DNA from: a bacterium | GTDB taxonomy: Bacteria > Sysuimicrobiota > Sysuimicrobiia > Sysuimicrobiales > Segetimicrobiaceae | Assembly: GCA_035307765.1 (NCBI GenBank) | Contig: DATGHU010000006.1 | Span: forward strand, 124,001 to 188,000 | Reading direction: 5' to 3' | Length of the DNA: 64,000 nucleotides | In this document: positions 1-64,000 of the stretch, piece by piece | Layout: every line of letters begins with the position of its first letter | Position numbering within the stretch: the stretch's first letter is position 1 | Notes under the pieces: generated by a model | Databases searched by the model: none | What the model saw: the letters and a program-made list of their open reading frames with translations, nothing else | What the model was told of the DNA's origin: nothing | Translations under genes and position numbers: made by a program

Positions 1-1339
1 TCCGGCCGGGGACGAAGACCAGGTAGTCGCTGACGTCGGGGTAATCGGCCGCCCAGGCCCAGATACCCAGCTGATCTTTCGCATCGCGGTACTTCTGGAG
101 CGCGATGCTGCTCGGCAGACCATCGAGGGTGATCTGGATGCCTACTTTCGCCAGATCGGCCTGGACTTTTTCCGCGACGATGCCGAACTGGACCCCATAA
201 AACACGTTGCCGGTCGAGAATGACAGCTGCCCCTTTAGGTCGCCAGGGTTCGCATCCTTTAGGAGCTGCTTCGCCCGGTCCAGGTCGGTCTTCACGGCCT
301 CGCTCGATGGGAGCGCGCCCGGGAGGGTGGTGGGGATCACGCCGGCCAGCCGGACGGAGCCCGGGCCGGCCAGGGCGAGAATCCCGTTGTAGTCGAGCGC
401 ATAACGGACGGCCTGCTGGACCTTCGGATTGCTGAACGGCCCCCCCACTTGCGGATTATTGTTCATAATGACATACAGCAGGTTGAGCGCCGGCGCGGTC
501 TTGACGGTGACGCCGGGGGTTTGCCGGAGCGACCGCGCTTCGTCGGGACCGATGCCCCAGGCGATTTCGAGATCGCCTCGCTTGAGCATGAGTTCCTCGG
601 TCGCCGGCTCCTTGATGTTGCGCACGACCACCCGGGAAATCGATGGGGCGCCGCGCCAATGGGTCGGGTTCTTGACCAGGACGATCTCCTGGTCCCGCGT
701 TTGGCTCTCCAAAATGTACGGACCGGATCCCGCCGAGTGATCGTTGAGGTAGGCTTCCGCCTTATCCTTCTCCTTCGCATCCGGGCTGGCATCCCCACCA
801 TTCTGCGTCACGACTTTGCTGTCGAGGACGCCAAGCACCGGACTGGAGAGAATGGGGAGGATCGCCGGGTGGGGGGCGTCGAGCTGAATCACCACAGAGT
901 AGGGATCGGGCGCGAGCACGTCCTGGACCCCGTTGAGCAAGAACGCCCCGTTGCCCTTGATGTATCGAACGCGGTCGAATGACCACTTGACGTCCGCGCT
1001 GGTCAGCGGATTCCCGGTGGCGAACCGGACGTTCCTGCGCAGCGTAAAGGTTAATGTCTTTCCGTCGGGCGAGACCTTCCAGCCGGTCGCCAGCGATGGC
1101 TTGGGTGTCGTGAGGTCCGCACCGTCGAAGGTGACGAGGGAGTCGTAGGTGGCGTGGCCGATGTGACTGCTTCCGTTCTCCAGCTGGCGACCGGGGTCAA
1201 GGGTTTTGATATCGAAGCTGAAGCCGGTCACGAGAGTGTCGCTTGGGGCCGCGCTGGCCAAGGAGATCCCCAGCGTGCCGCGGGTCAGCCAATAGCCCGC
1301 CCCTCCTCCAACCATCCTCATGAGATCCCTACGAGTCAC
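1..1339 (-). CDS. ABC transporter solute-binding protein, family 5 (peptide/nickel type), 3' end cut by window edge
   Basis: Extracytoplasmic binding protein of the SBP_bac_5 family, which delivers peptides, nickel or opine-like ligands to a Dpp/Opp-type importer. I start it at the GTG at 1339 because GGGAGA lies just upstream and the N-terminus then reads as a Tat-like signal (TRRDLM followed by a hydrophobic stretch ending ISLASA). Family features follow in order: TLDPG near the mature N-terminus, LTFTLRRNVRFATG, SADVKWSFDRV, GSGPYILES, and AVRYALDYNGIL. The reading frame is open to base 1, so about the last quarter of the family's usual ~500 residues is missing. Its permease and ATPase genes would lie outside the window. 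It is divergent from the aminotransferase operon, so shared control across the intergenic region is possible. Confidence 0.88.
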   Translation of the reverse strand, partial: MTRRDLMRMVGGGAGYWLTRGTLGISLASAAPSDTLVTGFSFDIKTLDPGRQLENGSSHIGHATYDSLVTFDGADLTTPKPSLATGWKVSPDGKTLTFTLRRNVRFATGNPLTSADVKWSFDRVRYIKGNGAFLLNGVQDVLAPDPYSVVIQLDAPHPAILPILSSPVLGVLDSKVVTQNGGDASPDAKEKDKAEAYLNDHSAGSGPYILESQTRDQEIVLVKNPTHWRGAPSISRVVVRNIKEPATEELMLKRGDLEIAWGIGPDEARSLRQTPGVTVKTAPALNLLYVIMNNNPQVGGPFSNPKVQQAVRYALDYNGILALAGPGSVRLAGVIPTTLPGALPSSEAVKTDLDRAKQLLKDANPGDLKGQLSFSTGNVFYGVQFGIVAEKVQADLAKVGIQITLDGLPSSIALQKYRDAKDQLGIWAWAADYPDVSDYLVFVPGR

Positions 1340-1761
1340 GCGAGTTCTCCCCGAGTTTCTTGCGTCCTCCGTCATGTCGCGCCCCCTCCTACGTCAGCTG
1401 CGTGCGTAAGCCTGTTTGTGGCTGCGCGCGGTCGTATCGCCCGTCGGGCGCCGTGCGAAAGGTTTCCGGGCGCCTGCGTGCCAAGGAAAGTCTTGATACT
1501 ATACTGGCGGATGCAAAAAAACTCCTCCTCCGGGTGAAGAGCCGAATGGTATTCTGAGAAACGACCACACCTACGCAAAAAGCGACAGGATTGTTCGTTA
1601 TGCCGTCGAAACCAGCCCAGAATCTGCTCGACGCCTTAGGGTCGATGTGTCGCCGCTTCTCACAACACGCGTGTTGCATGCGTCCGGCATACATCAAAAC
1701 GTTTCCGAAGAGCACGTCGCTGTTGGAAACATTAGCGTGATGACATTCAATGGAGGCAAAT
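1340..1761. other. Divergent intergenic region with an inverted repeat near its right end
   Basis: About 420 bases separate the divergent binding protein and DegT genes. No convincing gene is present. The stretch 1490-1575 is richer in A and T than its surroundings and probably contains promoters, but I could not assign a clear -35/-10 pair on either strand. Two half-sites GTTTCC (1701-1706) and GGAAAC (1725-1730) form an inverted repeat separated by 18 bases, just upstream of the DegT gene, and could be an operator. Confidence 0.45.
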
Positions 1762-2889
1762 GTGAGGGCACCGATTGGCTCGGTCCGGTATCGAACCGTC
1801 TGGACTCCCTTCGACGAGGAGATGCGGGAGGCCATGCTCCGGCCGACCCCCGGGCCAATCTACTATGATGGACCCGAGGTCGAGGCGTTCGAGCGTGAAG
1901 CGGCCTCATACCTTGGTGTTGCGCATGCGCTCGGGGTTGGGTCCGGAACGGCGGCGCTGTACCTGGCGATGCTCGCCCTTGGCCTCGGCCCAGGCCATGA
2001 GGTGATCGTCCCCGCCAACGCCTACCTTGCCCCCGCGGAGTGCACCATCCAGGTCGGAGCGCGACCGGTGTACTGCGATGTCCGCGAGGATACGGCCAAC
2101 CTCGATGCCTCGACCGTGGGGCCGCTGCTGAGTCGGCGCACGAGGGCGATCGTCGTCGTGCACACATACGGTCATCCCGTAGACATGGATCCGCTCTTGA
2201 ACTTGGCTCGACGGGAGCGGATCTACGTGATCGAGGACGTGGCGCACGCGCTTGGGGGAACGTACAAGGGACGCATGCTGGGCTCGATCGGCGACGCTGC
2301 GGCCGCGAGTTTTGCCCGCAAGGGCGTGACGGTCGCCGGCCAAGGCGGGATGGTGTTCACGGGGGACCAAGAAGTGTATCGTCGGATGGTGCGGCTGCAC
2401 CGCCACGGTTGGGATCGCGGGGATGCCTACCGAACGGCCGTCCACGCCGTAGGTTTCAACCACACATTGAGCGAGAGCCTCGCGGCGGTGGGCCGCGTCT
2501 CCCTGGGTCGCCTCCGAGCCAACAATCGCATGCGTGCGGATAATGCCCGGCGGTACACCGAGGGACTCGGCCGGCGAGGGGTCCCCGTGCGCCCGTTCGC
2601 GGTGATGCCGTGGGGGGAGCATGCCTGGCTGCACTACGTCGTGCGGGCGCCCAATCGTGACGCGCTCAGGAGGTTCTTGGGGGAGCGGGGGATCGAGGCG
2701 GGCATCCACTATCGCTCCCTCGTGTACCGGACGCCCGCGTATGTGTCGCGGACGGGAGAGGATCCCGGCCCGCGACCGGTCACCGATCGACTGGTCGAGG
2801 AGATCCTCACATTGCCCTCCCATCCCGACATGGGCGACGGGGTGGAGGACGTCATGAATGAGGTCGCCGAATTCTATGCCGCCCCGTGA
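1762..2889 (+). CDS. DegT/DnrJ/EryC1/StrS-family PLP-dependent aminotransferase
   Basis: Fold-type I PLP enzyme of the sugar-aminotransferase (DegT/StrS/ArnB) family. The family motifs are in order: GSGTAALYLAM (phosphate and cofactor loop), EVIVPANAYLAPAE, the cofactor-contacting acidic motif EDVAHALG (Asp159 and His162 from the GTG start), and the Schiff-base lysine in FARKGVTVAGQGGMV (Lys187). It has about 375 residues, the usual family length. The GTG at 1762 is preferred because GGAGG at 1752-1756 sits 5 bases ahead of it; the ATG at 1750 has no ribosome site. It overlaps the downstream amidase by about 30 bases, so the two are translationally coupled. The amidase context hints at amine or amide metabolism rather than cell-surface sugar synthesis, but the substrate is unknown. 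Confidence 0.88.
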   Translation: MRAPIGSVRYRTVWTPFDEEMREAMLRPTPGPIYYDGPEVEAFEREAASYLGVAHALGVGSGTAALYLAMLALGLGPGHEVIVPANAYLAPAECTIQVGARPVYCDVREDTANLDASTVGPLLSRRTRAIVVVHTYGHPVDMDPLLNLARRERIYVIEDVAHALGGTYKGRMLGSIGDAAAASFARKGVTVAGQGGMVFTGDQEVYRRMVRLHRHGWDRGDAYRTAVHAVGFNHTLSESLAAVGRVSLGRLRANNRMRADNARRYTEGLGRRGVPVRPFAVMPWGEHAWLHYVVRAPNRDALRRFLGERGIEAGIHYRSLVYRTPAYVSRTGEDPGPRPVTDRLVEEILTLPSHPDMGDGVEDVMNEVAEFYAAP

Positions 2890-4279
2890 TGCCGACCTGG
2901 CATTCCTGCCCCTGACGGCGCTCTCCCGCCTCGTGGAGAAGCACGAGGTCTCGCCGGTGGAGATCGTCAGCGCGCTGCTCCCCCGGATCGAGCGGTACAA
3001 CGAGGACCTGCGAAGTTACATTACTATCTGCGGAGACTCCGCCCTGGTCGCGGCGCGGGCGGCCGAGGACGACATCGTGCACGGGCGCCGCCGGGGGCCG
3101 CTGCACGGGCTCCCGGTGGCCCACAAGGACATCAGCGCGACCAAGGGGGTGCGGACCACCGCCCACTCGCGCACGCTCCTTGAGTTCGTGCCGGACCACG
3201 ACGCGACACACGTACGCCGCCTGTCCGAGGCCGGCATGATCCTGCTGGGGAAGACGAACACGACCGAGTTCGCCTGCGGGGCACTCGACGTGTTCGGGCC
3301 CCACCGCAATCCCTGGGATCTTTCCCGATACGCGGGCGGGTCGAGCGGAGGTTCGGCCAGCGCGTTGGCGGCCGGACTGGCGGTGGCGGCGACCGGGTCG
3401 GATACGGGCGGGTCGATTCGCGTGCCGGCGAGCTTTTGCGGGATCGTCGGTGTCAAACCCACCTATGGCCGCGTGAGCCGGTACGGGGTGATCCCGCTCA
3501 GTTGGAGCATGGATACCGCCGGGCCGATGGCGCGAACGGTCGCAGACTGTGCGATGCTCCTCGGGGTGATGGCGGGGCATGACCCGCTCGACCCGACGAG
3601 CGCGAACGTGTCCGTGCCGGATTACGGCGAGGGCCTCACGTCGGGGGTCAGGGGCCTGAGGCTCGGCATACCGCAGCAGCATTTCTTCGAGGGACTGGAC
3701 CCCGAGGTCGACGAGCGGGTTCGGACGGCGCTGGGGCAGTTCGAGACGCTCGGGGCATCACTTGAACCGGTGGACCTGCCCCGCGCGCGGGATGTTGCCC
3801 CGGCGCAAGCCGTGCTCACCATGGTCGAGGCGTTCGCGGAGCACGCCAGCCGGCTGCGGCGGGCGGCTTCGGCCTACGGGCTACGCACGCGCCGGCGCAT
3901 CGCCTCCGGCGCCTTCTATACCACGGCGGACTACGACGCCGCGGTGCAGGTCCGGACGCTATGGCGGCGCGAACTTGAAGCGGTGCTGCGTCATGTCGAT
4001 GCCCTCGTGACACCCACCGTGCCGCTCCCGGCGTTTACCGTGGAAGCGCAACTGGCCGAGGCGGGTCCGCCCGACACGGGCTGGTTGACCCGGCACTTCA
4101 ATTTCTCAGGTCACCCGGCGCTGACGCTCCCGTGCGGCACAACCGCCGCCGGGCTGCCGGTGGGTCTTCAGTTGGCAGGTCGGCCCTTCGACGAAGCGAC
4201 GTTGTTCAGGATCGCACATGCGTACGAACAGGCGACGCCATGGCACACTCGGCGTCCGGCCATGCGGGAGGTTGTGTAG
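2858..4279 (+). CDS. Amidase-signature family amidase (GatA/AtzE-like)
   Basis: Hydrolyses a carboxamide C-N bond with a Ser-cisSer-Lys triad in the cytoplasm. The triad is visible: the lysine in GLPVAHKDI (Lys90), the cis-serine in GGSSGGSAS (162-163) and the nucleophilic serine in GSDTGGSIRVP (Ser186). The glycine/serine-rich signature continues into CGIVGVKPTYG, and the C-terminal LPVGLQLAG element is present. Length 473 residues is normal. The start at 2858 lies inside the 3' end of the aminotransferase gene, with GGAGG (2844-2848) 9 bases upstream; an ATG at 2876 is an alternative. The next gene encodes a tiny protein starting 2 bases after the stop, as in AtzE/AtzG and GatA/GatC pairs. 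The substrate cannot be read from sequence. Confidence 0.93.
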   Translation: MRSPNSMPPRDADLAFLPLTALSRLVEKHEVSPVEIVSALLPRIERYNEDLRSYITICGDSALVAARAAEDDIVHGRRRGPLHGLPVAHKDISATKGVRTTAHSRTLLEFVPDHDATHVRRLSEAGMILLGKTNTTEFACGALDVFGPHRNPWDLSRYAGGSSGGSASALAAGLAVAATGSDTGGSIRVPASFCGIVGVKPTYGRVSRYGVIPLSWSMDTAGPMARTVADCAMLLGVMAGHDPLDPTSANVSVPDYGEGLTSGVRGLRLGIPQQHFFEGLDPEVDERVRTALGQFETLGASLEPVDLPRARDVAPAQAVLTMVEAFAEHASRLRRAASAYGLRTRRRIASGAFYTTADYDAAVQVRTLWRRELEAVLRHVDALVTPTVPLPAFTVEAQLAEAGPPDTGWLTRHFNFSGHPALTLPCGTTAAGLPVGLQLAGRPFDEATLFRIAHAYEQATPWHTRRPAMREVV

Positions 4280-4280
4280 C

Positions 4281-4478
4281 ATGGGCGTGGAGCGCGCATG
4301 GCTTCGGGCAGAAGCCGAACGACTCGGTCTGGCGCTCACCGATGAAGACCTCGCCGCGATCGGCCAAGCCGTCAGTACGACCCGCACCGAGCTCGCCGGG
4401 GTGCAACCGGCCTCCCCCGACGAGTCAGCCGGTACTCCGGTCGGATTCCTGCCGATCTCGTTCCACCGGCCGTCGTAG
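4281..4478 (+). CDS. Small amidase partner protein, AtzG/GatC-like
   Basis: A 65-residue acidic protein starting one base after the amidase stop codon. It opens with a predicted helical segment (AWLRAEAERLGLALTDEDLA), a second helix (AIGQAVSTTRTELAG) and a tail rich in Pro and Ser ending FLPISFHRPS. This architecture (two helices, then an extended proline-containing tail) matches AtzG/DUF4089 and GatC, small subunits that wrap around and stabilise an amidase-signature subunit. Its position directly beside an amidase gene supports that role. The identification rests on architecture and context, not on a strong sequence match, so a hypothetical protein remains possible. Confidence 0.6.
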   Translation: MGVERAWLRAEAERLGLALTDEDLAAIGQAVSTTRTELAGVQPASPDESAGTPVGFLPISFHRPS

Positions 4479-4541
4479 CGCCCGTTCTCAGGCGGGCGCC
4501 GCGCCGATCTCCTGCACGTTTCTGAACGCGGAGGACACGGC

Positions 4542-5906
4542 ATGCTGGTACTGCGGAACGCCACTGTCGTGACCGGCGACGGCGCGACGGTGATTTCCGA
4601 CGGGGCGGTCGTGGTCGAGGGCGCGCGGATCGTTGAAGTCCGCAGCGGTTCGCACTCCCGGACCGGCGGCGGGGACACCGTCATGGATCTCGGCGGGCGC
4701 CTGATCGTGCCGGGCGCCATCAACTCCCACGCGCACGGGAGCGTTGCGTGTCCCCTCTTTGCGAGCGGGGCGCCGCCCCTGCCGTTCGAGCGCGTCCTCG
4801 CCAATCTGGACTACCATCTGCTCGGCGGCACGACGACGCTCTTGAACCTCGACGGCTTCAACCTTCCCGAAGAGGTCGATCGGAGCGTTCGCGCCCATCC
4901 GATCAACCTGCGCTCCGCGACGATTCACTTCCCGTTGTCGTTTCAAGCCGCGAACGAGGCCGATGGAAAAGGCCTGGCCCCCGCACACTTGGCCATGAGC
5001 GTGGAGACGATGCTGGCGCACGGCGCGGTCGCGATCGGGGAAGTGGGCGGCGGCCACACGCTCGCAGGGGGGGGCCAAGACTACATGTACATCCCCATGG
5101 CCGTGGAACGGGAGACCGGCGTTCGCCTCACGCCTCACCAGGCTGCGGGGATCAAGTACGCGGTGCTGGGCCGACGGGGTCAGGTGGAGGCATACGACCG
5201 CGCGCGCGTGGAAGCTGTGCTCGCGCAGGTTGGCCTCGCGGGCCGGATGACGCCCGAGCGCGCGCGGGAGATTATCCACAGCACGGTGCTGCCCTCGTTT
5301 CAGGTTGCGCTCGACGGGTTACGCGAGGCGGGCCTCTTAGCGGCACGCCACCGCGTCCCCGTTGTGGTGCACACCTCCGCGCCTTCGGAGGCCGCGATCG
5401 ATGACGCCGCAGATGCGGCCGGATCGTTCCTTGTCTCGGGGCACACCAACCATTCGACCTTCACGGTCGAAGAGTCGCTCGCGTGCGCGAGGCGAGTGAA
5501 AAAGAAGGGCGCGTGGATCGAGGTGTGTACCCTCGACGCTTTCGGTGCCCGGAAGCTCGTGGAGCGGCCCGACAACATGTATGCGTTGTTGAGGCACGAT
5601 CTGGTGGACCTCGTCGCGACCGACTATGCCGCCGGGCGCTGGGACAACCCGTACGTGGGCATGGCTCACGCGGTCGCGGACGGCGTGCTTGCGCTGCCGA
5701 AGGCGGTCACGCTCGTCACGAAGAATGTGACGGCGGCGTACCCTGGGCTCGCCGCCGACCGGGGCGAGATCGCCCCCGGCAAGATCGCCGATCTCGTCGT
5801 CTGTCGGGGTCGTCTCGACCAGGTAGATCTCGTCTTCGTGAACGGTACGCTTGTCTGCGAGGACGGGACGGTCAGGCGCTCGGCCGGCGCGGAAGGGTGC
5901 ACGTGA
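4542..5906 (+). CDS. Metal-dependent amidohydrolase (enamidase/imidazolonepropionase-like)
   Basis: Amidohydrolase-superfamily enzyme of 454 residues. The N-terminal beta-sandwich half (LVLRNATVVTGDG, LIVPGAINSHAHG) leads into the HxH metal motif (His63, His65). Further ligand candidates are histidines in VVVHTSAP and VSGHTNHS and the aspartate in LVATDYAAG. The C-terminal sandwich half carries APGKIADLVV. These are the family's standard landmarks; it resembles enamidase-type members in retaining a glycine-rich GEVGGGHTLAGGG segment. The enzyme likely hydrolyses a cyclic or linear amide, imide or enamide. A ribosome site GGAGGA lies upstream of 4542, and the stop overlaps the next start (TGATG), so it is co-translated with the flavoenzyme. 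Probably one step of the same amide pathway as the amidase. Confidence 0.87.
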   Translation: MLVLRNATVVTGDGATVISDGAVVVEGARIVEVRSGSHSRTGGGDTVMDLGGRLIVPGAINSHAHGSVACPLFASGAPPLPFERVLANLDYHLLGGTTTLLNLDGFNLPEEVDRSVRAHPINLRSATIHFPLSFQAANEADGKGLAPAHLAMSVETMLAHGAVAIGEVGGGHTLAGGGQDYMYIPMAVERETGVRLTPHQAAGIKYAVLGRRGQVEAYDRARVEAVLAQVGLAGRMTPERAREIIHSTVLPSFQVALDGLREAGLLAARHRVPVVVHTSAPSEAAIDDAADAAGSFLVSGHTNHSTFTVEESLACARRVKKKGAWIEVCTLDAFGARKLVERPDNMYALLRHDLVDLVATDYAAGRWDNPYVGMAHAVADGVLALPKAVTLVTKNVTAAYPGLAADRGEIAPGKIADLVVCRGRLDQVDLVFVNGTLVCEDGTVRRSAGAEGCT

Positions 5907-7021
5907 TGCGGGTCATCGTCGTCGGGGGGGGGATCGTCGGCGCGTCAGCGGCGTTTCGGCTGGCCGAGGCCGGCGCCGAGGTCGCGCTCCTCGAAGCGGG
6001 CCGCCTGGGCGGCGGGACCTCGGCGGCGACTTTTGCATGGCTCAATTCCAACGACAAGTCCCCCTTCGAGTACCACGAGCTGAATGTCGCCGGAATGACG
6101 GAGCATTCCCAGCTGCGCCAGGAGTTCGAGACGGCGGCGTGGCTGCATCTCGACGGCAACATCGAGTGGGCGCCCGATGGGTCGATGGCCGCGGCACTGA
6201 GCGCCAAGGTGGAGCGGCTTCGAGGGTGGGGGTACCCGGTGGAGTGGTTACCCGTCTCCGAACTGCGGAGACTCGAGCCGGAGTTGCGGGCGCCGACGGA
6301 CGTTACTCAGTTCGCGTTCTATCCATCGGAAGGCTACGTCGATGTTCCGGTGCTGGTTGGCGCGCTGGCGCGGGCGGCGGCGGAGGCCGGGGCGACGGTC
6401 CGGAACGGCTGCCGGGTGACTGCGCTGACCCTCGACCGCAGCCGTGTTCGTGGGGTCGTCACGGCTGAGGGTGAGCGCCTCGACGCGGACCTGGTTGTGA
6501 GCTGCGTCGGCCGGTGGACGGATCAGTTCGTCGCTCTTGCGGGTGTCGGGCTGCCGCTCGCGCCGACGAGCGGCCTGCTCGCAATCTCGCATCCTTCCGC
6601 GGTTGGGGTCCGTGCCATCCTGCACACGCACGAAGTGAACCTGCGGGCCGACGGGGGAGGGCGGGTCATGATGCGTGCCGGGGAGTTCGACCGGACCGTG
6701 GGGCCGGAGACGCCTGTTGTCCCGTTGCCGGAGGTTTGTGCGCAGGTCCTTGAACGGGCGACTCGGGTACTGCCCCGGCTTGCCGGGACGGGGTTGGAGG
6801 CGGCGCGGATTGGCGTTCGTCCCATTCCTGCGGACGGCTACCCCGCGGTGGGCCCGGTCCCCGGGGTCGAAGGCTTGTATGTCGTCTGCACGCACAGCGG
6901 TGTCACGTTGGGACCCCTGTTGGGTCGTTTCATCGCTCAGGAGGTGGTGAAGTGCGAGGTGGACAAGCGCCTCCGACCGTTCCGGGCTGCTCGGTTAGCA
7001 AAGGCGGCAGGCGCCGAATGA
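5906..7021 (+). CDS. FAD-dependent oxidoreductase, DAO (D-amino-acid oxidase) family
   Basis: Oxidative deaminase or demethylase-type flavoenzyme of 371 residues. The N-terminus has the dinucleotide motif VVGGGIVGASAAFRLAEAG followed by the ribose-binding acidic residue in VALLEAG. The C-terminal FAD segment contains the family pattern IGVRPIPADGYPAVGPVPG and a final THSGVTLGPLLG. It belongs to the glycine/sarcosine/D-amino-acid oxidase group, which oxidises an amine to an imine. The ATG at 5906 shares a base with the stop of the amidohydrolase gene; an upstream in-frame extension exists but would be antisense in character to the coding frame of the neighbour and is rejected. It is the last gene of the 1762-7021 operon; the next gene is convergent. 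Confidence 0.9.
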   Translation: MRVIVVGGGIVGASAAFRLAEAGAEVALLEAGRLGGGTSAATFAWLNSNDKSPFEYHELNVAGMTEHSQLRQEFETAAWLHLDGNIEWAPDGSMAAALSAKVERLRGWGYPVEWLPVSELRRLEPELRAPTDVTQFAFYPSEGYVDVPVLVGALARAAAEAGATVRNGCRVTALTLDRSRVRGVVTAEGERLDADLVVSCVGRWTDQFVALAGVGLPLAPTSGLLAISHPSAVGVRAILHTHEVNLRADGGGRVMMRAGEFDRTVGPETPVVPLPEVCAQVLERATRVLPRLAGTGLEAARIGVRPIPADGYPAVGPVPGVEGLYVVCTHSGVTLGPLLGRFIAQEVVKCEVDKRLRPFRAARLAKAAGAE

Positions 7022-7123
7022 GATAAGCGGTCCAGTGGTTCTTCATACCGTTCGGGGGACGGGACTTTACCGACTGCACACACTAGGCGAACCCTCCGCG
7101 GCGGTGCGCTGATCCGTTTCCAC

Positions 7124-8803
7124 TCACTCGCCCCGGCGGGTCATCGTGGCGGGCAGGGGAAATTCGTTGGGATCGATCGGGATTTCGATCACCGCCGGCC
7201 CGCCGCACCCCAGCGCGGCGGTCACGGCATCTCCGATCTGGTCGGGGTGCTCCGCGTAGTACCCCCGGGCGCCGAAGAGTTCCGCATACCTGTCGAACCG
7301 AGGGTTGCCGATGTCGGTGGCGATATAGCGTTCCGAGTAGAATTGCTTCTGGTAGGCCTTCTCCGAGCCCCAGCAGTTGTTGTTCATCACCAGGGTGACG
7401 ACGGCGATCCCATGCCGCACCGCCGTCTCTAGTTCCTGCGCGTTCATGAGAAAGCCGCCGTCCCCGTGGATCGCCAATACCGGCGATCCGGGCCGAGCCA
7501 GCTTTGCCCCGAGGGCGGCCGGAAAGGCAAACCCCAGCCCTCCCAAGTCGAGGGGTGTGAGCAGGGTGCGGGGGTGGGAGAATTGCAGACGGTCATAGCC
7601 GTACGCCGGCGCCGCTCCAGCATCCAGCGCGATGATCGCCTCGGGGGGGAGGACGCGCCGCAGTTCGGCGTAGACGCGCTGGGGCTTGACCGGCCGCGAG
7701 TGGAAATCGGCTTCCGCCGCCAGCCGTGCTTGGCGCTTGGCGCGGAGTTCCTGGGTTTCCCGCTGCCACGCCTCTCGCGTCCGGTACACCGGCTCCTCTG
7801 AAAGGACGGAGAGCAGGGAAGAGGCGGCTTCTTTCGCGTCGGCCTGGATGCCCAAGATGACGGGGTAGGTCCGCCCGATGTCGCGGCCGTCGACGTCGAT
7901 CTGAACGATCCGCGCCCCCGACTTGATATAGCGGTCGTCGTAGTAGGTGGTGAACTGTCCCAGGCGCGTCCCGATCGCCAGCAGCAGGTCGGCCCGGCGG
8001 CAGGCCGCGGCCGCTTCGGGGGCGCCGGCTCGGCCGAGCGGCCCGACGTACAGCGGGAGCGCGTTCGGAACGGCGTCGTTGCGCCCGTAGGCGGTGACGG
8101 CCGGCACCGCGTGCCTTGTGCTCAACTGTGCCACCAGGTCGTTGGCCTTCGCCCACGTGACGCCGCCGCCCACGAGCAGGAGCGGGCGCTCGGCTTGCCG
8201 CAGGTGGCGGGCTGCTTCCCTGACGGCGTCCGGATGCGGCGGTTGGGGGTGCGACGGTCGGTAACTCGCCGCGGGCCCCACCTCCGTCCGGACAACCTGA
8301 TCATTCAGAACGTCCCGGGGGATGTCGACGAACACCGGCCCCTTGCGACCGGTCATGGCGCTGCGCAGAGCGAAATGGAGGATCTCCGGGATGCGGTCCG
8401 CCTTGTTGACCTGGATCGACAGCTTCGTCACCGGCTTGAACATGCTGACCAGGTCGAACTCCTGGAAGGCATCCTTATAGTAGTCTCCCAGGCGTGGCCC
8501 GCCGGCGATGGCGACGACCGGGGAGTGGGCCGCGTACGCCCCGGCGATCCCCGTGAGCAGGTTGATGGCCCCCGGTCCGGCGGTCACCAGGCACGCCGCG
8601 GGAGTCCCCGCGACCCGCGCCAGGCCGTCGGCCATGAACGCCGCGCCCTGCTCGTGGCGTACGTTCACGTACCCGACGCTTTTGTCGTCGTAGAGGGCGT
8701 CCAGGACGTCGAGGAAGGTTGAGCCGACGATGCCAAAGATGTGCCGCACCTGTTCGGCTTTCAGGAGTGCGACGACTGCCTGGCCCCCGGTCATCTCCGC
8801 CAC
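7124..8803 (-). CDS. Thiamine-diphosphate-dependent enzyme, acetolactate synthase-like
   Basis: Three-domain ThDP enzyme (PYR, central, PP domains) of 559 residues. The catalytic glutamate is Glu51 in NVRHEQGAAFMADG. GPGAINLLTGIA follows. The central domain carries LLLVGGGVTWAKA. The PP domain holds the ThDP/metal motif IHGDGGFLMNAQELET with LVMNNNCWG. These motifs fit acetolactate synthase, benzoylformate decarboxylase, oxalyl-CoA decarboxylase and related 2-oxoacid enzymes; no small regulatory subunit gene is beside it, so a catabolic role on a 2-oxo or acyl substrate is more likely than branched-chain amino-acid synthesis. The GTG at 8803 is chosen because AGGGGAGG precedes it by 7 bases; an ATG three codons in is the alternative. 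Confidence 0.9.
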   Translation of the reverse strand: MAEMTGGQAVVALLKAEQVRHIFGIVGSTFLDVLDALYDDKSVGYVNVRHEQGAAFMADGLARVAGTPAACLVTAGPGAINLLTGIAGAYAAHSPVVAIAGGPRLGDYYKDAFQEFDLVSMFKPVTKLSIQVNKADRIPEILHFALRSAMTGRKGPVFVDIPRDVLNDQVVRTEVGPAASYRPSHPQPPHPDAVREAARHLRQAERPLLLVGGGVTWAKANDLVAQLSTRHAVPAVTAYGRNDAVPNALPLYVGPLGRAGAPEAAAACRRADLLLAIGTRLGQFTTYYDDRYIKSGARIVQIDVDGRDIGRTYPVILGIQADAKEAASSLLSVLSEEPVYRTREAWQRETQELRAKRQARLAAEADFHSRPVKPQRVYAELRRVLPPEAIIALDAGAAPAYGYDRLQFSHPRTLLTPLDLGGLGFAFPAALGAKLARPGSPVLAIHGDGGFLMNAQELETAVRHGIAVVTLVMNNNCWGSEKAYQKQFYSERYIATDIGNPRFDRYAELFGARGYYAEHPDQIGDAVTAALGCGGPAVIEIPIDPNEFPLPATMTRRGE

Positions 8804-9432
8804 AGACGAGCCTCCCCTGTCCTCCGCAGATCCGCGTGCATACGCAGATGCGGCGGGGCGGCGGCGATCTCCTCCGCGCGCGGCGTGAGGTCGACTCCTC
8901 CACGCGGTGCGGAGCCGATCAAAAGCAATCGCTAATGTACACTCGCATCTGTCTGCCGGACCAGGATGGCGCCCGGCGCTGCGCGAACACGCATATGAGC
9001 CAGACTCGATGCGGCGCCAGGTTCATCGATGGCCTGGGGTGGTTCGCCGGCGCCGAGGTCGTCGTGTCTGCTCTCGTTCATTCCGGGAGTGCGGAGGACG
9101 GTTGGTGCCACACCCGAGGGTCGACAGCGTCGCTCATGCGTGCATCTGCGGCCGGGCGCTCCCTGCCGGTCCTCATCGGCTGCAGATCCGGGGGGCCACC
9201 GGCCTAACAGTCCGCCCGCTGCGGTGGGCGGACGAGCACCCGGCCAACTCCCACGCCGCCAACGGTGAGGGTGCCCCGGTAGCTGAGCGCGATCCCTCCC
9301 AAGCTGAAGCGCGGGAGTTCCAATGGGCCTTGGACGGCCGACGAAACTGCCCGCCGGGCGGGACGGATTCGGTGCGGTGCAGGTAACCGCTGCCGGCGTC
9401 CAGTGCCTTAGGCCAAGCCGCGCGGCGCGACC
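8804..9432. other. Divergent intergenic region, no confident gene
   Basis: About 630 bases between the divergent ThDP enzyme and 2-hydroxyacid dehydrogenase genes. No complete gene is supported. On the minus strand, 9380 down to a TAG at 9204 reads as a protein-like tail (LPRFSLGGIALSYRGTLTV, then GRVLVRPPQ) and may be a remnant. An 8-base inverted repeat, GTCCGCCC at 9210-9217 and GGGCGGAC at 9226-9233, lies inside that tail. Promoters for both flanking genes must lie here, but I could not place them. Confidence 0.4.
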
Positions 9433-10425
9433 GTGACCGGGAGGGCGGTGGTGGCCGCGGTAGATGTCCTGCCCGCTCGTTCGCGGGAGGTCGTGAACGC
9501 GCGGTTCGCGGACCGCTTCGAGGTGGTGCACGCGGACCGCGGAGACGTCGGGTGTCGGGTGGAGATCGCGCGCAGTGCGGACGTGATCCTGGCGGGGTGG
9601 ACGGCGGTCGAAGCCGCGGTGATCGAGACCGCCTCGCGCTGCCGGGTGATTCAGAAACTCGGCGTCGGTGTCGACAAGATCGACGTCGCGGCGGCCCAGC
9701 GCCGGGGAATCCCCGTGCTGTGCGCGGCGGGCATCAACGCTGACGCCGTCGCCGAGATGACGGTGCTCCTGATCCTGGCGGTCGTCCGGCGGCTGCGGTG
9801 GGCGGCGGAGGAACTGCGGGCGGGGCGCTTTCAAAAGGAGGCGCTGCGGGTCAGCACCTTTCAGCTGACGGGCCGGACGGCCGGCCTCGTCGGGGCCGGT
9901 CACATCGGCCGCGCCGTTGCCAGGCGGCTCGCCCCGTTCGGCGTCCGAGTGGTCTACTACGATATCCGCCGGCTGCCCTCGGAGATCGAGCGGGACCTCG
10001 GAGTCTCGTATCTGCCGCTGGACGAGTTGGTGGCCACCAGCGACATCGTTTCCCTCCATCTGCCCAGCACCCCCGAGACCCGCGGCATGTTCGACGCCGA
10101 CCGATTTGCAAAGATGAAGCCCGGCGCCATCTTCATCAACACCGCCCGCGGGGCCCTGGTTGACGAGCACGCGCTGATCGACGCTGTCCGGCGGGGGATC
10201 GTGCTCGGCGCGGGACTCGATGTGACGGCGGAAGAGCCCCTGCCTCCGACGTCGCCCCTCCTGCGGCTGGAGAACGTGCTGGTGACCCCCCACATGGCCG
10301 GGGTCGTCGCCGACAATTTTCCGCGGGTGATCGAGCACGCCTACCGCAACGTAACGGCAGTGCTCAGCGGCGCGGCGGTGCCGGACGAAGATATTGTCTT
10401 CTGGCCGCCGGCGCCCACGCGCTGA
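9433..10425 (+). CDS. D-isomer-specific 2-hydroxyacid dehydrogenase, NAD(P)-dependent
   Basis: Interconverts a 2-oxoacid and a D-2-hydroxyacid, or acts as a phosphoglycerate-dehydrogenase-like enzyme lacking the ACT domain. The cofactor motif is GLVGAGHIGRAVARRLAPFG. The catalytic Arg, Glu and His are in INTARGALVDEHAL, DVTAEEPLPP and VTPHMAGVV. At 330 residues it has the two-domain length without a C-terminal regulatory domain. Start GTG at 9433 has only a weak ribosome site; internal GTG codons a few residues downstream are alternatives. The next gene, an amidohydrolase, starts 12 bases after the stop, so both are co-transcribed. Confidence 0.92.
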   Translation: MTGRAVVAAVDVLPARSREVVNARFADRFEVVHADRGDVGCRVEIARSADVILAGWTAVEAAVIETASRCRVIQKLGVGVDKIDVAAAQRRGIPVLCAAGINADAVAEMTVLLILAVVRRLRWAAEELRAGRFQKEALRVSTFQLTGRTAGLVGAGHIGRAVARRLAPFGVRVVYYDIRRLPSEIERDLGVSYLPLDELVATSDIVSLHLPSTPETRGMFDADRFAKMKPGAIFINTARGALVDEHALIDAVRRGIVLGAGLDVTAEEPLPPTSPLLRLENVLVTPHMAGVVADNFPRVIEHAYRNVTAVLSGAAVPDEDIVFWPPAPTR

Positions 10426-10437
10426 GGGACGGACGGC

Positions 10438-11346
10438 ATGACCGCGGCGCGCGACACGGTGCTCGGCGTAGCGCAGACCCCCCCGACGTTCGACGTGCCG
10501 CGCAACGCCTGCGATTGCCATGTCCACGTTTTCGCTCCGCCGGATCAATTCCCGTTCTCCGCCGGCCGGGTCTATACGCCCGGTGTGGCGTCGGTGGACG
10601 ACCTCCGGTCGCTGCAGCGCGTCCTCTACCTCGACCGCGTCGTCATCACCCAGGCGAGCCCGTACGGGGTGGACAATTCCTGCCTGCTCGATGCCCTCCG
10701 CCGGCTGCACCCACGCGCGCGGGGCGTCGCGGGCGTCAGCAGCGCGACGGCGGAGGCTGCGCTCGAAGCGATGCAGGAGGCCGGCGTGCGCGGGGTCCGC
10801 GTGAACCTCGAATCGCACGGGCAGCGTGATCCTGCCGCTGCGCGCGATCTCATGCTCGGGGCGGCGTCGCGCGTGGCCGCCATGGGCTGGCACGTCCAGA
10901 TCTATGCCACCCTCTCGGTCATCGCCGCCCTGCACGACACGATCCTGTCGCTGCCGACCCGAGTGGTCGTCGACCATTTCGGGCTGGCCCAGGCGGCATC
11001 CGGCCCCGCCCAGCCCGGATTCGACACCCTCCTCTCCCTCCTCCGGGGCGGCAGGATCTATGTCAAGCTGTCCGCCGCGTACCGGATCTCCACCCAGGAC
11101 GACTACGACGATGCGGCGGTGATGGCGCGAGCGTTGATCGATGCGAACCCGGACCGCATCCTCTGGGGGACCGATTGGCCGCATCCCGGCGGGATCAGCG
11201 GGGAGAAGCGGGATCCCGGGCGGATTGAGCCGTTCCGGCCTGAAGACGACGGGCGTGCCCTGAACCGCCTGAGGCGGTGGGTGCCTGACCCTGCGCAGCT
11301 GCGCAAGATCCTAGTCGAGAATCCCGCCCAGCTGTACGGCTTCTGA
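10438..11346 (+). CDS. Amidohydrolase-2 family TIM-barrel hydrolase (LigI-like)
   Basis: Member of the PF04909 family, which includes 2-pyrone-4,6-dicarboxylate hydrolase (LigI), lactonases and non-oxidative decarboxylases. The N-terminal DCHVHVFAP motif supplies the HxH pair; YGVDNSCLLDALRR follows. LWGTDWPHPG near residue 240 supplies the catalytic aspartate, and the C-terminal LVENPAQLYGF is typical of the family. The protein is 302 residues, close to LigI. It likely opens a lactone or related ring produced upstream. The partner dehydrogenase immediately upstream suggests one short catabolic unit. Confidence 0.85.
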   Translation: MTAARDTVLGVAQTPPTFDVPRNACDCHVHVFAPPDQFPFSAGRVYTPGVASVDDLRSLQRVLYLDRVVITQASPYGVDNSCLLDALRRLHPRARGVAGVSSATAEAALEAMQEAGVRGVRVNLESHGQRDPAAARDLMLGAASRVAAMGWHVQIYATLSVIAALHDTILSLPTRVVVDHFGLAQAASGPAQPGFDTLLSLLRGGRIYVKLSAAYRISTQDDYDDAAVMARALIDANPDRILWGTDWPHPGGISGEKRDPGRIEPFRPEDDGRALNRLRRWVPDPAQLRKILVENPAQLYGF

Positions 11347-11440
11347 GCCGGAGTCAGGAGCGAATCGAAGCGGGAGTCCGCCTGGTTGCTCGCGCGCCGC
11401 CATCCATGGCGCTTCGAGGTCCTTGCGCGAAATGTGGAAC

Positions 11441-11473
11441 GGCCGTCGGGATCAGTTCGAGATCCCGACGGCC
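11441..11473 (-). terminator. 13-bp perfect hairpin between convergent genes, probable terminator
   Basis: Left arm GGCCGTCGGGATC (11441-11453) pairs fully with GATCCCGACGGCC (11461-11473) around a 7-base loop. It sits between the plus-strand LigI-like gene and the minus-strand secreted-protein gene, 22 bases past the latter's stop. Only a short T-containing stretch follows on the minus strand, so it is not a textbook intrinsic terminator. Confidence 0.55.
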
Positions 11474-11495
11474 GGAGAGTCGAGCGCGGCGATCC

Positions 11496-11867
11496 CTATG
11501 GCGTGTCGTGCCCGTACCCTTGTCCTGACCCCCACGATTGCGACGGCCACCCGCGATCTCGGTTGAAATGGTCAAACTGCCGAGTTGTCGAGCACGAGAA
11601 ATCCTGCCGGCTTTGGTTGTTTCCCCATCCTCGTTGGGGGAAGCGAGTGGTGCATGGTGCCATCGAGCGTCCATCCCGGCCATTCGCGTCGTAGCGGTTG
11701 AACTGAAACCGGTCAGCGGAGGCCGTCGGTTGAGAAGTGGCGTAGAGTGCGGGCCGGGTGGGCACCGCGGCCTGCGCGGGTACGATCTGGAACGCCAGGC
11801 CAACCAGGGCCGCGGCGAACATGCTCACAATGGGTTTCATCCTCACAACGAGCCGTTGGATTCGCAT
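11496..11867 (-). CDS. Small secreted protein of unknown function
   Basis: A 123-residue protein with a clear Sec signal peptide: a basic N-terminus with MRIQRLVVRMK, a hydrophobic core (MFAAALVGLAFQIV) and an Ala-Gln-Ala cleavage site. The mature part of about 90 residues is rich in Arg, Asn, Gln, Ser and Gly, contains two cysteines and ends in a Gly/Gln/Trp-rich tail (QSWGSGQGYGHD). GGGAGG lies 7 bases before the ATG at 11867, which favours that start over the internal ATG at 11840. I recognise no domain. It is likely an extracytoplasmic small protein; the strong ribosome site and signal peptide argue that it is real. Confidence 0.65.
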   Translation of the reverse strand: MRIQRLVVRMKPIVSMFAAALVGLAFQIVPAQAAVPTRPALYATSQPTASADRFQFNRYDANGRDGRSMAPCTTRFPQRGWGNNQSRQDFSCSTTRQFDHFNRDRGWPSQSWGSGQGYGHDTP

Positions 11868-12155
11868 CGTCTTCCTCCCTTCAAGATGTGATGTGCTTCG
11901 GCTTCACCTTCAGCCTAGCTGGGGCCGTCGAAGATTTCGTGAATGTGTGGTGAAACATCGATGAATATATCAGATTCTCCCAGCTCCGTGGAGTCGTCAT
12001 TCGCCCGCGCGCGGTCGCCCCACCGCCGGAGGAGTCACGGTGAACGTCAAGCACCGGGCATCTGGGGCGTCGGCGGGCACGGGGCACAGGATCGATCGCA
12101 CCTCCCGCCGAAGGTCGCCCGAAGCGAGGCGGCCAGTTTTCCGAGGAGGCGGACC

Positions 12156-13013
12156 ATGATCGCAACGCTTGCCTTCGGGCGGACCGGGCACAAGAGCACG
12201 CGGACGATCTTCGGTGCGGCGGCGCTGGCGCGGGTTACCCAAGACGAAGCCGACAAAACGCTCGACCTGCTCCTCCGCCATGGGGTCAATCACATCGACG
12301 TCGCCGCGAGTTACGGCGACGCTGAGCTGCGGCTCGCCCCCTGGCTGAAAATGCACCGCGATCGATTCTTCCTCGCCACGAAGACGAGAGAGCGCACGTA
12401 CGATGAGGCGAAGCGCCAGATCCACCTTTCGCTCGAGCGCCTGGGTGTGGAGCGGGTCGATCTCATCCAGCTTCATAACCTCGCCGACCCGGTCGAGTGG
12501 GACACCGCGCTCAGCCCGCGCGGTGCCCTCGACGCCTGCGTCGAGGCGCGCGAACAGGGCTTGGTGCGGTACATCGGGGTCACCGGGCACGGCACGCAAA
12601 TCGCTGCGACGCATCTCCGCAGTCTCGAGCGCTTCGATTTCGACTCGGTGTTGTTGCCGTACACCTACGCGATGATGCAGGACCCTCATTACGCCGCGAT
12701 GTTCGAGCGCGTCGTGGCCACGTGCCGTGGGCGGAAGGTGGCGGTGCAGACGATCAAGGCGATCGCACGTCGTCCTTGGTGGGGTCGCGAGCACACGCGG
12801 GCCACCTGGTACCAGCCACTCGAGGAGCAGCGCGACATTGATTTGGCCGTGCACTGGGTATTGTCGCGTCCTGGCATTTTCCTGAACACCGTCGGCGACA
12901 CCGCGCTTCTGCCGAAAGTGCTCGACGCCGCCAGTCGGTTCACGTCGGCTCCGGACGAGGCGGCACTGCGCGAGGCGACCGCGCGGCTCGAGATGCTTCC
13001 GCTGTTTGCCTAA
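12156..13013 (+). CDS. Aldo/keto reductase
   Basis: NAD(P)H-dependent carbonyl reductase of the AKR (alpha/beta)8 family, 285 residues. The catalytic tetrad is visible: Asp48 in [12 protein letters not shown], Tyr53 in the same segment, Lys76 in FLATKTRER and His107 in [18 protein letters not shown] and a C-terminal ILNTVGDT-like segment ([16 protein letters not shown]) complete the fold. The ATG at 12156 has GAGGAGG 6 bases upstream; a longer in-frame form beginning near 11943 would read through the divergent promoter region and is not supported. It is convergent with the Rossmann-fold gene downstream. Its substrate is unknown. Confidence 0.9.
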
Positions 13014-13062
13014 CGGCGCCCCGAACGTAGCGCCATCGTTTGAATTGGAAATAGATGAGACG

Positions 13063-13087
13063 GGAGCGCTTCACCCGTCGGCGCTCC
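13063..13087. terminator. 7-bp inverted repeat between convergent genes
   Basis: GGAGCGC (13063-13069) and GCGCTCC (13081-13087) pair around an 11-base loop, 50 bases past the aldo/keto reductase stop. There is no T-tract. It is weaker than other hairpins in the window, and its role as a terminator is only suggested by position. Confidence 0.3.
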
Positions 13088-13270
13088 ACGGTGATCACCC
13101 AGCCGCCGGGGAAGGTGGCCCGAGGTCCCCCCTGGCCGCGTGCCGTGGAGCACCTCCAGCGCGGTGGGTGACCTTGGTGGAATATCTTCACCGATCCCCC
13201 TCGCGCTGCACTAATCTCCTACTGAAGGACCTCGTAGGATCTGGCACGGTGCCCGGCCTCGCTTACTCCG

Positions 13271-14401
13271 TCAGGCCTTGTGTGCTGCCAATGTCCCGAG
13301 GCGTGCACGGAGTTCGTCGGCGCGCGCCTCACTTTCGTCCGGGCGGAGCACTGAACAATCATATCCGAGCACATCGCGCATCGCCTCGTAGGCCGTTCTC
13401 GTGAACACCACGCTCCCGTCGGCCCGAATTGATTCGATGCCGTCCCCCCGCTGTGTCCGTTCCATCATGGCGCGCGCCTGCTGGACCGAAACGCCAGGGG
13501 GAAGGACCACCCTGGCGCCGGACCGGGCGAGGCGGACATCGTACCCTCCCGCCAACCCCGCCGGCCCGGGCGCGTGGCTCAGGCCGCCACTGTCCCTGAG
13601 CAGGTGTCGCACCTTTTCCACCGCCGAGGCCGCCGTGCGTGCCATGATCGCTCGACCGCGCGGCAGTGCCCGTCCCGCCTCGGTCAGTAAGGACTCGGCC
13701 CCCAACTCACCCGTCACATCCGCGCCGCCGACCATTACCCGCAGCCAGTAGGGGTGGTCCGCCAGCGATTCCTTCTGCTCCAGCTCCATCCAAAAGTACA
13801 CCACGTGGAAATGATGTGCCAGCAGGTACACCGCGACGTCCCGCACCGGCACGTGCAGTCGCCGGGCCGCCGCCCAGCGGATCCCCGCTCGGAGAAGATC
13901 AGAATTGCCTGCCCCGCAGGTAGGGGTCAGGCCCAGCCCTGCCAGCACAGGATTGACCGCGTCGGGGAAGGCCACGTTGACGACAGCGGGGGCCAGTCCG
14001 GACATCTCCAGGGCCTGCATGAGTTTGAGGGCCAGGGTCAGGTGCATCGGCAACCATGGCCCGAAACGCGCTTGTTCCTCAAGCCGTCGCCACAGCGGCT
14101 GCGGCAGCTGCGTAATCACCCACCACGATTGCAGCGTCGCCGTGTTGACGATCACATCGGGTTCGATTCGCGCCAGCACGGTCGCCAGGGCATCTGAATT
14201 ACGCATATCCACCGCGATGGGGTCGATGGGGGTGCTGTCGTCGCCGTATGATGATACCGCCGCGGCATCGGCCGCCTCCGCGGTTAGCCTGGTCTCGTCC
14301 ACGTCCAGGGCGTAAAGGCGCGTGACTTCACGCGCTTGAGCCAGGTTTCGGAGGACGGTGCCGCCCAAGTCACCGATGCCCATCACAGCCACCTTGCCCA
14401 T
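13271..14401 (-). CDS. Rossmann-fold NAD(P)-binding protein, saccharopine-dehydrogenase-like
   Basis: A 376-residue protein opening with a dinucleotide-binding motif (VAVMGIGDLGGTVLRNLA) and then TRLYALDVDETRLTAEA, as in saccharopine or homospermidine dehydrogenase relatives. The middle has EPDVIVNTATLQSWW, the pattern for a Rossmann-associated substrate pocket. The C-terminal half is not a domain I can name. The ATG at 14401 follows a G-rich ribosome site; the frame stays open upstream but that extension lies antisense to the transporter gene and is not coding. Convergent with the aldo/keto reductase and divergent from the ABC importer. The reaction is unknown. Confidence 0.68.
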   Translation of the reverse strand: MGKVAVMGIGDLGGTVLRNLAQAREVTRLYALDVDETRLTAEAADAAAVSSYGDDSTPIDPIAVDMRNSDALATVLARIEPDVIVNTATLQSWWVITQLPQPLWRRLEEQARFGPWLPMHLTLALKLMQALEMSGLAPAVVNVAFPDAVNPVLAGLGLTPTCGAGNSDLLRAGIRWAAARRLHVPVRDVAVYLLAHHFHVVYFWMELEQKESLADHPYWLRVMVGGADVTGELGAESLLTEAGRALPRGRAIMARTAASAVEKVRHLLRDSGGLSHAPGPAGLAGGYDVRLARSGARVVLPPGVSVQQARAMMERTQRGDGIESIRADGSVVFTRTAYEAMRDVLGYDCSVLRPDESEARADELRARLGTLAAHKA

Positions 14402-14629
14402 TGCTAACCCCCGCACCCGCTTCATTGATCGGGACCGTGCGCTCATCGTCACCCCGCAAGCGAAGCCCCGGAGATCACGTTCGCCCGGCCGATTATTCCT
14501 CCTTTGCCCTGGAAGGAGGCGGTGGAAGAAATGCGGAAGGCCAACCAGGCGTCTTCGGTAAGTCCCGGGACGCGGGTGCGCCCCCGGGGGGCGCCAGATT
14601 CCGCCTTTCGCGAGCGGGAGGAGAAACCG

Positions 14630-15607
14630 ATGTTGCATCGCCGTGCAATGCTCCTCGCCCTTTCGGTTCTCCTGGCCGGCTGGCTGATCGGGTCCGGACA
14701 CGCGTGGGCGGCGGGTGCCGCTCCGCCGACGGTGACGATCGCCTACCAGCCCGGGATTGGCTACGCCACCCTGCTGATCATCAAGGCGCAGCGCACCCTT
14801 GAGAAGCAGTTCACCGGGACGTCGTTTGAATGGAAGCTGCTGGCCAACGGCGCGGCGATCCGCGATGGCCTGATCGCGGGACAAATTCAGTTCGGCTCCG
14901 GGGGCGTCGGACCGTTTCTGATCGGGTGGGACCGGGGCGCCGGCCTCCGACTGATTGCGGCGATGAACGAGATGAACCTCTGGCTCGTGACGATGGATCC
15001 GCACGTCAAGACCCTCAGGGATATCACCCCCGCGATGAAAATCGGCATGCCCGGTCCGGACTCGATTCAGGCGATCGTGCTCCGCAGGGGTGCCCAAATG
15101 GAGCTCGGCAATCCCCACGCCTTCGACAACGCAATCGTCGCAATCGAGCATCCGGTGGGAGAGCAGGCGCTGCTGCACGGGCAGCTTGCGGCGCACCTCG
15201 CCTCGCCGCCGTTCGAGTTCGACGAGGTGGCGGCGGGCGGGCACATCATTCTGCAGAGCTACGATCTGTTTGGCCCCAGCACGTTCAACAGCGTGTTCAC
15301 GACGGACGCCCTCTATCGCACCTACCCGATGCTGGGGGAGGCGATGTACCGCGACCTGTCTGCGGCGACCGCATTCGTCAACGCGCACCCGGATGAGGCC
15401 GCGGCGATCCTCTCGCAGGACGCCGGCGGAAAGCCGACGGCCGCGCAGTTCCTCGCATGGATCACGCACCAGGGCGTCGCCTACACTACGGCCCCTCACG
15501 GATTCTTGAAGTACGCTCAGTTCATGCACGAAATCGGGCTGCTGTCGAAGGTGCCGACCTCGATGTGCGAGATTGAGCTCGCGCCGCTCCACTGCCTCGG
15601 CAGCTAG
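14630..15607 (+). CDS. ABC transporter solute-binding protein, sulfonate/nitrate/taurine (SsuA/NMT1) type
   Basis: Binding protein of 325 residues with a Sec signal peptide (MLHRRAMLLALSVLLAGWLI, cleavage after AWA). The mature protein opens VTIAYQPGIGYATLLIIKAQ, the NMT1/SsuA hallmark, and continues with AIRDGLIAGQIQFGSGGVGP. No lipobox cysteine follows the signal, so it is soluble in the periplasm or held by its partners. GGGAGGAG (14616-14623) precedes the ATG at 14630. It heads the operon 14630-22037, followed by its ATPase and permease. The ligand class (sulfonate, taurine, nitrate, pyrimidine precursor or aromatic acid) cannot be set from sequence; the fumarase/SDH context hints at a carboxylated substrate. 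Confidence 0.85.
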   Translation: MLHRRAMLLALSVLLAGWLIGSGHAWAAGAAPPTVTIAYQPGIGYATLLIIKAQRTLEKQFTGTSFEWKLLANGAAIRDGLIAGQIQFGSGGVGPFLIGWDRGAGLRLIAAMNEMNLWLVTMDPHVKTLRDITPAMKIGMPGPDSIQAIVLRRGAQMELGNPHAFDNAIVAIEHPVGEQALLHGQLAAHLASPPFEFDEVAAGGHIILQSYDLFGPSTFNSVFTTDALYRTYPMLGEAMYRDLSAATAFVNAHPDEAAAILSQDAGGKPTAAQFLAWITHQGVAYTTAPHGFLKYAQFMHEIGLLSKVPTSMCEIELAPLHCLGS

Positions 15608-15630
15608 CCTCGGGGCGGTGGAGAGAGCGA

Positions 15631-16431
15631 ATGCCGGACAGGTCGTCGGTGCCGCTGGTGACGGCGCGCGACGTGACGCTCAAGTACGGAACGTTCTGCG
15701 CGGTCGATCGAGCGAGCTTTACGGTGCATCGCGGCGAGAAGTTCGTGATCATCGGTCCCTCGGGGTGCGGCAAAACCACGCTCTTGAAGGCGATCGCGGG
15801 GTTCATCCGGCCGGCGGACGGCAGCATTCTGGTGAACGGCGTTCCGATCGCCGCCCCCGGTCCGGATCGGGCGGTGGTCTTCCAGGATTTCGAGCAGCTC
15901 TTTGCGTGGCACACGGTCCTCGGCAACGTCACCTATGCGCTCGCCGCGGCGAAGGGCGTGCGGGGGGCGGAGGGCCGCGAACGCACCCGGCAGATGCTCG
16001 AGTTGGTCGGCATCGCCCACGCCGCGGACCGGTACCCGCACCAGCTCTCCGGTGGGATGAAGCAGCGCGCCGCGATCGCCCGCGCGCTTGCCCTGGAGCC
16101 CCAGATCCTGTTGATGGACGAGCCGTTCGGCGCCCTCGATGAAATCACCCGAAGCCACCTCCAGGTGGAGCTCAACGAGATCTGGCGGCGGACCGGGGTG
16201 ACGATCATTCTGGTGACCCACTCCATCTCCGAGGCGGTCTTCCTGGGGCACCGCGTGCTGGTGATGTCCGAGCACAGCGGGCGGGTGCGCGAGATCGTGG
16301 ATACCGGGGCCGCAGAAGAGTGGGGCAGCGAGGCGTTCCGGGAGATTTCGGATCACCTTCGCACGCTGCTGATCGCGCCGGAGGGGGCCGCGCCCCGGGT
16401 GTCCGCGAGGGTGGGGCGGGAGACCCCGTGA
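15631..16431 (+). CDS. ABC transporter ATP-binding protein, SsuB/TauB type
   Basis: ATPase of 266 residues powering the sulfonate/nitrate-type importer. Motifs in order: Walker A GPSGCGKTT, Q-loop in VVFQDFEQLFAW, signature LSGGMKQRAAIARAL, Walker B ILLMDEPFGALDE, and the H-loop VTHSISEAVFLG. All catalytic residues are present. Its stop overlaps the permease start as GTGA, and it begins 24 bases after the binding-protein gene, so all three are one unit. It lacks the C-terminal regulatory extension seen in PotA-like ATPases. Confidence 0.92.
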   Translation: MPDRSSVPLVTARDVTLKYGTFCAVDRASFTVHRGEKFVIIGPSGCGKTTLLKAIAGFIRPADGSILVNGVPIAAPGPDRAVVFQDFEQLFAWHTVLGNVTYALAAAKGVRGAEGRERTRQMLELVGIAHAADRYPHQLSGGMKQRAAIARALALEPQILLMDEPFGALDEITRSHLQVELNEIWRRTGVTIILVTHSISEAVFLGHRVLVMSEHSGRVREIVDTGAAEEWGSEAFREISDHLRTLLIAPEGAAPRVSARVGRETP

Positions 16432-17252
16432 GGGCGCAGTCCGAGTGGGCGGGGGCGCGCGGAGCCTTCGAGTGGAGGCGTGCGCCGGCGCTGGTCCGGT
16501 ACGCGGTGATCATCGGCCTGCTCTTGGTCGGGTGGCAGCTGTACGTTTGGGGCGCCCACGTTTCCCCGCTGCTGGTCTCGTCGCCGGTTGACGTCGGCCG
16601 GGCGCTCCTGGCCGACGTCCTGAACCGCAAGATCCCCGATGCCACCGCGGCCACGCTCGGTAACCTGATCGTCGGCATCGCGATCGGGGGCCTCGCCGGG
16701 TTTGGGCTGGCCTCGGTCGCCGTGTTCTCGGCGGTCGGTTACGACGTACTGTCGGTGCTGATCGCCGTCATGAACCCCTTGCCCTCCATCGCCATCCTGC
16801 CGCTGGCGATGATCTGGTTCGGGATCACGCCGAAGTCCATCGTGCTCGTCGTCGCGCTCGCCACCGTCTGGCCGGTGGCGATCAACACGGACGCCGGATT
16901 CCGCTCGATCAGCCCGACCACGCAGATGGTGGCCCGCAATCTGGGCCTGTCCCACCTCCGCATGGTCGTGGGGGTGCTGCTGCCGGCGGCGCTGCCGTTC
17001 ATCCTGGCCGGCCTGAAGGCGGCGTGGGCGTTCGGTTGGCGGACCGTCGTCGCCGCGGAGCTCGTCTTCGGCGTCGCCGGCTCAACCGGCGGCCTCGGCT
17101 GGTACATCAACAACGCCCGGTACTACCTACTCGTGCCGGACATCTTTGCTGGCCTGATCGTTATCTCGATCCTCGGGATCGCCGTGGATCTTGTCTTCGG
17201 GGTGATCGAACAGCGGACTGTGGTCCGCTGGGGCATGAAGACGGCAAAATGA
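16428..17252 (+). CDS. ABC transporter permease, SsuC/TauC type
   Basis: Inner-membrane permease of about 274 residues in the BPD_transp_1 family. The first membrane span is ALVRYAVIIGLLLVGWQLYV; about six spans follow. The EAA-type cytoplasmic loop that docks the ATPase lies in TTQMVARNLGLSHLRMVVGV. A GTG at 16428 overlaps the ATPase stop and follows a G-rich ribosome site; the longer upstream frame is inside the ATPase gene and is not needed. It is followed 20 bases later by the fumarase alpha gene with no terminator, so transport and fumarase/SDH genes are probably on one transcript. Confidence 0.9.
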   Translation: MRAQSEWAGARGAFEWRRAPALVRYAVIIGLLLVGWQLYVWGAHVSPLLVSSPVDVGRALLADVLNRKIPDATAATLGNLIVGIAIGGLAGFGLASVAVFSAVGYDVLSVLIAVMNPLPSIAILPLAMIWFGITPKSIVLVVALATVWPVAINTDAGFRSISPTTQMVARNLGLSHLRMVVGVLLPAALPFILAGLKAAWAFGWRTVVAAELVFGVAGSTGGLGWYINNARYYLLVPDIFAGLIVISILGIAVDLVFGVIEQRTVVRWGMKTAK

Positions 17253-17271
17253 AGCGCCCGGGGGGCGGAGC

Positions 17272-18165
17272 ATGACGGAAGAGACCATTCCCCAACTCGA
17301 CTCGCTGTTCGAGGATCTGGGACGGCAGCTGTACCTGGATGCGCAGATCGACATCCCGCCCGATATCCGGCAGGGCCTGCGGGACGCCCAGGCGCGCGAA
17401 TCGAACCCGGTGGCGCGCGGGATCCTCGCCACCATGCTCAAGGCGATCGACATCTCGGACCGCAAGCAGACGTTGGTGTGTCAGGACACCGGCATTCCGA
17501 TCTTCTGGATCACCATCGGGCGCGGGTTCCTCATCGACGGCGCCCGCATGATCGACGCGCTGCGCCGCGGCGTGGAGCGGGCGACGACCGAGACGCCCCT
17601 GCGCTCCAGCATCGTCTCGCCGGTCCGGCGCGAGAACCGCCAAACCAGCAGCGGGGAGCTGGTGCCGGTCGTACACGTGGAGTTCTCCGGCGAAACCGAC
17701 CACATCGAAATCATGATGATGCCGAAGGGGTCCGGCTCGGAGAGCATGTCCTTCTTGAAGATGCTGCTGCCGGCCGACGGGATCGCCGGGGTGAAGAAGT
17801 TTGTCCTCGAGACCTGCGTCGGCGCCGGGGGCCGACCCTGCCCGCCGACGATCGTCGGGGTGGGGATCGGCGGATCCTCCGACCTGTGCGTCACACTGGC
17901 GAAGAAGGCGACGCTGCGGCCGGTTGGCCAGCGGCATCCGGACCCGCAAGTCGCGGCGCTGGAGCTCGAACTGCTCGAGGCCATCAACAGCACGGGGATC
18001 GGCCCGATGGGGCTGGGAGGGGACACCACGGCGCTCGACCTGCACATCGAGACCGCGTGGACGCACATCACCCTCAACCCGGTGGCGGTGAACATGCAGT
18101 GCTGGCGGGGCGAACGCCGCCGGGCCCGGCTGTTCCGCGACGGCCGCGTGGAGATTGGGTACTGA
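17272..18165 (+). CDS. Class I fumarate hydratase (or tartrate dehydratase), alpha subunit
   Basis: Fe-S hydro-lyase alpha subunit of 297 residues, which adds water to fumarate to give malate, or acts on a related dicarboxylate such as tartrate or mesaconate. Three cysteines that can bind the oxygen-sensitive [4Fe-4S] cluster lie in LVCQDTGIPIFW (Cys70), ETCVGAGGRPCPP and the C-terminal NMQCWRGE. The glycine-rich VGVGIGGSSD motif and GPMGLGGDTTALDLHIE are typical. The beta subunit is encoded next with only 1 base between the genes, the split arrangement of thermophile, archaeal and TtdAB-type enzymes. Adjacent SDH genes favour fumarase over tartrate dehydratase. Confidence 0.88.
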   Translation: MTEETIPQLDSLFEDLGRQLYLDAQIDIPPDIRQGLRDAQARESNPVARGILATMLKAIDISDRKQTLVCQDTGIPIFWITIGRGFLIDGARMIDALRRGVERATTETPLRSSIVSPVRRENRQTSSGELVPVVHVEFSGETDHIEIMMMPKGSGSESMSFLKMLLPADGIAGVKKFVLETCVGAGGRPCPPTIVGVGIGGSSDLCVTLAKKATLRPVGQRHPDPQVAALELELLEAINSTGIGPMGLGGDTTALDLHIETAWTHITLNPVAVNMQCWRGERRRARLFRDGRVEIGY

Positions 18166-18166
18166 G

Positions 18167-18772
18167 ATGGAGCACCGGCTTCAGACTCCGACCAGCGAAG
18201 ACGCGGTGCGGGCTCTCCGGGTCGGCGACACCGTGGTGCTCGACGGCATCGTCTGGGGGATCCGCGACGCGACCCTGATCCGCATCTTCGATCAGGGCCA
18301 GCCCCCGCCCGCGGACCTGCGGGGCGGCGTCCTATTGCACGTGGCGCCCAACGTTCGGCCGTCCGCGGCCGCCCCGAGCGGTTACGAGCCCACGACGGTC
18401 GGAACCACGACCAGCATGCGCATGGACCGCTTCACCGAAGGCGTGCTGCGGGACTACGGCGTCCGGGCGATCATCGGCAAGGGCGGCCTCTCCGACCTGA
18501 GCAGCGCCGCGCTGACGCGGTACGGCGGAGCGTATCTCGCCATCGTCGGCGGCGCGGCGTCGGTGGAGACCGAGCAGGTCGAGGCGATCGAGCACGTCTA
18601 TTGGGAAGACCTGATGCCCGAGTGCCTCTGGCAGTTCCGCGTCCGAGCCTTCGGGCCGCTGATCGTGGCGATGGATGCGACAGGCGCCAGCATGTATCGC
18701 GACGTGGCGCAGCGGGCGCAGCAGCGGCTCGCCGATGTGTTCGCGAAGCTGGGGCTCTCCGATGGCCCGTGA
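18167..18772 (+). CDS. Class I fumarate hydratase (or tartrate dehydratase), beta subunit
   Basis: Fe-S hydro-lyase beta subunit of 201 residues. It has LRVGDTVVLDGIVWGIRDAT, GYEPTTVGTTTSMRMDRF and IIGKGGLSDLSSAAL, the C-terminal swivelling domain that completes the active site of class I fumarases. VYWEDLMPECLWQFRV is the typical C-terminal landmark. The ATG at 18167 follows the alpha-subunit stop directly; an in-frame TTG at 18155 would overlap the neighbour. Its 3' end overlaps the flavoprotein start by 11 bases. The complex would act in the cytoplasm, hydrating the fumarate made by the downstream succinate dehydrogenase. Confidence 0.88.
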   Translation: MEHRLQTPTSEDAVRALRVGDTVVLDGIVWGIRDATLIRIFDQGQPPPADLRGGVLLHVAPNVRPSAAAPSGYEPTTVGTTTSMRMDRFTEGVLRDYGVRAIIGKGGLSDLSSAALTRYGGAYLAIVGGAASVETEQVEAIEHVYWEDLMPECLWQFRVRAFGPLIVAMDATGASMYRDVAQRAQQRLADVFAKLGLSDGP

Positions 18773-20489
18773 CCGGAGCGAGTTCGCCTGCGACGTCTTG
18801 ATCCTCGGCAGCGGCGGCGCGGGCCTAATGGCCGCGCTGCACGCGTACGACACCGACCCGCGCCTTGACATCGTCGTGGCCGCCAAGGGCCTGATCGGCA
18901 AGAGCGGGTGCACGCGGCTGGTGCAGGGAGGGTTCAACGCCGCGCTGGATCCTCGCGACTCCCCGGAACTGCACTTTCGCGACACGCTGGCGGGCGGGCA
19001 GTTTTTGAACAATCAGGACCTGGCCTGGACCCTCGTCTCCGAGGCGCCCGACGTCATCCGCAAGCTGGAGACGAAAGTCGGGTGCTTCTTCGACCGTGGG
19101 GAGGACGGCCGGATCCATCAGAAGGCGTTTGCCGGCCAATCGTTCGACCGCACCGTGCACCGGGGCGACCTCACCGGCATCGAGATCGTCAGCCGCCTCC
19201 ACGATCAGCTGCTCGCCCGGAACATCCGGATCCTCGACGAGACGCGCGCGCTCGAGCTGATCCACGACCGTTCGGGGGCGCGCATCGCGGGCGCGCTCCT
19301 GCTGCGGCAGCGGGACGGCGACTTCGTTCTCGGGCGGGCCCGGGTCGTCGTCCTGGCGACCGGCGGCGGCCCGCGGATGTACACGTACTCCGCTCCCTCG
19401 CTGGAGAAGACGGGGGACGGCTACGCGATGGCGTACCGCGCCGGGTGCGACCTGATCGACATGGAGATGATGCAGTTCCACCCCACCGGGCTCCTCGCCG
19501 GGGCCTCGCGGCTGTCCGGCATGGTGCTGGAAGAGGGCCTCCGCGGCGCCGGCGCCTACATGGTCAACGCCCAGGGCGAGCGCTTCATGGCGCGGTATGA
19601 CCCCGTCCGAATGGAGCGCGCCACCCGGGATCTCGTGGCCCGGGCGAGCTATCTTGAGATCATGGCCGGGCGCGGCACGGCGGCGGGCGGGGTGTGGCTC
19701 GACGCCTCGCATCTTGGCGCTGAGTACGTCGCCCGAACCTTTCCCGGGATGGTTCAGCGCTGCGCGGAGGTCGGGTACGATCTCACCACCGGACCGGTGG
19801 AGGTGACCCCCACGGCCCACTTTCATATGGGCGGCGTCTCGATCGACGTGGACTGCCGCACCGCGGTGGCGGGGCTGCTCGTCGCGGGCGAGGACGCCGG
19901 GGGCGTGCACGGGGCGAACCGCTTGGGCGGGAACGGCGTGGCGGAATCGTGCGTCTTTGGGTCGCGGGCCGGCCGGACGGCGGCCCAGGTGTGCGCGGAG
20001 TCGACGCTCGTGGAACCGGACGAATCCGAGGTGGCGCGGGGGGAGATGGTCGCGCGCGCGCCCCTCGAACACGGGCACGGCGAGAATGCGTTCAAAATCC
20101 GGGACTGCCTCCTTGAGGTGATGTGGGAACACGCCGGACTCGTCCGGGACGAGCGGGGACTGACGGCCGCGCTGGCGGCGATCGGCGAACTCGAGGAGCG
20201 CGCCGCCCGAGCGTCGGTGCCGAATGCGCGGCGCTGGAACCTCGCCTGGCAGCAGGCGCTCGACGTGCGGAACCTGCTCACCGCCGCTCGCCTCACCGCC
20301 ACCGCAGCCCTCTACCGCCGGGAGAGCCGAGGGTCTCACGCCCGCAGCGACTTCCCCGAACGCGACGACGCGGAGTGGTTGGTCAACATCCACCAGGCCG
20401 TCGGGCGCCCGCCATGGACGGAGCCGGTGCGCCTGACCCGGCTGCGGCCTCGCGACCTCGACGCGCGCCAGGGCACTGTGCGGCTGTGA
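18762..20489 (+). CDS. sdhA: Succinate dehydrogenase/fumarate reductase flavoprotein subunit
   Basis: Catalytic FAD subunit of 575 residues that oxidises succinate or reduces fumarate. The N-terminus has DVLILGSGGAGLMAALHA and GLIGKSGCTRLVQGGFNAAL. Active-site features are MMQFHPTGL, the RATRDLVAR arginine region and TPTAHFHMGGV. The covalent-FAD motif of classical SdhA (S-H-T) reads S48-G-C-T51 here, with no histidine, so FAD is probably bound non-covalently, as in archaeal thiol:fumarate reductases and L-aspartate oxidase. The C-terminal helical domain (LEERAARASVPNARRWNLAW) is normal. The ATG at 18762 overlaps the fumarase beta gene; its stop overlaps the Fe-S subunit start (GTGA). Confidence 0.9.
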   Translation: MARDRSEFACDVLILGSGGAGLMAALHAYDTDPRLDIVVAAKGLIGKSGCTRLVQGGFNAALDPRDSPELHFRDTLAGGQFLNNQDLAWTLVSEAPDVIRKLETKVGCFFDRGEDGRIHQKAFAGQSFDRTVHRGDLTGIEIVSRLHDQLLARNIRILDETRALELIHDRSGARIAGALLLRQRDGDFVLGRARVVVLATGGGPRMYTYSAPSLEKTGDGYAMAYRAGCDLIDMEMMQFHPTGLLAGASRLSGMVLEEGLRGAGAYMVNAQGERFMARYDPVRMERATRDLVARASYLEIMAGRGTAAGGVWLDASHLGAEYVARTFPGMVQRCAEVGYDLTTGPVEVTPTAHFHMGGVSIDVDCRTAVAGLLVAGEDAGGVHGANRLGGNGVAESCVFGSRAGRTAAQVCAESTLVEPDESEVARGEMVARAPLEHGHGENAFKIRDCLLEVMWEHAGLVRDERGLTAALAAIGELEERAARASVPNARRWNLAWQQALDVRNLLTAARLTATAALYRRESRGSHARSDFPERDDAEWLVNIHQAVGRPPWTEPVRLTRLRPRDLDARQGTVRL

Positions 20490-21190
20490 TCTTCCACGTC
20501 AAGCGCTTCGATCCCGAGGCTGACGCGCGGCCGTCCTGGCAGGCGCACACCGTGGACGTGCGGCCGAAGATGAGCGTCCTGGACGGACTGTTTTGGATCC
20601 TGGAGCGCATGGACGGGACCCTTGGGTTCCGGTACTCGTGCCGGGCGGGGATGTGCGGGTCGTGCGCGATGGTGGTGAACGGCCGCGAGGCCCTCGCCTG
20701 CCGCCTCCGGCTGGAGCGCATCTCCGGTCCGGTCTACGTCGAGCCGCTGCGTTCGCTGCCGGTGATCAAGGATCTCGTGGTGGACATGGCTCCGTTCTTC
20801 ACCAAGTATCGGTCCGTCGATCCATTCTACATCGGCGAGGACCCCTCGATGACGGGGCGCATCGCGGAGCCGGTCGTGGTCCGGCCGGATTCCGGCGTGC
20901 GCGACGTCGTGGACCAGCAGGTTGGGTGCATCTCATGCGGCGCGTGCTATTCGGCCTGCCCGGTGGTCGCGCTCAACCCAGGCTACCTCGGCCCGGCCGC
21001 GCTGAACCGGGCGTACGTGCTCAAGGCCGATGTCCGCGAGCCCTCCAGCGATGACCGGCTGGCCCTCGTCTCGGGGGACGACGGCGTGTTCGCCTGTCAC
21101 GACGTCGGGAGCTGCATCACCGCGTGCCCGGTCGGGGTCAACCCGCTCCTCTCCATCCACCTGCTTCGAAAGGGCGCCCCCCATCGCTAG
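20486..21190 (+). CDS. sdhB: Succinate dehydrogenase/fumarate reductase iron-sulfur subunit
   Basis: Electron-transfer subunit of 234 residues. The N-terminal [2Fe-2S] ferredoxin domain has Cys52, Cys57, Cys60 and Cys72 in RYSCRAGMCGSCAMVV and EALAC. The C-terminal domain holds ferredoxin-like cysteines in CISCGACYSACPVV and CHDVGSCITACPVG, enough for a [4Fe-4S] and a [3Fe-4S] or second [4Fe-4S] cluster; the second set reads CxxxGxCxxxCP. The GTG at 20486 overlaps the SdhA stop by 4 bases. Electrons pass from FAD through these clusters to quinone at the membrane anchor encoded next. Confidence 0.92.
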   Translation: MIFHVKRFDPEADARPSWQAHTVDVRPKMSVLDGLFWILERMDGTLGFRYSCRAGMCGSCAMVVNGREALACRLRLERISGPVYVEPLRSLPVIKDLVVDMAPFFTKYRSVDPFYIGEDPSMTGRIAEPVVVRPDSGVRDVVDQQVGCISCGACYSACPVVALNPGYLGPAALNRAYVLKADVREPSSDDRLALVSGDDGVFACHDVGSCITACPVGVNPLLSIHLLRKGAPHR

Positions 21191-22037
21191 CCGCCGCGGG
21201 CGCAGCTTTCAGGCGTTCACGTGGTTCTACCTGCGGGCCAGCGGCCTCCTGATGATCGCTTTCGTCCTGGGGCATCTCTTTATCATGCACTATCAGCACG
21301 TCCCGTCCGCGACGGGTGCGGCGTTCGTCGGCCGGCGCTGGACCGTGGCCGGCTGGCGGGAATTCGACTGGATCCTGCTGATGCTGGCGCTCACGCACGG
21401 CATGGCGGGGGCGCACGGGGTGTTCCGGGAGCGCATCCGGCGCCCCCCCGCCCGAGCGGCGGTGGACGGGGCCTTCGCCGCGGGGATCCTCCTGTTTTCG
21501 GGGTTGGGCACGGCCGCCGTCGCCGTGGGGCCGCGCGCCCCACAGAGCGGCCCCGGACCGCTCTCGGGAGCCGTCTGGATCCCCACGGCCCTGATCGCCG
21601 GTCTCGTCGCGTTGGCCACGCTGACCTACCTCGCGCTGGCCGGCACGGCGGCGGCGCTTGCGGCACGTCTTCTCCGACGCACCCCGATCGGCCGATGGAA
21701 CTACCCCGGGCAGTGGGCGTTTGGGTTGAGTCGGGTCGCCGGGCTCGGCGTTTTGGGATTCCTCCTCGTCCACGTTCTGGACGTTGCCCTCGTCCCGCTC
21801 GCGCCCGGCCTCTATGAGCGCACCGTCGCCGGTTACGCCCTGCCGTATCTGATCCCCATGGAGGTCGCTCTGGTGACGGCGGTCATCTACCACGCGCTGA
21901 ACGGGCTGCGGCTGATGGTGCTCGAGGCGCTCGACCGCCGCACGGTTGCCGCGCACGTCCCCTCGTTCGTCCTGGTGGTGGTCGTGACCGCGCTGCTCGT
22001 CGTGCCGAGCGCCGTGATCCTCCTCCGCGGGCATTGA
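21183..22037 (+). CDS. Fused succinate dehydrogenase membrane anchor (SdhD-like plus SdhC-like halves); start uncertain
   Basis: Integral membrane protein of about 284 residues with about eight hydrophobic segments. The first half resembles SdhD: SGLLMIAFVLGHLFIMH, then THGMAGAHGVFRERI. The second half resembles SdhC: SRVAGLGVLGFLLVHVLD, then VIYHALNGLRLMVLEAL. Histidines able to hold heme b or face quinone are near 31, 36, 72, 78, 197 and 237. No ATG, GTG or TTG lies in frame close to the expected N-terminus. An ATC at 21183 follows AAAGGG by a suitable distance; the nearest upstream ATG is 130 bases inside sdhB. Normal bacteria encode SdhC and SdhD separately, so the fusion is notable. Start is inferred. 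Confidence 0.72.
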   Translation: MASRRGRSFQAFTWFYLRASGLLMIAFVLGHLFIMHYQHVPSATGAAFVGRRWTVAGWREFDWILLMLALTHGMAGAHGVFRERIRRPPARAAVDGAFAAGILLFSGLGTAAVAVGPRAPQSGPGPLSGAVWIPTALIAGLVALATLTYLALAGTAAALAARLLRRTPIGRWNYPGQWAFGLSRVAGLGVLGFLLVHVLDVALVPLAPGLYERTVAGYALPYLIPMEVALVTAVIYHALNGLRLMVLEALDRRTVAAHVPSFVLVVVVTALLVVPSAVILLRGH

Positions 22038-22187
22038 CCCAAAAGCGTCGCTCGGTGCTTTGCCGCCGGGTTCTGACCGGGGTGGCGGTGTCCGCGGATA
22101 ACGGAAGCCTCACCCGTCATGAGGAAGGATCCACATGGCGGATGCGCTCACCGATGAGAGTGTATGGAGGCAGCTGCGCCCTATTTC

Positions 22188-22217
22188 GGGCGGCGGGCGC
22201 GTTCCCGTCCGCCGCCC
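22188..22217. terminator. 9-bp hairpin between convergent genes, possible terminator
   Basis: GGGCGGCGG (22188-22196) and CCGCCGCCC (22209-22217) pair perfectly across a 12-base loop, between the plus-strand SDH operon end and the minus-strand NTF2-like gene stop. Neither strand shows a T-tract. Confidence 0.42.
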
Positions 22218-22229
22218 AACGGCACGGTC

Positions 22230-22613
22230 TCAGGCGCGGGCCCGGGTGATTTGAGCGGAAACGACCCTCCACCCCTCACCCACGCGTGCGTAGATGTCCG
22301 TGTACCGGCTCCTTCCGGATACACCGTCCCGCCGCGTGAACCGCCCGGTCGCCTGGATGAGGGCCACGCCTCCATAGATTTGCACGCGCACGTCCTCGAG
22401 CGTATAGTCGACAACGTCGGGGCCGCGGGAAGCCGCACGGAGGAATTCTTCCTTGCCCAGGACGTCGCCGTTCCATTCGATGCAGACAAAGTCATCGGCG
22501 AGATGCTCCCGGTACCAGGCCACGTCCGCTTCCATGAAGGATCGGATGTATTCCGCGTTCAGGCGTTCGAGCACGGTCGTCTCGCCTGCGCTGGGTCCGG
22601 TTTCCGTGGGCAT
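22230..22613 (-). CDS. NTF2-like (SnoaL/DUF4440-type) protein
   Basis: Small cone-shaped-barrel protein of about 127 residues with an N-terminal helix (VLERLNAEYIRSFMEADVAW) and the family core YREHLADDFVCIEWNGDVLG, then GVALIQATGRFTRRDG and DIYARVGEGWRVVSAQIT. NTF2-like proteins are ketosteroid isomerases, polyketide cyclases, or ligand-binding proteins; this one has no diagnostic catalytic set. Three in-frame ATGs lie at 22622, 22619 and 22613; AAGGGGAG sits directly before the first, so the third (22613) has the best spacing (9 bases). It is convergent with the SDH operon and divergent from the membrane-protein gene. Function unknown. Confidence 0.75.
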   Translation of the reverse strand: MPTETGPSAGETTVLERLNAEYIRSFMEADVAWYREHLADDFVCIEWNGDVLGKEEFLRAASRGPDVVDYTLEDVRVQIYGGVALIQATGRFTRRDGVSGRSRYTDIYARVGEGWRVVSAQITRARA

Positions 22614-22703
22614 GATCATCATCTCCCCTTCGAACGGCCTGACGTCCGCATCGCGCCCGGATGCGGTCACGCCCATGAGTGATCACGCCGTCACGGTTGC
22701 GGT

Positions 22704-23210
22704 TTGGTCATCCACTCCGACGCGCCGATCTTCCTCGCGATCGTCGCCGTGCATGTGCTCGTTGCGCTCGGCTGTGTCGCGGCCGGCCCGGTGGCCATGC
22801 TGAGCAGGAAGGGCCCTGGCCGGCACCCCCTCTTCGGGACGGTGTACTACTGGCTGCTGTCGGTGGCCTGCGCATCCGCGGCAGCGCTGTCGGCGATGCG
22901 TTGGGCCGAGGACTCCCCCCTCTTCGTGCTTGGGGCGCTGTCGTTCGCCGCTGCATCTGTGGGCCGGACGGCCATGCGGCGGCGGTGGCGCAACTGGGCA
23001 AGGTTGCACATCGGCGGGATGGGTCTCTCCTATGTCATCCTTGTGACCGCGTTCTACGTGGACAACGGCCCGAACCTCCCGCTGTGGAAGGATCTTCCCT
23101 CCATTGCGTACTGGGTGGTGCCGGGCGCGATCGGGGTGCCGCTCATCGTCCGCGCCCGCTTCACCCATCCGCTGGCGCGGAGAGCCGGGCGACCCGCGCA
23201 AAGTTCCTGA
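22704..23210 (+). CDS. DUF2306-like membrane protein
   Basis: A 168-residue integral membrane protein with four predicted spans: IFLAIVAVHVLVALGCVAAGPVA, YYWLLSVACASAAALSA, the region around LFVLGALSFAAAS and LHIGGMGLSYVILVTAFYV. HPLFGTVYYW and the LHIGGMGLSYVILVTAF block match the DUF2306/YozB-type family, whose role is unknown. The TTG at 22704 is used because no ATG lies in frame nearby; ribosome site evidence is weak, so the start could be shifted. It shares an 80-base divergent space with the NTF2-like gene. The last residues are hydrophilic and variable. Confidence 0.6.
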   Translation: MVIHSDAPIFLAIVAVHVLVALGCVAAGPVAMLSRKGPGRHPLFGTVYYWLLSVACASAAALSAMRWAEDSPLFVLGALSFAAASVGRTAMRRRWRNWARLHIGGMGLSYVILVTAFYVDNGPNLPLWKDLPSIAYWVVPGAIGVPLIVRARFTHPLARRAGRPAQSS

Positions 23211-23502
23211 TGCGCGCGACCGCGGCAGCGGAAACGCACGGCGACGGGGGAGCCCGCGGGTCGGCTTCATTCCGGGTCCGCGCCCCGGGGCCCGAGATCG
23301 CCGGTGGACGGGGCGGCGATTCCGGACGCGCCGGGGTGACCGAGCATCCCGCGGACGAGGAAGCCGGCCGGATCCGCGCGAAGCCCATCGCCATGGAACG
23401 GCATCCTGTGGCAAGGGCCGGTGGTCGGCGCGTGCGACCGGATTTTTCCCCGGTCCCCGCACGGAATCTTGCGTGCCGAAGTTCGGGCCGGGCAGCGCGT
23501 AG

Positions 23503-24411
23503 GTGACGCTCTCGCTTGCCGACGTTCCGGAGGCCGCTCGGCGGGTGGCCGACCTGCTGGACTCAGCGCTGCATGCCGCCGTGGAGGTCGTCGACCGGGA
23601 CCTGCTGCTGGTTGCGGGAACCGGGCCCACGCAGGCACACCTTGGGGTGCGCCTGCATGCGGATCTCTACATCCGCTGTCTCCGCACCGGGTTGCCCGCC
23701 TGGGCAGAACCCGCGGTCCCGGAACGGCCGGGTCCGCTGGTCGCCTGCCCTGTGATGGTGGCGGGCGATGTGGTGGGAGTGATGGGCCTGGTTCCTACCA
23801 TGGCCGGGCAGGGAGCGAGCCTGCGCGGGCACGCCCAGCAGGTCACGGATTTGCTCCTTACGTTCGCCGATCTATTGGGAAGCGCCGCCGGGCGGCAGGC
23901 GGCCGCGCCCGCGGTACCGGCCCCGGCGGCGCCGGCGGAGGCGGTGCTGGACTCGCTTCCCAACGGGGTGCTCGGCGTGGATCGGGGAGGGGTGGTGCTC
24001 TACTGCAACCGCGCCGCGCTGGAGATGCTGCGCGCGGATATGGACCTCACCGGGCAGCTGCTGGCTCACTGGTACCCTCCGGGCGCGCAGCTCGGCGAGC
24101 CTGAGGACGCCGAACACGCCCGGGAAGTCGTCTTCCAGCGCAACGGGCACCGGTTTCGGTTCTTCCAGACGATCCGTCCCCTCCGCCGCGGCGCGCACAC
24201 GATCGGCACGCTGATCGTCCTCCGAGAACCCGCCGCGGCGCGATCACCGATCCGCCCAGAAATGCCGACCCTCGCCGATGCGGACGGGCAGCTCATTCGG
24301 GAGGCCCTGGCTCGATACGGAACGTCGGGAGAAGGAAAGCGGCGCGCCGCACGCGCGCTCGGCATCAGCCTGGCCACCCTGTACCGCAAACTGCGGCGCC
24401 CCGCACGCTGA
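23503..24411 (+). CDS. GAF-PAS-Fis-type transcriptional regulator lacking an AAA+ domain
   Basis: A 302-residue regulator in three parts. Residues ~1-125 look like a GAF domain (LDSALHAAVEVVDRDLLLVA, VACPVMVAGDVVGVMGLV). A proline/alanine linker leads to a PAS domain at ~145-245 (EAVLDSLPNGVLGVDRGGVV, RFFQTIRPLRRG). The C-terminus is a Fis-type helix-turn-helix (IREALARYGTSGEGKRRAARALGISLATLYRKLRR, positions ~265-300, shown here as a block). It looks like a sigma-54 enhancer-binding protein without the central ATPase, so it cannot melt sigma-54 promoters and should act as a simple DNA-binding sensor. It sits immediately upstream of the long 24.5-36 kb operon and may control it (inference). 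Confidence 0.75.
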   Translation: MTLSLADVPEAARRVADLLDSALHAAVEVVDRDLLLVAGTGPTQAHLGVRLHADLYIRCLRTGLPAWAEPAVPERPGPLVACPVMVAGDVVGVMGLVPTMAGQGASLRGHAQQVTDLLLTFADLLGSAAGRQAAAPAVPAPAAPAEAVLDSLPNGVLGVDRGGVVLYCNRAALEMLRADMDLTGQLLAHWYPPGAQLGEPEDAEHAREVVFQRNGHRFRFFQTIRPLRRGAHTIGTLIVLREPAAARSPIRPEMPTLADADGQLIREALARYGTSGEGKRRAARALGISLATLYRKLRRPAR

Positions 24412-24438
24412 GCAGGGATCCGATCTTCCGGCCCCGCA

Positions 24439-24475
24439 TTATCTTATTGACAATTCCATTGCAAATTGAGAATCA
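24439..24475 (+). promoter_or_regulatory. AT-rich promoter/operator region ahead of the 24.5-36 kb operon
   Basis: A sharp AT-rich island in otherwise GC-rich sequence, 20-55 bases before the threonine-synthase-like gene. It contains a consensus-like TTGACA (24447-24452) and an imperfect dyad, TTGACAAT and ATTGCAA around TCC. A matching -10 hexamer is not clear. It could bind the Fis-type regulator encoded just upstream. Confidence 0.35.
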
Positions 24476-24493
24476 CCGGAGCGCGCTCCAGGA

Positions 24494-25666
24494 ATGTCCG
24501 ACGCATCAGGCATGGCGAGGCAGGAGCCGCGAACCGCTGTGAGCGTTGGGCTGCCGGATCTCCGGTGCAGCCGGTGCGGCCGGTCCTTCGCGTCGTCGCT
24601 CGACGTGTGGCGCTGCACCTGTGGCGGCCCACTGGATCTGACGGGGACGCCCACGCTTACCGTCGACGCGATCGCCCAACGGCCGGCAGGAGTGTGGCGG
24701 TATCGCGCGATCCTTCCCGATATCACGGAGGGACGCCTCGTCTCACTCGGAGAAGGTGGGACGCCGCTCATCGACGCGAGGCGGAGTCGGGGGCTGAAGT
24801 ACAAGCTGGAATTCCTCTCCCCCACCGGTTCCTTCAAGGACCGCGGCTCGACGGTGCTGGTGAGCGTCCTCAACGCACTGGGAGCCCGCCGGGTGGTCGA
24901 AGACTCCTCGGGGAACGCCGGGGCTTCCATCGCCGCCTACTGTTCGGCCGCGGGGATCACCTGCGACATTTACATCCCGGCATCAACCTCGCCGGCGAAG
25001 GTCCGTCAGATCCGCAGTTACGGCGCGTGTCTCGTCCTCGTCGAAGGGACGCGTGCGGATGTGTCCCGGGCGGCCGAGTCGGCGTCGGAAGGCGCCGTCT
25101 ACGCGAGTCACCTCTTGTCGCCCTACTTCCTCGCCGGCACGCAGACGGTCAGCCTGGAGATCTGGGAGCAGATGGGGATGCGGGTCCCCGACGCCGTGGT
25201 CGTCCCCGTCGGCGCGGGGACGCTCCTCTTCGGCGCCTATCTGGGATTCCAGGCGCTGCGCCGGGCCGGGCTGATCGATCGCCTGCCGCGCCTCATCGGC
25301 GTGCAGGCGAAACACTGTGCCCCCCTCTACCACGCATTCCGCGCCGGGCTGGAAAGCGTGGACGGTGTCGACTATCCGCTGCGCGCCAGCATGGCCGAAG
25401 GGATCCGGATCCAGCACCCGCCGCGGGATCGCCAGATCCTCCTGGCGGTGCGTGAGACGGGGGGGGCGATCGTCACGGTGACCGAGGAGGAGATCTACCG
25501 CGGCTGGTTCGACCTGGCCAACCAGGGGTTGTTCGTGGAGCCGACCGCCGCGGTCGGCGCGGCGGCGGCCGAGCGGCTGCTGCGCGAAGGGATCGTTGCC
25601 CCCGAAGAAACCACGGTGGTGGCGCTGACCGGAACGGGCCTCAAAGACGGGGGGTGCGCACCGTGA
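24494..25666 (+). CDS. Threonine synthase-like PLP-dependent lyase
   Basis: Fold-type II PLP enzyme of 390 residues. The N-terminal zinc-ribbon (Cys25, Cys28, Cys41, Cys43 in LRCSRCGRS and WRCTCGG) precedes the catalytic domain, as in archaeal and some bacterial threonine synthases. The Schiff-base lysine is Lys115 in SPTGSFKDRG, with DSSGNAGASIAAYC and VPVGAGTLLFGAY binding the cofactor phosphate. It could convert phosphohomoserine to threonine or act as a related beta-eliminating lyase; its place in a catabolic operon (rather than with hom or thrB) leans towards the latter. The stop overlaps the M24 start (GTGA). Confidence 0.82.
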   Translation: MSDASGMARQEPRTAVSVGLPDLRCSRCGRSFASSLDVWRCTCGGPLDLTGTPTLTVDAIAQRPAGVWRYRAILPDITEGRLVSLGEGGTPLIDARRSRGLKYKLEFLSPTGSFKDRGSTVLVSVLNALGARRVVEDSSGNAGASIAAYCSAAGITCDIYIPASTSPAKVRQIRSYGACLVLVEGTRADVSRAAESASEGAVYASHLLSPYFLAGTQTVSLEIWEQMGMRVPDAVVVPVGAGTLLFGAYLGFQALRRAGLIDRLPRLIGVQAKHCAPLYHAFRAGLESVDGVDYPLRASMAEGIRIQHPPRDRQILLAVRETGGAIVTVTEEEIYRGWFDLANQGLFVEPTAAVGAAAAERLLREGIVAPEETTVVALTGTGLKDGGCAP

Positions 25667-26901
25667 GCGCCAAAGGCCGGGCGGCGATGCCGTACGGGTG
25701 GGGCCGCGTCCCGTACACGTACGCGGACCGCCTCCCCTGGATGAACCTGCCGTTTCCGGTCGAGGAGTACCATGAGCGCCTGCAGAGGCTGGGGCGCTTG
25801 ATGGCCCGGGAGGGGTTCCAGTGCCTGGTTGTCCTCGGAAACCGCGCCGACGGCACCAACATCCGCTACCTGGCGAACTTTGAAGACTTCTACGGTGGGG
25901 ACAGCCTGCTGGTCGTGCCGCAGCAGGGGGCGCCCGGCTTCACCACCAACGCCGTCATGCACGGGGAGCCGATGCACTCCGGCATTCAAGACTGCTGGAT
26001 CGATGACGTGCGGTGTGCGGCGGCGCCCCGCACGGTCACGGGGGGGGCGAGCCCGGCCACGGTCTTCGACCACTTGGAGGACCTCATCATCGAGCGGGGC
26101 TGCGATCGGGCCAGCCTCGGCGTCGTGGGCGAAGGGGACGGCGACCGGGTCGCCGGGTTTCTCCGCGACACCTTTCCCCAGGCCCGCGTGGCGCAGGCCG
26201 GCCCGCTGCTGCGCGAGCTGCGCGCCATCAAGAGCCCTCGTGAAGTCGAGGTGATGCGACGCGCCTGTCACTTGGCCGATGAAGCGGCGCGGGCGGTGAT
26301 GGAGTCGGTGCGGCCGGGGATCACCGAGTTCGAGCTGGCCGGGGAGGCGTACCGCGCGATGTTCCGGGCCGGCGCCGAACACCCCGCGTTCGCGATCGGC
26401 CTCTGCGCCGGGGCGCGGGCGGGATTTAAGCACATGGCCCCCACCGCCTACCAGGTGCGGGAGGGGGACATGGTCTACGTCGACGTCGGGGGCCGGTACA
26501 TGGGATACCACAGCGATACCTCCCGGCATCGCGTCTGCGGCACGCCCTCGGCCGAACAGCTGCGCTTCATGGAGACGCAGATCGCCATCGTCGAGGAGGT
26601 CATGGGCGCGGCACGCCCGGGCGCCGTGATCGGGGACCTGGCCGAACTGGCCCTCGCCCGCGCCCGCCGGGAAGGGTATGCCGACTACCTGTACTTTCGC
26701 GGTCACGGGGTCGGCGCCGCGACGCAGGACCTCCCCGCGTTCGCCCCCGGCAATCCGGCGCGGCTTGAGCAGAACATGGTGTTCGCCTTTGAGCCGATGC
26801 TGGTCCGGACGGGGTTCGGGACCGCGTGCTGGGAGGACGTGTGGTGGGTCACCGCCTCCGGGGTCGAGCGCCTGAACCGGTGCCCGATCCGATGGTGGTA
26901 G
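25663..26901 (+). CDS. M24-family metallopeptidase (Xaa-Pro peptidase/creatinase-like), copy 1
   Basis: A 412-residue pita-bread fold enzyme. Its N-terminal creatinase-like domain (EYHERLQRLGRLM, NIRYLANFEDFYGGDSLLVV) precedes the catalytic domain with the metal-binding pattern: Asp residues in VYVDVGGRYMGYHSDTSRH, His in YFRGHGVGAA, Glu in VFAFEPML and Glu in CWEDVWWVT. These are the five dinuclear-metal ligands. M24 enzymes cleave Xaa-Pro bonds or C-N bonds of creatine-like substrates. GTG at 25663 overlaps the preceding stop by 4 bases and has a G-run upstream. Two more M24 genes and one remnant lie downstream in this window. Confidence 0.9.
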   Translation: MSAKGRAAMPYGWGRVPYTYADRLPWMNLPFPVEEYHERLQRLGRLMAREGFQCLVVLGNRADGTNIRYLANFEDFYGGDSLLVVPQQGAPGFTTNAVMHGEPMHSGIQDCWIDDVRCAAAPRTVTGGASPATVFDHLEDLIIERGCDRASLGVVGEGDGDRVAGFLRDTFPQARVAQAGPLLRELRAIKSPREVEVMRRACHLADEAARAVMESVRPGITEFELAGEAYRAMFRAGAEHPAFAIGLCAGARAGFKHMAPTAYQVREGDMVYVDVGGRYMGYHSDTSRHRVCGTPSAEQLRFMETQIAIVEEVMGAARPGAVIGDLAELALARARREGYADYLYFRGHGVGAATQDLPAFAPGNPARLEQNMVFAFEPMLVRTGFGTACWEDVWWVTASGVERLNRCPIRWW

Positions 26902-26912
26902 GCGGGGTGGTG

Positions 26913-27989
26913 ATGCCCGAGATCGGCCCGATCGCCGCGCCGGCGTTGACCGATCTGGTCGGCGCGATGCTCACCGCGGCCGGGGTGGTCCCGGAGGAGG
27001 CGGCCCTTGTCGCCGCCCACGTCGTGGACGCCGAGGAGCGCGAAAGTCGGTCGCAGGGGTTGGTGCGGGTGCCTCCGTACGTGAAGTGGGCGCGCACCGG
27101 CGAGATCGCGTCTCCCACCCGGGTCACCGTTGTGCACGACGGCGGGGCCGCGCTCGTGCTGGATGCGCACAACGGATGGGGACACGTCGCCGCGGGGGAC
27201 GCCCTGGGGCGCTGCGTGGAACGGGCGACGCAGACCGGGGTGTGCTTTGCGACGGTGCGCAACACGAACCACATCGGCCGGCTGGGGCGGTACGTCGAGA
27301 CGGCGGCCGCGCGGGGAATGATCGGGCTCATCGCCTGCGCGGGCAATCCCCAATCGTCCTGGGTCGCGCCGTGGGGCGGTACCGCGCCGATCTTCGGCAC
27401 GAACCCGATCGCGATCGGCTTTCCCCGCGGGGACGGCCCCCCGATCGTCGTGGACATCTCGACGACCCAAGGCGCCCGGGGGAACGTGCTGCTCGCGCAG
27501 AAAATGCGCCAGCTGCTGCCGGAGGGCTGGGCGTTCGACGCCGCAGGCGCGCCGACACGCGACCCGCATCAGGCGCTGCCTCCCCACGGCACGCTCGCCC
27601 CGCTGGGCGGGCACAAGGGATACGCGCTCGCCGTCGCGGTCGAGATCCTCTGCGGCGTGCTGGGCGGGGTGTGGCCGCCCGAGTCCTCGGCGAACTTCGT
27701 CGGCGCGATCCGGGTCGAGGCGTTCCTGCCGCGGGAGGCCTACGACCGCGGCCTCGCCGGCCTGGTGGCGGAGATCAAGGGGGTCCCGCCGCGCGCCGGG
27801 GTCGATGAGATCCGGCTCCCCGGGGAGGGCAGCGCGGCACGAAAGCAGCGGAGCACGGCGCGGGGCCTGCACGTGCCGTCCGGCCTGTGGTGCGAGCTGA
27901 TCGAGCTGGCGCGGAGCCTCAACGTGGAGCATCCGCTGGCCCAGTTGGTCCCTACCGCGACCGACGGTGGCGCTAAGGAGGCGATGTGA
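26913..27989 (+). CDS. Ldh-family (malate/L-lactate dehydrogenase-like) oxidoreductase
   Basis: NAD(P)-dependent dehydrogenase of the LDH2/MDH2 family, about 358 residues. Family motifs are HVVDAEERESRSQGL, TNHIGRLGRYVE, WGGTAPIFGTNPIAIG, VVDISTTQGARGNV and LGGHKGYALAVAVEIL. Members oxidise L-lactate, malate, sulfolactate, ureidoglycolate or 2,3-diketogulonate. The ATG at 26913 follows a GGCGGGGTGG ribosome site; an in-frame ATG at 26892 overlapping the M24 stop is an alternative. A perfect AAGGAGG at its 3' end serves the next gene. Its context with peptidases and a cysteine hydrolase suggests oxidation of a hydroxy acid released from the imported compound. Confidence 0.86.
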   Translation: MPEIGPIAAPALTDLVGAMLTAAGVVPEEAALVAAHVVDAEERESRSQGLVRVPPYVKWARTGEIASPTRVTVVHDGGAALVLDAHNGWGHVAAGDALGRCVERATQTGVCFATVRNTNHIGRLGRYVETAAARGMIGLIACAGNPQSSWVAPWGGTAPIFGTNPIAIGFPRGDGPPIVVDISTTQGARGNVLLAQKMRQLLPEGWAFDAAGAPTRDPHQALPPHGTLAPLGGHKGYALAVAVEILCGVLGGVWPPESSANFVGAIRVEAFLPREAYDRGLAGLVAEIKGVPPRAGVDEIRLPGEGSAARKQRSTARGLHVPSGLWCELIELARSLNVEHPLAQLVPTATDGGAKEAM

Positions 27990-28681
27990 TGGCCGTTTGG
28001 GACGATGTGATTCCGCAGGAGGAGCAGGCGCTCTACGAGCGCGGGGGGTGGGGGGGACGGGTCGGCTTCGGCCGGCGTCCCGCCCTGCTCGTCGTGGATA
28101 TGTACACCGCGTTTGTCGATCCCGCCTATCCGTACAGCAGTCCGGGGGCGCCCGCGACCGTCCGGGCCATTCAGACGGTGCTCGCGGCGGCCCGGACCGC
28201 CGGATGCCCGGTCTTCTTTTCAAAGGCGCGCCGGCGCACGATCCCGGCCGAGCGCGGTCGGTGGAAGGTCACGGCCAACCGGCAGCCGATCATGAGCGAT
28301 CCGGCCGCCTACGAGATCGTGTCCGAGCTGCGCCCGCTGGAGTCGGAGTCCGTGCTGGTGAAATCCGCCCCGAGCGCGTTCTGGGGCACCGACCTGGCGA
28401 GCTACCTGATCTATCACCGCGTGGACACGGTGATCGTCACCGGAACCGTCACCAGCGGGTGCGTGCGCGATACGGTGCTGGATGCGTTCAACTACAGCTT
28501 CCGGGCGATCGTTCCCGAAGAGTGTGTCTGCGACCGCGGGCTGACCTCGCACAAAGTCACCCTCTTCGATATCCACATGAAGTACGGCGATGTCGTCCCC
28601 ACCGCGGACGTGCTCGAATACCTGAAGGCGGTGCGCCAGGGCGAGCACGAGCGCCCAGTGGGGGCACCGAGTCACAGGTGA
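27989..28681 (+). CDS. Isochorismatase-family cysteine hydrolase
   Basis: Hydrolase of 230 residues related to isochorismatase, nicotinamidase and N-carbamoylsarcosine amidase. The catalytic triad is visible: Asp in LLVVDMYTAFVD, Lys in LVKSAPSAFWGTD, and Cys in VTGTVTSGCVRDTVLDA. The N-terminal extension (VIPQEEQALYERGGWGGRVG) is longer than in nicotinamidase and is typical of N-carbamoylsarcosine amidase-like members. AGGAGG lies 7 bases before the ATG at 27989; a GTG one codon earlier is the alternative. It likely releases ammonia or CO2 from a carbamoyl or amide group in the same pathway as the Ldh enzyme. Confidence 0.85.
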   Translation: MAVWDDVIPQEEQALYERGGWGGRVGFGRRPALLVVDMYTAFVDPAYPYSSPGAPATVRAIQTVLAAARTAGCPVFFSKARRRTIPAERGRWKVTANRQPIMSDPAAYEIVSELRPLESESVLVKSAPSAFWGTDLASYLIYHRVDTVIVTGTVTSGCVRDTVLDAFNYSFRAIVPEECVCDRGLTSHKVTLFDIHMKYGDVVPTADVLEYLKAVRQGEHERPVGAPSHR

Positions 28682-28722
28682 ACCGGCGCGTGCGATCTGG
28701 TCCGTCACTTTTGGGAGGAGGG

Positions 28723-30321
28723 ATGCGCGTGGCACGAAGGTGGATCGGTGTGATCGTGGCCGTGGTGCTGACCGCGGCGCTCATCGACATGGGGATCCCG
28801 GCAATCGGACAGCAGGCGGGGGTGTTCCGGGTGCCGTTGGGGGGAGAGCCGCCGACGATTGACCCGTATTTCGCGACCGACTTCTCCTCCGGCGACCTCA
28901 CGTTCTTGATGTACACCACCCTGGTCGGGTTCGACAGCAGCGGCAAGATCGTTCCCGAGGGGGCGCGCAGCTGGGCCACCTCCCCCAACGGCCTGGTATA
29001 CACGTTCCACCTCAACGAGAACGTCCGCTTCCACGGCGGCCGCAAGGTGACCGCCGCCGACTGGAAATGGTCGTTCGAGCGCATGGGCGATCCCAAGGTG
29101 GCCACCGAGGTGGCCGACGTCGTGCTGCCGGGGATCGAAGGCTTCGACGCGCAGCAGAAGGGCGCGCCCGATCTCGCCGGGATCCGGGTGATCGACCCGC
29201 TGACCCTGCAGTTCGTCCTCAACCCCAAGGCGCGCGGCGGCTTCCTCAGCCGGCTGGCCTACTACGCGGCGGTCGTGCTCGACAAGGACGTCGTCGGGCA
29301 GGGCGGCAAGGGCTGGTACGAGACCCGGGACGCCGGGTCGGGACCGTACACCATGAAGGAATGGGTGCACAACGATCACGTGACCCTGGCGAGCGACCCG
29401 AACTACTTCCTGGGCGCGCCCAAGGTCACGCGGATCGAGATGCCGGTCGTGACGCAGGCGACGACCCGGCTGTCGGAGTACCAGGCCGGTCAGCTCGATC
29501 TCGTGCCGGTCCCGCTCGGCGACTTCCAGCGGATTAAGAGCGATCCGGTCCTGGGCAAGGAACTGCTCGTCTTCCCGCGCGCCCAGATCATCTGGTTCGG
29601 GCCGAACCCGCGCGTGTACGAGCCGTTCAAGGACGTCCGCGTGCGGCGGGCCTTCGCGCTCGCGGTGGACAAGGCGAGGATCGCCAAAACCGTCTTCTTC
29701 GGCTTTTATCAGCCGGCCGCGTCCATCGTCCCCCCCGGCATCCCGGGATTCAACAGCGGGTACAAAGGGCTGGCCTACGATCCCGCGGCGGCCAAGAAGC
29801 TGTTGGCCGAGGCGGGGTTCGCCGGGAAACTGCCTCCCCTCACCATCGCCATGAACCCGATCGCGCCGGACTACCAGATGGCGGCGGAGGCGGCCGCGGC
29901 GATGCTCAAAGACAACCTGGGCGTCGACGTGCAGCTGCAGAAGACGGAGTTCGCCAGCTTTCAGCAGGGCATGAACCGCCGGACGACGTTTGCGTCGTTC
30001 ATGACCGGGTGGGCCGCCGACTACCTGGACTACAGCGACTACCTGGACCTGCTGCTGTACAGCAAGTCGCCGCTCGACCGCGTGAGCTATGCGAGCCCGG
30101 AGTTCGACCGGCTCGTCGACGAAGCGAACGCCGCCCCCACCGAGAGTGCGCGGACCGTCCTCTACCACAAGGCGGAGGCGCTGGCCGTCGAAGACGGCGC
30201 GATGATCCCGATCGTGTTCACGCAGTTCGCCGTCCTCAAGAAGCCCTACGTGCGCGGGCTAGAGACCACCCCCGCGTTGTCCGGCTGGCTGCGGTTCAAC
30301 TCCATCAGCATTCAGAAGTAG
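28723..30321 (+). CDS. ABC transporter solute-binding protein, family 5 (DppA/OppA type)
   Basis: Binding protein of 532 residues with a Sec signal (RRWIGVIVAVVLTAALI) and mature start near AIGQQAG. SBP_bac_5 landmarks: GGEPPTIDPYFATDF, LNENVRFHGGRKVTAADWKW, GSGPYTMKEWV, and VRRAFALAVDKARIAK. There is no lipobox cysteine. A ribosome site GGGAGGAGG precedes the ATG at 28723. It is followed by two permease genes but no ATPase genes, so ATPase subunits must be supplied in trans. The ligand is unknown; peptides or opine-like conjugates are the usual candidates. Confidence 0.88.
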   Translation: MRVARRWIGVIVAVVLTAALIDMGIPAIGQQAGVFRVPLGGEPPTIDPYFATDFSSGDLTFLMYTTLVGFDSSGKIVPEGARSWATSPNGLVYTFHLNENVRFHGGRKVTAADWKWSFERMGDPKVATEVADVVLPGIEGFDAQQKGAPDLAGIRVIDPLTLQFVLNPKARGGFLSRLAYYAAVVLDKDVVGQGGKGWYETRDAGSGPYTMKEWVHNDHVTLASDPNYFLGAPKVTRIEMPVVTQATTRLSEYQAGQLDLVPVPLGDFQRIKSDPVLGKELLVFPRAQIIWFGPNPRVYEPFKDVRVRRAFALAVDKARIAKTVFFGFYQPAASIVPPGIPGFNSGYKGLAYDPAAAKKLLAEAGFAGKLPPLTIAMNPIAPDYQMAAEAAAAMLKDNLGVDVQLQKTEFASFQQGMNRRTTFASFMTGWAADYLDYSDYLDLLLYSKSPLDRVSYASPEFDRLVDEANAAPTESARTVLYHKAEALAVEDGAMIPIVFTQFAVLKKPYVRGLETTPALSGWLRFNSISIQK

Positions 30322-30356
30322 CCGGCCGAGGCGTGAGGGCTCACGTGCGTCGCGGG

Positions 30357-30390
30357 GGGGGGTGCGTCCGGGCTGCCCGGGGCACCCCCC
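30357..30390 (+). other. Nested GC-rich stem-loop between binding protein and permease genes
   Basis: Outer arms GGGGGGTGC (30357-30365) and GCACCCCCC (30382-30390) enclose an inner stem CCGGG/CCCGG (30368-30372 with 30376-30380). Position between a binding-protein gene and its permease is typical of an mRNA-stabilising or partial-termination hairpin that raises binding-protein output relative to permeases. Confidence 0.55.
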
Positions 30391-30415
30391 GCCGTGCCGG
30401 CGGGGGCGGACGGCC

Positions 30416-31336
30416 GTGATCGGCTTCCTCACCACCCGGATCGCGCTCACGGTGCCGCTGCTGCTCGGCGCCGCCCTGCTGATCTTCCTCGCCGGCCACT
30501 ACGCGCCGGGCGACCCCGTGCAGGTGCTGTTGGGGGACCACTACACCCCGGCGACCGCCGCCCAGATGCGCCACGATCTCGGCCTGGACCGGCCGCTCGC
30601 CGCGCAGTTCGCCGCGTACGTCGTCCGCGCGGCCGCCTTTGACTTCGGCGTTTCGTACGTCAACCCCGCGCGCCACGTGCGCGACATCGTGCGTCAGACG
30701 CTTCCGACCAGCGTCCGCCTCGCGGCGCTCGCCGTGCTGCTCGCCACCCTCCTCGGCGTGACGCTCGGCGTCTCCGCGGCCGTGTTTCCGCGGTCGCCGC
30801 TCGACCGCCTGATCCAGGTGGGGGTGATCGCCGGGCTGTCGGTGCCGAGTTTTGTGACCGCCGCGCTCCTGGTCCTCCTCTTCGCGCTACGCTGGCGGCT
30901 CCTCCCCGTCGCGGGGTGGGGTACCCCGCAGGCCTACGTGCTTCCCGTGGTCGTCCTCGCCATCCCGCCGCTCGCGTACATCACGCGCATCAGCCGGGTC
31001 AGCGTGCGCCAGGTGATGACCGAGGACTACGTCCGAACCGCCAGGAGCAAAGGCCTGCGGACGGGGGCCGTGCTGCTGCGGCACGTCCTCCGGAACGCCG
31101 CGATCCCGATCGTGACGACGGTGGGCATGGCGTTCGGGTACGCGATCACCGGGGCGTTCGTGGTGGAGGTGGTGTTCAACATCCCGGGCATGGCGCGCGT
31201 CGCCGTCGACGCCATCCTGCAGCGGGACTACGCCGTCATCCAGACGGCCGTCCTGGTCTACACCACGCTGTTCGTCGTGATCAACCTGGCCGTCGATCTC
31301 TCCTATGCCGCCCTCAACCCACGCGTTCGGTATTGA
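30416..31336 (+). CDS. ABC transporter permease, DppB/OppB type
   Basis: Permease of 306 residues. The N-terminal span TRIALTVPLLLGAALLIFLA is followed by the periplasmic HYAPGDPVQVLLGD loop typical of DppB. Later spans and an EAA loop with DYVRTARSKGLRTGAVLLRH are present. GTG at 30416 is chosen since the frame upstream overlaps the stem-loop and is not coding. It forms a heterodimer with the next permease, whose gene starts inside the end of this one. Confidence 0.9.
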   Translation: MIGFLTTRIALTVPLLLGAALLIFLAGHYAPGDPVQVLLGDHYTPATAAQMRHDLGLDRPLAAQFAAYVVRAAAFDFGVSYVNPARHVRDIVRQTLPTSVRLAALAVLLATLLGVTLGVSAAVFPRSPLDRLIQVGVIAGLSVPSFVTAALLVLLFALRWRLLPVAGWGTPQAYVLPVVVLAIPPLAYITRISRVSVRQVMTEDYVRTARSKGLRTGAVLLRHVLRNAAIPIVTTVGMAFGYAITGAFVVEVVFNIPGMARVAVDAILQRDYAVIQTAVLVYTTLFVVINLAVDLSYAALNPRVRY

Positions 31337-32210
31337 CGTCCCGGTCGTCCCGTCCCGCGCCCCACGGCGGTCCGGCATCCTGCGGGCGCTCAGCCGCGAC
31401 TGGCCCGCGGGGTGCGCCGCGGCGTTTCTGCTGCTGCTCGTCCTGGCGACGGTGGGAGGCGCGCGCCTGACGGGGTACGCGTACGATCACCAGGACCTGG
31501 ACCACACGTTCAGCGGGCCGGGGGCCGGACGGTGGGTGCTGGGGACCGATCAGTACGGGCGGGATCTGCTGACGCGCATCCTCTACGGGGGCCGGGTCTC
31601 GCTCGCCGTCGGGTGTGCCGCCGTCGCCGCCGAGTCCGTGCTCGGCGTCACCTGGGGCACCGTGGCGGGTTTCTACGGCGGGCGCCTCGACGCCGCGATG
31701 ATGCGGATCGTCGACCTGCTGATCGCCTTTCCTTCCCTGCTGCTGGCCGTCCTCGTCACCGGCATCTTCGGTCCGAGTCTCGTCAACATCGTGCTGGCGC
31801 TGACCATGACGGCGTGGCCGGGGATGGCGCGGACGATTCGAAGCGAGGTCGTCGCGCTGCGGGAACGTGATTACATCGAGGCCGCCCGGGCGCTCGGTGC
31901 GCCGCCGGCGCGGATGCTGGTCAGGCATCTGGTGCCCAACGTGGTGCATCTGCTGGCGGCCCGCGCCACGCTGGACGTCAGCGCGATCGTCCTCACCGAG
32001 GCGACGCTGAGCTTCATCGGGATCGGGGTGCAGCCGCCCCGGCCGAGCTGGGGGCTGATGATCAGCGAGAGCTTCCAGTCGCTGCAGAGTCATCCGTACC
32101 TGGTCGTCGTCCCCGCCGCCGTGCTGTCGGTGACCGTGCTGTCGTTCAACCTGCTCGGCGAGGCGATCGCCGAGTGGGCGGATCCCAAACTGCGCCGCCG
32201 CACCGCCTGA
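31305..32210 (+). CDS. ABC transporter permease, DppC/OppC type
   Basis: Permease of 301 residues with the N-terminal cytoplasmic segment and first span (CAAAFLLLLVLATVGGARL), then HTFSGPGAGRWVLGTDQYGR, the OppC-N hallmark, and the EAA loop ERDYIEAARALGAPPARMLV. ATG at 31305 overlaps the DppB-like gene by 32 bases. No DppD or DppF ATPase follows; the next genes are a cupin and an LLM enzyme, so the transporter is incomplete in this locus. Confidence 0.9.
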   Translation: MPPSTHAFGIDVPVVPSRAPRRSGILRALSRDWPAGCAAAFLLLLVLATVGGARLTGYAYDHQDLDHTFSGPGAGRWVLGTDQYGRDLLTRILYGGRVSLAVGCAAVAAESVLGVTWGTVAGFYGGRLDAAMMRIVDLLIAFPSLLLAVLVTGIFGPSLVNIVLALTMTAWPGMARTIRSEVVALRERDYIEAARALGAPPARMLVRHLVPNVVHLLAARATLDVSAIVLTEATLSFIGIGVQPPRPSWGLMISESFQSLQSHPYLVVVPAAVLSVTVLSFNLLGEAIAEWADPKLRRRTA

Positions 32211-32249
32211 CCGGGGCGGGGGAGACACGCCATTCCGCGGGGGAGATCG

Positions 32250-32780
32250 ATGGCGAAACGTCGGACGTCGGGCGCACTCGACGCGTTCGTGCAGGACATC
32301 CACTACGTGCGGGCGGCCGCGGAGGTCCGGCGGCGCGCGCGCAAGCGGGTGATCCACCCACGAAGCCTGCGCTGGGAGGACAACCTGCACGGCCGGAGCG
32401 CGTACATCGTGGACTCGGTCACCGGGTTTGCGTCGCGGAACCTGGCCATGTTCATCCGGGAGATCCCACCGGGTGCGGCCACGGGCACCCACCATCACAA
32501 CTTCGAGGCCGTCGCGTACGTCCTCGACGGGCGCGGGCACGACGTGCACGACGGCCGGACGGTGGCGTGGCGCACGGGGGATGGGTTGTACGTGCCGCCG
32601 TTCGTGGAGCACCGGCACGTCAACGACGATCCGAAGCGGCCGGCGCGGCTGCTGTTCGTGGCGAACTGGCCGCTGCTCAACCATTTGGGGATCACGAGCT
32701 TCGTCCAGCGGACGGCGGCGCCGAAGGCGGCCGGGAAGCGCCGGGCGCGGCGCCGGCGCGCCCGGGCGGCGAGGGCGTAA
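32250..32780 (+). CDS. Cupin-domain protein, Arg/Ala-rich C-terminus
   Basis: Cupin of 176 residues. Core motif 1 (THHHNFEAVAYVLDGRG) supplies the metal-binding histidines and glutamate; motif 2 is VPPFVEHRHVND with the second histidine. The tail is a lysine/arginine/alanine-rich stretch (KAAGKRRARRRRARAARA) that could be a nucleic-acid or anionic-surface contact, or merely a disordered extension. Cupins of this shape are dioxygenases, isomerases or ligand sensors. It sits one base ahead of the LLM oxidoreductase gene, and a cupin is paired with an LLM gene again at 44.4-45.9 kb. Function unknown. Confidence 0.82.
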   Translation: MAKRRTSGALDAFVQDIHYVRAAAEVRRRARKRVIHPRSLRWEDNLHGRSAYIVDSVTGFASRNLAMFIREIPPGAATGTHHHNFEAVAYVLDGRGHDVHDGRTVAWRTGDGLYVPPFVEHRHVNDDPKRPARLLFVANWPLLNHLGITSFVQRTAAPKAAGKRRARRRRARAARA

Positions 32781-32781
32781 G

Positions 32782-33819
32782 ATGGCGTCCGGGGTCCGCT
32801 GGGGGCTGAGCCTGCCGAATCGTGGCGTGGTGCTGGACGCCGGAAGCCCAGCCGACCTCCTGGCGATGGCGGAGATCGCCGATCGGTCCGCGGTGTTCGA
32901 CGCCGTCTTTACGGGGGACAGCCTCGTGGCGAAACCCCGGCTGGATGCGATCGTCCTCCTCGCCGCGGCCGCCGGGCGAACCCGGCGGGTGCTGCTGGGC
33001 ACGTCCTGCCTCGCCAGTTTCATCTTCCGCCACCCCATCGTCCTGGCCAACCAATGGGCGGCGCTCGATCAGATCAGCGGGGGCCGGGCCTACCTCGTCG
33101 CGTGCATGGGGGGCGGCCCCAACACCAAGTCCGGGCATCGCTCGCCGAGCGGGGCGAAGTGGGACGTGGAGTTCGCGGCGATGCAGGTGACGGTGGAGGA
33201 GCGGGCGGGGCGGCTGGTGGAGGGGATGGAGATCCTCCGGCGGCTGTGGACCGGGGAGCCGGTCACCCACGAGGGACGGCACTACCGGTTTCGCGATGTG
33301 GCCCTCAACGTGACGCCGGTCCAGCGCCCGTGTCCCATCGCCGTCGCCAGCAACCCGCAGCCGCCGTACGCCGACGAGGCGATCATCACGCGCGCGCTCA
33401 GGCGGGTGGCGCGGTGCGCGGACGGGTGGCAGGTCGAGATGAGCACCCCCGAGGAGTTCGGGGCGCGCTGGAGTCGCATCCGGGGGTACGCGCAGGACAT
33501 GGGACGATCCCCCGGTCCCACCACCTCGATGATCCACTTCTACGTCAACGTGAACCCCCGGCCGGCGGCCGCGTTCGAGGAGGCGCGCCGCTTCTACGAG
33601 CACTACCACGGCGGCCGGTTCCCCGATGAGTACCTGCATTGGCGCCTGGTCACCGGCACGGTCGATGAGGTCACCGAGCGGATCGGCCGGTTCGTCGATG
33701 CGGGGTGCACCCTGCCGATCATCCGCTTCGCCACCTACGAGCCGATGCGCCAGCTCGAGGCCGCGCTCACCCGACTGATGCCCGCCCTCCGGGACCATGC
33801 CGATCACACTCGCGCTTGA
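32782..33819 (+). CDS. LLM-class (luciferase-like) flavin-dependent oxidoreductase, copy 1
   Basis: TIM-barrel F420- or FMN-dependent enzyme of 345 residues. Family patterns: WGLSLPNRGVVLDAG at the N-terminus, VLLGTSCLASFIFRHPIVLA, QWAALDQISGGRAYLVACMG and LVEGMEILRRLWTGEPVTHEG. LLM enzymes oxidise, hydroxylate or desulfonate substrates. The ATG at 32782 follows the cupin stop by one base. The C-terminus overlaps the next gene by 23 bases. The cofactor (FMN with a reductase, or F420) is not determined from sequence; no dedicated flavin reductase gene is seen beside it. Confidence 0.87.
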   Translation: MASGVRWGLSLPNRGVVLDAGSPADLLAMAEIADRSAVFDAVFTGDSLVAKPRLDAIVLLAAAAGRTRRVLLGTSCLASFIFRHPIVLANQWAALDQISGGRAYLVACMGGGPNTKSGHRSPSGAKWDVEFAAMQVTVEERAGRLVEGMEILRRLWTGEPVTHEGRHYRFRDVALNVTPVQRPCPIAVASNPQPPYADEAIITRALRRVARCADGWQVEMSTPEEFGARWSRIRGYAQDMGRSPGPTTSMIHFYVNVNPRPAAAFEEARRFYEHYHGGRFPDEYLHWRLVTGTVDEVTERIGRFVDAGCTLPIIRFATYEPMRQLEAALTRLMPALRDHADHTRA

Positions 33820-34723
33820 GGAGTACGATCGGACCCGCGGTCTGATTGACGGCCGCGTCGCGGTGCCCGATGTCCGTCCCATCGTCATCGGGTCGGGGCC
33901 CCGCCACGAGCGGATGCTGCTCGAGCGCGCCTACGACGCCGCGGAACTGTCGATGGCCTCCTACATTATGGCCCGCTCGCAGGGCGCCTCGCTCACGGCG
34001 ATCCCCGTCTTCCCGCGGCGATTGTTCAGCCCTTCCTGCGTCTACGTACGCCGGGGGATCACCGCTCCGGCGCAGCTGGTCGGGGGGCGGGTGGGAGTCT
34101 ACAGCCTCCAGTTCACGATGTCGGTGCAGGCCCGAGGGGACCTGCACCATCACTTCGGCCTGCCGATGGGCAGCGTCACCTGGGTGCGCGCCGGGCGCGA
34201 GATCATGCCGCACGGTTCGCCCCTTCGGGTGGAGGACCGGCCGGGCGCCGACTTGTGGGACTCGCTGGCCGCGGGGGGGATGGACGCGGTGATCTCGCCC
34301 GACGTCCCGCAGGCGTTCGAGGGGGGCCGCGTGGCGCGCCTCTTTCCCGCGTTCGCCCCCGTGGAGCGCGATCTGTGGGCGCGCACCGGCGTCTACCCCA
34401 TCATGCACACGGTGGCGATCCAGGCCGACGCGGTCGCGGCGCGGCCGTCGCTGCCGGAGGAGTTGTTCGAGGCGTTTGTGCGGGCGAAGGCGCTCGGCGC
34501 CCAGCACTTCCGCCAACCCCACGCGACGAGCCTGGTCTGGGGGCGCGCCGCCCTCGAAGAACAGGAGGCGCTGCTCGGCGATCCCTTCCCCTACGACCTC
34601 GACGCGGCGAACCGCCGGGCCCTCGAGCAGCTGATGCGGTATCAGGTCGAGCAGGGGTTTTTGGAGCACACGCTCGCCCTCGACGAGCTGTTCACCCCGG
34701 TTCCGGCGCGGGGGGGGTCCTGA
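33797..34723 (+). CDS. 4,5-dihydroxyphthalate decarboxylase-like (Pht5-type) protein
   Basis: A 308-residue protein with the periplasmic-binding-like fold of the dihydroxyphthalate decarboxylase/ABC-binding family. It has DAAELSMASYIMARSQ, IPVFPRRLFSPSCVYVRRG, LVGGRVGVYSLQFTMSVQ and EQGFLEHTLALDELF. No signal peptide is visible, so it should be cytoplasmic and could be an enzyme rather than a transport receptor. It overlaps the LLM gene by 23 bases. In this family the true reaction is often unknown; decarboxylation of an aromatic or heterocyclic acid is plausible. Confidence 0.72.
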   Translation: MPITLALEEYDRTRGLIDGRVAVPDVRPIVIGSGPRHERMLLERAYDAAELSMASYIMARSQGASLTAIPVFPRRLFSPSCVYVRRGITAPAQLVGGRVGVYSLQFTMSVQARGDLHHHFGLPMGSVTWVRAGREIMPHGSPLRVEDRPGADLWDSLAAGGMDAVISPDVPQAFEGGRVARLFPAFAPVERDLWARTGVYPIMHTVAIQADAVAARPSLPEELFEAFVRAKALGAQHFRQPHATSLVWGRAALEEQEALLGDPFPYDLDAANRRALEQLMRYQVEQGFLEHTLALDELFTPVPARGGS

Positions 34724-34866
34724 GCATGCGGCGGCGGGCGCTTCAGGATTTCGAGCATCACCGCAGCGCGCCGCCGATCGTCTGACGGCGGGGTTGGCCG
34801 TCGAACGGCGTGCTTCGGGGAGGGTCCGATGTCTTCGACGCACACGTCGGCAACGGAGGGATCACG

Positions 34867-36048
34867 ATGCCCCGCCTGGCGTATGATCTAGAGGCCCGGA
34901 AGCCCTACCTCGTCCCAGCGTTCAGCGATGCGGAATACGATCGCCGGGTCGCGGTGCTCTGCGCGGGGATGCAGCGCGAAGGGCTGGATGCACTCTGCGT
35001 CTACGCGAGCGCGGCCGCCCCTTCTGCGGTCACCTATCTCACGAATTACGTCCCGGCCTTCGGCAATGCGTTCGTCGTCCTACGGGCCGATGGACGGATG
35101 ACGGTGGCGACCGATTCCGTGCTCCACGGGGAGCCGATGCATTCGATGATCTGGACGTGCCGGGTCCCCGACGTCCGCGTTGCCCTGGGCCCGGTTTACG
35201 GAGGCTCGGTCGACGAGGTGGCCGCCCTCGCGGCCGACGCCGCCCGCGATGCGCGCCACGTCGGTCTGGTGGGAAGCGCCCACCTGCCGTACCCGCTATA
35301 CGCGGCGCTCGCCTCCCGGCTGCCGAGGCTGCGGCCGGCGGATCCGCTGCTGGCGTCCGTGCGCTTGGCGAAGAGCGACGAGGAGATCGCGAAAATGCGG
35401 CAGGCGGGGAGCATCGCCGATCTCGGGATGGCCGCAATCTTCGAGACGCTGCGGGCGGGGGTGGAGGAGACCGCGGTGGCGGCGGCTGGGGTCCAGCGCC
35501 TCCACGCGCAGGGCGCCCGCGAGGCGTTTGCCACGTGCGTCGTGGGCGGGGTCGCGGCGGGACTGAAGCACGGGAGGCCCCGGCGGAGGGCGCTCATCGA
35601 CGGCGAGATGGTGTTCGTCGATCTGGGGGCCGCCTGCGACGGCTACATGTCGGACACCAGCCGGTGCACGGTGGTGGGACCCGCGACCGGCACGGCGCGG
35701 GACGTCCTGCAGATCGGCCTCGAGCTCTACCACGCGGGGCTCCAGGTGATGCGGCCGGGCCGGACGATCGATGACGTCTCTCAGGCGCTGCTCAAGGTCG
35801 TTCGGGGAACGCCCTACGAACGGTACTACTGCGCGGGCGGATTCGGCCACGGCATCGGGATGTCCGTGATCGAGGTGCCCGGGCTCCTTGCCGGCAATAC
35901 CGCCGAACTTCGTCCGCGGATGACCGTGGCGTACGAACCGATGGTCGTCGTCGACGGCTTGGGCACCGCGGTGGTCGAGGATACGCTCGTGATCACCGGC
36001 ACGGGGTTCGAGCGGCTGACCAGTTCCCCGGTCCTGACCTGGTCTTAG
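34867..36048 (+). CDS. M24-family metallopeptidase (Xaa-Pro peptidase/creatinase-like), copy 2
   Basis: A 393-residue paralogue of the 25663 gene. N-terminal domain: YDRRVAVLCAGMQREGLDAL. Catalytic domain: Asp in VFVDLGAACDGYMSDTSRC, His in FGHGIGMSVIE, Glu in VAYEPMVVV and Glu in AVVEDTLVITG, so all five metal ligands are retained. ATG at 34867 has GGAGGG 6 bases upstream. It ends the 24.5-36 kb operon. The region downstream holds a fragment of another M24 gene, suggesting past tandem duplication. Confidence 0.9.
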   Translation: MPRLAYDLEARKPYLVPAFSDAEYDRRVAVLCAGMQREGLDALCVYASAAAPSAVTYLTNYVPAFGNAFVVLRADGRMTVATDSVLHGEPMHSMIWTCRVPDVRVALGPVYGGSVDEVAALAADAARDARHVGLVGSAHLPYPLYAALASRLPRLRPADPLLASVRLAKSDEEIAKMRQAGSIADLGMAAIFETLRAGVEETAVAAAGVQRLHAQGAREAFATCVVGGVAAGLKHGRPRRRALIDGEMVFVDLGAACDGYMSDTSRCTVVGPATGTARDVLQIGLELYHAGLQVMRPGRTIDDVSQALLKVVRGTPYERYYCAGGFGHGIGMSVIEVPGLLAGNTAELRPRMTVAYEPMVVVDGLGTAVVEDTLVITGTGFERLTSSPVLTWS

Positions 36049-36450
36049 GCGCGGCGGCAGATGAAGATGGCGTTGGTCGAGTGAGTGCATCTCGGGTGAG
36101 GCCCCGGCGGAGCCCGTGGAGGTGGCGGGGCGGGTGTGATGGCGACGCATCGAACCCGGAAGGAGCCGAACGGGTGGGAGGGGGGCCGTCGAGACCACCA
36201 CCGCGGTCGAGGGGTTTCGCGCATCGAACCAGCGATCGCGATGCGGCCGACAGCCGGCGATGCAGCAGGAGGGGAGGCTCTTCGGATTTTCCCCGCCGAT
36301 CGATGTGGAGGAAGGGATGGTCGTCGACGTTGAGGTACCCTACTAGGCGATTGGATTCGGAGGCATGCCGCTCGAGGACGGTGTGGCACGATGCCAGCGT
36401 GGACCGGGTGTGTTCAGGCAGATCAAGCGCTTGAGGAGAGGAGGCAACCG
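36049..36450 (+). other. Intergenic region with a gene remnant, ahead of the Pot-type importer
   Basis: About 400 bases. The first 200 show no gene. From about 36269 a frame of M24-like residues is visible (see the pseudogene entry). A GAGAGGAGG ribosome site for the next gene occurs around 36436-36444. The promoter of the importer must lie here; I could not place it. Confidence 0.4.
36269..36397 (+). pseudogene. Decayed M24-peptidase C-terminal fragment interrupted by TAG
   Basis: In one plus-strand frame the text reads QEGRLFGFSPPIDVEEGMVV, then DVEVPY, a TAG at 36344-36346, then AIGFGGMPLEDGVA. This matches the C-terminal pattern of M24 peptidases (acidic pair, GMV, VEVPYY, IGFGG, LED). 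Both the GMVVxVE and LED metal-ligand elements are recognisable. Upstream catalytic sequence is missing, so it is a remnant, probably of a former fourth M24 gene next to the intact copy ending at 36048. Confidence 0.5.
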
Positions 36451-37602
36451 ATGCGCGACTCAGTGGGCGAGAAACTGTCACGGCGGGAGTTGTTGCGGAA
36501 GACCGCGAGGACGGGGACGGCACTCGGCCTGGCGTCGTTGGGAGGGGGTATCCTGTCCGCGGCGTCCCCGGCCGTCGCACAGACACCGGTGGCAGGCGGG
36601 CGAAAGGTTCAATTGACTGAGTTCATCTGGATCGGCGGCGGACAGGGGGTCGTTCCGCGAGAGGTCAAGACCTCCTACGAAAAAGCCCATGCGAATGTGA
36701 GCATCGAACTGTACGAGGGCACCAATGCCATTACCTACCCGAAAATCATCGCCCAGCGGCAGGTCGATCCGAACAAGCCCCTGATCAACTTTGGGTTTTT
36801 CAACGTGGATGCGCAGACCAAAGGGGAACGAGATGGTGTGTGGCTCGGCCTCGATCCCAAGAAGATCCCCAACATCGCGGGCGTCTACCCCAACTATCGC
36901 CGGAAGGCGGACACGGGGGTTGGGTGGGGCCTCAGCGGGGTCGGGATTCTCTACAACAAGACGCTGGTCAAAGAACCACCCACGAGCTGGAATGACATCT
37001 TTGCTCCTCGATTCAAGGGGAAGGTCATGCTCTTCGACTACGCCTGGGGCTTCAACGGGCTGCTCGGTGTGGCGCATGCGAACGGCGGCGACGCCAAGCG
37101 CATCGACGACACATTCGAAAAATTCAGCAAAGCGGCCCGAGATGGCCAGTTCCTGGCCATGTTTACGACCAACGAACAGGTCAAGGATGCGTTGGCGCGT
37201 GGGGAAGCCCTGATCGCCCCGTACTTCACGAGTTTCGCCATCACCTGGAACGAAGAAGCCCCGGGCGGCAACGGGCCGTTCGCCTATACCGTTCCGAAAG
37301 AGGGGATGATCGCGTTCACCTATTACTTCAACATCATCAAAGGGTCCACTCCGGATCAAGTGGACGCGGCTTCTGAAGTGATCAACACGTACCTGTCCAA
37401 ACCGGTCATCGGGCGCTACTGCAACCTCACCGCCACGGTGCCGGCGGTCACCGGTGTTACCCTCGAGTCGAAACTTCAGCACGAAGCCGTGTTCCAGCCG
37501 AGCGCGATCGAGCACGCGATCCAGCCGGATTGGGCCACGGTGAATGAACAAAACAACGCGTGGAAGCAGCGTTGGGACCGCGAGGTCAAGGCCAAGATGT
37601 GA
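36451..37602 (+). CDS. ABC transporter solute-binding protein, PotD/polyamine type, Tat-exported
   Basis: Binding protein of 383 residues. It starts with a twin-arginine signal (KLSRRELLRKTARTGTALGL, Arg11-Arg12) ending near AVAQ. The mature part has TEFIWIGGGQGVVPREV, PKIIAQRQVDPNKPLINFGF, SGVGILYNKTLVKEPPTSWN and the hinge FKGKVMLFDYAWGF, typical of spermidine/putrescine or iron-type SBP_bac_6/8 proteins. GAGAGGAGG lies 6 bases before the ATG at 36451. The ligand is not necessarily a polyamine. It heads a four-gene importer operon. Confidence 0.86.
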   Translation: MRDSVGEKLSRRELLRKTARTGTALGLASLGGGILSAASPAVAQTPVAGGRKVQLTEFIWIGGGQGVVPREVKTSYEKAHANVSIELYEGTNAITYPKIIAQRQVDPNKPLINFGFFNVDAQTKGERDGVWLGLDPKKIPNIAGVYPNYRRKADTGVGWGLSGVGILYNKTLVKEPPTSWNDIFAPRFKGKVMLFDYAWGFNGLLGVAHANGGDAKRIDDTFEKFSKAARDGQFLAMFTTNEQVKDALARGEALIAPYFTSFAITWNEEAPGGNGPFAYTVPKEGMIAFTYYFNIIKGSTPDQVDAASEVINTYLSKPVIGRYCNLTATVPAVTGVTLESKLQHEAVFQPSAIEHAIQPDWATVNEQNNAWKQRWDREVKAKM

Positions 37603-37606
37603 GACG

Positions 37607-38752
37607 ATGCCCGACGGGATAGTCGGGGCCGCCATGGGGGCACGGGAGAGCGAGGAGCCGTCGCTCGGTCACGCCGTTGAGCTGCGGCACATCAGCAAGC
37701 GCTACGGCAGAGTCGAGGCGGTCCGAGATGTTTCTCTCGACATCCGGGAGAACGAGTTCTTCTCGCTCCTCGGCCCCAGCGGGTGCGGCAAAACCACAAT
37801 CCTGCGGATGATCAGTGGGTTCGAGAGACCCACCGCGGGGGAGATCTTTTTAAAGCAGCGCCGGGCGAACGATATTCCCCCCTATCGCCGGGACACGAAC
37901 CTCATTTTTCAACACTTGGCGTTGTTTCCTCACCTGGACGTCTACGACAACATCGCGTTCGGCCTGCGGCTGAAAAGGCTTGACCGAGGACCGATCCGGC
38001 AGAAAGTGCACCGGATCCTCGACCTCGTCGACCTGGGAGGCTTCGGGACACGCCGGGTCCACCAGCTCAGCGGCGGCCAGAAGCAGCGCGTGGCGATTGC
38101 CCGCGCCCTCGTCAACGAACCTGCGGTGCTCCTGCTTGACGAACCGCTTGGCGCGCTGGACCTCCGCCTTCGAGTGCAGATGCAGGTCGAGCTCAAGGAG
38201 ATCCAGCACCGCGTGGGCACGACCTTCATTTATGTGACCCACGATCAGACCGAGGCCCTGACCATGTCCGATCGGATCGCCGTGATGCATGACGGAACCG
38301 TCGAGCAGGTCGGGACGGGCCGGGAGGTCTACGAACTGCCCCGGACGCGGTTCGTCGCCACGTTCCTCGGCGAGAGCAACCTCTTTGAGGGACAGGTGGA
38401 GGAGCGGGCTCAGGATCACACCACGGTCTCCGCGTCCGGGCAAGCCTTCGTGGCTCCCCCGAACACCGCCGCCGCGCCTGGAACAACCGTATATGTTTGT
38501 GTTCGTCCGGAGCGGGTGCGCGTCGTCGCCGCCGCCGAGTCCCAGTCTGACCTCGACGCGTGCGAGAACAGGTATCCGGCAAGGGTGCGAGATATCACCT
38601 TCAAAGGCGCGTTCATCGAATATCGGCTGCTGACCCCCTTCGACCAACCCATGATGGTCCAGGTGCACTCCGACGGGCGCCGGCTCATGGAACGGGGCGA
38701 ATCGATCATCGTCGCCTGGCGCCGGCATGATTGTGTGGTGCTGACGGCGTGA
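37607..38752 (+). CDS. ABC transporter ATP-binding protein, PotA type
   Basis: ATPase of 381 residues. Walker A GPSGCGKTT, Q-loop LIFQHLALFPHLDVYDNIAF, signature QLSGGQKQRVAIARAL, Walker B VLLLDEPLGALD and H-loop YVTHDQTEAL are all present. The C-terminal TOBE-like domain (FEGQVEE through VRPERVRVVA) is the PotA/MalK regulatory extension. ATG at 37607 is weakly supported; an ATG at 37634 with a G-run upstream is the alternative. The stop overlaps the next permease start (GTGA). Confidence 0.92.
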   Translation: MPDGIVGAAMGARESEEPSLGHAVELRHISKRYGRVEAVRDVSLDIRENEFFSLLGPSGCGKTTILRMISGFERPTAGEIFLKQRRANDIPPYRRDTNLIFQHLALFPHLDVYDNIAFGLRLKRLDRGPIRQKVHRILDLVDLGGFGTRRVHQLSGGQKQRVAIARALVNEPAVLLLDEPLGALDLRLRVQMQVELKEIQHRVGTTFIYVTHDQTEALTMSDRIAVMHDGTVEQVGTGREVYELPRTRFVATFLGESNLFEGQVEERAQDHTTVSASGQAFVAPPNTAAAPGTTVYVCVRPERVRVVAAAESQSDLDACENRYPARVRDITFKGAFIEYRLLTPFDQPMMVQVHSDGRRLMERGESIIVAWRRHDCVVLTA

Positions 38753-39657
38753 ACCTCCGGGCCGTTTCAGAGCGGCCGGGAGAGCGTCCCCGGCGGCGCT
38801 GGGGGGAGGCGCTTGTGGTGCCCGGGCTGATCGGCCCGGCGGTCGTCTTTATTCTGGCGCTCCTGGTTACCGCCCTGCTGATCCTCCTGGTCAACAGCGC
38901 GTTTCACTTTACGGGGACCCAGGTTCAACCCATTCTCACCTTTGAGGCCTATCGCCGGTTCTTCGGGGATCCGTTCTACGCGAATGTCGTCTGGCAGGAG
39001 ATTCGGCTTGCGGTCATCACCACGGCCATCTGCCTGGTGATCGGGTATCCGACGGCATACGCCATCACCAAGATCCGCAACCCGGGGTGGGTCATCGTCG
39101 CCTACATCCTCATCTTCTCGCCGCTCTTGACCAGCGGCATCGTCCGCGCGTATGGCTGGCTGATTATTCTCTCCCGTGGTGGCCTCGTGAACTGGGCGCT
39201 CCAGAGCCTGCATCTCGCGACAGCCCCGGTTCGGTTGATTTTCAACGTTACCGGGGTGACCATCGCGCTCGTGCACGTTCTCCTGCCGTTCACCGTGTTC
39301 CCGATCCTCAGCGTCTTGCTGCGGATGGATCCGGCCCTGCGGGAGGCAGCGGCGGACCTGGGCGCCAACCGTGTCCGGACCTTTCTCCGAATCACGTGGC
39401 CGCTCTCGTTTCCTGGGCTGTACGCGGGGGCCCAGTTGACGTTTGTCCTGGCGATGAATGCGTATGTCACCCCCCAGCTCTTGGGCGGGGGCCGTGTCCA
39501 GGTGCTTCCTCTCCTTATTTATGAGAACATCTCGGATCTGAACTGGCCGCTGGCCGCGGTGGAGGCGATTGCCCTCATCGGGCTCGTCTGGATGATTATC
39601 CTGGCCTCAAACCTCCTCTTTCGACAATCTGTCGCGATCGCCGAAGGACGGAGCTGA
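38749..39657 (+). CDS. ABC transporter permease, PotB type
   Basis: Permease of 302 residues with six predicted spans, starting LVVPGLIGPAVVFILALLVT. Typical landmarks are IGYPTAYAITKIRN, ILIFSPLLTSGIVRAYGWLI and the EAA loop REAAADLGANRVRTFLRI. It overlaps both neighbours by a few bases (GTGA at the 5' end, TGATG at the 3' end). Confidence 0.92.
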   Translation: MNLRAVSERPGERPRRRWGEALVVPGLIGPAVVFILALLVTALLILLVNSAFHFTGTQVQPILTFEAYRRFFGDPFYANVVWQEIRLAVITTAICLVIGYPTAYAITKIRNPGWVIVAYILIFSPLLTSGIVRAYGWLIILSRGGLVNWALQSLHLATAPVRLIFNVTGVTIALVHVLLPFTVFPILSVLLRMDPALREAAADLGANRVRTFLRITWPLSFPGLYAGAQLTFVLAMNAYVTPQLLGGGRVQVLPLLIYENISDLNWPLAAVEAIALIGLVWMIILASNLLFRQSVAIAEGRS

Positions 39658-40472
39658 TGTCCGACCGCCGCGACGCCCTAACGGTGGGGCTCTGGTGCTT
39701 CCTGGGCATGGTGGGCGTGTACATGCTCGCTCCACTCGCCCTGGTGATCATCGACTCCGTCAACCCCTCGACGTATGGGATGTTCCCCTTTACGGGGGTC
39801 ACCCTGCATTGGTACGTGAATGCGCTGTTCCAGGTACCCGAGTTCAGGAGCGGGCTCAGCAATTCGCTGGTGGTGGCGTTCGGCGCCGTCGTCTTATCCG
39901 TGATCCTGGGGACGTTGGCCGCGTACGGGCTCGTGCGGTACCGATTCACTACCCGGGAGCTCACCCAGTCCTTCCTGCTGCTCCCGCTGATCGTGCCGGC
40001 GATCGTGTTCGGGGCGGCGTTGTTCCTCTTGTACATTCGGATCGGGCTCTACGGGACGCTCTCCGGCTTGATCCTGGGGCACGCGCTTTTGGGACTGCCG
40101 TTTGTCGTCTCGATCGTCGCCGCCAGCCTTCAGACGTCGGGGCGGGACTACGAAGAAGCCGCGATGGATCTCGGCGCCAACCCAGTGCTCACCTTCTTCA
40201 AGGTGACGATTCCATCCATCCGCCCGGGCCTCATCGTCAGCGCGTTATTCGCCTTTGTGACGTCCTTTGATCAGGTCGAGGTCTCCCTGTTTCTCACCCG
40301 CCCGCGGAATAACACCCTGCCGATCGCCATGTTCAACTACGAGCAAAACTACCAGGACCCAACATTGGCGGCGATCTCTGCCGTGCTGATTGGGTTCACG
40401 GTGGTGCTCGTGCTCATCGCGGTCTCACTCCTCAAGACCCAAGATTATCGGAAGCTGATTCAGAGACGGTAA
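39657..40472 (+). CDS. ABC transporter permease, PotC type
   Basis: Permease of 271 residues. It has a first span LGMVGVYMLAPLALVIIDSV, VLSVILGTLAAYGLVRYRF, LLLPLIVPAIVFGAALFLLY and the EAA loop YEEAAMDLGANPVLTFFKV. It completes the Pot-type importer (SBP, ATPase, two permeases). The next gene, 37 bases later, is an AstE-like deacylase that may process the imported compound. Confidence 0.92.
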   Translation: MSDRRDALTVGLWCFLGMVGVYMLAPLALVIIDSVNPSTYGMFPFTGVTLHWYVNALFQVPEFRSGLSNSLVVAFGAVVLSVILGTLAAYGLVRYRFTTRELTQSFLLLPLIVPAIVFGAALFLLYIRIGLYGTLSGLILGHALLGLPFVVSIVAASLQTSGRDYEEAAMDLGANPVLTFFKVTIPSIRPGLIVSALFAFVTSFDQVEVSLFLTRPRNNTLPIAMFNYEQNYQDPTLAAISAVLIGFTVVLVLIAVSLLKTQDYRKLIQRR

Positions 40473-40509
40473 CGGCAAGGAGACATCGCTCCATCGGGAG
40501 GCGCAGATC

Positions 40510-41496
40510 ATGGCCGAGTCTTTCGAGATCGGGACCGCCAACGTGCCGCGGGGGACAATGGGAAGGGGGTACATCGAGAGTGCCTACCTGCGCGATGGTT
40601 CGCGGGTTCGCATTCCCTTGATGGTCGTCCACGGCGCCGAGCCGGGGCCGGTCCTTTGGGTGGGCTCGACGGTGCACGGCGATGAGATTCCAGGGTGTGA
40701 GGTCATCCGGCGCCTCGTCCGGGAGCGATTGGATCCCAAAAAACTGCGGGGGACGGTCGTGGCGGCACCGGTGCAGCATCCCGTCGCCTACATGACCTCG
40801 TCTCGGTTCACCTTCCACGACGGCGTCAACATCAACCGGGTGTTCCCCGGCAATCCCAGCGGGACGCTGACGGAACGAATTGCCCACGATCTCTTCGCCA
40901 ACGGGGTGGCCGCTGCGGATGTGGTGCTGGACATCCACTCCAACGCGATCGGCGCGGTGAGTTTCAATATTGTCCGCACCGGTGGCTCGGGAGCGGCCTG
41001 GGACGCGCAATGGGACCTCGCCGAGGCATTTGGCATCACCATCGCCGTTGGGCAGATCGGCCAGACCGGTCTCAGCGGGATGTTGCAGGATGCCGCGCTG
41101 GCCGCCGGGAAGCCCGCGCTGACGATCGAACTGTCCGGCGGCTACGTGTGGGAGGAGCCTTCGGTTCGCGCCGGGGTGACCGGGGTCTTGAATGTCATGA
41201 GGTTCGTCAAGATGATCGACGGCCCGAGAGAGCCTCAGACCGAGGTGCAGGTGATTCCCGGGCGGCTGACCAATCGCCACTACCTCACCTGCCAGCGGGG
41301 AGGCCTCGTCCGCCCGCTCAAGCCGCTGGGCGCCGCGGTCAAGCGCCACGACTCGGTGGCCGTGCTGTACGACGTTTTTGGTGATGAGGTGGAAGCGATC
41401 CTGAGTCCGATTGATGGATGGGTGGTGACCTATCCGGTCACAGGGAACCGCACGGCGGTGAGCGGCGACAGCATCGCGTTTGTCTTCGGGACCTGA
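40510..41496 (+). CDS. Succinylglutamate desuccinylase/aspartoacylase-family zinc hydrolase
   Basis: Zn-dependent carboxypeptidase-like hydrolase of 328 residues. The metal ligands are His56 and Glu59 in GSTVHGDEIPG and His143 in DIHSNAIG. NINRVFPGNPSGTLTERIAH gives the substrate-binding arginine region; family members remove acyl groups from N-acyl amino acids. GGAGG lies ahead of the ATG at 40510. It follows the Pot-type importer and may deacylate an imported N-acyl amino acid. It ends convergently with the third M24 gene. Confidence 0.88.
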   Translation: MAESFEIGTANVPRGTMGRGYIESAYLRDGSRVRIPLMVVHGAEPGPVLWVGSTVHGDEIPGCEVIRRLVRERLDPKKLRGTVVAAPVQHPVAYMTSSRFTFHDGVNINRVFPGNPSGTLTERIAHDLFANGVAAADVVLDIHSNAIGAVSFNIVRTGGSGAAWDAQWDLAEAFGITIAVGQIGQTGLSGMLQDAALAAGKPALTIELSGGYVWEEPSVRAGVTGVLNVMRFVKMIDGPREPQTEVQVIPGRLTNRHYLTCQRGGLVRPLKPLGAAVKRHDSVAVLYDVFGDEVEAILSPIDGWVVTYPVTGNRTAVSGDSIAFVFGT

Positions 41497-41540
41497 GCTC
41501 CTGCGCCGGGTCCCACCGGACCGGACTCCTCTCGTTTTCT

Positions 41541-41568
41541 CCGGGCGCCGATGGACCAAGGCGCCCGG
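41541..41568. terminator. 9-bp hairpin between convergent genes
   Basis: CCGGGCGCC (41541-41549) pairs with GGCGCCCGG (41560-41568) around a 10-base loop, between the AstE-like stop and the M24 stop. There is no T-tract on either side; a T-rich run lies before it instead. A bidirectional stop signal is inferred from position. Confidence 0.5.
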
Positions 41569-41589
41569 CACGCGCTCGGCCGGCGCGGG

Positions 41590-42699
41590 TCATGTCATTT
41601 CCGGCAGCTCGTCCGCGGCCATGATGTCGGTCCATACCTCGGGGCCACGCTCCGTGAGCAGCAGCATATCTTCCAAATGGATCGCGCCGAGTCCCGGGAC
41701 CCGGTCCATCACCTCGACGCACAGGACCATGCCGGGCAGCAGCGGAGCAGTGACCCCGGGTGTCAGCACCGGATCCTCCACGACACCGTAGCCGGTGCTG
41801 TGCCCGACGTAGCGGTAGGCGAAGGAGAGCCCGTGCGACTTCACGAGTTCCCGGAACCGCTCGTACACCTTTTCGGCGATCATGCCCGGGCGCAGGGATG
41901 CGATCACCTCTTTTTGGACCGTGCGCACCTTTCGATAGAGCTGCCGCTGCTCGGGTGTCGCTTCGCCGATCACCACCGTCCGCGCCATGTCGGTGTACAC
42001 GCCGGAAAAGAACCCGACCATGTCCACCCTTAACAAATCACCCGGCCCGATCATGCGGTCGGTAGGGTGCGCATGCACTTCCAGCGTGCGCTCCGGTCCT
42101 GATGCAAGCGAGAGAAACGGGATGAGCCCCTCGCCAAGGGTCAACAGGGCATCCTGCATGCGCCCGTACACGCTCCGCTCGGTGACGTTTCCCCCTGCCG
42201 CGAGCGAAAACGCAATCTGAATGGCTCGTTCGGCCGCCCGGCTGTACCGGCGGTGCTGTCGGCTTTCAGCGGGAAGCCGAACCTGCCGGCTCGACTGGAA
42301 GAGGTCTCCGGCATCCTCAACGCCCGCTTCGGGCAGCAGCGACGTGAGTTGTTGGGCATCGGCCGCGGGCAGAAAATCCAGCTCCACGAGCAGTGTGCCC
42401 TGATGGATGTCCCGGCGTTTCAGCAGACCGGCCAGAGCCTCCACAGGCCCGGTCACGTAGGTGACGACCTCGGGAATGCCGCCTTTGGATCTCGCCGTCT
42501 CTTCCAGGACGGCCTGGACGAGCAGCACAGGGTTTCCGGTGGCCGGGATGACGACGAAGGCGAACCGCCGCCGGATCATCACCTGGCTGGCGAAGTGCAC
42601 TCCGGCCAAGTGCCGAACACTCTCCGGCGATGCCGCCACGGCGGCCAGCGCCTGCCTTCGCCGCACTTCTCCCTGGACCTGCTGCCACGTGCTCACCAT
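41590..42699 (-). CDS. M24-family metallopeptidase (Xaa-Pro peptidase/creatinase-like), copy 3
   Basis: Third M24 gene, about 369 residues. N-terminal creatinase-like domain (ESVRHLAGVHFASQVMIRRR). Catalytic ligands: Asp in LLRVDMVGFFSGVYTDMART, His in YRYVGHSTGYGV, Glu in LCVEVMDRV and Glu in AIHLEDMLLLTERG. The ATG at 42699 is 6 bases after GGAGGG; the ATG at 42705 abuts that site. It is more divergent from copies 1 and 2 than they are from each other, judging by the motif spacing. Confidence 0.88.
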   Translation of the reverse strand: MVSTWQQVQGEVRRRQALAAVAASPESVRHLAGVHFASQVMIRRRFAFVVIPATGNPVLLVQAVLEETARSKGGIPEVVTYVTGPVEALAGLLKRRDIHQGTLLVELDFLPAADAQQLTSLLPEAGVEDAGDLFQSSRQVRLPAESRQHRRYSRAAERAIQIAFSLAAGGNVTERSVYGRMQDALLTLGEGLIPFLSLASGPERTLEVHAHPTDRMIGPGDLLRVDMVGFFSGVYTDMARTVVIGEATPEQRQLYRKVRTVQKEVIASLRPGMIAEKVYERFRELVKSHGLSFAYRYVGHSTGYGVVEDPVLTPGVTAPLLPGMVLCVEVMDRVPGLGAIHLEDMLLLTERGPEVWTDIMAADELPEMT

Positions 42700-43036
42700 C
42701 GCCATCCCTCCCTGTATTGGTTCTCGATCAACCCTCGATTCCCGACGCGCGCGTCTGCCGATTCATGCGCTCAAACAGCTCTCGGACCAACAACGGCCGG
42801 CGCCTGGGCGCGGGCCTGCCGGATTCTCCGGGATTTCATGGACTCCGGGCTCTCGTGACAGGTACGTTTGGCAAACGGTCAATCGCGAGGTCGTGCCTGC
42901 ACGTCTTCCATTTCCATGGCTCAGGGTGCGTTGCCCGCGGTGCGCTGATGCCGTGCCTCAGTTCCGGGGACGACGTGCCTCCTTTCGAGGTGGTCTATCA
43001 TTTCGCCCAGATCTGTGCGCAGCCCTCGTCTCAGCG
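42700..43036. other. Intergenic region, no confident gene
   Basis: About 340 bases between two minus-strand genes. On the minus strand a short stretch reads LRTDLGEMIDHLERRHVV, which resembles the start of UbiD-type decarboxylases, but no gene of adequate length follows. I see no clear promoter or repeat. Confidence 0.35.
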
Positions 43037-44149
43037 TCAAGCCCGTGGGGTTGCATCCGCGTGTCCCTGGAACCGCGGCATGACTTCCTTTGCCAAAAGC
43101 TCCATCGACCGCCGCCAAAGCATCGGTTGATCCCAATCGTGCCCGGTGATCAGCAGTGTGCCGAAGTGGCCGATGTCATCGCGGAGCGCAACCAATTGAT
43201 CGAGCACGCGGTCGGGGGTCCCCGCCATGACTTGAGCGTGTTTGATCACATCGACTGTCGCTTCTTCGTCCGGCATATCGGGAGTCGGCTTGATCATGAA
43301 CAGCGCCTTGCGTACGGTACTGAGAGTGTACTTGAAGAAGCTGTAGTAGTATGACAGTGCGTTGGTTGAGTCGGCAAGATAGTCCTCAGCCTGCGCGTTC
43401 GTCTCGGTGACGAGGACGCACCGAGCCACCCGCCAGACACTCGGATCGGGGCGCCGTCCCGCCTGCTCGCAGCCCTCTGCGTATCGCTCCCAATGGCCTC
43501 GAAGATACCGCTGATTGAAAAAGTTGCCGGAGATCGGGATCCACCCGCGCTCCCCGGCGATTTTGGCGCTGGGGGAGTTGGGCGTCACGAGCGACAGCGC
43601 GATCGGCGGGTGTGGAACTTGGTACGGCCGCGGGCCCCATCCAACTTTGTATTCCGGCCAGATGTTGTCCTTGAGCGAGAGATGCCAGAACCGCCCGGGG
43701 ATTTCATAGGGGGGATCCTGGGTCCACAACTTCTGCACCATGTCGATCGATTCGAGCAACATCTGGGAGCGCGCTTCGGCCTGAGGGAGGTCAAACACTT
43801 CCATGTCGCTCCCCAAGCCCCCCGAACCGATGCCCATGATGAAACGCCCGCGGCAAAGGTGATCGAACATGGCGGTCTGTGCGGCGGCGACGAGGGGATG
43901 TGTCTGCGGAAGATTGATGACACCCGTGCCGAAGCAAATTTTCTGCGTGCGGTCGATCAAGGTCGACAGGAACATCAGAGGCGAGCTGATCCGCTCGCTC
44001 CACGAGGTGAAATGCTCGCCGACGAAGACCTCCGCGAAATCAAGTGTGTCGGCCCAGATTATGGCCTCGCGATCTTCCTCAAGAATGGTGCCATAATCTC
44101 GACTCGGGTGATGGAATGGCATCGTGAACATACCGAGCTTGACGCTCAC
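43037..44149 (-). CDS. LLM-class (luciferase-like) flavin-dependent oxidoreductase, copy 2
   Basis: A 370-residue TIM-barrel oxidoreductase. Patterns: VKLGMFTMPFHHPSRDYGTI, DFAEVFVGEHFTSWSERISS, ICFGTGVINLPQTHPLVAA, CRGRFIMGIGSGGLGSDMEV and GERGWIPISGNFF. It is of the longer, alkanal-monooxygenase-like group with a C-terminal SMELLAKEVMPRF. GTG at 44149 is used: GAGGAGG is 6 bases upstream. It is divergent from the cupin-LLM-VOC genes. Substrate unknown. Confidence 0.9.
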   Translation of the reverse strand: MSVKLGMFTMPFHHPSRDYGTILEEDREAIIWADTLDFAEVFVGEHFTSWSERISSPLMFLSTLIDRTQKICFGTGVINLPQTHPLVAAAQTAMFDHLCRGRFIMGIGSGGLGSDMEVFDLPQAEARSQMLLESIDMVQKLWTQDPPYEIPGRFWHLSLKDNIWPEYKVGWGPRPYQVPHPPIALSLVTPNSPSAKIAGERGWIPISGNFFNQRYLRGHWERYAEGCEQAGRRPDPSVWRVARCVLVTETNAQAEDYLADSTNALSYYYSFFKYTLSTVRKALFMIKPTPDMPDEEATVDVIKHAQVMAGTPDRVLDQLVALRDDIGHFGTLLITGHDWDQPMLWRRSMELLAKEVMPRFQGHADATPRA

Positions 44150-44456
44150 GGTGACCTCCTCGGGTGCTCATCACGGAAGTCTCGCCGACCGCGGGCCTGC
44201 GCTCTCAGTATAGCCAGAACGCATCCGCCCTGCCTGTCCGGGGGCGGATGTGCTTTCGCGAGAACCTGCCGATCTCAACGTGTTCCGCCGGGACGGAGGA
44301 CACCTGCCGGGGAAGAGCGGGGCATCCGGGTCGCGCCCGTAGGGTTCGGTGTTCGACGTCTCGCAGTTCGAGCAGGATACCGCGTGCGGGCGCCGGTATT
44401 CACACCGAGGACTATCGCATGCCCGGCCAGGAAGATACCCAGAACGGAGGGCGATG
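44150..44456. other. Divergent intergenic region containing a 9-bp inverted repeat
   Basis: About 300 bases between the divergent LLM and cupin genes. CATCCGCCC (44222-44230) and GGGCGGATG (44242-44250) form an 11-base-loop hairpin or operator dyad. AGTATAGCC around 44207 may be part of a -10 region for the minus-strand gene. No gene is supported. Confidence 0.4.
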
Positions 44457-44816
44457 ATGCCGAAAGCCGAACAGGAATTTGTGAGGCCTGATCACATACC
44501 CTGGCTCCCGGTGACCGAATCGGCCACCGCGGGGGCGGGGGGACCCGGGATTACCCAGAAGATTCTCAGCGAGGACCGAGACACCGGAGAGGTGACTCGG
44601 CTGCTCAAGTTTGAACCCGGCGTCGAGACGAAGGGAACTCTCGCGCACGACTTCTGGGAAGAGGTGTGGATTCTGGAGGGGGAGCTCATCGACCTCGGCA
44701 AGGCCCAAACCTTTGCGGCCGGCATGTATGCGTGCAGACCCCCGGCGATGCGCCACGGCCCGTACCGCACGCCCCGGGGGTGCGTCACGTTGGAATTCCG
44801 ATACTTCAAAAAATAG
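44457..44816 (+). CDS. Small cupin protein (ChrR/dioxygenase-like)
   Basis: A 119-residue single-domain cupin. Core: RLLKFEPGVETKGTLAHDFW, EEVWILEGELIDL, FAAGMYACRPPAMRHGPYRT and GCVTLEFRYF. The motif H-(x)n-E-E-V supplies possible metal ligands, and the fold resembles ChrR-type and acetylacetone-dioxygenase-like cupins. GGAGGG lies 5 bases before the ATG at 44457. It precedes the third LLM gene, an echo of the cupin-LLM pair at 32250-33819. Confidence 0.8.
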   Translation: MPKAEQEFVRPDHIPWLPVTESATAGAGGPGITQKILSEDRDTGEVTRLLKFEPGVETKGTLAHDFWEEVWILEGELIDLGKAQTFAAGMYACRPPAMRHGPYRTPRGCVTLEFRYFKK

Positions 44817-44871
44817 GCACCGTCGACACCCACGGACGCTCGAGGCGCATGATTGAAGGAGGGAAACGGAG

Positions 44872-45861
44872 ATGCCCGGGCTCAGATTCGGTATGTGGCT
44901 TCCGACGTACGCGTGGGCGGATGCACGTCCTGAGCACGTTCGGCGCCTGACGCAGAGCATCGCGAAGTGCGAGGAGCACGGTCTGGACATCTGGGTCATT
45001 GATCACCTCCTCGCCGCCCCGGGACTCTATGGGGTTGCCTGGCTCGAACCCCTGAACGCCCTGGCTTTCGCCGCAGCGCTGACGCGGAACGTGCGACTGG
45101 CGACAGGCATTCTGGTGCTCCCGATCCGTCATCCCGTCGTCCTCGCCAAGGAGATCTCCACCCTCTGCCACCTGTCCGGGGGGCGGTTTGTCTTCGGCAT
45201 CGGCCCTGGCTGGCACGCCCAAGAATTCGAAGTCACCGGGTCTCGGATCGAGGAGCGGGGCCGCCGCACGGACGAGATCCTGGAGGCCGTGACCCTGCTC
45301 CTGAGCCAGCCCCAAGCCAGTTTCCAGGGACGGTACTACCGGTTTCAGGACGTGACTATTGATCCCCGGCCGGCGGCGCTTCCCGAGATCTGGGTTTCGG
45401 GAGGTTCCCGAGTCCCCGACCCGCACGAGCACGACGTGCCGTTCATTTCCAAGACGGTTCTCGCGCGAATCGTGAAATACGGCAACTGGTTCTCCCGCTG
45501 CTCCGGAACTCAGGAGTGGGTGAAGCGCGATTGGACGCAGATCCAAGCCCACGCCCGAGCGTCGGGAAAAGACCCGGCGGGGATCACGTTCGGGCACTGC
45601 AACTTTATTCACCTGGTGGAGACGAACGATCACGCCCGCGCGCTTGCGGAGTCGCGGGGGGCGTTTCTCCGGGTCATGGGGACACACCGGTCCTACGAGC
45701 ATTTGCAGGAGTGCTACATGATCGGGAGCCTCGACCACATCAATGGCCGGATCGCCGATCTCGCGGCCGCCGGCCTCAAGTACCTCGTGCTCGGTCCGGT
45801 GACGGATGATCCCCGGCAGATCGACCTCCTGGCAAAACATGTGATGCCTCAATTTGCCTAA
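44872..45861 (+). CDS. LLM-class (luciferase-like) flavin-dependent oxidoreductase, copy 3
   Basis: A 329-residue member of the F420/FMN-dependent family. Patterns: LRFGMWLPTYAWADARPEHV, VRLATGILVLPIRHPVVLAK, LSGGRFVFGIGPGWHAQEFE and EILEAVTLLLSQPQASFQG. The N-terminal GMWLP and central GIGPGW are typical of F420-binding members, but F420 dependence is not proven. It has an upstream GGAGGG site and lies with the cupin and VOC genes on one strand. Confidence 0.88.
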   Translation: MPGLRFGMWLPTYAWADARPEHVRRLTQSIAKCEEHGLDIWVIDHLLAAPGLYGVAWLEPLNALAFAAALTRNVRLATGILVLPIRHPVVLAKEISTLCHLSGGRFVFGIGPGWHAQEFEVTGSRIEERGRRTDEILEAVTLLLSQPQASFQGRYYRFQDVTIDPRPAALPEIWVSGGSRVPDPHEHDVPFISKTVLARIVKYGNWFSRCSGTQEWVKRDWTQIQAHARASGKDPAGITFGHCNFIHLVETNDHARALAESRGAFLRVMGTHRSYEHLQECYMIGSLDHINGRIADLAAAGLKYLVLGPVTDDPRQIDLLAKHVMPQFA

Positions 45862-46008
45862 CGTGCTCACGGCGCCGGCCGCGCGTGCCCGAGGGTGAGT
45901 CGGACGCCACGGCCACACGCTCCAGAACGCAGGCCTCGAATTTGCCACCGAGCATCCGCAGATCCCGGAAGGGCAGGGCGATCGAGAGGCTCCACAGAAG
46001 ATAGCCCC

Positions 46009-46473
46009 ATGATGCCAAACGACAATCGCGCGGAATTTCGAAAGATCGATCACATCGGCGTCGTGGTGGAGAGCCTCGCCGAAGCGCACCACTGGCTCGG
46101 GGAAATCTTCGGGCTTCCCGTCCTCCGGAGGATAGAGAATCCCGTCGGGAAGATTCGGGGCGTCTTCTACGCATGCGGTGACATTGCCATCGAAGTGCTT
46201 GAGATCGGGGATCCAGAGCTCCGGCGCCAGCGGCTGGGGACCGGCACCCGGGCGCGCATCGAGCACATCGCCGTCGAGGTGGACAAGCTTCACGCGGCGC
46301 TGGCCGCTCTCAGCCCCTTGGGCGTGCGGACGACCTTGCCGGAGCCTCGGCGTAGCGCCGACACCCTGAGCATGTGGACCATCGCAGAGACCACGGGCGG
46401 CATTTCATATCAACTGATGGAAAAGGGACGGGCCCCCGACACGGGCGGGTCATCTTCCGGATCCTCCCCGTGA
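46009..46473 (+). CDS. VOC-family protein, methylmalonyl-CoA epimerase/glyoxalase-like
   Basis: A 154-residue vicinal-oxygen-chelate protein. It opens FRKIDHIGVVVESLAEAHHW, gives IAIEVLEIGDPELRRQR, and later RIEHIAVEVDKLHAALAAL. The first His in KIDHIG and the His in RIEHIAVEV, plus acidic residues in IEVLE, are the expected metal ligands. Methylmalonyl-CoA epimerase is a close relative, but dioxygenases and thiol transferases share the fold. Alternative ATG at 46012. It is convergent with RidA, only 15 bases away. Confidence 0.8.
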   Translation: MMPNDNRAEFRKIDHIGVVVESLAEAHHWLGEIFGLPVLRRIENPVGKIRGVFYACGDIAIEVLEIGDPELRRQRLGTGTRARIEHIAVEVDKLHAALAALSPLGVRTTLPEPRRSADTLSMWTIAETTGGISYQLMEKGRAPDTGGSSSGSSP

Positions 46474-46488
46474 CCGATCCGTCCCGCC

Positions 46489-46872
46489 TCAGGCGGGTAC
46501 GTACGCAACCATCTCGATCTCGATGTGCAGTTCGGGCCTGGCCAGCGCGGCCACCGCGACGGTGGTGCGGGCGGGAAGGTCTCCTGTAAAGTACGAGCGG
46601 TACACGGCGTTCATCGCCGCGAAGTCGTTGATGTCCGTCAGGTAGACGGTCGCCTTGAGCACCTTGTCGAGCCCCGAGCCACCGGCGGCGAGAACCGCTT
46701 TGAGGTTCTCGAACGTGTTGCGGGTCTGCCCGTCGATGTCCGCGGGGACCTTCCCGTTCACATCGGCCCCCACTTGGCCCGCCGTGAAGAGCAGGTTGCC
46801 CAGTCGAATCCCGGGAGAGAATGGGGGATTGGGACCCGGCCGCCCGGGGGGAAAGATCGCCTTCCGCTCCAT
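46489..46872 (-). CDS. RidA-family enamine/imine deaminase
   Basis: A 127-residue RidA/YjgF/UK114 protein that hydrolyses reactive enamine or imine intermediates to 2-oxoacids and ammonia. Typical segments: FTAGQVGADVNGKVPADIDG, TFENLKAVLAAGGSGLDKVL, KATVYLTDINDFAAMNAVY and the catalytic Arg region LPARTTVAVAALARPELHIE with a terminal IEMVAYVPA. GGAGGTGATCC precedes the ATG at 46872 ideally. RidA near PLP and DAO enzymes fits detoxification of their imine products. Confidence 0.92.
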   Translation of the reverse strand: MERKAIFPPGRPGPNPPFSPGIRLGNLLFTAGQVGADVNGKVPADIDGQTRNTFENLKAVLAAGGSGLDKVLKATVYLTDINDFAAMNAVYRSYFTGDLPARTTVAVAALARPELHIEIEMVAYVPA

Positions 46873-47057
46873 GGATCACCTCCGGTCGAGATCGTGCCGA
46901 TCGCCGGGCGGCCGTCGGCCTCCGCTGCCGCGTGATGTTGGCCGCCGCCCGTGTCCACTTTCGGCGCGATGGGGTTTCCTTCCCTCCGCGCGGAACGCTC
47001 GATGACGGGGCGCGCCGTCACCTTCGCGCGCCCACCGGCGTGGATCGCCGGTGGGGC

Positions 47058-49829
47058 TCATCCATGCTGATCCGTCCGGGGCCCCCCCGGCGGGAGCACG
47101 GATGATCCCTCCACCCAACGTCTTGCCAGCACCGACGGCGGCTCAACGGGCGCGACGCGTATCCGGGCGTCGACCACGACGGCGCCGAGCGGGTGGACGA
47201 TGATGGGATTGCAGTCGAGTTCGGCGATCTGAGGAAGGTCCTCGACCATCACGCCGACCCGCAGCAGCGCGTCCTCCAGCGCGGCGATCTTGGCCTTGGG
47301 CTGGCCGCGAAAGCCGGTCAGCAGCGGGTATGTCCTCAGGTCGCGGATCATCTCCGACGCATCCGGCGCCGATAAGGGGGTGAGCCGAATGGAGACATCG
47401 CGGAGCAGTTCCACGAGGATGCCGCCGGCGCCGCAGGCGACGATGGGGCCAAACTGGGGGTCGTGCACGACCCCCACGATCATCTCGACGCCCTTGGGCG
47501 CCATCGCCTGGACCAGGAATCCCGCCGGCGGGGTCCCGCTGGCCGCGAGGCGGTCCGCCATTTCCTTGGCCGCCGCCCGGGCCGCCTCCGCCCCGCGCAG
47601 ATGCAACTGGACCGCTCCGGCATCGGTCTTGTGCAGGATGTTGGGGTGGATCGCCTTCAGGGCGACCTCCCCCCCCAGGTCCTCCGCCGCCCGACCCACC
47701 TCGTCCGGCGTCAGCACCGCCCGTTGGGCGGCCGCGGGTAGTCCGTAGCAGGAGAGGAGGGCGTGTGTCTCCTCGGGGGTCAGCCATCGATCGTCCCGGC
47801 CGAGCGCCCGGGTCACGATGGCGAACGCTTCGGTCCGCTTCAACCCTTCGAAGCGGGGTGGAGGTTCCGGCGGCCGCGTTCTCCACTCGCCGTGTCGGGC
47901 CACACGGGCGAGGGCGATCGCCGCGGATTCGGGAAACGCGTAGGATGGGATCCGGACGTCTGCCGCCCTCAGGGCCTCGGGCACCCCTCGCGTCGACATG
48001 AAGACCGTGAGGATGGGCTTGCCGCCGCCCACAGCCCGGGCCCCCTCGACGATCGCGCGGGCGACGTCCTCGGATCGCGTCACGAGAGGCGGGACGAAGA
48101 TGACGATGAGCGCGTCGACATTCGGGTCCTCTGCCGCGATCTGGATCGCCTGACGGTACTGTTCCGCGGTCGCGGAGGCGATCATGTCGACCGGATTGCC
48201 AACCGCGGCCTGCGTGGCGAGCGCCGCGCGCAGGCGGGCCTGGGTCCCGTCGGTGAGGAGGGGGATCTCCATCCCCTCCGCTTCGCACGCATCCGCGCAG
48301 AGGATCCCCGGGCCGCCGCCGTTGGTGATGATGCCGACCCGGCGTCCTTTCGGCGGCGGCTGGTGGGCGAGGAGCGAGGCCACGTCGAACAATTCCTCAA
48401 GGGTATCCGTGCGGATCACGCCGGCCTGACGAAACAGCGCGTCCACCGTGACGTCGGAGGCGGCCAGCAGGGCCCCGGTGTGGGAGGAGGTCGCCCGGCT
48501 GCCGGCCGGCGAGCGGCCGCTCTTGACGACGACGATCGGTTTGGCCCTCCCGACCCGGCGGGCGATTCGCGAGAACTTCCTCGGATTCCCGAACGATTCC
48601 AGGTAGAGCAGGATGAGATCGGTCTGCGGGTCCGTCTCCCAATAGTTGATCAGATCGTTTCCGGAGATATCGGCTTTATTGCCGACCGAGACGAAGGTCG
48701 AGACCCCGAGCCCCAGAGAGTTCGCGTAGTCGATGATCGCGAGCCCCAAGGCACCGCTCTGGGATGAGAATCCCACCCGCCCGGCCGGCGGGGTGTGGGG
48801 AGCGAAGGTGGCGTTTAGGCGCACGGCGGGATCCGTGTTCGTGATGCCCATGCAATTCGGGCCGATCAGGCGCATCCCGGACGCCCGGCAGATGCGGAGG
48901 AGCTCTTCCTGTCGCGCCCGCCCCTCCGCGCCGAGTTCGGCGAAGCCGGCGGAGATCACCACCAGCGCCCGCACCCCTTTGCGGGCGCACTGTTCCGCGA
49001 TCTCGACCACGTCCGCGGCGGGGACGGCGACGATGGCGAGGTCGACCGGTCCGGGAACGGCCTCAATCGTCGGGTAGGCCAGGACGCTCTGGACGACGGC
49101 GGCCGCGGGGTTGACCGGGTAGACTGGCCCGGCAAACTCGTAGCTCAGGAGGTTGTGGAACACCTCCCCCCCGATCGTGCCTCGTCGACGCGATGCGCCC
49201 ACCACCGCGACGCCTCGAGGCCGGAAGAACGCGGCGAGTGCTCCCGTGGCCGCGATCTGCTCCCGCCGGTCGAAGCGCGCCAACGCCTCTTCCGTCAGTG
49301 AAGTGGGAAAGGCGACGGTGTATTCCCCCGATTCGAATTTCACGACGACGGGAAAGCCCGATTCGCGAAACACTCCCAGCATCGCCGTATTGCCCTGCAT
49401 GACGAACGCGGTGAACTGATGGATGCCCAGCGACGCGGCGATCTCCGCGAGGTGCCCCAGCAGGATGGTGCCGAGTCCGCGTCCTTGGTAGTCGTTGGCG
49501 ACGGCGAATGCGACCTCGGCGTCGGCGTCGCCCATCGCGGCGAACAGGGCATGGCCGACGATGCGGTTCCCCGGGCCCGTCGTGGCGACGAGCGCGAACC
49601 GGTGCCGGTAGTCGATCCGGGTCTCGCGGTGGGCCATGTCGATCAGCGCGGGATCTTTGGTCGGGGAGAAGAACCGGAACACCCGCGAAGCCTCGGAGAG
49701 CGATCGGAGAAAGGCCAAGAGCCGCTCCTCGTCTTCAGGCCGGATCGGCCGGACGTGGACGGTGGATCCGTCGCGCAGGACGACGTCGGTGGCTCGATGT
49801 CCGGGATACGAGGCGGGCTCGTCACCCAT
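47058..49829 (-). CDS. GNAT acetyltransferase fused to ADP-forming acyl-CoA ligase
   Basis: A 923-residue multidomain protein. Residues ~12-180 are a GNAT domain with the acetyl-CoA loop NDYQGRGLGT. Residues ~200-330 form a CoA-binding Rossmann domain (GVAVVGASRRRGTIGGEVFH). Residues ~350-650 are the ligase domain, with the phosphohistidine candidate His450 in SRATSSHTGALLAASD. The C-terminal ~690-915 is an ATP-grasp domain (GGEVALKAIHPNILHKTDAG). This is the layout of NDP-forming acyl-CoA synthetases with an N-terminal GNAT. Unlike E. coli PatZ (as I recall it), the active-site His is retained, so acyl-CoA/ATP turnover as well as protein acylation is possible. It acts in the cytoplasm. Confidence 0.9.
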   Translation of the reverse strand: MGDEPASYPGHRATDVVLRDGSTVHVRPIRPEDEERLLAFLRSLSEASRVFRFFSPTKDPALIDMAHRETRIDYRHRFALVATTGPGNRIVGHALFAAMGDADAEVAFAVANDYQGRGLGTILLGHLAEIAASLGIHQFTAFVMQGNTAMLGVFRESGFPVVVKFESGEYTVAFPTSLTEEALARFDRREQIAATGALAAFFRPRGVAVVGASRRRGTIGGEVFHNLLSYEFAGPVYPVNPAAAVVQSVLAYPTIEAVPGPVDLAIVAVPAADVVEIAEQCARKGVRALVVISAGFAELGAEGRARQEELLRICRASGMRLIGPNCMGITNTDPAVRLNATFAPHTPPAGRVGFSSQSGALGLAIIDYANSLGLGVSTFVSVGNKADISGNDLINYWETDPQTDLILLYLESFGNPRKFSRIARRVGRAKPIVVVKSGRSPAGSRATSSHTGALLAASDVTVDALFRQAGVIRTDTLEELFDVASLLAHQPPPKGRRVGIITNGGGPGILCADACEAEGMEIPLLTDGTQARLRAALATQAAVGNPVDMIASATAEQYRQAIQIAAEDPNVDALIVIFVPPLVTRSEDVARAIVEGARAVGGGKPILTVFMSTRGVPEALRAADVRIPSYAFPESAAIALARVARHGEWRTRPPEPPPRFEGLKRTEAFAIVTRALGRDDRWLTPEETHALLSCYGLPAAAQRAVLTPDEVGRAAEDLGGEVALKAIHPNILHKTDAGAVQLHLRGAEAARAAAKEMADRLAASGTPPAGFLVQAMAPKGVEMIVGVVHDPQFGPIVACGAGGILVELLRDVSIRLTPLSAPDASEMIRDLRTYPLLTGFRGQPKAKIAALEDALLRVGVMVEDLPQIAELDCNPIIVHPLGAVVVDARIRVAPVEPPSVLARRWVEGSSVLPPGGPRTDQHG

Positions 49830-50077
49830 GAGACGGTTGTCCCTTCGCGGATCGACGTGCGGACTGGAGGTCCGGGCCGGAGTTCCCGCCCTTGTCCTAT
49901 TCGCCTTCGCACCCCCGAAGCCCTGATCCCCGTGCCGGCGCCAGGGGGAGCGGCCGTTCGGGGTGAAGCCCCGTGCCGTCCTCCTGCTCGATGGGCCTCC
50001 GAGACCGTTGCGGGGATGCGGGCCACGAGCGCGCAGAGGCGGAGGCGCGGGCGAGAACGGGGGGGACGCCGGACGCT

Positions 50078-50758
50078 CTACGGGTCGATCAGGCCCTTCC
50101 GGATGGCGTACCTGACCAGCATGGTGCGGTCATGGAGGTTCAGCTTCTCCATGATGTGCGCCCGGTGGGTCTGGACGGTTTTCACGCTGATGAAGAGGCT
50201 CTGGGCGATCTCCTGGTTCGTGGCGCTCTCTGCGACCTTGGTGAGGATCTCCTTTTCCCGATCGGTGAGACCGTCGTAGGTCTCCCGCCCTTCGCCTGTT
50301 TCCAGCCGCTTCAGATAGTCCGCCACGACCGCCGTGGCCACGGCCGGATAGAGAAAGGTCTCCCCGCGGCTGGCGGCCCGAATGGCCTGAACGAGGTCGG
50401 TGGCCGCCGCCCGTTTCAGGACGTAGCCGGAAGCGCCGGCCTGCAGCAGCTGGAAGACGTAGGAGTCGTCCCCGTACATCGTCAGCGCGATGGTGTGGAC
50501 GTTAGGGAGCGCGGCCTTGATCTGCTTGGTCGCCTCGATCCCGTTGAGCGTCGGCATGCTGATGTCGAGGACCGCCACGTCGGGTTTCAGCGTCTTCGCC
50601 AGCGCCACGGCTTGTTGGCCGTCCTCTGCTTCTCCCACGACCTCAAGATCGGGCTCGGCCGTCAGAATTCGCTTCACACCCTCACGGACGATTTCGTGGT
50701 CGTCGGCGAGCAGCACGCGGATCTTGTCCGTCTTCCTCACGGCCTCAGCGGTCATCAT
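50078..50758 (-). CDS. NarL/LuxR-family response regulator, orphan
   Basis: Two-domain response regulator of about 226 residues. The receiver domain has the acidic pair LADDHEI, the phosphorylation aspartate in VAVLDISMP (Asp65 from the 50758 start), and the conserved Thr/Lys region (TIALTMYGDDS, GYVLKRA). The C-terminal LuxR-type helix-turn-helix lies at ~158-220 (LTDREKEILTKVAES, TNQEIAQSLFISVKTVQTHR). AAGGG is 4-7 bases before the ATGs at 50758 and 50755; a TTG at 50785 is less likely. No histidine kinase gene is adjacent. It is divergent from the universal stress protein, which could be a target. Confidence 0.9.
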   Translation of the reverse strand: MMTAEAVRKTDKIRVLLADDHEIVREGVKRILTAEPDLEVVGEAEDGQQAVALAKTLKPDVAVLDISMPTLNGIEATKQIKAALPNVHTIALTMYGDDSYVFQLLQAGASGYVLKRAAATDLVQAIRAASRGETFLYPAVATAVVADYLKRLETGEGRETYDGLTDREKEILTKVAESATNQEIAQSLFISVKTVQTHRAHIMEKLNLHDRTMLVRYAIRKGLIDP

Positions 50759-51160
50759 CAATCCCTTCGGATCCGGCCTCATCAACCGGCCGGACGCCGG
50801 CGAGGAGGAGAGAGGGGCGTCGGCCGAGCGACCAGCGACCCCGGTTTCATTCCCCCACGGGGAGGTGCCCCGGCCGCCTAGATATACGCCAGCCTACCAT
50901 CCCGGACCGCCGGGGCGTATCAGGTGGACACCCGATTTACCGTCCACGCCAAAGATTGATCTGTCCGGCGTCGGGAGCCTGCGCGGCCGCCGGCCCGGAC
51001 CCGTCACGATGTATCTGCCGAGTCACACCTCACCGCCGGGGTCCGGCCGCACGAGGTGGGACCGATGAAATCCTCTGCATGCCTGATGGCGGGTCCGGAC
51101 GCCGAATCGTAAGATTGAGTACGGGTGGCGACGATTCAACGGGGAGGAGGCTGAAGCGAA
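50759..51160. other. Divergent intergenic region
   Basis: About 400 bases between the NarL-type regulator and the universal stress protein genes. No gene is supported. A GTGGAC (50921-50926) and GTCCAC (50942-50947) pair may form a small dyad. GGGGAGGAGG at 51141-51150 is the ribosome site of the stress-protein gene. Confidence 0.35.
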
Positions 51161-51598
51161 ATGATGCGGATGCTCGTGGCGACCGATGGATCGCCGCACG
51201 CGATCAAAGCGGCGGAGTTGGCCGCGCGGTTCGCCCGTGAACTTCGGGGAGCAGAGGTGATTCTGGTCAATGTGGGGCACATCCCGGCAATCGCCATGGG
51301 GGGTCCCTCACCGGACATGATGGTCGACCTCGGCAGCCTTGAGGAAGGCTTGGAGCAGGCTGGCCAGGCGATCCTCGCACAGGCGCACGAAGTGTTCGCG
51401 GGGGTCGATGCGCGTGTGACGCGCGTCTACCGGCGCGGGGATCCCGCGGGAGAGGTCGTCAAAGTGGCCAAGGAGCACCAGGCGGACCTCATCATCATGG
51501 GGAGCCGCGGCCTGGGGCAGTTCGGCGGTCTGATCCTTGGGAGCGTGAGCGAGCGGGTGCTGCACGCTGCGTCGATCCCCGTCCTGATCGTCCGATAG
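51161..51598 (+). CDS. Universal stress protein (UspA family)
   Basis: A 145-residue UspA-fold protein. It has the N-terminal nucleotide-contact MLVATDGSPHAIKAAELAAR and the C-terminal ATP-binding motif GSRGLGQFGGLILGSVSERV (G-x2-G-x9-G-S). It should bind ATP and act in stress survival, often under low oxygen or nitrosative stress in nitrate-using bacteria. GGGGAGGAGG precedes the ATG at 51161. Upstream is the divergent NarL regulator. Confidence 0.93.
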   Translation: MMRMLVATDGSPHAIKAAELAARFARELRGAEVILVNVGHIPAIAMGGPSPDMMVDLGSLEEGLEQAGQAILAQAHEVFAGVDARVTRVYRRGDPAGEVVKVAKEHQADLIIMGSRGLGQFGGLILGSVSERVLHAASIPVLIVR

Positions 51599-52141
51599 CG
51601 GATCGGCGGCCCATTCACAGGCGCGGTTGTGGACGAGGACCGATCCCGTCCGGGCATCGAGGGGGTGCCGGTTGACGGACTCGCTCCCATGATGCTCGAT
51701 CAGTCGGTTCGTTGGGGGGCCGTCGGGCGCGGCCGCCGGTGGTCGCATCGTCAGCGCCGGCGAGACCCTCGGTGGTCCTGAATCACCACGAAGGCCGGCC
51801 GCCCATCACCTGAGACGGAAACCGTTGCGGGGAGCTGGCGCCCGCCCGATCAGAAGTAAAGGGCGCGGCCGGAATGGTATCTCCTACACTCGGACGAGGA
51901 GGGCACGATGCCAATGGGACTCTCTTTAGCACCGCGTTCGTCCCATGCCTTAAGACGAACGGAGGAGGTGGGCAGCGTGCCCATCGAGCCCGGCACGACT
52001 CCGTGCGACCTTCGCCCTCGCCTCCCCTTCGGGGCACCCAGGCCCCGCGGACGATCGGACCGTGGAGGGGGTGGCCCGCTGCCTCGCCCCGTCGCGCGCA
52101 GCCGCCCGCGGCGCGGGCCGCTCGTGAGCTGAGGGGACACG
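51599..52141. other. Long leader region upstream of the VIT1-type transporter, with a hairpin
   Basis: About 540 bases with no confident gene. CGTTCGTC (51935-51942) and GACGAACG (51954-51961) form an 8-bp perfect hairpin, about 180 bases before the VIT1 start, followed by GGAGGAGGTG. A short frame from 51908 has a ribosome-like site but a low-complexity Arg/Pro-rich product. The element may be regulatory RNA or a leader peptide for the metal transporter, but it matches no riboswitch that I recognise. Confidence 0.35.
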
Positions 52142-52837
52142 ATGCCTCAGACTCCCCACGTCGAACGCCACTTTACCGGCAGCGATACCGTCCGGGATAT
52201 CGTGATCGGGATGTCGGATGGGTTGACGGTTCCCTTCGCCCTGGCCGCAGGGCTCTCCGGAGCGGTGGCGGCGACACACGTCGTCGTGACCGCAGGACTC
52301 GCCGAGGTTGCCGCCGGGTCCATCGCGATGGGGCTCGGTGGGTACCTCGCCGCCAAGAGCGACGCGGAGCACTACGCGAGCGAACGACTCCGCGAGCAGG
52401 TGGAGGTCCGCACGGTGCCGGAAGTCGAGGCGGAGGAAGTCTCCAAGGTATTCCAGGGCTACGGGCTGACGGAGGAGAGCAGTGCTCCCCTCGTCGAGGC
52501 GCTGCGAAAGGACCCGGCAGCATGGATCGACTTCATGATGCGCTTTGAACTCGGCCTGGAGCGGCCGGAACCGAAGCGGGCGCTGACCAGCGCCTCGACG
52601 ATCGCCGGCGCCTACATCGGTGGGGGGATCATCCCTCTCGCCCCCTACGTCGTCTCCGGGAGCGTCCACACCGCCCTGCCGGTTTCAATCGTGGTCACGC
52701 TCTTCGCGCTCTGCATTTTCGGGTACGTAAAAGGGCGCTTCACAGGTGCCGTGCCGGCTCGCAGCGCATTCCAAACCACGCTGGTGGGCGGCCTCGCCGC
52801 GGCGGCGGCTTTCGTCTTGGCCAGGCTGATCTCCTGA
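52142..52837 (+). CDS. VIT1/CCC1-family iron/manganese transporter
   Basis: A 231-residue membrane transporter of the VIT family. Family features: RDIVIGMSDGLTVPFALAAG at span 1, AEVAAGSIAMGLGGYLAAKS at span 2, and the cytoplasmic metal-binding segment with many acidic residues (EVEAEEVSKVF, ESSAPLVEALRKD). The last three spans lie at residues ~150-230. It lacks the N-terminal ferritin-like domain found in some bacterial versions. It exports or stores Fe2+ or Mn2+, driven by proton antiport. GAGGGG precedes the ATG. Confidence 0.87.
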   Translation: MPQTPHVERHFTGSDTVRDIVIGMSDGLTVPFALAAGLSGAVAATHVVVTAGLAEVAAGSIAMGLGGYLAAKSDAEHYASERLREQVEVRTVPEVEAEEVSKVFQGYGLTEESSAPLVEALRKDPAAWIDFMMRFELGLERPEPKRALTSASTIAGAYIGGGIIPLAPYVVSGSVHTALPVSIVVTLFALCIFGYVKGRFTGAVPARSAFQTTLVGGLAAAAAFVLARLIS

Positions 52838-52919
52838 GGGTTTACGGGACAGGTACCTCGTTACGCATCCATCCTCGCGCAGGAGGCGTTCGCTTTTTTG
52901 CTCCCGAACACCCTGTGTG

Positions 52920-53834
52920 ATGGTCCAGGTGTGCGTTGTCGGTAGCCTCAACATCGACCTCGTGGTGAAGGCCCCGCGGCTCCCGCGGGTCGGCGAGACC
53001 GTCACCGGAGGGGCGTTTGCTACCTTCCCCGGCGGCAAGGGTGCCAACCAGGCGGTGGCCGCCGCCCGCCTGGGGGCCGGCGTGGCCATGGTGGGGCGGG
53101 TCGGCCGGGACGCCTTCGGGGAGCAACTCGTCGATGGGCTGAAGCGTGACGGCATCGACGCAGCCCACGTGCGCGTAGACCCTGACGCGGCGACGGGGGT
53201 GGCCTTCATCGGCGTCGACGGCGACGGTCGCAACATGATCATGGTCGCGTCCGGCGCCAACATGCGTGTCCCCGTCTCCGACGTCGACGACGCGCGCAAC
53301 GCGATCATGGGCGCCCGCGTCCTCCTGCTGCAGCTGGAGGTGCCGATCGCGGCCACGCTGCGTGCTGCCGCGATCGCCAGGGGCGCCGGGGCGCTCGTCT
53401 GCCTCGATCCCGCCCCCGCCGTCGCTCTGCCCGACGCGATGTTCGCCGGTGTGGATGTCATCAACCCCAACGAGGGTGAGGCGCAGGTTCTTACCGGCAT
53501 AGAGGTCCGCTCGACCGGCGACGCCGAGCGGGCCGCCGAGGCGCTCCACGCTCGGGGGCCCCGTGTGGTGGTGGTGAAGATGGGGGAGCGGGGGGCCTTC
53601 TACCTCGGCCCCGAGGGTCGCGGCCACGTCCCGGCCGTCCGGGTGAAGGCCGTCGATACGACCGCGGCGGGAGATGCCTTCGCCGCGGCGCTGGGGGTGG
53701 CACTCGGCGATGGGCGAGGGACGGCCGACGCCGTGGCGTTCGCGACCCAGGTCGCCGGGCTCAAGGTGACCCGGATGGGCGCTCAGGTCGCGATGCCGAC
53801 CCGCGCGGAGGTGGAGGAGGCGCTGCGGCGGTGA
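52920..53834 (+). CDS. rbsK: Ribokinase
   Basis: PfkB-family kinase of 304 residues that phosphorylates D-ribose to ribose-5-phosphate. The N-terminal signature is GGKGANQAVAAARLG; substrate contacts include VVGSLNIDLVV. The C-terminal motif KAVDTTAAGDAFAAAL gives the catalytic aspartate and anion hole; INPNEGEAQVL is the NxxE metal motif. The ATG at 52920 lacks a close ribosome site (AGGAGG lies 33 bases upstream); GTG at 52917 is equivalent. It overlaps rbsD by 4 bases (GTGA). Confidence 0.93.
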   Translation: MVQVCVVGSLNIDLVVKAPRLPRVGETVTGGAFATFPGGKGANQAVAAARLGAGVAMVGRVGRDAFGEQLVDGLKRDGIDAAHVRVDPDAATGVAFIGVDGDGRNMIMVASGANMRVPVSDVDDARNAIMGARVLLLQLEVPIAATLRAAAIARGAGALVCLDPAPAVALPDAMFAGVDVINPNEGEAQVLTGIEVRSTGDAERAAEALHARGPRVVVVKMGERGAFYLGPEGRGHVPAVRVKAVDTTAAGDAFAAALGVALGDGRGTADAVAFATQVAGLKVTRMGAQVAMPTRAEVEEALRR

Positions 53835-54226
53835 AGCGGCAGGGCATTCTGAATCGAGACCTGGCCTACCTCGTGGCCTCGCTGGGGCACACGGATCTGG
53901 TGTGTGTCGCGGATGCCGGGTTGCCGATTCCCCCGAGCGTGACCCGCATCGACCTCGCGCTCCGCTGTGGCCTTCCCCCGTTCCTGGACACGGTCGAGGC
54001 GATCCTCGGCGAGGTGGTCGTGCAGCGCGCGATCGTCGCGAGTGAGATGGCCGGCCGCAACCGGGCGGGCTTCGAGGGATTGTGCGCCCTGCTCGAGGGG
54101 ATCCCGATGGATCAAATCCCGCACGAGCAGCTGAAGGCGGCGCTCCCGCGCGTGCGTGCAGTGATCCGCACCGGGGAGTGTACGCTCTTCGCCAACGTCC
54201 TGCTGGAATGCGGGGTGGCGTTCTGA
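53831..54226 (+). CDS. rbsD: D-ribose pyranase
   Basis: A 131-residue RbsD/FucU-fold protein that interconverts pyranose and furanose ribose. Conserved features are GILNRDLAYLVASLGHTD (His20), CVADAGLPIPP (Asp28) and LPRVRAVIRTGECTLFANVL at the C-terminus. The GTG at 53831 overlaps the rbsK stop and its stop overlaps the rbsA start (TGATG), so it is translationally coupled on both sides. Acts in the cytoplasm before ribokinase. Confidence 0.92.
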   Translation: MKRQGILNRDLAYLVASLGHTDLVCVADAGLPIPPSVTRIDLALRCGLPPFLDTVEAILGEVVVQRAIVASEMAGRNRAGFEGLCALLEGIPMDQIPHEQLKAALPRVRAVIRTGECTLFANVLLECGVAF

Positions 54227-55755
54227 TGCCCCCGCAGGCCGCTGCGGCCGCACCGATCCTTCAGATGCGAGGCATCGTCAAGACATTCCCCGGGGTGCAG
54301 GCGTTGGCCGGGGTGGATCTCGACGTGCTCCCCGGCGAGGTCCACGCTCTGATCGGGGAAAACGGCGCCGGGAAATCGACCCTGATCGGTGTGCTCGGCG
54401 GCATCCACCTGCCCGACTCCGGGCAGATCATCCTGCGCGGCCAGCCGGTATCCATCCCCAGCCCGCGCCGCGCTCGGGAGATCGGGATCGCGATCATTCA
54501 CCAGGAGCTCAACCAGGTCGGGCCTCTGTCGGTGGCGGAGAACCTCTTCTTGGGGGACGAGCCGCGGCGCGGCCACTGGTTTGTGGACTGGGAAACCCTC
54601 CGCGCGCGCGCCGGGGCGCTGATGGCCGAGTTGGGGGTCCGCGTGGACCCCCGGGCGCGCGTGGACCTCTTGAGCGTGGCCGAACGGCAGACGGTAGAGA
54701 TCGCCCGCGCGCTCAGCCTCCGGGCAGACATCCTGGTGATGGACGAGCCCACCGCCGCCCTGACCCTCGAGGAGGTCGAGCGGCTCTTTGCGATCATCGA
54801 CGACCTGCGCAAGCGTGGAGTCTCCATCATCTACATCTCCCACCGGTTGGAGGAGATCTTCCGGATCGCCGACCGGGTGACCGTGATGCGCGACGGCCAT
54901 TACGTCGGCACGTACCCGATCGCGACGATCGACATGGACGGCCTCATCCAGCTGATGGTGGGGCGGAAGCTGACGGAGAAGTTTCCCAAGGAAGCCGTCG
55001 CGCCGGGCCCGCCCCGGCTCGAGGTGCGGGGGTTGTCCGTGGGAGGGTTCTTTCGCGACGTGTCGTTTGCGGTCCGCGCCGGAGAGATCCTCGGCATCGC
55101 CGGCCTCGTCGGCTCGGGCAAGATCGAGGTCGCGCACGCCATCTTCGGCATGCTCCCCCTCGATGGCGGCGAGGTGCTCGTCGAGGGTCGCCCGGTGACG
55201 ATCCGGTCACCGGCGGACGCGATCGCCCGTCGGATCGGCCTTGTCCCGGAAGACCGCAAGACCCTGGGGCTCGTCCTCGGGATGAGCATCCGCGACAACA
55301 TCACCCTCCCTTCTCTGCACGGCCTCAGCACGGCGGGGTTCGTGCGCAAAGATCAGGAACGGGCGATGGTGGCGCAGGCGATCGCCCGCCTCGACGTTCG
55401 CGCCCGGGACCGCGATCAGCCGGTGGGCACCCTGTCCGGTGGGAACCAGCAGAAGGTCGTCTTGGCGAAGTGGCTTCAGGCGGGTGCGAAGGTCGTTTTG
55501 CTCTGCGAGCCGACGCGGGGAATCGATGTCGGGGCGAAGGTCGAGATGTACCGGCTGATGGTCGAGCTCGCCCGTGCCGGGGTGGCGGTGGTGATGATTT
55601 CCTCCGAGCTCCCGGAGGTCCTCGGGATGTCCGATCGCATTATCGTGATGCACGAGGGGCGCATCACCGCTGAATTCGCGCACGGCGAAGCGACCCAAGA
55701 GAAGATCATGGCGAGCGCGTCGGGGAGGCCTGACCGTGGCGCTGCCCAGCGGTAA
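54226..55755 (+). CDS. rbsA: Ribose ABC transporter ATP-binding protein
   Basis: Tandem ATPase of 509 residues. The first half has Walker A GENGAGKSTLIG and LSVAERQTVEIARALSLRAD; Walker B VMDEPTAALTLEEVE. The second half has the degenerate Walker A GLVGSGKIEVAHAIFG, LSGGNQQKVVLAKWL, CEPTRGIDVGAKVEMY and VVMISSELPEVLGMSDR. Both cassettes together power ribose-type import. ATG at 54226 follows rbsD directly; upstream extension lies inside rbsD and is not needed. The 3' end overlaps rbsC by 20 bases. Confidence 0.93.
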   Translation: MPPQAAAAAPILQMRGIVKTFPGVQALAGVDLDVLPGEVHALIGENGAGKSTLIGVLGGIHLPDSGQIILRGQPVSIPSPRRAREIGIAIIHQELNQVGPLSVAENLFLGDEPRRGHWFVDWETLRARAGALMAELGVRVDPRARVDLLSVAERQTVEIARALSLRADILVMDEPTAALTLEEVERLFAIIDDLRKRGVSIIYISHRLEEIFRIADRVTVMRDGHYVGTYPIATIDMDGLIQLMVGRKLTEKFPKEAVAPGPPRLEVRGLSVGGFFRDVSFAVRAGEILGIAGLVGSGKIEVAHAIFGMLPLDGGEVLVEGRPVTIRSPADAIARRIGLVPEDRKTLGLVLGMSIRDNITLPSLHGLSTAGFVRKDQERAMVAQAIARLDVRARDRDQPVGTLSGGNQQKVVLAKWLQAGAKVVLLCEPTRGIDVGAKVEMYRLMVELARAGVAVVMISSELPEVLGMSDRIIVMHEGRITAEFAHGEATQEKIMASASGRPDRGAAQR

Positions 55756-56743
55756 GGCGGCCGAGGGGGCGCCGGCCCCCACCTCTCCTTCCCACGCGCG
55801 GCGGGCGAGCCTGCAGCGCTTCGGCCTCTCCATCGCCTTCGTGACGCTCGTCGTGGCGCTCGCGCTGCTGTCCCCGGCCTTTCTCACTCCGGAAAACCTG
55901 CTCAACGTCGCCCGGCAGGTCTCCGTGAACGCGATTATCGCCGCCGGGATGACGTTTGTGATCTTGACCGCGGGCATCGATCTCTCCGTGGGATCGCTCG
56001 TCGCCCTGGCCGGGGTGGTCATGGCCAGCGTGCTGAAAGGTGGGGCCCCGCTCGTGCTGGGAGTCGCCGCCGGGCTCGCCGTCGGTGCGGGGGTGGGGGT
56101 GGCAAACGGCGTCGCCGCCGCCTACGGCCGGGTGGCGCCCTTCATCGTCACCCTGGCGATGCTGACGATCGCGCGAGGTGCCACGCTCGTGTACACGGGG
56201 GGCCTCCCGATCAGCGACCTCGGCGCGAGATTCGACTGGCTGGGGCAGGGTGATGTTGCGGGCATTCCAGTCCCGGTGATCATCATGGTCCTCGTCTTCG
56301 CGGCCTCTTACGTCGTGCTCAGCCAGATGGTCGTCGGACGATACATCTACGCGATCGGCGGGAACGCCGAGGCGGCCCGTCTGTCCGGGGTGAACGTGAA
56401 GCGGTACACCGTGCTCGTGTATGCGCTGAGCGGGCTGCTGTCCGCGGTGGCCGCGGTCGTGCTGACCGCACGGTTGGACTCGGCGCAGCCCACCGCGGGG
56501 GTCGGCTACGAGCTCGACGCGATTGCGGCGGTGGTGCTGGGCGGCACCACGCTGATGGGTGGCGAGGGCACGATCGGCGGCACGCTCCTGGGGGCGTTCT
56601 TGATCGGCGTGCTGAACAACGGGCTCAACCTATTGAACGTGTCTTCGTTTTACCAGCAGGTGGTCAAAGGGCTGGTGATCCTGCTGGCCGTGCTGGTGGA
56701 TCAACGCCTTCGCCAGCGGGGTGAACGGCGACGCGCCGCGTAA
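55736..56743 (+). CDS. rbsC: Ribose ABC transporter permease
   Basis: Permease of 335 residues with about ten hydrophobic segments. Family motifs: VNAIIAAGMTFVILTAGIDL (carrying the ILTAGIDLSVGS pattern), GVANGVAAAYGRVAPFIVTL and GRYIYAIGGNAEAARLSGVN. The C-terminal GVLNNGLNLLNVSSFYQQVVKG is typical of RbsC/AraH. GTG at 55736 lies inside the end of rbsA. The space to rbsB is 41 bases and contains TTAATTAAGGAG. Confidence 0.92.
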   Translation: MALPSGKAAEGAPAPTSPSHARRASLQRFGLSIAFVTLVVALALLSPAFLTPENLLNVARQVSVNAIIAAGMTFVILTAGIDLSVGSLVALAGVVMASVLKGGAPLVLGVAAGLAVGAGVGVANGVAAAYGRVAPFIVTLAMLTIARGATLVYTGGLPISDLGARFDWLGQGDVAGIPVPVIIMVLVFAASYVVLSQMVVGRYIYAIGGNAEAARLSGVNVKRYTVLVYALSGLLSAVAAVVLTARLDSAQPTAGVGYELDAIAAVVLGGTTLMGGEGTIGGTLLGAFLIGVLNNGLNLLNVSSFYQQVVKGLVILLAVLVDQRLRQRGERRRAA

Positions 56744-56784
56744 CGTTAATTAAGGAGTAGCGAGGATCGACCCTGAGAGGAGGG

Positions 56785-57696
56785 ATGAGTGTGAAGCGTA
56801 CGGTGTTCGTCTTGGTGCTCGCCGCCGGGCTCGTCGTCGGGCTCGCCCCGACGGGGGTGCCTGCCGCGGGAATGCCCACCGTGGGGCTGGCGATCTCGAC
56901 CCTGAACAACCCGTTCTTCGTGGATCTGCGCGACGGCGCGCAGGCGGAGGGGGCGAAGCTCGGCATCACGCTGGTCGTGCTCGATGCCCAAAATGATCCG
57001 GCCAAGCAGGCCAGCAGCGTCGAGGACCTGATCGCCAAGAAGGTCGGTGTGGTGATCATCAACCCGACGGACAGCGACGCGGTCGTGCCGACGGTGAAGA
57101 AGCTGAACGCGGCGAAGATTCCGGTGATCACCGTCGACCGAGCGGCCAACGGGGGCGTGGTCGCCGCCCACATCGCCAGCGACAACGTCGCCGGCGGCAT
57201 GATGGCGGCGGAGGACGTGGCCAAGGTCCTGAAGGGGAAGGGGAACGTCGTGATGCTCGAAGGCATCCCCGGGTCATCGGCCGCGCGGGATCGGGGCCGA
57301 GGGTTCCGCGAGGGACTGAAGAAGTTCCCCGGGATCAAGATCGTCGCGTCCCAGACCGCCGATTTCGACCGAGCCAAAGGCCTGTCCGTGATGGAAAACA
57401 TCCTGCAGGCTCAGAAGAAGATCGACGCGGTGTTCGCGCAGAACGACGAGATGGCGCTCGGAGCCGTCCAGGCCATCGAGGCGGCCAAGCGGCAGCAGCA
57501 AATGTTTGTCGTCGGGTTCGACGCCATCCCCGATGCCCTGAAGGCGATCAATGCGGGCCGGATGGCCGCCACGATCGCCCAGCAGCCCAAGGTGATGGGA
57601 GAGCTGGCGGTGCGGGCCGCGTCGACGCTGCTCAAGGGCGGAACGGTGGCCAAGTTCACGCCCGTGCCGCTGAGGTTGGTGACGAAGTCGCCGTAA
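56785..57696 (+). CDS. rbsB: Ribose-type ABC transporter solute-binding protein
   Basis: Periplasmic sugar-binding protein (Peripla_BP_4) of 303 residues. The signal peptide is RTVFVLVLAAGLVVGL with cleavage near PAAG. The mature protein has GLAISTLNNPFFVDLRDGAQ, the classic sugar-binding start, DLIAKKVGVVIINPTDSDAV, VPTVKKLNAAKIPVITVDRA and GFDAIPDALKAINAG. No lipobox cysteine. GAGAGGAGGG precedes the ATG. Placing rbsB last and rbsK first differs from the enteric rbsDACBK order. The substrate could be another pentose. Confidence 0.92.
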   Translation: MSVKRTVFVLVLAAGLVVGLAPTGVPAAGMPTVGLAISTLNNPFFVDLRDGAQAEGAKLGITLVVLDAQNDPAKQASSVEDLIAKKVGVVIINPTDSDAVVPTVKKLNAAKIPVITVDRAANGGVVAAHIASDNVAGGMMAAEDVAKVLKGKGNVVMLEGIPGSSAARDRGRGFREGLKKFPGIKIVASQTADFDRAKGLSVMENILQAQKKIDAVFAQNDEMALGAVQAIEAAKRQQQMFVVGFDAIPDALKAINAGRMAATIAQQPKVMGELAVRAASTLLKGGTVAKFTPVPLRLVTKSP

Positions 57697-57718
57697 CCGG
57701 GGCCGCGTGACCTTGTTG

Positions 57719-58768
57719 TTAGAGCGTCCGGGTGACCTTTCTGAGGCCGCGCGGGCGATCCGGGTTGATGCCTTTTGCGCGCGAGAGGTAGTAGGCAAGC
57801 AGCTGGATGGCCACGCCGTAGACGGGCGCCGCGATCTCGCCGGTGATGCGTCCGGGGATGCGAATGGGAACCCGGGCCAGGCGCAGGATCGTCGACTCGG
57901 AGGAGAAGACCGCGGTTTCTGCGTGCCGGTGGCGGAGCCGGGTGGCCACGTCGACCAGGTGGGCAAACGTCCGGCCCGGCGGAGCGACGAGGAAGACCGG
58001 AAAATCGTGTTCGACCAGGGCGATCGGGCCGTGCAGCAGATCTGCCGACGACAAGGGGAGCGCGACCACGTAGCAGGTCTCCATGAGCTTGAGCGCGAGC
58101 TCCCTCGCCGTCGAGAAGTCGTACCCTCGGGCGGCGACGATGCACTCGTGCATATACCGGTACCGCTCCGCGAGACGAGCGATCTCCGCCTCCCCGGCGA
58201 GCACCGCACCCTGCGCCGCCGGGACCGCCATGATCTCTCGACCGAGCCGCCGGTCGCCGCCCCACTCCGCTCCGAGGACGGCGAGGGCAATGACTTGATT
58301 GAGATAGGTTTTTGTGGCGGCGACACTCCGCTCGGCGCCGGCGTGCGTCAGCACGGTTTCATGCGCGGCTCGGGCGAGGGGGGACCGTGCTCCGTTCGTG
58401 ACGGCGATGGTGAACGCCCCGCGCGATCGGGCGGCGGAGAGGAACGCGACGATGTCGGTGGAGCGTCCGGATTGAGAGATCCCGATGGCGGTGGCGCGGC
58501 GCGCCCGGAGGCGACCGCCGAGCAGCGTCACGACCGACGGCGCGACCAGGGTGACCGGAACGCCGAGCCGAGTCTCCAGGACGTACTTGCCGTACAGCGC
58601 GGCGTTGTCGGAGCTGCCCCGCGCGGCGATCAGCACGCTGCCCGGCGCCGATCGCCGGAGGCGCGCCCCGAGCGCCCGAATCCGCGGCCCCTCCCGGTCC
58701 AGAAGCCGGGTCGCGGCCCGCGGAGCCTCGCGTATCTCCTGGATCATGTGCAGCGTAGCCATGGACAT
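57719..58768 (-). CDS. SIS-domain sugar-phosphate isomerase/deaminase (GlmS isomerase-like, no glutaminase)
   Basis: A 349-residue protein with two SIS domains. Features: REAPRAATRLL at the N-terminus, VLIAARGSSDNAALYGKYVL (substrate loop), AIGISQSGRSTDIVAFL, ERSVAATKTYLNQV, and a C-terminal GINPDRPRGLRKVTRTL close to the GlmS/AgaS ending. The CYVVALPLSSADLLHGPIAL segment resembles GlmS. The N-terminal glutamine amidotransferase domain is absent, so it should isomerise or deaminate an amino-sugar or fructosamine phosphate using free ammonia or none (AgaS/FrlB-like). It converges on the ribose operon. Confidence 0.85.
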   Translation of the reverse strand: MSMATLHMIQEIREAPRAATRLLDREGPRIRALGARLRRSAPGSVLIAARGSSDNAALYGKYVLETRLGVPVTLVAPSVVTLLGGRLRARRATAIGISQSGRSTDIVAFLSAARSRGAFTIAVTNGARSPLARAAHETVLTHAGAERSVAATKTYLNQVIALAVLGAEWGGDRRLGREIMAVPAAQGAVLAGEAEIARLAERYRYMHECIVAARGYDFSTARELALKLMETCYVVALPLSSADLLHGPIALVEHDFPVFLVAPPGRTFAHLVDVATRLRHRHAETAVFSSESTILRLARVPIRIPGRITGEIAAPVYGVAIQLLAYYLSRAKGINPDRPRGLRKVTRTL

Positions 58769-58864
58769 CGCACCGTGCTCCCACCGTCCCCTTCGGCCTG
58801 GCCTGGGCAGGGGTCCTGCCGCGCTGCGCCGGCGCGCCGGATATACATCGCTGACCTGATTGTC

Positions 58865-58881
58865 TCAGATGGGAAATCTGA
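58865..58881. promoter_or_regulatory. 6-bp perfect dyad, possible operator in the SIS/nitrite-reductase divergent region
   Basis: TCAGAT (58865-58870) and ATCTGA (58876-58881) flank GGGAA. The site lies between two divergent genes, 104 bases before the nitrite reductase start, where an operator would be expected. It does not match the TTGAT-N4-ATCAA FNR/DNR pattern. Confidence 0.35.
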
Positions 58882-58984
58882 TAGCCTGGGGAATGTTAGC
58901 ACGCGCGGGACGTCCGATCCACACGAGCTGAGGTTGCGGTGGGGCTGTGGATTGGACCTTTATTCCAGGAGGTGCGGTTGACCG

Positions 58985-59947
58985 GTGGGAACACACGGAC
59001 CCCGTCATATCCGGCTGCGACCCCTGTCACTGTTGGCGTCGGCGGCGATCCTCGGCCTCATGGGGTGGGGGGGAGCGCTCGCGGTGTCGGCGCAGACCAC
59101 CAGCGGGAAAGGCTACGATGCCACCCTGCCCCCCGCCGGCTCCCAGCACGTGAAGCAGGTCACGATCGTCGCCCAGGACCAGGTGCAGGAGATTTCAGAG
59201 GGCGTCAAGGTGGCGCTGTGGACGTTCAACGGCTCCGTCCCCGCCCCGGTCGTTCACGTCCGTCAGGGGGATGAAGTCCACGTCACGTTCGTCAACAAGA
59301 CCCCGCTCGCGCACTCGATCGACTTCCACGCCGCGACGACACCCTGGAACGTCTGGTATCAGCCGGTCGCTCCGGGGAAAGCGCTGAAATTTATGTTCAT
59401 TGCCAAGGATCCGGGCGTCTTCATGTTCCACTGCGGGACCCCGCCGGCGTTCATGCACATCAGCAGCGGCATGTACGGGGCGATCATCGTGGACCCGGCC
59501 CAGCCGCTGCCGCCCGCCAAGGAGTTTGCGCTCGTGGAGAGCGAATTCTACGTCCGGCCCGGGAGCAACAACATCTACCAGGCGGATGCGCAGAAGGTGC
59601 TCGATGTCAAACCCGATTACGTGGTCTTCAACGGGATCGCCGACCAATACCAAACTCATCCCCTCGTCGTCAAAGCCGGCGAGCGCATCCGGCTGTACGT
59701 GCTGAATGCGGGCCCGACGCTGTTCTCGGCGTTCCATGTGATCGGATGGATCTTCGACAAAGTCTACGTGGACGGCAACCCCGCGAACCTGCTCCGGGGA
59801 ATCCAAACCTACGCGATTCCTCCGGGGGGTGGGGCGACATTCGAGCTGACGATCGATCAGCCCGGCCTCTACCCGTTTGTGACCCACGCTTTCGCCTACA
59901 CGGGGAAGGGAGCGGTGGGCGTGATCAAGGTGGTGCCGGCGAAGTAA
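58985..59947 (+). CDS. nirK: Copper-containing nitrite reductase, class II (AniA-like)
   Basis: Two-cupredoxin-domain enzyme of 320 residues that reduces nitrite to NO. After a signal peptide (RPLSLLASAAILGLMGWGGA), type 1 copper ligands are His110 in LAHSIDFHAAT, Cys150 and His158 in FHCGTPPAFMHISSGM, and Met163. Type 2 ligands are His115, His149 and His301 (PFVTHAF). The catalytic Asp and His are Asp113 and His251 in FSAFHVIGWIFDKVYVDGN, which aligns with AniA (FHVIGEIFDKVY), not with class I NirK. GTG at 58985 has AGGAGGT 11 bases upstream. It is periplasmic and heads the 59-64 kb block. Confidence 0.86.
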   Translation: MGTHGPRHIRLRPLSLLASAAILGLMGWGGALAVSAQTTSGKGYDATLPPAGSQHVKQVTIVAQDQVQEISEGVKVALWTFNGSVPAPVVHVRQGDEVHVTFVNKTPLAHSIDFHAATTPWNVWYQPVAPGKALKFMFIAKDPGVFMFHCGTPPAFMHISSGMYGAIIVDPAQPLPPAKEFALVESEFYVRPGSNNIYQADAQKVLDVKPDYVVFNGIADQYQTHPLVVKAGERIRLYVLNAGPTLFSAFHVIGWIFDKVYVDGNPANLLRGIQTYAIPPGGGATFELTIDQPGLYPFVTHAFAYTGKGAVGVIKVVPAK

Positions 59948-59979
59948 GCGACGATCCTTCCGAACCCTCGGAGGGCTCC

Positions 59980-60453
59980 GTGCACGGGACCCGGGACCGG
60001 GCCAGGAAACTGGCCGCCGGGCTCGCAGCGGCCGGGGCCCTCCTGCTGTCGGCCCCGGCCGACGTCCCCGCGGCCGCCCAGCGGGTGGCGCTGCAACCCC
60101 AAGACGCACTGACGCTCGTCCGCCAGACCTTGGCCGCCCTCGAGGCGACCCCCCCCAACCTGTCGGTGGCGTCGGAGAAGCTCTCCGCGGCGCTGCACGC
60201 TCAGGATTCCCGGGGGGTGGACATGGCGCGTGTCACGCAGGCCGCCCAGGCCTTCGGACTCCACGACCCGGGGGCCGCGGCGGCTCAGCTGCTCGAGGCG
60301 CTTCGACCGTCGATGCAACAGCCGGGAGGCATCGCGGCGGCCCTGTTGGTGCCCGCCCCCCAGGCTCGCTTCGCCGGGACGCCGGCGGAGGATCTTCTCT
60401 TGGTCATCGCCGCCGTGTTGGTGGTCGCCGGCGGCCTCACCATCGCCTGGTGA
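59980..60453 (+). CDS. Unknown secreted protein with C-terminal membrane anchor
   Basis: A 157-residue protein with an N-terminal signal or anchor (RKLAAGLAAAGALLLSAPAD) and a C-terminal span (EDLLLVIAAVLVVAGGLTIAW). The middle is helix-rich and alanine-rich (LTLVRQTLAALEA, EKLSAALHA, VTQAAQAFG). It contains no cysteine, so no CxxCH heme motif, Rieske centre or Cys-ligated copper. I recognise no family. GTG at 59980 has GGAGGG 4 bases before it, and the stop overlaps the cytochrome b start. Its position between nirK and cytochrome b suggests a docking or assembly subunit of that complex. Confidence 0.6.
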   Translation: MHGTRDRARKLAAGLAAAGALLLSAPADVPAAAQRVALQPQDALTLVRQTLAALEATPPNLSVASEKLSAALHAQDSRGVDMARVTQAAQAFGLHDPGAAAAQLLEALRPSMQQPGGIAAALLVPAPQARFAGTPAEDLLLVIAAVLVVAGGLTIAW

Positions 60454-61490
60454 TGCCCGGGCCCTCGTTCTGGCAACGGCTCTGGGCCGGGTTGGACGCC
60501 CGGTTGGCCCTGCGCAACTTCGTCTACGAGGTCCCCCCCTACGCCAACACGCTGCCCTATCTGCTGGGGGCGATCACGTTGATGGGCCTCGTGATCCTCG
60601 TCGCCACCGGCATTCTGCTGGGTCAATTCTACATCCCAGACCCTGCGGCCGCGAACGCCAGCGTCCGCACCATCATGACACAGGGCTACGGCGGAGCGGT
60701 CGCGCGCGGGATCCATGTCTACGCCGCCCACTTCACACTGGTCGTGCTCCTGCTGCACCTTGGTCGCGTCTACGTGACGGGAGCCTACCGGTTCCCGCGA
60801 GAGGCGAATTGGATAGGGGGGGTGGCGCTGCTCGCCACCGTGCTGGCGTTCTTCTTCACCGGGACCGTGATGCGCTGGGATCAAGGGGCGATCGAGGCCC
60901 TCGAGCACAACCTCGCCTTCGCGCAGCTGCTGGGGGTGTTCGGGGGATGGTTCTCTCCGGCGTTTTCGACCCACGTGCCGCTGCTGGCCCGACTGTACAT
61001 GGCTCACGTCAGTTTGCTGCCGCTTGTGTTGTTCATCTTAATCGTCGGGCACGTGTATCTGGTTCGCCAGCACGGTTTCTCCCCTCACTGGAGTCGCCCC
61101 GCTGCGACCCAGCCGCCCTACACGTTTGCCCACCACCTCAGGCGGGCCGTCGGATTCGGGTGCATCATGCTCGGCGTGGCGCTTGCGCTGGCGGTGGTCC
61201 GATCGCCGGGAGAGGGGCCGGCGCCGGTGCCCGGAATCGAGGTGACGAAGCCGCCATGGGTATTCTTGCCCGCGTACGCCCTCGAGACGTGGTTCGGGGT
61301 GCCGAGTCTGCTGTGGGGCACCGCCGCCGCCTTCGCGTGGCTCGTGGCCGTGCCGTTCCTGGACCGCAGCACCGCACCGGGATGGAGCGGACGGCGGCGG
61401 GCGCTGGCGGTGGGGGCCGCCGCATTGATCGTCGTGATCGGCCTCGGCGTCTTTGCGTGGGTGTCCCATCCGGTGGCCCACCTCCACTGA
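60453..61490 (+). CDS. Cytochrome b (b6-type heme spacing) with C-terminal subunit-IV-like extension
   Basis: A 345-residue di-heme cytochrome b. Heme-ligand histidines are His88 and His102 (GIHVYAAHFTLVVLLLHLGR) and His185 and His200 (YMAHVSLLPLVLFILIVGHV). The second pair is 15 apart, as in cytochrome b6, not 14 as in bc1. The segment RNFVYEVPPYANTLPYLLGA aligns with b6 but lacks the heme c cysteine. The C-terminal spans contain KPPWVFLPAYALE where b6f/bc1 has PEWY, so the quinol-site glutamate is missing. It is fused in one chain. No Rieske or cytochrome c1/f gene is present in view. It starts on the previous gene's stop (TGATG). Confidence 0.86.
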   Translation: MPGPSFWQRLWAGLDARLALRNFVYEVPPYANTLPYLLGAITLMGLVILVATGILLGQFYIPDPAAANASVRTIMTQGYGGAVARGIHVYAAHFTLVVLLLHLGRVYVTGAYRFPREANWIGGVALLATVLAFFFTGTVMRWDQGAIEALEHNLAFAQLLGVFGGWFSPAFSTHVPLLARLYMAHVSLLPLVLFILIVGHVYLVRQHGFSPHWSRPAATQPPYTFAHHLRRAVGFGCIMLGVALALAVVRSPGEGPAPVPGIEVTKPPWVFLPAYALETWFGVPSLLWGTAAAFAWLVAVPFLDRSTAPGWSGRRRALAVGAAALIVVIGLGVFAWVSHPVAHLH

Positions 61491-61619
61491 CCGGCAGGCA
61501 GGCGGCGAGTTCGGTCATCGTCCACCCACCCGATCCGGAATCAGGCACCCGCCCGATACCCACGGGACGCGGACGGGCGTACCGTAGAGAAGGATTCAGC
61601 CGTCGCTGGGAGACGAACG

Positions 61620-61865
61620 ATGTGGCCGAGCGTGTTTGGACCTGGATGGCAGTGGGGAGTGCTGGTGGCGCTGGCGTTTCTGAGCCTCGTCTTGGGGGTG
61701 CTCGGGTTTCTCCTCCTCGTCGTCTTCAGGTCATCGCGGGAGGGGACCGAGGGGCTCGACCCGCTCTGGCACCGGGCCGAGGAGGGAGACCTAACCCGCG
61801 CGGAGTTTGAACGCATCAGGCTCGCGCGGAGCGCGCAGTTCCGTCCGGGTGGGGTCCCGAAGTGA
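61620..61865 (+). CDS. Small membrane protein with SHOCT-like tail
   Basis: An 81-residue protein with one span (WGVLVALAFLSLVLGVLGFLLLVVF) and a SHOCT-like C-terminus (LDPLWHRAEEGDLTRAEFER). SHOCT domains are short helical modules often on membrane-proximal proteins, with an unclear role, possibly in oligomerisation. GGGAGA precedes the ATG at 61620. It lies between the cytochrome b and DoxD-like genes. Confidence 0.72.
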   Translation: MWPSVFGPGWQWGVLVALAFLSLVLGVLGFLLLVVFRSSREGTEGLDPLWHRAEEGDLTRAEFERIRLARSAQFRPGGVPK

Positions 61866-61929
61866 CCGGGACGATCGATCGGGCGGTCTCGACACAGGGT
61901 GAGTCAGACGGCATCAGGAGGTGAGGTTG

Positions 61930-62517
61930 ATGGCGGCAGGGACGCAATCGAAGCAGTATTTTGAGGATCCACCGCTGGCGCGGATGATCTTCAGCTCGAC
62001 TCGCCTCGCCTGGATCTGGCTGATCGTGCGGGTGTGGCTCGGCTACAATTGGATGGAGGCCACGCTCTCGCACAAGATCGGGAATCCAGTGTGGGTGAAA
62101 ACCGGCGCGGCGATCAAGGGCTTTTGGACGCAGGCGATCGCTGTCCCGCCAAACGGAAAGCCGATGATCGCTTACGGCTGGTACCGGGATTTCCTCGGGT
62201 GGTTGCTCAGCATCCACGCCGAAGTGTGGATGGGGAAGGTGGTCGCCTACGGGGAGCTGCTCATCGGGATCGCGCTGGTCGTCGGCGCCTTTGTCGGGGT
62301 TGCGGCGTTCTTTGGCGCCTTCATGAACTGGAACTTTATGATGGCCGGCACCGCGAGCACGAACCCGATGCTGTTCGCCGCGGCGATCTTGTTGATTCTC
62401 GGGTGGAAGGTCGCCGGATACTATGGGCTGGATCGGTATCTGCTCCCGGGGCTCGGGACACCCTGGCGGCCGGGCCAGGTCTTCGCACACGGCTCCCACC
62501 GGCCGGTTCCTGCCTGA
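61930..62517 (+). CDS. DoxD/DoxX-family membrane protein (thiosulfate:quinone oxidoreductase small-subunit-like)
   Basis: A 195-residue membrane protein with four spans. It begins QYFEDPPLARMIFSSTRLAW, then WIWLIVRVWLGYNWMEA, GKVVAYGELLIGIALVVGAF and PMLFAAAILLILGWKVAGYY. The LGYNWMEA and AYGELLIG signatures match the DoxD subfamily, where DoxD pairs with DoxA as thiosulfate:quinone oxidoreductase. No DoxA gene is beside it, so its electron donor is unknown. GGAGGTGAG lies about 6 bases before the ATG at 61930. Confidence 0.8.
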   Translation: MAAGTQSKQYFEDPPLARMIFSSTRLAWIWLIVRVWLGYNWMEATLSHKIGNPVWVKTGAAIKGFWTQAIAVPPNGKPMIAYGWYRDFLGWLLSIHAEVWMGKVVAYGELLIGIALVVGAFVGVAAFFGAFMNWNFMMAGTASTNPMLFAAAILLILGWKVAGYYGLDRYLLPGLGTPWRPGQVFAHGSHRPVPA

Positions 62518-62911
62518 ACGCATCGAGCGCGTGACGCCGGAACTGGAGTGGGGTCGGGGGGTCCCGACCCCACTCTCCGTATGTCCGCCGGACGCCGTGC
62601 GCGGCCCCATCGTGTAACGTTCGTCTGCGCGAGGATAGGCCCGAGCAGCTCGCCGGCTCATCCGCCCCGCAGGGACGTCCTGGGTGGACGGCCAGGGTTC
62701 CCAGGAGGTGGCGGCTCGAGGTGGTCCGCGTCACGGCGCTCCCGTTCCTCGCATCGTGAGGGCGGGACGGAGGCTCGGGCCGACCGCCCTGACGATGAGG
62801 AAGTAATCCGGGGTTGAGTGAGGAACATATAGCGAAGGCCGAGCCAGCCCACGGCTCTCCCGGGCTGGCTCGGCCACGTTGCGGCGGAACGCCGTTCAAA
62901 AGGAGGCTCCC
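62518..62911 (+). other. Intergenic region with two strong hairpins
   Basis: About 390 bases between the DoxD-like and heme-copper-like genes. GAGTGGGGTCGGG (62546-62558) pairs with CCCGACCCCACTC (62563-62575), a 13-bp stem with a GGGT loop, and is a probable terminator despite lacking a T-tract. A second 14-bp stem, GGCCGAGCCAGCCC (62837-62850) with GGGCTGGCTCGGCC (62862-62875), lies 37 bases before the next start. AAAAGGAGG at 62898-62906 is the ribosome site. No gene is supported in between. Confidence 0.5.
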
Positions 62912-64000
62912 CTGAGTAAACCCGATTCCGGGAGCGCGGCGCCGGTCCACAGCGGCGTCGGCAGCCACCCGCCGGTCGGTGGTCCGCTCGCCTTCACGTT
63001 CGGCAGCTGGTTCACGTGGACGGCCGTCGGCGTGGCCTTCCCCGCGCTCGGCGTGTTGCTGGTCGCCGCCGCCGGACCCCTCGCAGAGGGCGGCTACGAA
63101 GCCCTCCCCGCATTCGCGGCGGCCCATACCGCCACGTTGGGGTGGGCGACGATGACGATCATGGGCGGGGCGATGCAGATGGCGCCCGCCCTGCTTGGGG
63201 CGCGGGTGCGGGCCGAGCGGTCCGTGCCGTGGCTGTATGGTCTCTTCACGCTGAGCGTGCTGGCGGTGATCATGGGCTTCCTCGCCGGTCGGTTCGCCCT
63301 CGTCGCGGTCGGCGGGGTCGGCGTCATCTGCGCCTCGTGGTGGTTTCTGATCGTGATGGTCTTGACGATCGCGTCGGCCAAGGCCCCGCTGTCGGTCGTC
63401 AGCCCGCAGATTCCGGCCGCGCTCTGCTGCTTTGTGCTGGTGCTGTTGTGGGGAACGGCCCTCGCCGCGAACCTGCGCTGGGTGTTCTGGCCCGCCCTGC
63501 TGGTGGCCCACCGCGGGCTCGTCGTCCATCTGGCCCTCGGTCTGGGCGGGTGGCTGGGCCTGATGGTGGTGGGGACGTTCTACCGTCTGGTCCCGCTGGT
63601 GCACGGTGCGCGGGTCGCCAGCACTCGGCGGGGATGGGGAATCCTCTCCTCGGGCCTGCTCGCGGTCGCCGCGACGCTGGCCGGATCCGCGTGGGGGATC
63701 GGTTGGCCGCTTCGCGCCGCGGCCCTCCTGGGCTCCTGCGCGCTGCTGCTGTTCGCCCTGGAGATCCTCCACATCCTCGCCCACCGGCGCAGCCGGGTGC
63801 CCGATCTGAACGTTTCGCACTGGCGTGCCGTCGCCGCCCATTCTGCCGTTCTGGCCTGCGTCGGGGTGGGATGGGCCATGGGGTGGGTGGGGAGCGATCC
63901 CCCGGGGCGGCTCGGCGAGGGGGTGGTCGTGGTGTTTCTCCTGGGGTGGGTGACTCAGGCGATCATCGGGCAGCTCTACAAGATCACGCCCTTCCTGATG
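62912..64000 (+). CDS. Multi-spanning heme-copper-oxidase-like (COX1/NorB-fold) membrane protein, CTG start, cut by window edge
   Basis: An open frame of 363 codons with at least ten hydrophobic spans. Motifs include AAAHTATLGWATMTIMGGAM, HRGLVVHLALGLGGWLGLMV, HWRAVAAHSAVLACVGVG and WVTQAIIGQLYKITPFLM. They fit the group of heme-copper-oxidase-like, NnrS-related or cbb3-subunit-I-like proteins of unproven function; several histidines are conserved but the full CuB set is not evident here. AGGAGG is 5 bases ahead of a CTG at 62912; no nearby ATG, GTG or TTG fits, so CTG initiation is inferred. The C-terminus lies beyond the window. Confidence 0.68.
   Translation, partial: MSKPDSGSAAPVHSGVGSHPPVGGPLAFTFGSWFTWTAVGVAFPALGVLLVAAAGPLAEGGYEALPAFAAAHTATLGWATMTIMGGAMQMAPALLGARVRAERSVPWLYGLFTLSVLAVIMGFLAGRFALVAVGGVGVICASWWFLIVMVLTIASAKAPLSVVSPQIPAALCCFVLVLLWGTALAANLRWVFWPALLVAHRGLVVHLALGLGGWLGLMVVGTFYRLVPLVHGARVASTRRGWGILSSGLLAVAATLAGSAWGIGWPLRAAALLGSCALLLFALEILHILAHRRSRVPDLNVSHWRAVAAHSAVLACVGVGWAMGWVGSDPPGRLGEGVVVVFLLGWVTQAIIGQLYKITPFLM

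What the first reader, a model, noticed from the sequence alone, without database searches (positions are those of the whole stretch)
21183..22037. Fused SdhD-SdhC membrane anchor with a non-standard start
One chain carries an SdhD-like half followed by an SdhC-like half, with histidines in both. No conventional start codon fits the N-terminus; ATC at 21183 behind AAAGGG is the best candidate. A fused anchor would fix the order and stoichiometry of the two subunits.
Basis: partly seen in the sequence, partly recalled or inferred. Interest (0 to 1): 0.6.

Follow-up and report, generated by a model that had tools for sequence, protein, structure and literature searches.

The report
Fused SdhD-SdhC anchor, conserved AUC start
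In one family of uncultured bacteria the two membrane-anchor subunits of a succinate dehydrogenase are joined into one protein, in reversed order with an extra membrane helix between them, and in all eight genomes that carry it the gene most probably starts at the rare codon AUC, overlapping the stop of the gene before it.

Summary
The frame at 21183-22037 is one uninterrupted gene, the last of a fumarase-sdhA-sdhB-anchor operon. Its first half is homologous to SdhD and its second half to SdhC. A linking segment with a fourth membrane helix has no counterpart in separate SdhC or SdhD proteins of sister families. The predicted structure is a seven-helix protein (pLDDT 82.5). The four histidines that hold the two haems of Mycobacterium smegmatis Sdh2 are all present and invariant. 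The fusion occurs in eight of nine well-assembled genomes of the family. The related families searched, and one genome of the window's own genus, have separate genes.

The start codon is the more unusual part. ATC is conserved in 8 of 8 genomes, always in an 8-base overlap with the sdhB stop (ATCGNTAG). It is the only AUN/NUG codon available at one place in all eight. The same lineage starts infC (IF3) with ATC, so AUC initiation is credible. Supporting signals are modest: the Shine-Dalgarno-like GAAAGGG is not exceptional, and there is no expression data.

Verdict: a real new variant of a class A-type di-haem anchor, with a probable conserved AUC start read by coupled re-initiation. A regulatory role for the AUC codon is inferred.

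The parts
17272..18165 (+). fumA-alpha: class I (Fe-S) fumarate hydratase alpha subunit, first gene of the operon considered
   Evidence: PF05681 E 4.7e-91; conserved upstream of sdhA in most of the eight genomes
18167..18772 (+). fumA-beta: fumarate hydratase beta subunit
   Evidence: PF05683 E 5.2e-30
18762..20489 (+). sdhA: flavoprotein subunit, ATG start overlapping the fumA-beta stop by 11 nt
   Evidence: TIGR01812 468 bits, NF004900 573 bits, both below curated cut-offs; SdhA tree
20486..21190 (+). sdhB: iron-sulphur subunit, GTG start (GTGA overlap with sdhA), stop TAG 21188-21190
   Evidence: TIGR00384 210 bits, over cut-off 88
21168..21174 (+). GAAAGGG, Shine-Dalgarno-like, 8 nt before the ATC
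   Evidence: same place in all eight genomes with small changes; pairing energy not exceptional
21183..21185 (+). ATC: probable start codon, in an 8-nt overlap ATCGCTAG with the sdhB stop
   Evidence: 8/8 genomes; only AUN/NUG codon shared by all
21183..22037 (+). fused SdhD-SdhC membrane anchor, 284 codons, seven predicted TM helices
21219..21536 (+). SdhD half (about residues 13-118), TM1-TM3, haem histidines H31 (21273-21275) and H72 (21396-21398)
   Evidence: matches 6lum_D E 3e-13; aligns with separate SdhD of sister families
21537..21698 (+). linker (about residues 119-172) with the extra helix TM4 (132-164), absent from separate SdhD and SdhC
   Evidence: gap in all 18 unfused rows of A2; helix 132-164 in the model
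21699..22034 (+). SdhC half (about residues 173-284), TM5-TM7, haem histidines H197 (21771-21773) and H237 (21891-21893)
   Evidence: matches 6lum_C E 2e-20; PF01127 E 5.5e-10

Best explanation
The gene encodes a single-chain, seven-helix, di-haem membrane anchor for a class A-like succinate:quinone oxidoreductase, made by joining SdhD (N half) to SdhC (C half) through an added fourth transmembrane helix. That helix brings the chain back to the cytoplasmic side, so that SdhC can enter the membrane in its normal orientation. The chain binds SdhA-SdhB and two b haems (H31/H197 distal, H72/H237 proximal) and passes electrons between succinate/fumarate and a membrane quinone. Translation most probably starts at AUC 21183, by ribosomes that have just ended sdhB at the overlapping UAG and re-initiate a few bases back. 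AUC is a start that IF3 discriminates against, so fresh initiation should be weak and anchor output should depend on SdhB translation. Shown: fusion, order, extra helix (predicted), conserved histidines, conserved ATC. Inferred: haem binding, orientation, re-initiation, IF3 sensitivity, direction of catalysis.
For: Two halves: PDB profile hits 6lum_C/6lum_D; fold search ranks 1-6 are SdhD and SdhC chains of 6lum, prob 1.00, TM-score up to 0.78 by target length. Separate sdhC and sdhD genes of sister families map one to each half. Model pLDDT 82.5, pTM 0.76, seven long helices; seven hydrophobic peaks with mean R+K 2.6/4.1/4.8/2.5 in even loops against 2.5/1.0/1.0/1.1 in odd loops. Haem ligands D65, D107, C47, C87 of 6LUM (PMC7447783) fall on H31, H72, H197, H237, invariant in eight. 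Start: ATC 8/8 at ATCGNTAG; in-frame stops 15-63 nt upstream in six genomes with no canonical start between; ATC-to-TM1 distances 39, 60, 63, 78 nt, all multiples of three; the overlapping sdhB codon is NAT in 8/8 although T-ending His/Asp codons are about 29% (73 of 250) in these genes; infC starts with ATC in this lineage; AUC is listed as an IF3-discriminated start (PMC4611024).
Against: The Shine-Dalgarno-like motif is no better than 6-50% of other windows in sdhB. Synonymous conservation of the last seven sdhB codons is not exceptional (rank 48 of 226). The eight genomes are related, so 8/8 is not eight independent trials. In G004 a GTG (+12) and an ATG (+24), and in G006 a GTG (+15), lie downstream of the ATC and could serve there. 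No ribosome profiling, proteomics or enzyme data exist here. The proximal quinone site may be altered: the Asp-Tyr pair of unfused SdhD is replaced by Glu/Asp plus Arg/His/Val.
Confidence: 0.78

Rival explanations
1. The fusion is real, but translation starts at another codon (a nearby GTG/ATG/CTG or a downstream codon in TM1) and the ATC is only a by-product of the conserved SdhB tail.
For: G004 and G006 have GTG/ATG codons between the ATC and TM1. An ATG in TM1 is present in most genomes. The SdhB tail RKGA-(H/D)R is conserved.
Against: No other AUN/NUG codon is shared. G001 and G003 have no other AUN/NUG codon at all before TM1. The TM1 ATG is ATA in G004 and would cut TM1. Indels between ATC and TM1 all keep the frame. 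His/Asp at the overlap could be CAC/GAC, which is commoner in these genes, yet is always CAT/GAT.
Confidence: 0.15
2. A programmed +1 frameshift at the end of sdhB makes an SdhB-SdhD-SdhC chain, so no separate start codon is needed.
For: The anchor is in the +1 frame relative to sdhB and the frames overlap with no canonical start codon.
Against: No conserved slippery sequence: the codon before the stop varies (CGC, CGG, CGA, CGT) and the tRNA for CGN could not re-pair one base on with GCU/GGU/GAU/GUU. The SD-like motif lies too far upstream to match the bacterial prfB-type signal (spacing recalled from general knowledge). In sister families and in G011 SdhB ends separately.
Confidence: 0.05
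3. The frame is two genes joined by a sequencing or assembly error.
For: All genomes compared are draft genomes; the loci that could be named are metagenome-assembled.
Against: The same joined frame with a conserved linker occurs in eight genomes at 57-72% identity, without stops, with the third codon position diverging most.
Confidence: 0.01
4. The protein is an ordinary class B anchor (single chain, five helices, two haems) and not a D-C fusion.
For: A single chain with four histidines in the bD, bP, bD, bP order is how class B would be described.
Against: Seven helices rather than five; no class B chain among the PDB sequence hits even at E 10, while class A SdhC and SdhD both hit strongly; one half each matches separate SdhD and SdhC.
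Confidence: 0.03

Closest known systems
Mycobacterium smegmatis Sdh2 (PDB 6LUM), class A di-haem succinate:menaquinone oxidoreductase
   Same: Both halves are sequence and fold relatives of its SdhD and SdhC; all four haem-ligand histidines are present.
   Different: Here SdhD and SdhC are one chain, D first, with an added TM4. Glu-D86 of the M. smegmatis proton path is replaced by R/A/G. No SdhF gene was looked for.
Class B anchors (Wolinella succinogenes FrdC; Bacillus SdhC from general knowledge)
   Same: One chain carrying two b haems.
   Different: Class B has five helices (PMC10238741); this has seven, and its sequence is class A-like. If confirmed it would be a separate route to a one-chain di-haem anchor.
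Separate sdhC-sdhD of sister families (G012-G042) and of G011
   Same: Same phylum; each gene matches one half. G011 even has the same fumAB-sdhAB context.
   Different: Two genes, C before D, canonical GTG/ATG starts for sdhD; no TM4.
infC with a non-canonical start (AUU in E. coli, AUA in S. aureus, AUC in this lineage)
   Same: An AUN start other than AUG, conserved over a lineage; the same codon AUC as this lineage's own infC.
   Different: infC encodes the discriminating factor itself. The anchor encodes a metabolic enzyme subunit and overlaps an upstream stop codon, which suggests re-initiation.
S. aureus ccpN, cvfC1 and citZ non-canonical starts (PMC13009471)
   Same: Non-canonical AUU/AUA starts outside infC that lower initiation, two of them (cvfC1, ccpN) conserved; citZ is another TCA-cycle gene.
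   Different: AUA/AUU rather than AUC; the infC, cvfC1 and ccpN sites there have strong extended Shine-Dalgarno motifs, which are not seen here.

Membership tests
Sdh_cyt (PF01127) SdhC/SdhD anchor family | Profile match above the gathering score | tested here: met
   42.3 bits against 25.8, two stretches; the N half alone is below the cut-off (16.9 bits)
TIGR02970 succinate dehydrogenase cytochrome b556 subunit | Score above curated cut-off | tested here: not met
   34 bits against 52.3
Class A complex II | Two b haems held by four histidines, two from SdhC and two from SdhD | tested here: met
   Sequence positions only: H31, H72, H197, H237 invariant; haem content itself not testable here
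Class A complex II | Two separate three-helix membrane subunits | tested here: not met
   One continuous frame with seven helices in eight genomes
Class B complex II | Single membrane subunit with five helices and two b haems | tested here: not met
   Single chain, but seven predicted helices and no sequence hit to class B chains
Class F complex II | Single six-helix subunit related to M. smegmatis Sdh1 (7D6V) | tested here: not met
   No hit to 7d6v; the genome's other SDH does match 7d6v_C, E 3e-48
Genes with a non-canonical AUN start (infC type) | Conserved AUN codon other than AUG as the only usable start | tested here: met
   ATC 8/8; in G001 and G003 no other AUN/NUG codon between the upstream in-frame stop and TM1
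Genes with a non-canonical AUN start (infC type) | Expression lowered and IF3-dependent compared with AUG | not testable with these tools
   Needs a reporter assay
Translationally coupled gene pairs | Start overlapping or next to the upstream stop | tested here: met
   8-nt overlap ATCGNTAG in 8/8
Translationally coupled gene pairs | Downstream translation depends on upstream termination | not testable with these tools
   Needs a reporter assay

The most novel reading that the evidence does not exclude
A single-chain class A-derived di-haem anchor that arose by an order-reversing D-C fusion, whose translation is gated on purpose. The AUC start can hardly be used by free ribosomes because IF3 rejects it, so the anchor is made mainly by ribosomes that have just finished SdhB. 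This would tie the membrane anchor to its iron-sulphur partner one to one and make it respond to IF3 level.
Probability: 0.35. Interest if true: 0.7.

Novelty: new variant of a known kind. Interest (0 to 1): 0.52.

Why it matters
Complex II is sorted into classes by the number of anchor subunits, helices and haems. A seven-helix, one-chain, di-haem anchor built from SdhD plus SdhC fits none of the described classes as defined and shows that a single-chain anchor can arise by fusion in a class A background. A lineage-wide AUC start outside infC, overlapping a stop codon, would be a clean natural test of whether re-initiating ribosomes evade IF3 proofreading. It also warns that gene callers limited to ATG/GTG/TTG will truncate this gene or place its start inside sdhB.

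Tried and rejected
A Shine-Dalgarno energy test gave no exceptional signal, and synonymous constraint at the sdhB 3' end was not exceptional; both are reported as such. The first AF2 model with eight sequences was poor (pLDDT 51); adding 18 separate SdhC/SdhD rows raised it to 82.5. Upstream in-frame ATGs in G000 (-153, -132) were rejected as starts because they are not conserved and several relatives have in-frame stops after them. A start at the TM1 methionine was rejected because G004 has ATA there. A fused anchor on plasmids: no match. The genome-contig scan found only three family members. Literature searches for fused SdhC-SdhD anchors returned nothing relevant in the open-access library, so absence of a published precedent is not established. 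Class and phylum searches covered the same 43 genomes as the order search.

Full report
What is there. The window lies in a 3.82 Mb draft genome (G000, contig C6:124001-188000). Five genes follow one another on the + strand: fumarase alpha (17272-18165), fumarase beta (18167-18772), sdhA (18762-20489), sdhB (20486-21190) and the anchor (21183-22037). The last three junctions overlap by 11 nt (beta/sdhA), 4 nt (sdhA/sdhB, GTGA) and 8 nt (sdhB/anchor, ATCGCTAG). The anchor is in the +1 frame relative to sdhB.

The fusion. Pfam Sdh_cyt hits the protein twice. A profile of eight family members matches SdhC of M. smegmatis Sdh2 over profile positions 170-259 (E 2e-20) and SdhD over 12-120 (E 3e-13), and no class B anchor even at E 10. 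In other families of the phylum the matches are pairs of small neighbouring genes, the upstream one matching the C half and the downstream one the N half, in sdhC-sdhD-sdhA-sdhB order. Aligned together, nine separate SdhD proteins cover only the N half and nine separate SdhC proteins only the C half (apart from a few unplaced N-terminal residues), leaving residues about 119-172 without a counterpart. The window gene is therefore SdhD then SdhC, the reverse of the gene order in the sisters, plus an inserted segment.

Shape. Hydropathy averaged over eight sequences gives seven membrane-like stretches, and even-numbered loops are on the whole richer in Arg/Lys than odd ones. AlphaFold2 with the 26-row alignment gives pLDDT 82.5 and pTM 0.76 with long helices at 8-37, 56-84, 88-115, 132-164, 175-206, 221-257 and 262-281. 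Foldseek ranks six chains of 6LUM (SdhD and SdhC) first, each with probability 1.00; their E-values are weak (0.008-0.04), probably because each chain covers under half of the query. Helix 132-164 is the linker. A three-helix SdhD with its N-terminus inside ends outside, and a fourth helix returns the chain to the inside for SdhC; this topological reading is inference.

Haem ligands. In 6LUM the proximal haem is held by His D107 and His C87 and the distal one by His D65 and His C47 (PMC7447783). In the alignments these fall on H72, H237, H31 and H197 of the window protein, all invariant in the eight relatives. The Asp-Tyr pair after the second histidine of separate SdhD proteins (such as DDY) is not kept (RE/RD followed by R/H/V), and the residue at Glu-D86 of M. 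smegmatis is R, A or G. The quinone site may therefore differ; this was not tested further.

Distribution and origin. Eight of the nine family genomes that are at least 90% complete and at most 5% contaminated carry the full-length fusion at 57-72% identity. The ninth, G011 of the window's own genus, carries fumAB-sdhAB followed by separate sdhC and sdhD with GTG starts. In an SdhA tree the eight fused systems form one clade (100/99) with G011 as sister (100/100), though G011 sits on a long branch. This fits a single fusion event. Outside the family no full-length match was found among the 43 genomes held for the phylum, in plasmids, or in genome contigs beyond three family members. Distant fusions in other phyla could have been missed. 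The named relatives are 'Bacillota bacterium' MAGs from the Centralia series. The one-class, one-order shape of the phylum resembles Sysuimicrobiota/CSP1-3 (PMC11604079), but that placement is a guess.

The start codon. In all eight genomes the sequence at the junction is ATCGNTAG, the ATC being in the anchor frame and TAG being the sdhB stop. Six genomes have an in-frame stop 15-63 nt upstream of the ATC with no ATG/GTG/TTG after it. In G001 and G003 no other AUN or NUG codon exists before TM1. The distance from ATC to the conserved Trp at the start of TM1 takes four values (39, 60, 63, 78 nt), all multiples of three, as expected if this stretch is translated from the ATC. The sdhB codon that supplies the AT of ATC is CAT or GAT in 8/8, although CAT/GAT make up 73 of 250 His/Asp codons in these genes (the genomes are related, so the naive product of about 1e-5 is not a probability). 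The TM1 methionine cannot be the start since G004 has ATA there.

Is AUC initiation credible here? infC, whose non-AUG start is a textbook case, starts with ATC in the window's own genome and relatives. In G001, G002, G003, G006, G007 and G011 an in-frame stop stands only two codons before that ATC, so no canonical start is possible. In a 454 kb sample of G000, 312 coding frames were found and only three lacked a canonical start within reach of their coding signal, so ATC starts are not a general habit. That scan cannot see genes whose frame runs on into an upstream gene, the anchor among them. AUC is among the start codons that IF3 discriminates against (PMC4611024). Non-canonical starts outside infC are known in S. 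aureus and there lowered reporter expression to roughly 10-30% of AUG (PMC13009471).

What did not support it. The GAAAGGG upstream is well placed (8 nt) but its pairing with the assumed 16S tail is matched by 6-50% of windows inside sdhB. Synonymous conservation of the last sdhB codons is ordinary. The case for AUC rests on its position, invariance, frame keeping and lack of alternatives.

Mechanism proposed. Ribosomes end sdhB at UAG, step back five bases and re-initiate at AUC. Re-initiation at starts overlapping stops is established in E. coli (PMC2268962). A weak start limits fresh initiation and ties anchor output to SdhB translation. The regulatory reading is inference; a neutral, historically fixed AUC is not excluded.

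Verdict. The fusion is secure (about 0.97). The AUC start is probable (about 0.8). Its regulatory meaning is open (about 0.35).

Noticed in passing
L059 (G000:C23:16941-17444) and L057-L066, L105, L107, L112, L114-L117, L120-L122: infC (IF3) starts with ATC across the family and, where the motif search could read it, at the same place in nearly all genomes of the other families of the phylum.
   Followed up: partly
L127:18307-19224 (-), G000:C4: ksgA (16S rRNA dimethyltransferase, identified by eye) has no ATG/GTG/TTG before its conserved N-terminus; a CTG start is the likeliest.
   Followed up: no
L087:4064-7346 (-), G000:C7: A second succinate dehydrogenase with a class F-type anchor (matches M. 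smegmatis Sdh1 7d6v_C, E 3e-48) beside genes that look like icd, mdh and fumC; the lineage thus has an Sdh1-like and an Sdh2-like enzyme, as mycobacteria do.
   Followed up: partly
L054:6314-7012 (-), G011: Same genus as the window genome but with separate sdhC and sdhD after fumAB-sdhAB; its anchors resemble the fused halves less than those of other families do (D 29.9 bits against 53-66; C not detected), so the anchor may have been exchanged independently of SdhAB.
   Followed up: partly
window 21426-21434 and 21333-21335: Quinone-site and proton-path residues usual in class A SdhD (Asp-Tyr after the second haem His; Glu before Arg-Trp) are replaced in the fused proteins.
   Followed up: no
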